Shown here one piece after another: positions 1 to 24,671 of a stretch of DNA of 24,671 nt. The stretch is taken from positions 1 to 24,671 of IMG/VR virus record IMGVR_UViG_3300025276_000018; one strand, given 5' to 3'. Below the pieces are notes generated by a model. The model worked only from the letters and a program-made list of their open reading frames with translations. It was not told where the DNA came from and ran no database searches. The first letter of the stretch is position 1; each line of letters starts with the position of its first letter. This DNA comes from a virus. A program made the translations under genes and the position numbers.

Positions 1-127
1 TGTTGGGAGGAGTGTAGCCTAATTCTTCTGCAATCTCACCAGGACTCTTGTGTTGATCAGCAAACATATACCATATAGTTTCTCTAAGCTCATTAACACT
101 GTTGGGATGACTTCTTTTGTTCCATCC
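1..127. repeat. Left copy of the 127-bp terminal overlap (circular contig)
   Basis: Bases 1-127 are identical to bases 24545-24671. The repeat lies inside an open reading frame that stays open across the join, so joining the ends gives a circle of 24,544 bp. An exact 127-bp overlap equals a common maximum assembler k-mer size, so this is more likely an assembly signature of a circular or circularly permuted molecule than a biological terminal repeat. Confidence 0.95.
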
Positions 128-481
128 ACCTGCAGGGTTCTTAGGTCCTATACGCTTGTCATCTAAACTGGGCAGTTTTGCTGTCCATTCACTGCTTCTG
201 TTGTCAATGTTACTGCCTTCATTTACTGATATTTTATATTCTACTTGGCCTAAGGCCATTGGTCTTCTAGTGCGTTGATTGTGTGCTACTAACCATTCAT
301 TGATACAAAGTGCATTTGTGCAACATGCTATGCCGCCATCATACATTATGTACATGTGCCAAGTTCCAGGCATTTCTACTTTAAGTTCTTTTACCCATTC
401 AAAGTAAGTGAGTTTTCTGTAATCTTCAATGTCTACTGTAGCTTTAAAAATATTGCGTATAGCTATTTTTTCTTTGTTCAT
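1..481 (-). CDS. C-terminal sigma-region-4-like helix-turn-helix protein; gene crosses the contig junction
   Basis: Joined across the circle, this gene runs from the ATG at 481 down to base 1 and on from 24544 to a TAA at 24498, giving 175 aa. AAGGAA lies 5 nt before the ATG. Residues about 1-60 contain aromatic-rich strands (FEWVKEL, WHMYIMYDGG) and a CC pair; I recognise no domain there. Residues about 145-173 read SPGEIAEELGY, then PPNIYYHI and a final amphipathic KKMQKML helix, which matches the helix-turn-helix of sigma-70 region 4.2 or LuxR-type proteins. It is the last gene of the long structural transcription unit. Inference: a DNA-binding regulator, possibly linked to the ATAAATA promoter motifs. 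The lack of sigma region 2 means it is not a complete sigma factor. An alternative is a packaging or DNA-end-binding protein. Confidence 0.85.
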   Translation of the reverse strand, partial: MNKEKIAIRNIFKATVDIEDYRKLTYFEWVKELKVEMPGTWHMYIMYDGGIACCTNALCINEWLVAHNQRTRRPMALGQVEYKISVNEGSNIDNRSSEWTAKLPSLDDKRIGPKNPAGGWNKRSHPNSVNELRETIWYMFADQHKSPGEIAEELGYTPPN

Positions 482-633
482 GTTTTTTCCTTGTTTAATT
501 TAAGAGTCATTTAAAGCCATTTAAATTCTTCATTAATAGTATTTAGTAGTAAGTGTAGGGGTGGCTATTTGATGTGTATATGTAGTGGCTATTGAGCGTT
601 TAAACCACCTAAGTTGACTAGATGTTGGGGTGT
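482..633. other. Intergenic spacer with short repeats
   Basis: This 152-bp spacer separates the 105-aa tail gene from the helix-turn-helix gene. It holds two direct copies of GTGGCTATT (561-569 and 585-593, 24 bp apart), a doubled CATTTAAA near 508-525, and one ATAAATA-like motif at 540-547. I see no open frame with a ribosome site and no terminator hairpin, so read-through into the last gene is possible. Confidence 0.6.
540..547 (-). promoter_or_regulatory. Degenerate ATAAATA-type late promoter motif
   Basis: The minus strand reads ACTAAATA followed by CTATTAATG, about 60 nt before the ATG at 481. It is the weakest member of the motif set (CTAAATA rather than ATAAATA), but its downstream bases resemble T4 late promoters. 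Assigned by resemblance only. Confidence 0.3.
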
Positions 634-951
634 TTAGTAGGTGCCTCCGTCTACTGTGGTAACGGTTATATCAGTGTTTTCCCATCTGCTGTTGCCGCTG
701 TTGTATATTAATGCTTGTCCGCCTGACACGCCACTGATTACAACATCAGTTAGGGCCGCTAAACTAGTTGTAGTTCCGTCTGCGGCATTGATCCATTTGC
801 CAATTGATGAATCATATTTAATAATTTGTCCATTTTGTAAACTTGTAATCTTTATATCACTTAAACCTTGTAAGCTAACACTGGCTTCAATATCTATTCC
901 GCTTGGAGTGTATTGGTGTAACGTTCCCTGTCCTAATGTAATTCTACTCAT
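634..951 (-). CDS. Small tail-fibre or tail-tip accessory protein
   Basis: A 105-aa protein made of two repeats of a beta-rich motif (LSDIKI.. NGQIIKYDSS.GKW and LTDVVI.. GGQALIYNSGNSRW), the pattern seen in phage fibre and adhesin proteins. It ends in VDGGTY, nearly the same C-terminus (IDGGTY) as the 327-aa fibre gene at 18706-19689. The ATG at 951 lies 1 nt past the tail-tip gene's TAG, with GGAG about 9 nt upstream inside that gene, so the two are probably translationally coupled. Its place at the end of the tail module suggests a role at the tail tip or as an adaptor for fibres. It lacks a recognisable enzymatic or receptor-binding domain. Confidence 0.8.
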   Translation of the reverse strand: MSRITLGQGTLHQYTPSGIDIEASVSLQGLSDIKITSLQNGQIIKYDSSIGKWINAADGTTTSLAALTDVVISGVSGGQALIYNSGNSRWENTDITVTTVDGGTY

Positions 952-952
952 T

Positions 953-2419
953 CTATAGCTCCAATGCTGAATTATAAGTTGTAGCTGCTACTTCAACTGT
1001 GTTGTCTTCTTTTAATTTAAGTTCTAATATTCTAAAGAAGTGCTGTGTTTCTCCAGCGCCTGTACCCCAACCAAAGTCTGGGTGTCTAATTTCTATAATA
1101 TCACTTGATTTAAGAAGCATGCCTTGGTGACTAACTGTTAGTAATACTGTGTAAAGGTCTCTGCTTAAATTTACTTGTTGTGTAACTAGGTCCAACACTT
1201 GGGCACTATTTGTTATCATTGTATAGTCTTCTTGTGTTTCAAGAACACTGCCGTTGTCTTCTACCTTAAAGGCAGCACTTTTAAATATAACTAAATCATC
1301 ATTAAACTTTGTAGCAGGGTTATTAAACACACCTGTATTTTTGTTTAGCTTTGCTGTTTTGTTTGGTAACTGCAATTGCATCTCACCAATAATATTGTCT
1401 TTAGTAAATATATGGCTGGTTGGTAAATTTAGTTGTTCATCTTTTTTACGTATACGGAATTCATACTTTCCATCTATAAACAACATCATGCCGTTGCATG
1501 TTTCAAGTATCTCACCAATGTTATCAAACAATTGTTTTTCTGTTTGTAGGAATCCATTAATCAATAAGCCGTTTCCACTTCTAGCCGCAGCACAATCTAA
1601 TCTAGCTTGTTTAAAACTTGCTAAGTTAATGTCAAGTCCTGGCACTAGGTTGCCATTTGCAGTTCTATCAAGACCTTTTCCATAAAATCTGTCAACCATA
1701 TAATCATACATAACGTCTGCAGGGTTTTGATCTGCACCACTAACAAGTACTTCATTGCCTTCTGCTAATTCAGCAGTGTTTAATAGTTTCTTGCCTTTGC
1801 ATGTTGCTGTGAATGTTGGCATTTGTCCACCAAATACATTACCATTTGCAGTTAGTACCATTGCTAGGTAACTAATGCCAGTGAGTGTATGTGTAGGTCC
1901 CCAAACACTAGAGCCAACACTGGTTGAAACAGCGGTGTCATATGTTTGTGTAAGTGATCCAGGATACCAGTTCCATGTCATAGTTGCGCCATGATATACT
2001 GTAGTGCTTATAAAGCCACCCAGTGTTTTTCCACCATTGCTGTTATCAGTTAGTGTACCGCCACTGGCTACATCCCATACTATAGTATCATTGAACCAAA
2101 GTTGTTCTATTGTTTCTATTTCACCTTCACACATTGCTAATATTATGTTTAGGTGTGTGGTGTTGTTTGGTTTATTGTCTACAATTGTTTGTATGTTACC
2201 TGCGCCGTCACTGCAATCAATGAATACACGTGTACCACCCATACGCTGTCTGCCGTATAGTGGATATATAGGATCATTATTTGATTGTTTGTTTATTAAA
2301 ACATTACTACGTGCTACTCTAGCCGCACGTGCCGCTTTAGCTTTAGCTTTTTTCTGTTGTTGATATTGGTAGATTGCCATTCCTACTTGTAATGCAATCT
2401 TTACAAATGTCTTACCCAT
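953..2419 (-). CDS. Tail tip / host-specificity protein (lambda gpJ-like role)
   Basis: A 488-aa protein. The N-terminus has a hydrophobic helix (KIALQVGMAIYQY) and a Lys/Ala/Arg-rich stretch (about 20-38), followed by a typical tail-tip segment with PIYPLYGRQRMGGTRVFIDCSD (about 50-71). The middle has LNIILAMCEGEIETIEQLWFND (about 89-110), resembling the start of gpJ-type tail hub proteins, and the C-terminal half has beta-rich domains with ILELKLKEDNTVEV near the end. It follows the DUF2163-like and DUF6950-like genes, the order of lambda L-K-I-J. It is much shorter than lambda J (over 1100 aa), so it probably forms only the hub, with receptor binding done by the separate fibre genes. The ATG at 2419 overlaps the previous gene's end and has GGAGAC upstream. 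Confidence 0.8.
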   Translation of the reverse strand: MGKTFVKIALQVGMAIYQYQQQKKAKAKAARAARVARSNVLINKQSNNDPIYPLYGRQRMGGTRVFIDCSDGAGNIQTIVDNKPNNTTHLNIILAMCEGEIETIEQLWFNDTIVWDVASGGTLTDNSNGGKTLGGFISTTVYHGATMTWNWYPGSLTQTYDTAVSTSVGSSVWGPTHTLTGISYLAMVLTANGNVFGGQMPTFTATCKGKKLLNTAELAEGNEVLVSGADQNPADVMYDYMVDRFYGKGLDRTANGNLVPGLDINLASFKQARLDCAAARSGNGLLINGFLQTEKQLFDNIGEILETCNGMMLFIDGKYEFRIRKKDEQLNLPTSHIFTKDNIIGEMQLQLPNKTAKLNKNTGVFNNPATKFNDDLVIFKSAAFKVEDNGSVLETQEDYTMITNSAQVLDLVTQQVNLSRDLYTVLLTVSHQGMLLKSSDIIEIRHPDFGWGTGAGETQHFFRILELKLKEDNTVEVAATTYNSALEL

Positions 2420-2825
2420 GCTGATGTCTCCATATACTGTAAGGTAGTGTAGGTTCTTCTAATGAACAAAGGACCATTCTACTTTTGTTATCACTATTGG
2501 TCCATCCCCACCCGTTACATACTATGTAACCACTTGGATAATATTGTTGTTCTACTATCACAATGTCTCCTGTTTCAGGGTTTGGTACTTGTTTGTATCC
2601 ATGTTTAGGAAGCCACTCTTCAGTTATTTTAAATCTTCTAGCTGTCCTAATGGCGCTAGCTAATGTATTGTATTTACCGTAAATTGCATCTAGTGTTTTA
2701 GTACCGTGCATCAAGTCATGATATTCCATAAACAATGTACAACAATCATTTTTACCACGTTCATATGCTTGACTCTTTTTATTACCAAGCCACATTCCTA
2801 GTTTTATAATATCTTCTTTAACCAT
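2412..2825 (-). CDS. DUF6950 / NlpC-P60-like tail assembly protein
   Basis: About 137 aa from the ATG at 2825; a GTG at 2831 would add two residues. The motif YERGKNDCCTLFMEYHDLMHG near the N-terminus (Cys at about 27-28) and GDIVIVE downstream match DUF6950 and NlpC/P60-like phage tail proteins, the lambda gpK position. In this family a Cys-His pair can cleave peptidoglycan. Here NDCC supplies the Cys, but I cannot pick a certain catalytic His (candidates: HGY or the final WRHQHG). It may therefore be a local wall-opening tail enzyme or only a structural relative. The start overlaps the upstream gene's stop by a few bases, and the stop overlaps the tail-tip ATG. Confidence 0.75.
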   Translation of the reverse strand: MVKEDIIKLGMWLGNKKSQAYERGKNDCCTLFMEYHDLMHGTKTLDAIYGKYNTLASAIRTARRFKITEEWLPKHGYKQVPNPETGDIVIVEQQYYPSGYIVCNGWGWTNSDNKSRMVLCSLEEPTLPYSIWRHQHG

Positions 2826-3387
2826 TTTCACGCCAAGTAACTTCTTTTTGAACGTTTACTGCGTAATCAAAACCTTTATCTAAAGGAAAGAATTCTTGTT
2901 GGCTTTTGGCGTTTGTGTATCTAGTTGCTACTCTATCAAAGTCACTCCAATGACTGGTAACGTCTATGGTTGCTTGTGTAGTATCACCTTCACTGTTGTA
3001 TGAGGCTGAAAGCACATCAATATAACCTTTAAATAAAATCATTTGATATGCAACTTTAAAGTCACTCATAAATGTTCTATATATTGTTACTGGCTTATCA
3101 ATGTATTCAAGTGTTTGAATAGTTTCTAAGGCACTTTCACCTGCTTTAATTTCAACAACTGCCGCTATGCCTATTTGTATTTTATCAATGTTGAATCCTG
3201 CATTATCAACTATTGTACTCATACTAAGGAGTCCGCCGGCTGCTTTGTACGTGTTGCCGTCTTCAAGTGTTAGGTCATATGGTGCTTGTGTAAAATAAAA
3301 GTTATTTGTTGCATCAATGTTAATTGCTACACTGTCATAGTATTCAATTACTTCACTTGCTACTAATTGCTCTAAAGTTAATGCCAT
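2818..3387 (-). CDS. Minor tail protein, DUF2163 / lambda gpL-like role
   Basis: A 189-aa protein starting MALTLEQL at 3387, two bases after the previous stop. An in-frame upstream extension to 3420 runs inside the preceding gene and is less likely. It is beta-rich throughout. The C-terminal pattern SHWSDFDRVATRYTN...QQEFFPLDKGFDYA...VTWREN resembles the end of DUF2163/gpL-type minor tail proteins of marine phages (tryptophan, RxTN, a Q then FP.D.GF). It sits between the composite minor tail protein and the DUF6950-like gene, the usual place of this family. It probably forms part of the tail-tip complex at the distal end of the tube. Confidence 0.7.
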   Translation of the reverse strand: MALTLEQLVASEVIEYYDSVAINIDATNNFYFTQAPYDLTLEDGNTYKAAGGLLSMSTIVDNAGFNIDKIQIGIAAVVEIKAGESALETIQTLEYIDKPVTIYRTFMSDFKVAYQMILFKGYIDVLSASYNSEGDTTQATIDVTSHWSDFDRVATRYTNAKSQQEFFPLDKGFDYAVNVQKEVTWRENG

Positions 3388-3388
3388 A

Positions 3389-6300
3389 TTATTTAAACCC
3401 ATCCAAATCAAACATAACACTTAGATAATAGTATCCATTTACATCTACAGTATAAGCAAAGCTGTCATTGCCTAGTGTAACTACTGCATGATACGGATCT
3501 TTAAACATAAGCTGTCCTACTTCTTGTGGTTTTCTAAATGGTAGTGGTACTCTAATTTTAACTTCACCAAATACGTTTGCTATGGCAGTGTTTAAACTTG
3601 TGTGTAGATTACCGTTCTCATTTGCACCATCAATAAATACTTCACCTCTTGTAAATGCATTAAACTCTGTGCCTCTAAAGCCTTCAAGTAATACTGTGGT
3701 ATCTCCGCCTAATACTGCATCTTTAACTCTAGGTGTTTTAGTAGTTCCGCCAGTATAGCTTGTTTTCCATAATATGTCTCCACCACCACTGTCTTGTAAT
3801 ATAAAGTAGAATGGTATTGCTTGTCCGTTTGCGGCTTGTGAGATAGCATGGAAGTCCTTAAATTCTTCAGCAGTCATTGCAGGATAATTTACATCCAATG
3901 TCCATTTTGTGTGTCCACTACTACGTGTATACTTAACACCACTTTGGCTGTTGTTTACAATAGTAGGAGTATTATAATTGATTTGTGCATCAGTTGGCGT
4001 TACTGTAGTTGGCCAAGTTTTACGTTGACTAAATCCAGCTGACAGCCATTCATCATCTGTATCAAATACGTCTGCTTGTTGACTTGGTGTTAATGGTGGA
4101 GCAACGTATGTATCTGCTAAACGTCCAATAGTTAACATTGAAACATCACTAACAGCATAACGTGTGCTTGGTGGATTAATTGGTGTTACGCCAGTAATAT
4201 ATCCGCTAGCATCTTGTTGTACTGTAAATGATGGATACAATGCTGGAAGAACACTAGGACTTGTTGCGCCCGGTATCCATCTGTCTGCTAATACTATTGC
4301 ACCATTAGTAAATGTTGATTCACCTGTTTGGTGTCTGTACTTTTGGTTACCTGAATTAAACATGTTTACACCACTAAAGATGTAAGGCAATGATTCAGTT
4401 AAACTTACTTTTAACGTACCTTTTGTAACTACTGCTGGCGTCTCAACTATAATATTATTATTTTCTATAGCAGTTTCTGCAAACTTACCTGTAGTTGAAT
4501 TAGTTAATGTTGCACCTGCTTCACCAATTTTACAAATGCCTTCACCATTGGCATCACTGCCATTAATTTGTTGCATTGTGCCTAACAAGTGAGTAATGTT
4601 ATTAGTAGTTGTTAGCATCTTATCAGCGTTTACAATAAACTTGGTAGCATCTACTGTAGGAGTAATAAATGTATTACTGTTTGCCAAGTACCAACTTATT
4701 AGTCCGCCTGTTGATTCTCTGTTGTATCTAATTGAACTGTCAGTTGAAGTCTGTGGATAAGCTAAGTTACCTCTAGAAAATACGTGTCCATTATATGTAG
4801 GGTTTTTGCCTGCAACAAAACTTTTAGTTGCACAACCAAACGTTGCTGGCTGATTATCAATAAAGTTCATATTAAAATAAGGGTCATTGTAGTAACTAGC
4901 AGTTTCAAGCCATCTTTCAGTTACAGTGTTGTATGTAAATACTGAAACAGCTGGTGCAAGGAAGTGTTGAATAGTAATAGTGTTACCATTATCATGTACT
5001 TCAAAGTTAGATAGTCTGCTACATTCAATTTCATCTGTATCACGTGTTTCCCAAGTAGTACCATTGAATCTGTAAACTTGAAATCCACCTGTTGAATTTG
5101 CATTTGGTTCATACTGTGTATCTAATCTTGTGCTTATTTGTCCAGCAATAACAAATACACTACCATCTGCTGACATTTTAGGTGCTATAGGATGTTCTAC
5201 TTGGAATGGTGTACCTGCACCTGGTGCAAGTGGGTCTGTATCAAATACACTAGCAAATAAATCTAGTCTAGTGTTAAGGTTTTGTACAATTGTTGTAAAG
5301 TGTGTAACGTCATTGTTTTCACCATTGTTGTATTCACTTAGTTGGCTATTCAGATAAAAGAATTCATATCTTGTACCAGTAAAGTATCTATTAGCTTTAG
5401 CAAAGTTACTAACCATCATTGTATTATTGTTAGCTACACTTACCATTTCACCAAAACGTGCTGTTGCTGTGTTGCTGGTTACTGGGTTTGGTACTACTGC
5501 TTTAACACTACAATGTGCAGTAGGGCTAGTAGTTTCATAAGGACCAATAACAAACACACGTCCATTACTGTCATATGTATGTCCTGGATCACCCAAACAT
5601 GCGTTGTATCCGTTTTGTGGACTAAACGCCATTACTGCAACATCCTTAATACCATCTTGTGGTCTAGCTGTTGATGCAGTTGTAGTAGGGTTAGCTAATA
5701 CTGTTTGATTTGTAGCGTTAAAAGTTGTGTCTGACAATACGCCTTGTAAGTCATGTACTGTTGCTGAAAAGAATCCTGGTGTAGTAGGCTTAAGCCCAAC
5801 TGTGTTATCAAACCAAAAGAATCTTGCGTCAAGTCCAGTACCATAGAATCTGTTTTTTGGATCACTAGCACCAGCCCATGTAAATCTATCACTTACTACG
5901 TACTCATCACCTGTCCATTCCATAATTTGATCTGCGGCTGTTTCTGATGTGTAAACAAACACGCCACCATCTTCACTCATAGTTCTAATTTTGTATTCAT
6001 TAAAGTTAGCAGTATTTTCTGCACTGGCAGTACCATTAACTAATGCTACGCTGTCTAGTGTTACATCTAATGTAGCACCTTTAAATCCGCTGTATGCGTT
6101 AGGACTAGCGTTGTTAGTAATATCTACCTTGTATACAGGGTCCCAACTAAGTCCAGCAAAAGCATTTGCTACTGCTGTGCCACCTGTTGTTGGTGTACCT
6201 GCACTGGCTGTAACGTTATATTTGGCTATGCTGTAATCTTTAGCTGTAGTTGTACCTGCGGCTTCAAACTTCAATAAGTCTGTTCCACCTGAGTTCCAAC

Positions 6301-6997
6301 TTAAATTAAATGTGTCTGCATCAATAGCTGAAACGTATAACTTTTCACCGTTGTACTTGGCCATAGTTCCGTCAAAGTTATTTAAGAAAGCTAATCCACT
6401 TGTGCTGAAACCAACGCTTGTTAGTACTGCTGGATTCCAATTAGTAGTAGTAGCACCTGTAACTAATGTAATGTCTTCTAAATCTTGTACTGTGTATTTT
6501 AATAATTCTGTTAAAGCACTGTTTGTGCTTAGTTGTACTGTTGTTGAAGTTAAAACTTTAACAAAGTATGCATTGCTGTTTAAACTTATTAATGTTGAAT
6601 CAAAGTTACTAGCATCAACTAGTTCACCATCTAAGAGTGCTGGTGTAGCTGGTACTGTAAATGTAATTGGTGTAGGACTAACAGCATTTGTAGCTGATGT
6701 AATGTTTACACTAATACGTCCTAGTTCTGCTTCAATTAATGGTTGATTCCAATACTGGTATATTGTATTCTCACCCCATTGTTCTAAGAATGCATCATGG
6801 TATGAACTCATCTTTTGTATTGTTGTGTTAATGTCTGCTGTTCCAGGAACTGTGCCAAGATCATTTAAGTATGCTTTGTAAGTTCCGTTTAGTAGTGCTT
6901 TAGTTCTTTTAAAAAATCCACTATCATTATCACCCAAATAAATTGGATTGATATAGTCTGTGGCCAAATTATCTGGATATGTAAATACGTTCTTCAT
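3389..6997 (-). CDS. Very large composite minor tail protein (1202 aa)
   Basis: The largest gene, 15 percent of the genome. Residues about 1-100 (FTYPDNLATDYINPIYLGD...WGENTIYQYWNQPLIEAELG) look like a virion-attachment domain. Then come Thr/Ser/Val-rich beta repeats (about 100-330), and a region with propeller-like strands such as ARFGEMVSVANNNTMMV and PIAPKMSADGSVFVIAG (about 480-760). The final 200 residues contain KWTLDVNYPAMTAEEFKDF, a signature I associate with distal tail proteins of marine phages (W.L.L.YP.MT.EEF). The ATG at 6997 overlaps the tape-measure stop (TAATG). Inference: a distal tail protein with a large inserted adhesin/propeller. I see no catalytic motif. The gene is Thr/Asn-rich and looks assembled from modules. 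Confidence 0.8.
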   Translation of the reverse strand: MKNVFTYPDNLATDYINPIYLGDNDSGFFKRTKALLNGTYKAYLNDLGTVPGTADINTTIQKMSSYHDAFLEQWGENTIYQYWNQPLIEAELGRISVNITSATNAVSPTPITFTVPATPALLDGELVDASNFDSTLISLNSNAYFVKVLTSTTVQLSTNSALTELLKYTVQDLEDITLVTGATTTNWNPAVLTSVGFSTSGLAFLNNFDGTMAKYNGEKLYVSAIDADTFNLSWNSGGTDLLKFEAAGTTTAKDYSIAKYNVTASAGTPTTGGTAVANAFAGLSWDPVYKVDITNNASPNAYSGFKGATLDVTLDSVALVNGTASAENTANFNEYKIRTMSEDGGVFVYTSETAADQIMEWTGDEYVVSDRFTWAGASDPKNRFYGTGLDARFFWFDNTVGLKPTTPGFFSATVHDLQGVLSDTTFNATNQTVLANPTTTASTARPQDGIKDVAVMAFSPQNGYNACLGDPGHTYDSNGRVFVIGPYETTSPTAHCSVKAVVPNPVTSNTATARFGEMVSVANNNTMMVSNFAKANRYFTGTRYEFFYLNSQLSEYNNGENNDVTHFTTIVQNLNTRLDLFASVFDTDPLAPGAGTPFQVEHPIAPKMSADGSVFVIAGQISTRLDTQYEPNANSTGGFQVYRFNGTTWETRDTDEIECSRLSNFEVHDNGNTITIQHFLAPAVSVFTYNTVTERWLETASYYNDPYFNMNFIDNQPATFGCATKSFVAGKNPTYNGHVFSRGNLAYPQTSTDSSIRYNRESTGGLISWYLANSNTFITPTVDATKFIVNADKMLTTTNNITHLLGTMQQINGSDANGEGICKIGEAGATLTNSTTGKFAETAIENNNIIVETPAVVTKGTLKVSLTESLPYIFSGVNMFNSGNQKYRHQTGESTFTNGAIVLADRWIPGATSPSVLPALYPSFTVQQDASGYITGVTPINPPSTRYAVSDVSMLTIGRLADTYVAPPLTPSQQADVFDTDDEWLSAGFSQRKTWPTTVTPTDAQINYNTPTIVNNSQSGVKYTRSSGHTKWTLDVNYPAMTAEEFKDFHAISQAANGQAIPFYFILQDSGGGDILWKTSYTGGTTKTPRVKDAVLGGDTTVLLEGFRGTEFNAFTRGEVFIDGANENGNLHTSLNTAIANVFGEVKIRVPLPFRKPQEVGQLMFKDPYHAVVTLGNDSFAYTVDVNGYYYLSVMFDLDGFK

Positions 6998-8799
6998 TAA
7001 TAAATCCCCTGGTTGCCGCGCCTGTTGAATGCATTTTGGATAATGCCTTCTATCTGCTTCTTATTATTTATCAGAAATTCTGTACCCGTTTGAGTATCTA
7101 TTGCATTGAGGTTTATCACTACAGATTGGTTACCGCCTCCAAAGCTATCTTCATTACTGGTTACTCTTGCAGGGCCACTTATAATTTCTGGGCCTGCTTC
7201 TCCAGCAATACCAAATTTACCAGCACCTAATGTACCGCCGTCTGCAAATAAGCCTCCAAAGAAACTTCCTATTCCACTTACTGCTGTACTAAACATACTG
7301 CCTAGTCCACCACCTCCGCCTCCACCAAAGAGACTTCCAATGATTCCGCCAATGCCGCCACCTGAGCCGCTTTTGCCGCCACCAAATAATCCACTAAAGA
7401 TATCTTGTAATTGATTACCACCTTGTAGTGCATCTTGTACTAGAGTCATCATAGTGTCTTTAAAGAATCCACTAAAGTCACCTGCGGCTAGTTTGCCATT
7501 AGCTAAACTATCTACAATGCTGTCACTTAGTGTTGTGAATGCTGTACTAACACCTTGAGTTGTTTCATTACTTGTAGCTAATACGCCATCTTTCATGTTA
7601 ACAAACAATGATTGGATTGCGTTTACTAAGTCTGGTACAATACTGTTTTTGTACATTACGTTAGCTAACTTATCCCAAGCTCTGGCTACTCCGCCTGTAA
7701 CAGCGTCTGTGGCACCCATGATCTTGTCACTTGCATCACCAAACACTCCAGTTATCTTTTCCTTTAGTGCTACTGCTTTGTCAAATATGCCTTGTATTGA
7801 ATCAGCAACTCCTTGGAACCATTTAACTACTGTCTGAACAATTTCTACAATGCCTTCAAACGCACTTTTTAAATATGGGATAGCTTTTTCTACTAGAGGA
7901 GTAATTGCAGTTGCAATATGCCCTAGTACTTCAAATAACGCTGAAAGTATTGGCCAAACAACGTCTGTTAATATTGTTCCAAGTAAACTTAGTGCTGGCT
8001 GTAGGTTATTAAATGCTGTCTTGACGCCATCAATAAAGGCTGGCATCTTAGCTAATGCTTTATCTGCTAGGTCAACTAGTAGTGGTAATAAAGGTGTAAT
8101 AACATCAGTCATCATCTGACCTAAACCTGCTTGTAGTCTACCTATTGTGTCATTGAATTTCTCTGCGTTCTCTGCGGCCTCAAGTGGAACAATATTACTA
8201 TGAGCTTCTACGTCTGCTAGTGTTGCTTCTAATTGTCCTGCGCCTTTGTTTAAACTTGCAAATTGCTTTTGGATTAACGGACCTGCACGTCCACCCACAA
8301 CTTTAGCAAATTCTTCTGTTGAAATTGTGCCATCATTGAGGCCTTTAACCATTGCTTTAAGCAATTCTGGTCCTGATTTAAGTTCACCGTTTGACGTCTT
8401 TACACTTTCACCAAGTTTGCCAACAATCTCATCAAAACCTTTTCCGCCTTCAATACCTTTTTGTAGTGCGGTTGATGTGTTAAGCATGGCTCTATCAAAT
8501 GTAGCCGCATCAATGCCTGCTTCATTCATAGCTCCTTTTAGTACTTGAAAACCTTTAAATGCTTCACCACTTGCGGCTGCGCCTGCGGCTCTTGCACTCT
8601 TTGCTAATGAGTCAAATTCATTTATTTTATCACCAACTATTTTAACTACTCCAAGTGCGGCTAGTGCTCCTGCCGCTACTCCTAGTGCTGCCTTAAACTT
8701 ACCAGCACCAGCTGTTAATCCTCCTAGTCCACCACTAACCTTTTTTATAGGTCCACTAGCGTTGTCCTTAGCGTTGATGTTAATGTTATAATCTGCCAT
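6997..8799 (-). CDS. Tail tape-measure protein
   Basis: A 600-aa protein that sets tail length and occupies the tail lumen. The N-terminus (MADYNININAKDNASGPIKKVSGG) and Ala/Gly-rich helices match the family. Two hydrophobic stretches lie in the middle (PLLPLLVDL and LLGTILTDVVWPILSALFEVLGHIA, about 230-295), then glycine-rich runs (GGGKSGSGGGIGGIIG and GGGGGGGLGSMF, about 475-500). The C-terminus has FADGGTLGAGKFGIAGEAGPEII, the common tail-domain motif of lambda-type tape measures. From 600 aa the tail would be short, very roughly 90 nm at the usual 0.15 nm per residue. It starts at 8799, overlapping by one base the stop of the frameshifted chaperone, the canonical G-GT-H order. Confidence 0.93.
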   Translation of the reverse strand: MADYNININAKDNASGPIKKVSGGLGGLTAGAGKFKAALGVAAGALAALGVVKIVGDKINEFDSLAKSARAAGAAASGEAFKGFQVLKGAMNEAGIDAATFDRAMLNTSTALQKGIEGGKGFDEIVGKLGESVKTSNGELKSGPELLKAMVKGLNDGTISTEEFAKVVGGRAGPLIQKQFASLNKGAGQLEATLADVEAHSNIVPLEAAENAEKFNDTIGRLQAGLGQMMTDVITPLLPLLVDLADKALAKMPAFIDGVKTAFNNLQPALSLLGTILTDVVWPILSALFEVLGHIATAITPLVEKAIPYLKSAFEGIVEIVQTVVKWFQGVADSIQGIFDKAVALKEKITGVFGDASDKIMGATDAVTGGVARAWDKLANVMYKNSIVPDLVNAIQSLFVNMKDGVLATSNETTQGVSTAFTTLSDSIVDSLANGKLAAGDFSGFFKDTMMTLVQDALQGGNQLQDIFSGLFGGGKSGSGGGIGGIIGSLFGGGGGGGLGSMFSTAVSGIGSFFGGLFADGGTLGAGKFGIAGEAGPEIISGPARVTSNEDSFGGGNQSVVINLNAIDTQTGTEFLINNKKQIEGIIQNAFNRRGNQGIY

Positions 8800-9292
8800 T
8801 AGCGTTTCCTTTTATTAGCCTCATTTACGTATGTGAAGTATTTAACCCAGCCTGCAAGCTCTAAAGTGCTTACATTATGAAGGACCCATTCCACACTATT
8901 TCCCATTTGTTCTGCAATTCTAAATAGGAATAGTGTATCAAGATCCTCTGTTAGTTTCCCAGGCTTTTGTCACCCAAAGATTTAGCGTCATTTATTAATG
9001 TGCAAACTCTAATGATTACGTTTGGATCAACTTCACGCATAAGAATGTCTCTATCACCATGACTGAATAGTCTCTTGCCATCTTTGTCCAATGCTTTTTG
9101 TAGCAGTGTTTCTACTAAGGCAGCTACTAGCTCACCTTTGGCATGTAGTTCAATCACTTTCTTTTCTTGCACAAATGTTGATACGTTTTTAAAATATACT
9201 GTTGTTTCCCATTCAGGTACTTCAATCTTGTTCATCTCACCACTTAACTGATCTCTAAAATGGCCTTTTGCGTTGTCTAGTATCTTACTCAT
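8799..9292 (-). CDS. Frameshifted tail assembly chaperone fusion (lambda gpGT-like)
   Basis: The upstream frame (8951-9292) is continued by a -1 shift at GGGAAAC (8954-8960). Reading then runs from a CTA codon at 8954 for 51 residues to a TAA at 8801-8799: LTEDLDTLFLFRIAEQMGNS, then VEWVLHNVSTLELAGWVKYF and a basic end (NKRKR). The pattern RIAEQMG..VEWV....STLELAGWVKYF is that of gpT/DUF4035-type chaperone extensions. The stretch has no start codon with a ribosome site of its own, and its stop overlaps the tape-measure ATG. The fusion would be 164 aa. By analogy with lambda, the small frameshifted fraction bridges the tape measure and tube protein during tail assembly. Confidence 0.85.
8951..9292 (-). 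CDS. Tail assembly chaperone (lambda gpG-like)
   Basis: A 113-aa protein starting MSKILDNAKGHFRDQL at 9292, where AAGGAAA lies 8 nt upstream. An upstream in-frame start at 9331 would run into the neighbouring gene and lacks such a site. The sequence contains PEWETTVYFKNVSTFVQEKKVIELH, typical of phage tail chaperones that recognise the tube and tape-measure proteins. It ends GDKSLGN, the last codons lying on the slippery site, so most ribosomes stop here and a minority continue into the GT form. It lies directly before the tape-measure gene, as in lambda. Confidence 0.88.
   Translation of the reverse strand: MSKILDNAKGHFRDQLSGEMNKIEVPEWETTVYFKNVSTFVQEKKVIELHAKGELVAALVETLLQKALDKDGKRLFSHGDRDILMREVDPNVIIRVCTLINDAKSLGDKSLGN
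8954..8960 (-). promoter_or_regulatory. Programmed -1 frameshift site GGGAAAC
   Basis: The heptamer reads G GGA AAC in the zero frame, followed at once by TAA. It fits X XXY YYZ and differs only in the last base from lambda's GGGAAAG at the same place in the tail operon. A -1 slip opens a 51-codon frame that ends at the next gene's start codon. Confidence 0.88.
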
Positions 9293-9296
9293 AATA

Positions 9297-9596
9297 TTAT
9301 TTCCTTGTTGTTTTGCGTAGTGCAGGTTCAACTATACCAGCTGGTGCCTGTCTACTTGTTTTGTTAGTGTCTAAAATTCCAATATATGGAACCTTGTTTC
9401 TGGCTAGTGGGATAGTTCCCAATGACTTACCAAAACTTCCTTTTGTGAAAGTGTTGACCCAACCTTTACGTGCGGTGCCTGTATCTATTGGGGTGGTAGC
9501 ACGTAATTCTTGTACAAAGCGTTTAGAGAAAGAGGACAGATCACCGTTAATTTCCGTATACAATTCTTTAACAAAATCTTTCTTATTATCTGCCAT
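9297..9596 (-). CDS. HK97 gp10-like neck / head-tail joining protein
   Basis: A 99-aa basic protein with FVKELYTEINGDLSSFSKRF (about 7-26), then TPIDTGTARKGW (about 35-46), the PVDTG.L..SW core of the HK97 gp10 family, and a C-terminal IVEPALRK. Members of this family sit at the head-tail interface and help the tail terminate or join. Here the gene lies after the tube gene instead of before it, a modest departure from HK97 order. It ends a few bases before the chaperone's ATG. Family assignment rests on the DTG motif, length and neighbourhood. Confidence 0.75.
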   Translation of the reverse strand: MADNKKDFVKELYTEINGDLSSFSKRFVQELRATTPIDTGTARKGWVNTFTKGSFGKSLGTIPLARNKVPYIGILDTNKTSRQAPAGIVEPALRKTTRK

Positions 9597-9619
9597 CTGT
9601 CCTTATTCCTAACCGTTGC

Positions 9620-10039
9620 CTATGGTACTAAGTCCGTAGTTAATGCACCATTACCAGTGAAGCTTACGCTTACTGTTTGGACATCACCTAAAGACGCACC
9701 GTTTTCAATGCTTGTAACCAATGCACTACCTGAGAAGGTAACACCTGGCTTTGCAGCATAGTCTGGGTAAAATATTAACGCAACTTCTGTTCCAGCTACT
9801 AACTCAGTAGTGGTTAAGTTGTTTGCGTTTGCTGCGTCTGCTGTAGTATCTGCAAAGTTAGCTTCACAGCTTCCTTCCCACATTAGCAAACCTGTTTTGT
9901 GGTCTTTATAACCGTTGCCGCCCATTGACGTACAATCTAAAATCTCAGCTGACTGTGTTAGACTCCAGTTTGTAAGCATGGCAACATTGGTACCATCTAT
10001 TGAGAGAGCACCACTTTTTCCTGCGTAACAATTTGACAT
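9620..10039 (-). CDS. Major tail (tube) protein
   Basis: A 139-aa protein opening MSNCYAGKSGALSIDGTNVA with later segments LTNWSLTQSAEILDCTSMG (about 22-40), YKDHKTGLLMWEGSCEANF (about 44-62) and VSFTGNGALTT at the C-terminus. The strand pattern W.L....E..D.T.M and the closing F.GNG.L match small tube proteins of siphophages, which stack as hexamers around the tape measure. It lies between the tail-terminator-like gene and the gp10/chaperone genes. The ATG at 10039 has AAGGAAA 6 nt upstream. No C-terminal Ig-like extension is present, so the tube surface is probably plain. Confidence 0.85.
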   Translation of the reverse strand: MSNCYAGKSGALSIDGTNVAMLTNWSLTQSAEILDCTSMGGNGYKDHKTGLLMWEGSCEANFADTTADAANANNLTTTELVAGTEVALIFYPDYAAKPGVTFSGSALVTSIENGASLGDVQTVSVSFTGNGALTTDLVP

Positions 10040-10051
10040 AATTGTTTTTCC

Positions 10052-10504
10052 TTATATGTTATTTAATGTATAACAATATTCAATTGTGAATACCATCCTA
10101 CAACTTGCAAAGGGCGCACTTTCACCCGTTGCTACAGTCTCTACTCTTGAGAGCCTAATATCTTCTACTAACGGAGTCCCGTTAACAGTCAATGATCTAT
10201 CAGTCATTAGCGTATTTTCAATAGCTTCCACAGCAATGTTCCGCTGTGTATCTCTTTCTCTTCCACCAATAAGTAATATTATGTCCACCTCCAAAGTACC
10301 CATTCTAACTTGTCCGTTTGGAGACATCTGCATAGTAATATCTTCAATGTCTTCATCACTTGTTTCAATGTATACTGCTGGAAAGGCAGTCTTAGCTAAT
10401 TGATCAGGATCAATTGGATCCCTTACAACTTTGCCTAGTCTTACACTACGTTGGGCTTTGAGAAGTACGGTAACTTCTCTGAGTATGTCTTCTCTTCTAG
10501 CCAT
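10052..10504 (-). CDS. Tail terminator / tail completion protein (lambda gpU-like role)
   Basis: A 150-aa alpha/beta protein. The N-terminus MARREDILREVTVLLKAQRSV resembles the first helix of tail-terminator families, which form a hexameric ring capping the tube at the head. Next come AFPAVYIETSDEDIEDITMQM (about 40-60), TLEVDIILLIGGRERDTQRN (about 70-89) and a C-terminal MVFTIEYCYTL strand. The spacing of helix, substrate-like PAVYIE strand and L.V.I.L...G is what I expect for this role. The placement between connector and tube genes supports it. The TAATG junction at 10504 couples it to the previous gene. Confidence 0.65.
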   Translation of the reverse strand: MARREDILREVTVLLKAQRSVRLGKVVRDPIDPDQLAKTAFPAVYIETSDEDIEDITMQMSPNGQVRMGTLEVDIILLIGGRERDTQRNIAVEAIENTLMTDRSLTVNGTPLVEDIRLSRVETVATGESAPFASCRMVFTIEYCYTLNNI

Positions 10505-10923
10505 TATCTTAGCAACCTAGTCTGACTTACTTGTACAACGTCCGTATTAATGTCAATAGTTCCATCATCATTAAAGTCATATTTTATACCTATACCAAAT
10601 TGTAGTTCCCATTCTTCTGCAAATCTATCTTTATAAAAAGTTAGCTGTTCTCTAAAAGGATCACCCTCTGGTCTAAAAGTACTTAGTCTAGGTAAGATAT
10701 AAGCATATAGAGCTTGATATACGGTAGCTTTAGTCCACTGTGCATCAACTAATTTGCTAGCATCAAACTGACTACGGCTATAGAACTTATTCCACCATTT
10801 GAATTGGATCATGTTAGTAACATCTATCTGAGCTTTCAGTAGATCATCTGTCCAGTCATCAATTCCTTGATCAAACATTTCTGGTGCGTACTCTTGTAAA
10901 TTGTTATTGTTAGCAAATGCCAT
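10504..10923 (-). CDS. Head-tail connector / adaptor protein
   Basis: A 139-aa protein directly after the capsid gene, the place of the adaptor that docks under the portal. It is mostly helical and rich in Trp, Phe and Asp (QGIDDWTDDLLKAQIDVTNM and IQFKWWNKFY; later ERF-like DRFAEEWELQFGIGIKYDF), ending with a calcium-loop-like DFNDDGTIDIN. I do not recognise a named family. The call comes from position, size and helix content. The ATG at 10923 has AGGAGA upstream, next to the hairpins at 10948-10989. Confidence 0.6.
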   Translation of the reverse strand: MAFANNNNLQEYAPEMFDQGIDDWTDDLLKAQIDVTNMIQFKWWNKFYSRSQFDASKLVDAQWTKATVYQALYAYILPRLSTFRPEGDPFREQLTFYKDRFAEEWELQFGIGIKYDFNDDGTIDINTDVVQVSQTRLLR

Positions 10924-10947
10924 TTTCTATTCTCCTATAGTAGTGTT

Positions 10948-10989
10948 GTTAGTGGGACTTGCGCCCCACTAACTACCTAAATAATTAGG
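10948..10989 (-). other. Two tandem RNA hairpins after the capsid gene
   Basis: The first is a perfect 9-bp stem (GTTAGTGGG with CCCACTAAC, 8-nt loop, 10948-10973). The second is a 5-bp stem (CCTAA with TTAGG, 10976-10989). Neither is followed by a T-run on either strand, so they are not ordinary terminators. In the mRNA they sit between the capsid stop and the ribosome site of the connector, which suits 3'-end protection or partial attenuation that keeps capsid mRNA abundant. Confidence 0.7.
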
Positions 10990-10994
10990 CTATC

Positions 10995-11852
10995 TTATGC
11001 TGCGTCTTGTACAATGATACCACGTGTAGCATCAATAACTTCAATACCAAATGCTGCTGAAGCAACAATATCAGTACCAACTGCGGCTGCACGGCGTTCA
11101 AATTCAACTTTAACGCCACCTTGCATTGCCATACGCATTGCGTCTGCTGAGAAAACTGCAAACTTAGTATTTGTAAGGCCTGTGTTAGCATCTGTTAAGT
11201 ATGCTGACACATAAACTGGTACACCAGCTACCATGCCAATGAAACCTGAACGCATTGCTGCATTTTGTGTTTCACTGCCAGCGTATGCTGAACTACCAAT
11301 AATTGACATAAAGCCAGCATATGCTGTTGCTGAAACTACACAGTTAAGTGCACCTGTTTCACCGGCTGCACGGATTGATCCAATTGCTTTGAATACTTCA
11401 TCAAGCAAGTTAAGAGCAACAATGTCTTCTTGTGGTGTTAAGCCACCAAGTGCTACAGATACTTTAGTATCAATAGTCTTAGCAATTGCGTTACCAAGGA
11501 TTCTACCAAAGTCATTAAAATCTGCACCCCCTAAATCACGTATAACCGCTCTTGATGCTATAAGGTCTAAGTCAATAGTTTTCTTAGTGTTAGAAGGTAG
11601 GTTAGTTGGGAAATCCGCTCCGGGATCTGTTTCAGTTCCACCAGCACCATTGTTTACAATAGTAGTAGTAGTTGCAGAACCCATTACAGCTACTTGAGCT
11701 GAAGCTGAACCTGCTGGTACTTCTTGGATTGGTACTAGTAGACCTGGTAGGTATAAACTAGTTTCTTGTGCCGCATAAACTGTTGCGGATTGTACTGGGA
11801 TCATAAGGGCTGTTAAGTTGATGCCTGATCCATATTCATTTGCGTATGCCAT
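10995..11852 (-). CDS. Major capsid protein
   Basis: A 285-aa protein following the scaffold gene, the normal place of the capsid subunit. Segments seen: SLYLPGLLVPIQEVPAGSAS (about 32-51), a Thr-rich loop, ASRAVIRDLGGADFNDFGRI (about 99-118), a helix VALNLLDEVFKAIGSIRA, and GGVKVEFERRAAAVGTDIVA leading to a C-terminal EVIDATRGIIVQDAA. The alternating helix and strand order and the IEVIDATRG close suit an HK97-fold shell protein of small size. No prohead protease gene is seen and a scaffold is present, so assembly is probably scaffold-driven without delta-domain cleavage. The ATG at 11852 has AAGGAAA upstream. Confidence 0.83.
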   Translation of the reverse strand: MAYANEYGSGINLTALMIPVQSATVYAAQETSLYLPGLLVPIQEVPAGSASAQVAVMGSATTTTIVNNGAGGTETDPGADFPTNLPSNTKKTIDLDLIASRAVIRDLGGADFNDFGRILGNAIAKTIDTKVSVALGGLTPQEDIVALNLLDEVFKAIGSIRAAGETGALNCVVSATAYAGFMSIIGSSAYAGSETQNAAMRSGFIGMVAGVPVYVSAYLTDANTGLTNTKFAVFSADAMRMAMQGGVKVEFERRAAAVGTDIVASAAFGIEVIDATRGIIVQDAA

Positions 11853-11884
11853 GTTATTTTTTCCTTATATTATGGTTTATAAAC

Positions 11885-12568
11885 TTAAACTTGCCCAGCT
11901 GCTTTCATCTTTTTATAGATTTCTCTGTGCTCTGGCTTGTTCATGTCAAGTTGTGCAAGATCTAACTTCTGTTGACTTGCATTATTTGTATTGCCTGTAC
12001 TGCCTGATCCAGCTGGACCTGCAGACTTAAAATACTGGTTACTTGATAGGAACTCTTCTACTAAGTTGTCAACAGTCATAGGGTCCGCATTATCTGTGTA
12101 CCTTTGCTTGCCGTCATTATCAGTAACCATTACGTTACCGTCTGTACCTAGTGTAATGTTCTTTCTCAATAGTTGAGCTACATGATCAGGGCTTACTGCT
12201 TTAGCTTTACTAGAAGCGTTAATCAGTGCGCCGTCAATTTTAATTGTCTCAAGTTCACCACGTAGTCTTGATACTTCCGCATCTGACTTCTCTTTGTGTT
12301 TCTTAAGTACACTATTAAAATCTTCTTTCTTAATCAGTGACTCTTCCTCAACTTGCTCTTTCAAGCTCTTGAGTGCTTTGTATTCATCCACGTTAACGCC
12401 ATCATATTTTTTGTTAACTTGGGCAACACGTTTGCCAATTAATTCATTTACTTCTTCTTGAGTAAATGTCTTAGTTGTTTCAACCTGGGATTCTTTATCT
12501 ATTTGGCCTGTTGCTACATCCCCAGTGGCTGTAGTTTCAGTAATACCATGAGTTTCATTCATTGTCAT
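11885..12568 (-). CDS. Capsid scaffold protein
   Basis: A 227-aa highly charged protein placed just before the capsid gene. The first 35 residues are Thr-rich and disordered-looking. Residues about 36-115 (EEVNELIGKRVAQVNKKYD, then EQVEEESLIKKEDFNSVLKK and EVSRLRGELETIKIDGAL) form a long coiled coil, typical of phage scaffolds. The C-terminus, after a Ser/Gly/Asn linker, is a small helix DMNKPEHREIYKKMKAAGQV, the kind of basic C-terminal hook that binds capsid subunits. The ATG at 12568 follows AGGAATATTGAC; another ATG lies two codons later. It is probably lost or expelled during maturation. Confidence 0.83.
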   Translation of the reverse strand: MTMNETHGITETTATGDVATGQIDKESQVETTKTFTQEEVNELIGKRVAQVNKKYDGVNVDEYKALKSLKEQVEEESLIKKEDFNSVLKKHKEKSDAEVSRLRGELETIKIDGALINASSKAKAVSPDHVAQLLRKNITLGTDGNVMVTDNDGKQRYTDNADPMTVDNLVEEFLSSNQYFKSAGPAGSGSTGNTNNASQQKLDLAQLDMNKPEHREIYKKMKAAGQV

Positions 12569-12628
12569 GTCAATATTCCTTTATTAGTTAGGGTTGTGAG
12601 TACTATTGTACTAACTTGTTTATATGTT

Positions 12629-12637
12629 TATTTATCC
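12629..12637 (-). promoter_or_regulatory. GGATAAATA motif, candidate late promoter before scaffold
   Basis: An exact copy of the 9-mer, immediately after the MuF-like gene's stop and about 60 nt before the scaffold ATG. The minus strand reads AAAAGGATAAATAAACATA. The placement would give the scaffold and capsid genes their own extra late transcript, as is usual for the most abundant virion protein. Confidence 0.55.
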
Positions 12638-12639
12638 TT

Positions 12640-13509
12640 TTACTCTTCTTCAGATTCTATGGGCACCCAATAGTGCATGCAATTGTACCCGCCTCTTACT
12701 ACAAACGGATCACCTGGTTCTTTACCAGCCCATGAACTACCATACCATATATCATCAATTTCTTCTCTGCCCATTTCTGCGCCCAGCATATCAATACAAA
12801 ATGGCCTTGATGTTGCTATAATGCCTCCACTGTAACGGAACTTTTCTATGCCTAAGCGTTTTGCTCTACTTGCGGCAAAGCTTCCATCAAAGCTTCCTAT
12901 GCTGTTGTCTACAGTACTACTTAGCTTAACTGCTAAACTGTTTGCTGTAGCTACATCTCCTGGTAACTTCTTTCTAATCCTTGCTCTGATATCTGTTATT
13001 TCTCTACCAGCCGCTCCAGACTTTAACATGTTACGTAACTTACGTTGATCACGGCGTACATCTGGATCATTACTTTCCATTAGTACTCCACTAATTCTGC
13101 CTCTTACTTGATTACTTAAACTAGCAAGTGTAACACCTGCTACGGTACCTAATACTATTGTTGATATGACATCTTCTGTGTGTCCTGTAACAGTACTACT
13201 TAGGTTGTCCTGACTTAAGCCCAATAACGTATCTTGTGCTAATATATCTGCCGCGTCTTGTCCAACGCTACTTTGGCTAATATAATCTTCACTCAAGTTG
13301 GTTAATGGGGTTGCCACATCACGTATGCTCTGAGCGTTTGCTTCAAAGGCAGCTACAATTTGTGGTCTTACTATCTCTATAGGCAGTCCTTGTGTTACCA
13401 AGTCTGCTACTTGAATCTCTAGTGCCTTACTTGAGTCATACGTTCCATTTTGTACGTCCTCTAGTGTTTCTACTAGGATGCGGTCATGTTGTTTTGTATC
13501 AAATGCCAT
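12640..13509 (-). CDS. MuF-like minor head protein
   Basis: A 289-aa protein that follows the portal gene by a TAATG overlap. The N-terminal two thirds are helical. The last 60 residues carry the diagnostic end of the MuF/SPP1 gp7 family: FRYSGGIIATSRPFCIDMLG, then MGREEIDDIW, W.GK.PGDPF and GGYNCMHYWVPI, with two Cys and a His that may bind metal. This protein sits with the portal inside the prohead and takes part in early head assembly or DNA ejection. No toxin-like extra domain follows the MuF domain, unlike in some phages. Confidence 0.88.
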   Translation of the reverse strand: MAFDTKQHDRILVETLEDVQNGTYDSSKALEIQVADLVTQGLPIEIVRPQIVAAFEANAQSIRDVATPLTNLSEDYISQSSVGQDAADILAQDTLLGLSQDNLSSTVTGHTEDVISTIVLGTVAGVTLASLSNQVRGRISGVLMESNDPDVRRDQRKLRNMLKSGAAGREITDIRARIRKKLPGDVATANSLAVKLSSTVDNSIGSFDGSFAASRAKRLGIEKFRYSGGIIATSRPFCIDMLGAEMGREEIDDIWYGSSWAGKEPGDPFVVRGGYNCMHYWVPIESEEE

Positions 13510-15008
13510 TAATATAAGTCTACATCATCTTCATGCATTGTAAAACCCATCTCTTCAAGTGCTAGGTGTTGTTCTTCACTTTCAACTGCAACACTTTTAC
13601 CACTCATAGGGTCTAACATTTCATGAGGTACAAATACATCTGATGTACGCATGTCTGAAAGTATTTTGCTTTGTACTTCTGCGTCATCTACTATTAATGC
13701 TACTACTTGTTTGCTTATTTCATCTTGGAACATCTTGTTGTTAACACCTGAACTGCGGGCTTGCATTAATAGATTAAGTTCTAAGAATTCATCACGCATA
13801 TCAAACGTATCAGGATATTCAATACTGAAATCAAACGGGTAGTTCATGTCTTGCCAATCTAACCAAATGCCCCACATCAATAATTCTGTTTCTCTTAATG
13901 TGTCTGCAATGTCTGATAGTTTAGCGTTAAGTAATTGGCGTTCTGTTTGTAGTGCTACACCACTCATTGGGCTTCCAGTAGTTGCTTGTATGGCACTGGT
14001 ATGTGTCATGCGTTGAATACTGAATACACTGTTCTCAATAGTTTTTAAGATACTGTCTGTTGTACTTAAACTAGGTTGTAATAGATATGGCTTAAGACCT
14101 GGGTCAATGCTTTCATCTAAGTTAAGTATTGCACCAGCACCAGCTACTGCATCTGTTGATGTTGGCTTAACAAGTGTAGGATGGGAACTTATTTTCAAAT
14201 GTTGTTCTACCTCACTTGTACAATTGTAAATAAACTTTTGTTGATCAGCTACGTCTGCAATCAAACTATAACCAACACCTTTAACTGGTGACCTTAATGG
14301 AGCGTGATGTACAAAAGGTATGTAGCCCAATGGGTTTGGATACTCATTGAATTCAACAACCTCTTCATAACTTCCAGTTTGTGGGTCTTTGCTTATTTTG
14401 TACTTGTGTACTTCATCTTCATACCAGCATGTAAAGTTTACATACTCTGTGTTTTCAGATTCACGTACTTTAATATGTTTTAATGTAGGCTTGCCTGCTA
14501 CGTTACGTTCATAATACCAATCTAATACATTCTGTGGAGTGTATGTAGCGGCGTATGCACGTATGCCTAATGCAATTGCTTCAGCTTCTGTTTCTACTTT
14601 GTAACTGGCCTTATCTACTAGTATCCAACAACTTCCCATCACCATAGCTAAATCATTAGCTGTCTTAAGAAAGCTGTCTATGTTTTGTCCGTCTTGGTCT
14701 GTATCATTAAGCCATTGTTCTACTAATGGGTTATGTACTAATTGACCTAAGTCTCTTTTTGGTAAAGTTCTAAACAAGAAACTACGGTAAATGTCTATAG
14801 TAGTTTGTACATGGTTATCTAATGGTGTACTGTACAAACGCTTTGCGTATTGGTTTCCTGGTTGTTGGTTCTCACCAAGGTAGTGTGTTAAGTAGCTTCC
14901 GCTTTTATAAAGCTCTCCACCAATATAACTTTTGTAGTGATAATTTGCTTGTTCAGCAACCTCAGTGTAAGCTGCGTGTGTTTGTTCTAATTGCTCTATG
15001 TTCAACAT
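13509..15008 (-). CDS. Portal protein (SPP1/DUF4055-like)
   Basis: A 499-aa protein located after TerL. Visible features include an N-terminal helix, YLGENQQPGNQYAKRLYSTP (about 43-62), FLKTANDLAMVMGSCWILVD (about 112-131), YTPQNVLDWYYER (about 155-167), GYIPFVHHAPLRSPVKGVGY (about 243-262) and the long helix region GVALQTERQLLNAKLSDIADTLR (about 351-373) that forms the portal channel stem. This order matches the portals of SPP1-like and DUF4055 families. It makes the dodecameric ring at one vertex, where the terminase docks. The ATG at 15008 is preceded by AAGGAAATAG. Confidence 0.88.
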   Translation of the reverse strand: MLNIEQLEQTHAAYTEVAEQANYHYKSYIGGELYKSGSYLTHYLGENQQPGNQYAKRLYSTPLDNHVQTTIDIYRSFLFRTLPKRDLGQLVHNPLVEQWLNDTDQDGQNIDSFLKTANDLAMVMGSCWILVDKASYKVETEAEAIALGIRAYAATYTPQNVLDWYYERNVAGKPTLKHIKVRESENTEYVNFTCWYEDEVHKYKISKDPQTGSYEEVVEFNEYPNPLGYIPFVHHAPLRSPVKGVGYSLIADVADQQKFIYNCTSEVEQHLKISSHPTLVKPTSTDAVAGAGAILNLDESIDPGLKPYLLQPSLSTTDSILKTIENSVFSIQRMTHTSAIQATTGSPMSGVALQTERQLLNAKLSDIADTLRETELLMWGIWLDWQDMNYPFDFSIEYPDTFDMRDEFLELNLLMQARSSGVNNKMFQDEISKQVVALIVDDAEVQSKILSDMRTSDVFVPHEMLDPMSGKSVAVESEEQHLALEEMGFTMHEDDVDLY

Positions 15009-15094
15009 ATTTTTCTATTTCCTTTAAAGGTTACTAACTAAGTTAACTTCATTAACTCTACAACATTGATCAGATATTGTTTAATATTTAATAT

Positions 15095-15103
15095 TATTTA
15101 TCC
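15095..15103 (-). promoter_or_regulatory. GGATAAATA motif, candidate late promoter before portal
   Basis: An exact copy just downstream of the TerL stop and about 90 nt before the portal ATG. The 97-bp spacer is very AT-rich and also has an inverted repeat AGTTAA-CTTCA-TTAACT at 15041-15057. Inferred to start a head-module transcript. Confidence 0.55.
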
Positions 15104-15105
15104 AA

Positions 15106-16344
15106 TTAATAATGACCAAATAACGTAGGGGTACTGTTGGTTACTATTGCACTTGGTCTCTTTATTGGATTAATCCAATGTACCAAGTATCCTAATGCGT
15201 CATTTGCGTGATCTAAGTTACTGCTCTTATCCGGCACTTGTGTACCTTCTTTGTATGTTTGTCCACTAATGCACTTAATCATCATTTTGCATTTAGGATC
15301 AATGAATAGCTTTACACTACCATCTACACTTTTCAAACTAGCGTTAACACTAGCTATCCTGTCTTTCACAGGAGGATTGATATTCTTTACTTTTAATATA
15401 AACCCTGCGTTTCTTAGTATATGGTGATCACTAGTATTTGAACTTGTCTTACGTGCTTGTCCACTAGCATCTGGATATACCCACATTCTATTGTCAGGGA
15501 ATCTGTTTAGTAATTCTTCTGCCATTTCAAAAGTGTTTGATCCTTCCATCTTAATCTCATCTATTACGCTTATCTCATTGCCATTAATTCTACATATCAA
15601 ACTTACAAGAGGTGTAACGTTAAAGTCCATTGCTACGTGTAGTATTTCATTCTTCTTAATATCACTAACGTTTTGCGGTACAATGTGTTTACTACTATCC
15701 CAGTTATAATAAATGGCTCCTGCGTATGTTTCAAAACTTGCTTCATATTCTTGTCTAAATGACTTTTCATCCAATTCATTTTTAGCGGCTTCTATTTCTT
15801 CTAAGGGTACATTGCCACCATCTAATGTAGTAAACTGAAATGCACTCCAATCCTTTTGAGTGTGTGCGCCTTGCCACAGTTCATATACCCAACTTGCTTT
15901 GCCTTTGGGACTTGTAATAAACAATCCCTTTCCTTGCCTGTCACTTAATGCGGGTCTACATACTTCAGTCCACATACGTTGATCAATCATAGCACATTCA
16001 TCCATTACTAGATAATCCATACTTACTCCACGCAAGTTATCTGGGTTATCAGCACTACGCAAATATACTTTGGTATTATTAACTAGAGTAATTGTTAGTT
16101 CACTTTCATTAATCTTCTTAGCCCAACGGGCTCTTATAAATTTTTCCTTCAAATCATCCCACAAGATTTGTTTACACATTTTATATGTAGGCGCTACATA
16201 AAATATTTTACTGTTGGGATATCTAGCATGCTTAGCCATTTCATGCATACTAAGCCAACTCTTCCCCCAGCGTCTACCAGCTACTACAACTTTCCATCTG
16301 TTAGGATTATCACTAACAGTTTGCTGTACTTCACTTAGTGGCAC
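15106..16344 (-). CDS. terL: Terminase large subunit
   Basis: A 412-aa two-domain motor that packages DNA into the prohead. The ATPase half shows Walker A GRRWGKS (about 23-29), Walker B YLVMDE (about 111-116) and the coupling motif ITSPKG (about 143-148). The RNase-H-like nuclease half shows D240 in VAMDFNVTP, an acidic IDEI (about 261-264), D292 in VYPDASG, and the closing LDHANDALGY with D378 and D382. All expected catalytic acids are present. It is somewhat short for the family but not visibly truncated. The start at 16344 overlaps the 64-aa gene by 14 nt. Pairing with the TerS-like gene three genes upstream is expected. Packaging type (cos or headful) cannot be read directly. Confidence 0.96.
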   Translation of the reverse strand: MPLSEVQQTVSDNPNRWKVVVAGRRWGKSWLSMHEMAKHARYPNSKIFYVAPTYKMCKQILWDDLKEKFIRARWAKKINESELTITLVNNTKVYLRSADNPDNLRGVSMDYLVMDECAMIDQRMWTEVCRPALSDRQGKGLFITSPKGKASWVYELWQGAHTQKDWSAFQFTTLDGGNVPLEEIEAAKNELDEKSFRQEYEASFETYAGAIYYNWDSSKHIVPQNVSDIKKNEILHVAMDFNVTPLVSLICRINGNEISVIDEIKMEGSNTFEMAEELLNRFPDNRMWVYPDASGQARKTSSNTSDHHILRNAGFILKVKNINPPVKDRIASVNASLKSVDGSVKLFIDPKCKMMIKCISGQTYKEGTQVPDKSSNLDHANDALGYLVHWINPIKRPSAIVTNSTPTLFGHY

Positions 16345-16525
16345 AGATTGTCTCAGAGCTGTTGCTGTCTATGTATTCACCATTGTTAAAGAATGTTCTA
16401 ACTATAGTTTCTTTACGTAAACTCCCATCCTTGATTTCAAAGCTGTGGAACTCTTGTCTCTTTAATCCTTCACGGGGTTGATCTAAATGCAAATTATTTT
16501 GTGCATCATTAATATGTTTTTTCAT
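16331..16525 (-). CDS. Small conserved-looking protein upstream of TerL
   Basis: A 64-aa polar protein with no membrane segment. Its C-terminal half (GLKRQEFHSFEIKDGSLRKETIVRTFF followed by NNGEYIDS) has the look of a small beta-sheet domain. I recall similar short proteins beside terminase genes of marine phages but cannot name a family. The ATG at 16525 has AAGGAATAG upstream, which also contains the stop of the preceding membrane protein, so the two are coupled. The stop lies 14 nt inside TerL. A role in packaging or simply as a spacer gene cannot be told apart here. Confidence 0.7.
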   Translation of the reverse strand: MKKHINDAQNNLHLDQPREGLKRQEFHSFEIKDGSLRKETIVRTFFNNGEYIDSNSSETICATK

Positions 16526-16529
16526 TTTA

Positions 16530-16745
16530 CTATTCCTTGTTTAACTTCTTTGAGTTGCTTACATATAGACCAAACCAAGCTGCGCCAGCACCTACAATGG
16601 TACTTACAAAGCCTGCTTGTGCGTTGGTAGGATCTTCCAAACCCATAAACCATTGTGTAGCATCATAAAATGCAAACATATAGCTTAGGATTAGAAGCCT
16701 GGGGATTATACGCCAGCTGTCTAAATGTTGTGGTGTTAGTTTCAT
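16530..16745 (-). CDS. Two-helix membrane protein, holin-like candidate
   Basis: A 71-aa protein with two hydrophobic segments, IIPRLLILSYMFAFYDATQW (about 13-32) and AGFVSTIVGAGAAWFGLYV (about 44-62), a short polar loop (GLEDPTNAQ) between them, and a charged C-terminus KKLNKE. Size and topology suit a class II holin. Similar proteins with the AGFVSTIVGAGAAWFGLYV segment are common in marine phages near terminase or lysis genes, from my recollection. The neighbour at 16770-17015 is another tail-anchored membrane protein, so together they may form the lysis pair. No endolysin lies beside them, which leaves the lysis role unproven. Confidence 0.75.
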   Translation of the reverse strand: MKLTPQHLDSWRIIPRLLILSYMFAFYDATQWFMGLEDPTNAQAGFVSTIVGAGAAWFGLYVSNSKKLNKE

Positions 16746-16780
16746 TATTTCTTCTTAGGTTTCTTTTTCTTATATGCCAT
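16745..16780 (-). CDS. Eleven-residue lysine-rich micro-ORF
   Basis: The reading frame encodes MAYKKKKPKKK. Its ATG lies inside the end of the 81-aa gene (11-nt overlap) and its TAA overlaps the ATG of the holin-like gene (TAATG). A weak AGGGATG lies upstream. It fills exactly the gap between its two neighbours, which points to a real translated link, either as a coupler that passes ribosomes to the holin gene or as a small nucleic-acid-binding peptide. Similar Lys-rich micro-ORFs occur in marine phages as far as I recall. Confidence 0.5.
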   Translation of the reverse strand: MAYKKKKPKKK

Positions 16781-17015
16781 GTTCTATCATCCCTATAACT
16801 GTTGACACTACTAGAATGCCAAGTACCCACCAGATCCTATTGTCTAGCTTTTCTATTTTCTTAGTTTGAGTTTCCATATCTTTTTCAATATGATACAAAT
16901 GATTGTTCTTGATAGTTTCAATATCAAATTGAATCCTACCAATGTCATCAGTATTTTGCTTAGTGACCTCAGCCCATTCATGTTGTGCGTTGTCTTTTAA
17001 CTTTGCTTCAGCCAT
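16770..17015 (-). CDS. XhlA-like coiled-coil protein with C-terminal membrane anchor
   Basis: An 81-aa protein. Residues about 1-60 form a charged coiled coil (IGRIQFDIETIKNNHLYHIE, then KDMETQTKKIEKLDNR), and residues about 61-77 form a single membrane span (IWWVLGILVVSTVIGMI). This layout matches the XhlA hemolysin family of phage lysis accessory proteins and some holins. It lies between TerS and the two-helix membrane protein. The anchor at the C-terminus implies that the coil faces the cytoplasm. The role in lysis is inferred from the fold and neighbours. It could instead be a membrane-bound packaging or exclusion factor. Confidence 0.7.
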   Translation of the reverse strand: MAEAKLKDNAQHEWAEVTKQNTDDIGRIQFDIETIKNNHLYHIEKDMETQTKKIEKLDNRIWWVLGILVVSTVIGMIEHGI

Positions 17016-17034
17016 TGTAAGTCTTTCCTGTTAG

Positions 17035-17382
17035 TTAGTCTGTCCAAGGTAATATAGTTCCACTATCATCATCTAACGGTTCAGTCTGTTGATTAAGAAT
17101 GTTTTTACCAAGCCAAATTTGCATAGTAACATTATTCTTTTCAACTGCGTTTCTCCATTGTGCTCTGCGTAGTGCTATCTTACCAAGTGTTTTTCCAGTA
17201 TCTATTTCTTGTGAATAGTTTCTCTTTAGTGTGTCAGTACTTACCCCTAGTACATATGCCATTTCTTTTTGTGTGCATTGTATCTCACACAACTTTTGTA
17301 GAATGGCAGTGTCTACAGTTTTCTTTGGTGCGCCTTTGACTTTTTCCTGTTTGTCCTCAGTGCTGTCCGCATTTTTGCTCAT
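17035..17382 (-). CDS. terS: Terminase small subunit
   Basis: A 115-aa protein with a disordered Lys-rich N-terminus (about 1-22), a helix-turn-helix CTQKEMAYVLGVSTDTLKR (about 36-54) that would bind the packaging site, and a helical C-terminal part (GKIALRRAQWRNAVEKNN, then MQIWLGKNILNQQ) that matches the oligomerisation and TerL-contact region of small terminases. Length and position before TerL fit, although three small genes lie between. An alternative is a simple transcription regulator, but the IALRRAQW...VTMQIWLGKN.L signature is characteristic of terminase subunits. Confidence 0.82.
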   Translation of the reverse strand: MSKNADSTEDKQEKVKGAPKKTVDTAILQKLCEIQCTQKEMAYVLGVSTDTLKRNYSQEIDTGKTLGKIALRRAQWRNAVEKNNVTMQIWLGKNILNQQTEPLDDDSGTILPWTD

Positions 17383-17395
17383 GGTAGAGACTCCT

Positions 17396-18706
17396 TTAAC
17401 TTATTGTTGCGCCTAGTGCTACAACTTTCCAATTTGATCCATCATATACTGCTAGCGTCTTAGCACCGGCATTACCGTTGGATACATATATCAACATGCT
17501 TGTTTCTTTACTTGGTAGTGCATTGGCTTCTGCTAATGTGTATTCAGGTATTGAGTATGGTACGTTTGTACTAAAACTAACTGCACTTACTTCTGCACGT
17601 CCATTGTCACCTGTAGATCCACCAGTAGCATTACCTGCTGTACTATCATTTTGAGCTTGTATTCTTAATTTATTATTTTTACTATCTGAATTATATGTTG
17701 CACTAATTTGTCCTACAGTATCTGTTGACAATGCATCATTTGTTATTTGAAACTTAATTGCGTTTTGTACGTCATTAGTAAGACTTTGACTTCCATAGTC
17801 TAGATTAAACGTAGCTGAGTTAGCAATAGTAACACCTAAGTCTGCACTCATGTCTGTGTTTGCACGTAATGCGTGTGGGCTTAGTGTGCTTCCACTGTTA
17901 GTACGTCCACTGTTGATATCTAATCTGTAGCTTAGTTCTGCTTTGTCTTGACCTAATGCTAAAGTACCATTGAAGTGTCCATTATGGAGTGTGGTATTAC
18001 TATTTTTAACATAACCAAGTATTGTTTCTTTTGATGTGGTTCCATCATCACTTAGATGTGCAATTTCAAATTCATCATTAGTATTGCCTCTGTGACGGAA
18101 ATCAATAACACCTTGTGAAATAACACTTCCACTATCATCTTGTTGAAACACTAAACTTGTTCTACGTTGACTGGCAGCTGTTGCCATTGCTCTTAATGCA
18201 AGGCTTGGTTGTCCAATACTAACGTTGTGTAGTTCTACACCATATTCAGTGTCTAGAAAATTTACACCTACTGCGTTAGCTATATTTAAATCACCAGTCA
18301 TAGTTCCGCCTGAAGTTGGTAAACCAGTTCCAGTTGTATCTACATATGCTTTAGTGGCTGCATCTTGGGCACTTGTAGGGTCACCCATGTTTGTTATTTT
18401 GTTAGTACGCATGTCTGGTGCGGCATTGATTCTCATGCCAGCTGCGCCTGGAGTTATATCTAATCTAGCTCCACCTGAACCAACATCAATAACGTTAGTA
18501 CCCAAGTTAAGTCCTGTAGCATTATTGCCTGAATAGGTAAACAATGCACTAGCTAAGAATGTTTGTGTATCATCTGCTAGACTTACTGCGTCAGTACCAT
18601 CTGTACTAACATAAAGAATTCTTGCGGCTGTATCCATTGCTATTTCATTTGTAGCTATGTCTCCTGCTGGGCTTCCTGTACCACGTTTTGGTTTAATAAT
18701 GCTCAT
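17396..18706 (-). CDS. Tail fibre / adhesin protein
   Basis: A 436-aa beta-rich protein. The N-terminus MSIIKPKRGTGSPAGDIATNE, then IAMDTAARILYVSTDG, is the attachment segment often found in marine phage structural proteins. A collar-like region KITNMGDPTSAQDAATKAYVD (about 105-125) and TSGGTMTGDLNI (about 131-142) are classical fibre motifs seen in T4-like short fibres and many adhesins. The C-terminal part (FSTNVPYSIPEYTLAEANA, then LIYVSNG and LAVYDGSNWKVVAL) looks like a receptor-facing tip. It is the last of three genes likely to form one fibre, all joined by TAATG overlaps. No chaperone domain is seen. Confidence 0.8.
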   Translation of the reverse strand: MSIIKPKRGTGSPAGDIATNEIAMDTAARILYVSTDGTDAVSLADDTQTFLASALFTYSGNNATGLNLGTNVIDVGSGGARLDITPGAAGMRINAAPDMRTNKITNMGDPTSAQDAATKAYVDTTGTGLPTSGGTMTGDLNIANAVGVNFLDTEYGVELHNVSIGQPSLALRAMATAASQRRTSLVFQQDDSGSVISQGVIDFRHRGNTNDEFEIAHLSDDGTTSKETILGYVKNSNTTLHNGHFNGTLALGQDKAELSYRLDINSGRTNSGSTLSPHALRANTDMSADLGVTIANSATFNLDYGSQSLTNDVQNAIKFQITNDALSTDTVGQISATYNSDSKNNKLRIQAQNDSTAGNATGGSTGDNGRAEVSAVSFSTNVPYSIPEYTLAEANALPSKETSMLIYVSNGNAGAKTLAVYDGSNWKVVALGATIS

Positions 18707-19689
18707 TAGTATGTTCCTCCATCAATTGTTGCTACTTCAAGACTACCAATGTCTACTGTGTTTCCATTTGAAATAGTTAAGTTAGGGCTAGTAAAACTCA
18801 GTGTTTGACTATCTGTTTCTGCGGTTAAGTATCCTGAATCATTTGTCCATTGTGATATGTTACCGCTCTTGTTAGTAAATGTATCAGTACTAGTAGGAGT
18901 AACTGTTCCTGTAGTAGTTGAATAGTTTGCATCATTAGTAAACATACTAATGTTACCTGATTTGTTAGTTAGTGTATTTGTTGAATCAGCAGTAATATAG
19001 CCTAGTGTTAGAGGTGTTAGGTCTACACTGTTGCCTCCACTGATACTAAGATTAGGAACTGAGAAGCTTAATGTTTGACTATCAGTTTCAGTTGTTAAGT
19101 AACCTGCATCATTAGTCCACATACTGATGTTACCTGATTTATTAGTAAATGTATCTGTACTGGTGGGAGTTACTGTTCCTGTAGTAGTTGAATAATTTGC
19201 ATCATTAGTAAAAGTACTAACTGGTAATGCGTCTACTTGTGTACTAGTATAATAAGGACTCAATGCACTGGCTACTAAGTAAGCACTGTCATTTGTCCAC
19301 ATACTGATGTTACCTGATTTATTAGTAAATGTATCTGTTGAACTTGGTGTTACTGTTCCTATTGTAGTTGAATAACCTGCATCATTAGTCCATTGTAGGT
19401 TTGATCCTGATTTGTTTGTTAGTGTATCTGTTGAATCTGCTTTAATAAAGCCTTGACTGTTAGTGTCTATTACACTTTGTGTTCTAGCATCTGTATAGTA
19501 TAGATTAGAACCTTCTGGTATTTGTGTAGTAGTAAGTACAACAACTCCTGTAAGAGTGTTAACACTGTTTACTGCACCTGTAAGATTAATACTTGCTGGA
19601 GTAATGTTAATGCTTACTAAGTCATTAGCTTCTGTTACTTCTACTGCAAGGTTTAGATCATCTGTTGGTAGTGTTGTGTATACAGTCAT
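18706..19689 (-). CDS. Repeat-containing fibre protein
   Basis: A 327-aa protein, Thr/Ser/Asn-rich. The N-terminal 80 residues (LTGVVVLTTTQIPEGSNLYY, TDARTQSVI) are a common fibre entry domain. Residues 84-309 hold five copies of TNKSGNIS.WTNDAGY with linkers TGTVTPTSTDTF and two copies of ETDSQTLSF. The C-terminus IDGGTY matches that of the small tail-tip protein at 634-951. Such repeats usually form a trimeric beta-shaft whose length can change by recombination between copies. It is flanked by the baseplate-like N-terminal gene and the larger fibre, so it is probably the shaft segment. Confidence 0.8.
   Translation of the reverse strand: MTVYTTLPTDDLNLAVEVTEANDLVSINITPASINLTGAVNSVNTLTGVVVLTTTQIPEGSNLYYTDARTQSVIDTNSQGFIKADSTDTLTNKSGSNLQWTNDAGYSTTIGTVTPSSTDTFTNKSGNISMWTNDSAYLVASALSPYYTSTQVDALPVSTFTNDANYSTTTGTVTPTSTDTFTNKSGNISMWTNDAGYLTTETDSQTLSFSVPNLSISGGNSVDLTPLTLGYITADSTNTLTNKSGNISMFTNDANYSTTTGTVTPTSTDTFTNKSGNISQWTNDSGYLTAETDSQTLSFTSPNLTISNGNTVDIGSLEVATIDGGTY
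18763..19440 (-). repeat. Internal shaft repeats of the fibre gene
   Basis: DNA encoding residues about 84-309 of the 327-aa fibre. Five units share a core of TTGTTAGT or TTATTAGT followed by AAATGTATC-like linkers on the plus strand, and the protein repeats are 30-60 residues apart. High identity between units (for example the blocks at 18840-18910 and 19095-19205) invites recombinational gain or loss. Confidence 0.75.
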
Positions 19690-20018
19690 TATGGTGTAAC
19701 TCCTTGTCTAATAAAGGCGTGTCCTTGTAATATTCTTGTTTTAACTGTAGCAGTGTCCAACATGATTACATCATAAACTGCTGTTCCTGGATCCATTCCG
19801 GCTGTTTGTACATCAGTCAAACTAACGGTAAATGTGCCTGCGGCAGCGTCTACTATACTTGTAGTAAATTCTGTATGCCCAGTTGTATGGAACGCTTCTT
19901 TAATTCTTCCTGTAAATGTATATCCTGATATATTCAAAATTACATTATTCTTTTTGACCTGAAAGCTTCTTATAAAGTCTGCATTCTGGTTTACTGTTAT
20001 ATTATATTGGGCTGACAT
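19689..20018 (-). CDS. BppU-like baseplate/fibre attachment protein
   Basis: A 109-aa protein starting MSAQYNITVNQNADFIRSFQ at 20018, with AGGAG 11 nt upstream. The sequence QNADFIRSFQVKKNNVILNI, then SGYTFTGRIKEAFHT, GTFTVSLTDVQTAGMDPGTA and VYDVIMLD, follows the small beta-sandwich at the N-terminus of lactococcal BppU and many marine phage structural proteins (strand, ls.ytf..qir, G..tl.L....t..l..g...yDi). In that family it docks receptor-binding fibres on the baseplate. It begins the fibre block and is joined to the repeat-rich fibre by TAATG. Confidence 0.7.
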   Translation of the reverse strand: MSAQYNITVNQNADFIRSFQVKKNNVILNISGYTFTGRIKEAFHTTGHTEFTTSIVDAAAGTFTVSLTDVQTAGMDPGTAVYDVIMLDTATVKTRILQGHAFIRQGVTP

Positions 20019-20020
20019 AG

Positions 20021-20143
20021 CTAAAATAAACTCCTTATTATAAATTCAAAACCAGCATATCCCCACGTTAGCGTAAGGTAGACTAATACTAAGTTAGAGA
20101 GGGTTGTTAGGCTGTTAACTAATTTTTTTAATTCTTCTTGCAT
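20021..20143 (-). CDS. Forty-residue hydrophobic small protein at the head of the structural operon
   Basis: The frame encodes 40 aa: MQEELKKLVNSLTTLSNL, then a hydrophobic stretch VLVYLTLTWGYAGFEFII and RSLF. AAGGAA lies 8 nt upstream of the ATG at 20143. Its TAG falls 2 nt before the next gene's ATG and its last codons contain that gene's AGGAG ribosome site, so the two are coupled. A short charged helix followed by one membrane-length segment suggests a small single-pass membrane protein. The function is unknown; it may simply be a leader for the fibre genes. Confidence 0.6.
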   Translation of the reverse strand: MQEELKKLVNSLTTLSNLVLVYLTLTWGYAGFEFIIRSLF

Positions 20144-20176
20144 GAGTATGATTCCTTGTTTAGTTGTTTACAACTT

Positions 20177-20185
20177 TATTTATCC
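20177..20185 (-). promoter_or_regulatory. GGATAAATA motif, candidate late promoter of the structural operon
   Basis: An exact 9-mer copy 34 nt before the 40-aa gene and immediately downstream of the strong terminator at 20202. No consensus sigma-70 promoter is visible in this interval, yet the whole structural operon must start here, so the motif is the best candidate for its -10-like element. Confidence 0.6.
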
Positions 20186-20201
20186 ATTTTAAAACCGTAG
20201 A

Positions 20202-20242
20202 GAAAAAGCCCAGCCCATACAAGGAATGCAAAGGACCGGGCT
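20202..20242 (-). terminator. Strong intrinsic terminator
   Basis: The minus strand gives a 10-bp stem AGCCCGGTCC with GGGCTGGGCT (two G-U pairs), a 16-nt loop and then TTTTT. It closes whatever is transcribed from the short segment below the terminator at 20330 and insulates the structural operon. Confidence 0.88.
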
Positions 20243-20284
20243 ACCACTTCTAATCAGAACCCCCACCGGTTAGACTGGTAACAC

Positions 20285-20292
20285 TATTTATT
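20285..20292 (-). promoter_or_regulatory. AATAAATA motif between the two terminators
   Basis: A variant of the late motif (AATAAATA followed by GTGTTACC). A start about 10 nt downstream would give an RNA of only 70-75 nt that ends at the terminator at 20202. Confidence 0.3.
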
Positions 20293-20329
20293 GCTTTTTG
20301 GAATAATTCATGGCAGAATGGTTGGCCAT

Positions 20330-20361
20330 AAAAAAACCCACACTGTTTAAGGTGTAGGTTT
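20330..20361 (-). terminator. Intrinsic terminator of the early-like operon
   Basis: The minus strand folds AAACCTACAC with GTGTGGGTTT (10 bp including one U-G pair), an 8-nt loop and a run of seven T. It lies 80 nt after the 63-aa membrane gene and ends the unit started at the 21795-21823 promoter. Confidence 0.9.
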
Positions 20362-20442
20362 AAAGGTGTCTAAGTATAGAAGTTCTGCACTAACGGCCTC
20401 TAGAATAACTGTTTGCTGATTATCTAACTTAATTTCCTAATA

Positions 20443-20634
20443 TTATTTAGCCTTAATTGACTTATAAATTGCATAGAAAGGTAATCTAATAGTGTAGTAT
20501 ACCAGCTTAATACACAATACGCACATTTTAACTGTCCAACTACACACTGTCCAAATTAGGTGTGCGGCCACAGTAAATAAAAATATAAATGGTGCAAATA
20601 TAAAACCTAATAAATGTATAATCCAAATACCCAT
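20443..20634 (-). CDS. Small cationic membrane protein
   Basis: A 63-aa protein, mostly hydrophobic: IIHLLGFIFAPFIFLFTVAA (about 5-24), HLIWTVCSWTVKMCVLCIKL (about 25-44), then YYTIRLPFYAIYKSIKAK with a basic C-terminus. Two membrane passes or one long amphipathic hairpin are likely. It is the last gene of the early-like operon and starts at one of the repeated SD-stop-start junctions. It could be an early membrane-active protein, for instance superinfection exclusion, or a holin. Early placement favours the former, but there is no family match I can name. Confidence 0.75.
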   Translation of the reverse strand: MGIWIIHLLGFIFAPFIFLFTVAAHLIWTVCSWTVKMCVLCIKLVYYTIRLPFYAIYKSIKAK

Positions 20635-20646
20635 TACGCTGTCTCC
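20632..20646 (-). repeat. Junction element GGAGACAGCGTAATG, copy 1
   Basis: Fifteen bases that contain the ribosome site GGAG, the final codons Glu-Thr-Ala of the upstream gene, its TAA, and the overlapping ATG of the 63-aa gene. Confidence 0.85.
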
Positions 20647-20852
20647 TCTACCATTTTAATCCTGTGCCATTCATCAAGAGATTTGTTTACTCTTAGCTTA
20701 CTACTGCGTTCCATCCATTTCTGCATTCTATCCATTGCACCTTGTGGATCATTTTCTTCCCACATCAGTGTAGCAGTTGTGCCAATAACTTCACGCATAC
20801 GCATACAGTCATACGGTTCTGCTACATAGACATTAAATTTGTATTTTTTCAT
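20634..20852 (-). CDS. Unknown early-like protein (72 aa)
   Basis: The sequence MKKYKFNVYVAEPYDCMRMR, then EVIGTTATLMWEENDPQGAM, has a beta-strand start and a helical, Met- and Glu-rich second half (DRMQKWMERSSKLRVNK). No membrane segment. The start and stop are both at the identical GGAGACAGCGTAATG junctions, so it forms a cassette with its neighbours and ends in EETA. No known domain is seen. The size, early position and promoter suggest a host-takeover protein, which is inference only. Confidence 0.75.
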   Translation of the reverse strand: MKKYKFNVYVAEPYDCMRMREVIGTTATLMWEENDPQGAMDRMQKWMERSSKLRVNKSLDEWHRIKMVEETA

Positions 20853-20864
20853 TACGCTGTCTCC
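20850..20864 (-). repeat. Junction element GGAGACAGCGTAATG, copy 2
   Basis: Identical to the copy at 20632. It links the end (KKETA) of the 107-aa gene to the start of the 72-aa gene. Confidence 0.85.
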
Positions 20865-21175
20865 TTCTTAATAATATAAAGTTTAAATTCAAACTGTTTT
20901 GTAAGGCTCTCAAGATCTTTGCTTAAATAAGTTGTATCAACATTAAGCTGATCTGCTACTGTATACACCATGTGTTGCAAGTTTTTAACCTGTGTATTAA
21001 GTTCTTCTCTATAACTAGCCAAAACAGTCTTTTCTTCTTTGCTTACATTCAACTTGCTCATTTGTTTTTGACCTAGTTTTGTAACAAGATCTTGTAGTTC
21101 ATTCAAAGGTTCTAGGAAGTCAACCACTGCTGCCTTACCTGATAATTTTTGTATCATTAATTCTTCTTGTGTCAT
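20852..21175 (-). CDS. Unknown coiled-coil protein (107 aa)
   Basis: A charged, helical protein: EELMIQKLSGKAAVVDFLEP, LNELQDLVTKLGQKQMSKLN, TQVKNLQHMVYTVADQL and DLESLTKQFEFKLYIIKKETA. Heptad-like Leu spacing suggests a dimeric coiled coil. There are no Cys residues and no membrane segment. It is the middle gene of the early-like cassette series and is bounded on both sides by the repeated 15-nt junction. No family is recognised. A role as a small inhibitor or adaptor of a host enzyme would fit the setting. Confidence 0.75.
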   Translation of the reverse strand: MTQEELMIQKLSGKAAVVDFLEPLNELQDLVTKLGQKQMSKLNVSKEEKTVLASYREELNTQVKNLQHMVYTVADQLNVDTTYLSKDLESLTKQFEFKLYIIKKETA

Positions 21176-21187
21176 TACGCTGTCTCC
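21173..21187 (-). repeat. Junction element GGAGACAGCGTAATG, copy 3
   Basis: Identical to copies 1 and 2. It joins the end (LGETA) of the 186-aa gene to the ATG of the 107-aa gene. Confidence 0.85.
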
Positions 21188-21735
21188 CCTAACATTGCTG
21201 CTCTAATACTTGGATCATCACATTGAATGTGATTAAACCTATCACCGTTCCAATCATCTTGTTCTAATACACCAGCTGCAACACAAGTTGAAATAGCACA
21301 AGTCCAAATTATAAGATTTTGAATAAGATCTTTGTTAAACTGAAATGGACCTTTAGTCATCTTAGCTAACTCTTTACTTGCCCAAATCATTCTTTGTTGT
21401 TCTTCAGCAACAAACTCTTCTCTGGATTGCTTATACACTTCCATAGTCCTATTTGTTTTTAAGACGCTTACTTGTTTATCAGCACATTCTTTAAAATGTG
21501 CACCCATTTGAATTGCATCTACTCTAGGCATATCCATTGCGTCAAGTGTCCAATTTGAAAATTCAAAGCCGTTAACATTATCATTTGCTTTGTAACCCCA
21601 ATAAAACCCTATAAGATCTGTATTTGGGTGTAATAAACTCTTAACAGTTGCCTTAGTTGCCTTAGACGCTTGCTTTGCTTTAAATGCTTTAGCTCTTGCG
21701 TTTGCTTTTGCTTTACCGTTTAATTTGTTTGACAT
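21175..21735 (-). CDS. Unknown early-like protein with basic N-terminus (186 aa)
   Basis: The start is the ATG at 21735, with GGAG 8 nt upstream; an in-frame ATG at 21765 lacks a ribosome site. Residues about 1-33 are Lys/Ala-rich (KAKANARAKAFKAKQASKAT), like a nucleic-acid-binding tail. Then come LIGFYWGYKANDNVNGFEFS, a helical region with KQSREEFVAEEQQRMIWASKE (about 103-123) and a hydrophobic stretch NLIIWTCAISTCVAAGVL (about 138-155). It is the first gene after the best consensus promoter in the region (21795-21823), so it is probably strongly and immediately expressed. No family is recognised, and a host-DNA or host-RNA role is inference from the basic tail. Confidence 0.8.
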   Translation of the reverse strand: MSNKLNGKAKANARAKAFKAKQASKATKATVKSLLHPNTDLIGFYWGYKANDNVNGFEFSNWTLDAMDMPRVDAIQMGAHFKECADKQVSVLKTNRTMEVYKQSREEFVAEEQQRMIWASKELAKMTKGPFQFNKDLIQNLIIWTCAISTCVAAGVLEQDDWNGDRFNHIQCDDPSIRAAMLGETA

Positions 21736-21794
21736 ATTGTATACTCCGTTTTGTTTAATAAGCATTATTGCTTAATTTCTTACTCTATACTACT

Positions 21795-21823
21795 ATTATA
21801 GCGTAAGATGTCTTGCTTGTCAA
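21795..21823 (-). promoter_or_regulatory. Consensus sigma-70 promoter P3
   Basis: TTGACA (21818-21823), a 17-bp spacer and TATAAT (21795-21800) on the minus strand, a perfect match. Start of transcription about 21788, 53 nt before the 186-aa gene. It shares TAAAGGTTGACA with the promoter at 24258-24286, and half-sites resembling GTATAGC flank the -10, as at the 23353-23380 palindrome. Confidence 0.9.
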
Positions 21824-21826
21824 CCT

Positions 21827-22003
21827 TTATTTTACGTTTATTCCTGTCTTACCAAACTCTCTGGTTATTACTGTAGTTTCTTCAAGGTATCTAGCTTTAG
21901 TAGCTAGATTCTCTGCTAATACTCTTTCAGCTTCTGCATCTACTTCAGCTATGTAACTTAGTATTGCACTGTATGGAATTAACTTTAGTATAGTCTTATA
22001 CAT
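21827..22003 (-). CDS. Unknown 58-aa helical protein
   Basis: ATG at 22003, one base after the previous gene's TAA; stop at 21827, just before the promoter P3. The sequence MYKTILKLIPYSAILSYIAE, then VDAEAERVLAENLATKARYL and EETTVITREF, is one hydrophobic N-terminal helix followed by an acidic amphipathic helix, so it may be membrane-associated. An AGAAGAAA stretch serves as a weak ribosome site and coupling to the upstream stop is likely. No family is recognised. Confidence 0.7.
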   Translation of the reverse strand: MYKTILKLIPYSAILSYIAEVDAEAERVLAENLATKARYLEETTVITREFGKTGINVK

Positions 22004-22004
22004 A

Positions 22005-22199
22005 TTATTTCTTCTTTTTACGTTGTTTTACTACTGCTGTAGCATTTTTAATAGCTTGTAGGTATTCTTCAGCACTGGGTTCTGTATACTTAAACTCTAC
22101 TCCTATAGCATCATAAACACTTGCCCATTGCTTGCGTGTGCGTTTGCAACGTTGAATCATGTTTTCTACATCAAGTTCAGGATCCCAGCCTTCAATCAT
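22005..22199 (-). CDS. Unknown 64-aa basic protein
   Basis: The sequence starts MIEGWDPELDVENMIQRCKR, contains KQWASVYDAIGVEFKY (about 23-38), and closes with the very basic VVKQRKKKK. There is no membrane segment and one Cys. ATG at 22199 overlaps the end of the previous gene (ATGA), with AAGGAAAT upstream. The Lys-rich tail suggests contact with nucleic acid. Function unknown. Confidence 0.7.
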   Translation of the reverse strand: MIEGWDPELDVENMIQRCKRTRKQWASVYDAIGVEFKYTEPSAEEYLQAIKNATAVVKQRKKKK

Positions 22200-22513
22200 T
22201 TGCTGAATTTCCTTTTAACTAGGTCTGCTTTTTCTTGTAGGAATGCCGCTGTAGCAAGTAATCTCATGTTACGTTCACTTAGACTTGGATGTGTTAATCT
22301 CCAAAGAAATCCTGCATCTTCTTTAGTTAGGCGCTTGTATTGACTAAGATTGAATCTCTTTAGTATTGTTTTAGCATGACTGTATGCTTCTGGCGGTGTG
22401 TTGTAGTTGTGTACTATTCTAGCCGTAGTCTTAGTCAGCCACATGTGACTGTTTACATGATGATGGTTCTTGTTCCACCATTTGTTAAAACTTTTGTTTC
22501 TTTCAATGTTCAT
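22196..22513 (-). CDS. Unknown 105-aa basic protein
   Basis: A Lys/Arg/His-rich protein with FNKWWNKNHHHVNSHMW near the N-terminus (about 9-25), PPEAYSHAKTILKRFNLSQY (about 40-59) and LTKEDAGFLWRLTHPSLSER, then NMRLLATAAFLQEKADLVKRK. The HHH and other His residues could bind metal, but no spacing typical of a zinc finger or HNH nuclease is present. The start overlaps the 79-aa gene by 4 nt (ATGA). A small DNA- or RNA-binding protein is possible. Confidence 0.7.
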   Translation of the reverse strand: MNIERNKSFNKWWNKNHHHVNSHMWLTKTTARIVHNYNTPPEAYSHAKTILKRFNLSQYKRLTKEDAGFLWRLTHPSLSERNMRLLATAAFLQEKADLVKRKFSK

Positions 22514-22749
22514 TTGCTTACTCCTCTGTATGCAGCTTTATCAAACTGTTGTCCACTTACGCTTTGGCTTTTTTGTAATTGACTCATAGCATCAAATTGT
22601 TTCATGCTACAATTGTATATCTTGTGTCCTACCCAAGTGCCAGCTAATTTAGCTAACATTAGGTCTTTTTCTAGTTCACAGAGTAATTGATATTCTTTTT
22701 TATCAGTAACTCTTATGCCTTGTATCCAACTCCATATCTCTATAACCAT
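22510..22749 (-). CDS. Unknown 79-aa helical protein
   Basis: The sequence MVIEIWSWIQGIRVTDKKEY, then QLLCELEKDLMLAKLAGTWV, has an amphipathic N-terminal helix and a polar Gln/Ser-rich second half (MKQFDAMSQLQKSQSVSG). AAGGAAAC lies 7 nt before the ATG at 22749. It is the first gene after the 640-bp region without minus-strand genes, so its promoter must lie there; the CATAAATA motif at 22776-22783 is the nearest candidate. No family is recognised. Confidence 0.72.
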   Translation of the reverse strand: MVIEIWSWIQGIRVTDKKEYQLLCELEKDLMLAKLAGTWVGHKIYNCSMKQFDAMSQLQKSQSVSGQQFDKAAYRGVSK

Positions 22750-22775
22750 TATACAGTTTCCTTGTTATATGTTAG

Positions 22776-22783
22776 TATTTATG
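22776..22783 (-). promoter_or_regulatory. CATAAATA motif before the 79-aa gene
   Basis: The minus strand reads CATAAATACTAAC, 27 nt upstream of the ATG at 22749, and resembles T4 late promoters (TATAAATA followed by CTATT). A candidate start for the 22749-21827 gene group. Confidence 0.4.
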
Positions 22784-22847
22784 TTAAATCTATCACGGTC
22801 TAATCTGAGCTTGGCTTAACCCATACACTCAATTGGTTATATACATA

Positions 22848-22864
22848 TCTCTCTTACAGAGAGA
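22848..22864. repeat. Short perfect inverted repeat
   Basis: TCTCTCT and AGAGAGA separated by TAC. It could be an operator or a hairpin in the leader of the 79-aa gene. Confidence 0.5.
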
Positions 22865-22960
22865 AAACATCAAACAACAACAACTTCATTACATTCAGTT
22901 GTTTTTTGTTTATCTGTTTAATTTACTGCTCTTCCTTTCAAAGGAACATTAAACATTTAA

Positions 22961-22988
22961 TTGATATATTATATGTTTTATATATACT
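22961..22988 (+). promoter_or_regulatory. Plus-strand sigma-70-like promoter
   Basis: TTGATA (22961-22966), a 16-bp spacer and TATACT (22983-22988); each hexamer has five of six consensus bases. It would start RNA near 22995, just ahead of the AbrB/MazE-like frame. It is the only credible plus-strand promoter I found, but the region is AT-rich. Confidence 0.4.
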
Positions 22989-23017
22989 TGATCTTTCAGT
23001 CATAGGATACCAACACA

Positions 23018-23136
23018 GTGGCATCCAAAAAAAAAGACTTTTCAGTCAATTAAGGAAAGCAGGTAATTGTTTAGTAGTACAAGGTAATATGCTAATGGAC
23101 TTTGGACTTGTCCCACCTGCAACAGTTGTTTTATAG
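23018..23136 (+). CDS. Possible AbrB/MazE-like peptide read through an A9 slip (or broken)
   Basis: A GTG at 23018 with AGGA 10 nt upstream begins VASKKK, then meets a run of nine A (23027-23035). In that frame a stop follows soon. In the -1 frame (or with one more A) the product continues RLFSQLRKAGNCLVVQGNML, then MDFGLVPPATVVL to a TAG at 23136. LRKAGNCLVV followed by FGL.P...V.L follows the AbrB/MazE (SpoVT) swapped-hairpin pattern (LRK.GNSL.V...P...L..LGL..GD.V.L), although the conserved Pro and Gly-Asp are missing and it is about two residues short. It would be a DNA-binding regulator or antitoxin of some 40 aa. The A-run may instead be only the U-tract of a minus-strand terminator. Treat as a hypothesis. 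Confidence 0.3.
23027..23047 (-). terminator. Short-stem terminator-like site with nine U
   Basis: The minus strand reads GACT-GAAA-AGTC followed by nine T. The stem is only 4 bp but has a GNRA loop and a long U-tract. It would end RNA started at the 23353-23383 promoter. Confidence 0.4.
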
Positions 23137-23348
23137 TGCCACGTATCTGGAACACTTTTATAGCTTACCTAGTGTTCTGACTTGAACACCAAAGGATCCG
23201 TATGTAGCAATGCATACTATATGTGTGCGTTTATTAAGCGCCTTTTCCACAGCGGTATTATATATCCGGCCCGCTAACCTTATGTTGCTATTGTGAGGGT
23301 TCTGTATTAGTTGTTGAAAGTGTTTTTATTAGCCAATGTTAGTATTGT
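23027..23348 (-). ncRNA. Candidate structured RNA of about 320 nt
   Basis: Bounded by the strong promoter at 23355-23383 and the U9 site. No minus-strand frame with a ribosome site is seen inside. Four local hairpins follow one another: AGCGG/CCGCT (23251-23275), GTATG/CATAC (23200-23217), GTGTTC/GAACAC (23172-23189) and AGTGCC/GGaaCACT (23135-23156). The hairpin density and the lack of a gene after so strong a promoter suggest a functional RNA or a long regulatory leader of the 22749 genes. It resembles no RNA family I know; a GTTCAAGTC near 23180 is not part of a tRNA fold. Confidence 0.35.
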
Positions 23349-23352
23349 GTTA

Positions 23353-23383
23353 ACAGTATAGCAACCATATGCTATACTGTCAA
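23353..23383 (-). promoter_or_regulatory. Sigma-70 promoter P2 inside a perfect 28-bp palindrome
   Basis: TTGACA (23378-23383), a 17-bp spacer and TATACT (23355-23360). The interval 23353-23380 is an inverted repeat with 10-bp arms ACAGTATAGC and GCTATACTGT around an 8-bp centre, covering the -10, the spacer and part of the -35. That is a classical repressor operator position. Related half-sites occur around the -10 of P3. Confidence 0.85.
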
Positions 23384-23388
23384 GTTTT

Positions 23389-23574
23389 TTAATTTATTCT
23401 TTGTTTATATTGCTTAATAAGTTTAGGAACATCATAACCTAATGTAGTCATGTGTTCACATATTTCATCAAACAGTCCTGGGTCTTTACTTAACGCAAGG
23501 TCCTGCTGACCTTTTTTCTTAAGATAGTCTTTCATTTTTACTTGTTTGTATAGTAATACTTTCCACTTATCCAT
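23389..23574 (-). CDS. Unknown 61-aa basic protein
   Basis: Start ATG at 23574 (MDKWKVLLYKQVKMKDYLKK); the in-frame start at 23589 lies inside the previous gene and is less likely, because the SD GGGAG is placed for 23574. The rest (GQQDLALSKDPGLFDEICEH, then MTTLGYDVPKLIKQYKQRIN) is helical with no membrane part. It is joined to the previous gene by a variant of the repeated SD-stop-start junction, and its stop lies 6 nt before the P2 promoter region. No family is recognised. Confidence 0.72.
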   Translation of the reverse strand: MDKWKVLLYKQVKMKDYLKKKGQQDLALSKDPGLFDEICEHMTTLGYDVPKLIKQYKQRIN

Positions 23575-23586
23575 TATACTGTCTCC
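23572..23586 (-). repeat. Junction element variant GGAGACAGTATAATG
   Basis: Differs from the three copies at 20632-21187 by two bases (CG to TA), so the upstream protein ends ETV instead of ETA. Confidence 0.75.
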
Positions 23587-24020
23587 CATAAACTGTTTTT
23601 GTTAGGTGCTACATCCCAATTGATGAATTCCAAACATTCCATACCACCCATAAGCATTTGCCATAGAGCTTTTTGTAACTTTTTATAGTCACGCTGTTTG
23701 TTTAGAATATAGTCTTTGAATTCACCATCCACTATAATAGCATCTCTGGGATTTAATTCTAATGAGGTCATACGCAATAAGTTAAGAAGACTTCTCTCCC
23801 ATTCATTGCGTTGTTTGTTTGGTAAATTCATTTTGTTGTCTTCAACTGCTAGAAACAAATCAGCCCAGTCAACATTATCCAAATTATTGCGTAATTTGTC
23901 TAGTTCACTGCCTTGCACTTTGCCAGCTTTGTTTAGGCCAGTCCAAGTGCTGTTTTTTAGTCTAGTATTGTATTTGTGGTGTGATTTAATTGCATGAAGT
24001 TTATTAGAAAGGATTATCAT
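23574..24020 (-). CDS. Unknown early-like protein (148 aa)
   Basis: ATG at 24020 overlaps the stop of the 22-aa leader frame (ATGA), and GGAGG within that frame lies 6 nt upstream. The N-terminus is basic (LHAIKSHHKYNTRLKNSTW), followed by helical segments ELDKLRNNLDNVDWADLFLA (about 39-58), NEWERSLLNLLRMTSLELN (about 72-90) and ILNKQRDYKKLQKALWQMLM (about 105-124), and a C-terminal ECLEFINWDVAPNKNSLWE. No membrane part and no catalytic motif. The predicted fold is all-helical. It is the first sizeable gene after promoter P1 and may be a host-interaction or DNA-binding factor. No family is recognised. Confidence 0.78.
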   Translation of the reverse strand: MIILSNKLHAIKSHHKYNTRLKNSTWTGLNKAGKVQGSELDKLRNNLDNVDWADLFLAVEDNKMNLPNKQRNEWERSLLNLLRMTSLELNPRDAIIVDGEFKDYILNKQRDYKKLQKALWQMLMGGMECLEFINWDVAPNKNSLWETV

Positions 24021-24085
24021 ACTGCACCTCCATCTGTTACTTCAGTGGTAGTATAGGTTTGTTGTGTGTTTTTTGATTTTGTCAT
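24017..24085 (-). CDS. Twenty-two-residue leader or micro-protein
   Basis: The frame encodes MTKSKNTQQTYTTTEVTDGG, then AV. AAGGAG lies 7 nt before the ATG at 24085, the best ribosome site in the area. The last codons carry the GGAGG of the 148-aa gene and the TGA overlaps that gene's ATG (ATGA). It is a polar Thr-rich peptide, so it acts either as a coupling leader or as a real micro-protein. Confidence 0.6.
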   Translation of the reverse strand: MTKSKNTQQTYTTTEVTDGGAV

Positions 24086-24195
24086 TTTGTTCTCCTTAGG
24101 TTAATAGCTATGACATAGCTTGTAGCAAATATCCAAACTGTTGTTTGATCTATTAATATGCTACTATTACCACAATGTGGTAAACTTGTTTTCAC
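24082..24195 (-). CDS. Possible 37-aa membrane peptide with GTG start
   Basis: The frame VKTSLPHCGNSSILIDQ, then the hydrophobic TTVWIFATSYVIAINL and RRTK ends in a TGA that overlaps the next ATG (ATGA), which gives a chain of three overlapping frames. It has no ribosome site, but the GTG lies only 5 nt beyond the GGATAAATA motif, so a transcript begun there could be leaderless. Weak evidence. Confidence 0.25.
   Translation of the reverse strand: MKTSLPHCGNSSILIDQTTVWIFATSYVIAINLRRTK
24167..24183. promoter_or_regulatory. Perfect palindrome in the P1 leader, operator candidate
   Basis: TTACCACA-A-TGTGGTAA, 8-bp arms about one base. It lies 68-84 nt downstream of the P1 start, where it could bind a dimeric regulator or form a leader hairpin. 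Confidence 0.5.
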
Positions 24196-24200
24196 AATAC

Positions 24201-24209
24201 TATTTATCC
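24201..24209 (-). promoter_or_regulatory. GGATAAATA motif inside the early leader
   Basis: The fourth exact copy, about 42-50 nt downstream of the P1 start. A start there would make a second, late-phase mRNA for the 24.0-23.4 kb genes. Confidence 0.5.
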
Positions 24210-24226
24210 AAAACTGCAAAAAAACG

Positions 24227-24242
24227 CTAATTGCAGAATTAG
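24227..24242. repeat. Inverted repeat near the P1 start
   Basis: CTAATT-GCAG-AATTAG with 6-bp arms, about 10-25 nt past the predicted start. It overlaps an alternative hairpin (CTGCAA at 24214 with TTGCAG at 24231), so the leader may switch between two folds. Confidence 0.4.
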
Positions 24243-24257
24243 GCAAATAATGTAGTT

Positions 24258-24286
24258 ATTATAACATTATTATCAGTGGTTGTCAA
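24258..24286 (-). promoter_or_regulatory. Consensus sigma-70 promoter P1
   Basis: TTGACA (24281-24286), a 17-bp spacer and TATAAT (24258-24263), a perfect match on the minus strand, with the -10 inside GTTATTATAAC. It lies just after the terminator at 24299 and starts the first early-like unit near 24251. Confidence 0.92.
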
Positions 24287-24298
24287 CCTTTAGTCAAG

Positions 24299-24331
24299 AA
24301 AAAACCCAACATAGTTTCCTGTGTTGGGTTT
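24299..24331 (-). terminator. Strong intrinsic terminator
   Basis: The minus strand folds AAACCCAACA with TGTTGGGTTT, a perfect 10-bp stem with a 10-nt loop, followed by T residues. It ends the long structural transcript, the small RNA from P4, or both. Confidence 0.93.
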
Positions 24332-24476
24332 GGCTGTATGAAGTAATAATGGGCAAGTATGTCTGCTGAATCTCAACCGTCTTATTTAAAAGACAACAAT
24401 ATAACATTGAAAGGAGCTGCCACCAAATGGAAGGCAATAACCCTCATACAACTTTAAGTTAAAAGTTTAACTTACA
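24299..24476 (-). ncRNA. Candidate phage small RNA of about 178 nt
   Basis: Bracketed by the sigma-70 promoter at 24483-24511 and the terminator at 24299-24331, with no minus-strand frame that has a ribosome site. Predicted elements in order: a 5' inverted repeat TAAGTTAAA/TTTAACTTA (24455-24474); a TGCC/GGCA hairpin (about 24419-24438); an unpaired stretch containing AGCTCCTTTCAATG, complementary to Shine-Dalgarno sites such as GAAAGGAG; a GTCTT/AAGAC hairpin (about 24378-24395); and the terminator. This resembles a trans-acting bacterial small RNA with an exposed anti-SD seed. It could alternatively be just a 3' untranslated region. Confidence 0.5.
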
Positions 24477-24482
24477 TATATA

Positions 24483-24511
24483 TTTATACACTATAAGTTA
24501 TACTTTGTCAA
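24483..24511 (-). promoter_or_regulatory. Sigma-70 promoter P4 overlapping the end of the last gene
   Basis: TTGACA (24506-24511), a 17-bp spacer and TATAAA (24483-24488). The -35 lies in the final codons of the helix-turn-helix gene. The -10 also forms TATAAATA (24481-24488), an exact T4-late-type octamer, so it could serve both early and late phases. Confidence 0.75.
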
Positions 24512-24671
24512 GCATTTTTTGCATCTTTTTTATATGATAATAAATGTTGGGAGGAGTGTAGCCTAATTCTTCTGCAATCTCACCAGGACTCTTGTGTTGA
24601 TCAGCAAACATATACCATATAGTTTCTCTAAGCTCATTAACACTGTTGGGATGACTTCTTTTGTTCCATCC
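24498..24671 (-). CDS. 3' end of the helix-turn-helix gene (duplicate of 1-127 included)
   Basis: This is the continuation of the gene at 1-481. Only 24498-24544 is new sequence and encodes the last 15 residues (IYYHIKKMQKMLDKV) and the TAA. The part from 24545 repeats bases 1-127. Without joining the ends, the gene would look truncated at both contig edges. Confidence 0.9.
   Translation of the reverse strand, partial: GWNKRSHPNSVNELRETIWYMFADQHKSPGEIAEELGYTPPNIYYHIKKMQKMLDKV
24545..24671. repeat. Right copy of the 127-bp terminal overlap
   Basis: Identical to bases 1-127, see the left copy. It should be trimmed when the genome is closed. Confidence 0.95.

Follow-up and report, generated by a model that had tools for sequence, protein, structure and literature searches.

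We identified a structured noncoding RNA, previously undescribed, that is encoded with its own promoter and terminator in a family of small phages of marine type, most of them uncultured. The analysis started from the window, i.e. the whole 24,671-nucleotide stretch of phage DNA under study, and rests on sequence comparison. Judged on this basis, the RNA probably blocks mRNA translation during infection. The reading that we favour, with moderate confidence, is that it is an independently transcribed, structured small RNA (sRNA) directed against ribosome-binding sites (RBSs), which would repress translation in trans. The RNA shows the sequence traits of the anti-Shine-Dalgarno (anti-SD) sRNA class: it has its own promoter and terminator, appears structured and noncoding, and carries a conserved seed that is predicted to be exposed. 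Little work has been done on the noncoding RNAs of small environmental phages, and a conserved phage RNA that is the complement of an RBS would amount to protein-free control of translation during infection.

A predicted independent transcription unit in a family of small phages

The window contig ends in a 127-bp direct repeat (bases 1-127 are identical to 24545-24671), which indicates a complete, circle-type assembly of 24,544 bp. The genome is that of a small siphovirus with terminase, portal, scaffold, capsid, tail tube, tape measure and tail-tip genes; the phage genes lie on the minus strand, as do all features of the sRNA (Table 1). No replication gene was recognised in the window next to this full structural set, and relatives of 24-27 kb resemble the window phage in both respects. 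The nearest GenBank relatives of the portal protein, at ~38% identity, are from four Pelagibacter phages and the uncultured phage DSL-LC06. The portal had no homologs in the prokaryote genomes searched, so no host was assigned. For the helix-turn-helix (HTH) protein encoded directly upstream of the RNA, homologs were found neither in GenBank phages nor in 84,980 prokaryote genomes.

Table 1. Coordinates of the RNA locus in the window
Feature	Position	Strand	Remarks
HTH protein gene, 3' part	24498..24671	-	175 aa; 5' part wraps round to window 1-481; Pfam HTH_5, E 6e-6
sRNA promoter, TTGACA-17-TATAAA	24483..24511	-	From sequence; overlaps 3' end of HTH gene (stop codon ends at 24498)
Noncoding RNA	24299..24476	-	178 nt; predicted to begin 7 nt past the -10 box and to stop at the T run of the terminator
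P1, 5' hairpin	24456..24473	-	Short in the window; large in most relatives, with a UUCUCC-bearing loop
P2 closing stem, 5' strand (GUUGUAUGAGG)	24442..24452	-	From fold
P3 hairpin, UUGCC...GGCAG	24417..24437	-	Ends directly before CUCC; 3-5 pair types per position
CAU (complement of AUG) in P3 loop	24427..24429	-	10 nt before CUCC in the window
CUCC, candidate anti-SD seed	24413..24416	-	Invariant in the family
P5 hairpin, GCAG...UUGC, then CC	24353..24366	-	GCAG/CUGC or GCC(U)/(A)GGC alternation in 21/22
P2 closing stem, 3' strand	24334..24344	-	From fold
Intrinsic terminator (hairpin + T6)	24299..24331	-	From sequence and fold
Second promoter, TTGACA-17-TATAAT	24258..24286	-	Consensus match 12/12; directly after the terminator, serves the downstream operon

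Relatives were collected from IMG/VR by means of the downstream gene, the HTH gene and one DNA pattern, which gave about 30 loci with 22 distinct RNAs, the window's own included; a loose scan with a DNA pattern returned chance matches only. For whole-genome comparison with the window we used six contigs of 24-27 kb, and all seven genomes have 18 gene groups in common besides one repetitive group. Synteny and the promoter/terminator architecture are kept at the 22 distinct loci. In the window, the RNA is flanked on one side by the 3' end of the HTH gene and on the other by another sigma-70-like promoter, which belongs to the next operon. The original prediction, made from the window alone, had placed a near-consensus promoter on the end of the last gene and a strong terminator downstream, with no coding frame in between, and all of this was confirmed. 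In all 22 distinct RNAs TTGACA is followed at a spacing of exactly 17 nt by TATAAA, TATCAT or TATAAT. The relatives likewise possess a terminator-like hairpin with a T run, and nearly all of them have a similar sigma-70-like promoter behind it. None of the open reading frames in the ~178 nt is conserved, and most relatives have ATA where the window has its ATG at 24447.

Because it lies in an operon gap whose neighbours are transcribed in the same direction, the RNA could be a mere leader or tail of the adjacent mRNAs without a function of its own. We regard this as very improbable given the invariant dedicated promoter, the terminator and the covarying helices described below, all of which persist even though the HTH proteins encoded immediately upstream in the relatives are only ~25-44% identical to that of the window.

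It had also been argued that a long gap with its own promoter and terminator is hard to explain in such a compact genome. The gap is real, but the genome is not uniformly compact, as a second intergenic gap of 639 nt is present at 22750-23388 (minus strand). This second gap has a near-consensus promoter over a palindrome (23383-23355) and contains the blocks ATAATACTAACATTGGCTAATA, ACAGAACCC, ATGTTCC and TTTTGATGTTT, which are conserved in three of the related genomes (G002, G003, G006); it may represent another noncoding RNA or an origin. Elsewhere, a junction with the sequence GGAGACAGCGTAATG occurs between small accessory genes, where the upstream protein ends in ETA*, its stop codon overlaps the next ATG and the SD sequence lies inside. 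Three copies are found in the window (near 20634, 20852 and 21175, minus strand) and others in G003, G006 and G007; it has the appearance of a swap junction used repeatedly for cassette genes.

Searches for this RNA outside the family were negative. Rfam, which includes the alpha-r14/cuckoo family and c4, has no entry for it: the Rfam check proposed at the outset gave no match to any known family at the gathering threshold in the window, and relaxing E up to 5 yielded only chance-level matches in the six loci scanned. No tRNA or tmRNA was detected, and literature searches retrieved no description of the RNA. A covariance model of 42 positions, covering the 5' half of the RNA and built without the divergent member L023, matches the noncoding RNA in the window and finds the family members in the relatives except L023. 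The same model gave nothing above chance level in the six most closely related GenBank phages examined, namely Pelagibacter phages HTVC202P, 112P, 026P and 111P, DSL-LC06 and a Vibrio phage. At the DNA level, the only similarity to GenBank phages was a 70-bp match of the promoter stretch (window 24466-24535) to an intergenic promoter region of Streptococcus phage smHBZ8 (84.5% over 70 bp, E 2e-10), around which no related genes were noticed; it probably reflects convergence of AT-rich promoters. The most diverged locus (L017, 4490-4690) keeps a noncoding gap with CUCC-bearing hairpins, while the core domain and the TTGACA promoter are absent. One of its hairpin loops is ACAUUCUCCAAAUGU and another GACUCCAAUC.

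Covariation in the RNA fold

The window RNA folds at -50.8 kcal/mol, with a z-score of -3.8 relative to dinucleotide shuffles, and the mean folding z-score over the 22 family members is -4.6. The overall architecture consists of the 5' hairpin P1, followed by a closing stem, P2, around P3, a variable P4 and P5, which together form a closed multiloop. In P2, both sides have changed in 3 of 11 pairs.

The clearest evidence comes from P3, which is paired at every cell (100%) in all 18 distinct rows. This is a register-corrected count, for which we set the register manually to follow the pairing and, in three rows, deleted one A that separated the helix from CUCC in order to keep the columns aligned, a procedure that works in favour of the observed value. 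When the 5' strands were permuted in the identical register, a mean of 57.6% and a maximum of 80% of the cells were paired, and sliding the register gave 19-43%. The pairing is maintained by 12 different helices whose sequence has fully turned over (UUGCC/GGCAG, CUUGG/CCAAG, CUAGG/CCUAG, CCACA/UGUGG, UUACG/CGUAG, CAAGG/CCUUG and others), and the presence of U-G pairs in several rows points to RNA rather than DNA as the conserved entity.

Sequence drift without conserved pairing in relatives had been named as the finding that would count against a functional RNA. The reverse was observed, namely compensatory changes together with the same hairpins, promoter and terminator across 22 RNAs, and the several hairpins foreseen in the window were borne out by the fold and by pairing conserved among relatives. 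On the evidence of covariation in these sequences, we conclude that this is a real structured RNA family.

A candidate anti-Shine-Dalgarno seed and a start codon complement

The tetramer CUCC is invariant in all 22 distinct RNAs. It lies directly 3' of P3, at a distance of 0-1 nt, as one invariant block inside the multiloop and away from a second conserved element, GGGU, that is next to the closing stem. No other tetramer is as strongly over-represented in the family as CUCC (29 occurrences versus 4.1 expected). The block had originally been described as an unpaired CUCCUUUC. In the window the CUCC part is clearly exposed, with a mean unpaired probability of 0.80, but the UUUC that follows is not (0.43), as it is partly in the next helix. 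In predicted ensembles the unpaired probability of CUCC is 0.74-0.99 in 16 of 19 members and lower in L005, L034 and L036. The seed, at 4 nt, is short, and in these three members it would be partly hidden by the predicted pairing.

The window has one CUCC, while its relatives have 1-3 copies. The extra copies are in non-homologous places: the P1 domain in most relatives, the terminator loop of L026 and L203, and P4 of L014. Such recurrence in non-homologous loops is what seeds would show, unlike a fixed tertiary contact. This bears on the possibility that we are dealing with a structural or catalytic RNA of the phage cycle, such as a replication primer or packaging RNA, in which CUCC, GGGU and GCCC are kept for tertiary contacts or protein binding. 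It would suit a genome in which no replication genes were recognised, and GGGU and GCCC are indeed conserved besides CUCC. Nevertheless, we consider this option unlikely, as CUCC recurs in other loops of the same RNAs, L023 has lost both GGGU and GCCC while retaining the P3 hairpin with CUCC, and the RNA possesses its own promoter and terminator.

A second element, CAU, is present in P3 of every member on the 3' side of the loop (in L023 partly in the stem). The arrangement CAU-N7-CUCC is exact in 16 of 22 members, the remaining ones having 5, 8, 9 or 10 nt, and its chance occurrence per sequence is 1.5-8% in dinucleotide shuffles. CAU-N7-CUCC is the reverse complement of GGAG-N7-AUG, and in the phages' own genes the spacing from GGAG to AUG peaks at 7-8 nt. 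In the window itself the spacing is 10 nt, not 7. Retention of CAU is weaker evidence than that of CUCC, given so short a motif and the relatedness of the sequences. The CAU at RBS-like spacing, the extra CUCC loops and the conserved second promoter are new relative to the original prediction.

Read on the opposite strand, the same geometry could be a real RBS, GGAG-N7-AUG, of a small peptide, and a good RBS with an ATG is readable in every relative. This explanation is extremely improbable, as promoter, terminator and genes point the other way. The candidate peptides were rejected: the frames comprise 2-21 codons and differ between relatives (MK*, MN*, MS*, MNFQV*, MEGNNPHTTLS*), with no conserved frame among them. 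The RNA could also act as a sponge that titrates a host sRNA or another GGAG-carrying RNA instead of mRNAs, for which the phage-encoded AgvB and AsxR are precedents (PMC12197685; PMC12559287). We think this quite improbable, because the CAU-N7-CUCC geometry fits translation starts and, with no host assigned, no GGAG-bearing host sRNA can be named.

For the favoured anti-RBS sRNA, we envisage that host sigma-70 RNA polymerase would transcribe the RNA from the near-consensus promoter, and that the intrinsic terminator would end it and insulate the next promoter. The transcript would fold into the 5' hairpin and the closed multiloop, in which CUCC lies at the base of P3 and CAU in the P3 loop. 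CUCC could then pair with the GGAG of SD sequences and CAU with the start codon, so that the RNA would occupy translation initiation regions in trans and keep ribosomes from loading on a number of phage and/or host messages. When targets were predicted by duplex energy in the seven genomes, no orthologous phage gene consistently came out on top. This counts against the favoured reading as regards specificity, and it fits a broad effect or host targets.

A more specific and tentative idea, which we regard as possible though rather doubtful, is that the RNA is a generic two-point anti-RBS device. P3 would serve as a ruler, presenting CAU to the start codon and CUCC to the SD sequence with the natural 7-nt spacing between them and so mimicking the anticodon loop of initiator tRNA together with the 16S rRNA tail. 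In some members P3 is a 5-bp stem with a 7-nt loop (AUCAUUG or UUCAUUG) that resembles the anticodon arm of initiator tRNA, and this is a resemblance only. If the idea were true, the phage would throttle translation initiation broadly and not that of one gene. The outcome of the analysis is a concrete structure, a seed and a point-mutant set, along with a covariance model that can be used on metatranscriptomes.

Relation to known antisense regulators

The closest parallels are the alpha-r14/NfeR1 'cuckoo' sRNAs of Alphaproteobacteria, which share with the phage RNA several hairpins, hypervariable stems, an unpaired anti-SD motif (ultraconserved in alpha-r14) and a sigma-70 promoter, and which repress through translation initiation regions (PMC10746234; PMC7143759). 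Sinorhizobium NfeR1 acts through unpaired anti-SD seeds, with variable stems, and has three redundant anti-SD motifs (PMC10746234); by analogy, the additional CUCC copies of the phage RNA would be in keeping with a seed that can serve at more than one position. The combination of variable stems with an invariant anti-SD motif is found in the phage family too (12 P3 helices, invariant CUCC). However, the alpha-r14 sRNAs are bacterial and have CCUCCUCCC in hairpin loops, whereas the phage RNA has CUCC at a hairpin base in a closed multiloop and CAU in a loop. Instead of three hairpins each with an unpaired CCUCCUCCC, it has CUCC only, and its score does not exceed the Rfam gathering threshold.

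The c4 antisense RNA of phages P1 and P7 is likewise phage-encoded and structured and pairs around the RBS, with its complementary stretches probably in loops (PMC12197685). It has one target, the ant mRNA, whereas for the phage RNA no single conserved target was found. Complementarity to one neighbouring gene and a match to the c4 model in Rfam are both lacking, and the downstream gene varies between relatives. AbcR1/AbcR2 and SisA-D share anti-SD motifs (in AbcR, in unpaired regions) and many targets (PMC7143759; PMC12559287), but they are host-encoded with another motif, and AbcR has a three-stem-loop fold without a closed multiloop. DicF of the Qin prophage in E. coli is also phage-derived and blocks translation of messages such as ftsZ (PMC12197685; PMC5069750); it differs in being located inside the dicB operon and in its gene-specific pairing, and no CUCC/CAU architecture is described for it. 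Since CCUCCUCCC loops and an Rfam match are absent, we file the phage RNA with neither alpha-r14/cuckoo nor c4. The best reading by analogy is that it would work in the manner of the anti-SD sRNAs (alpha-r14/NfeR1, AbcR, SisA) and of c4, while being a member of neither family.
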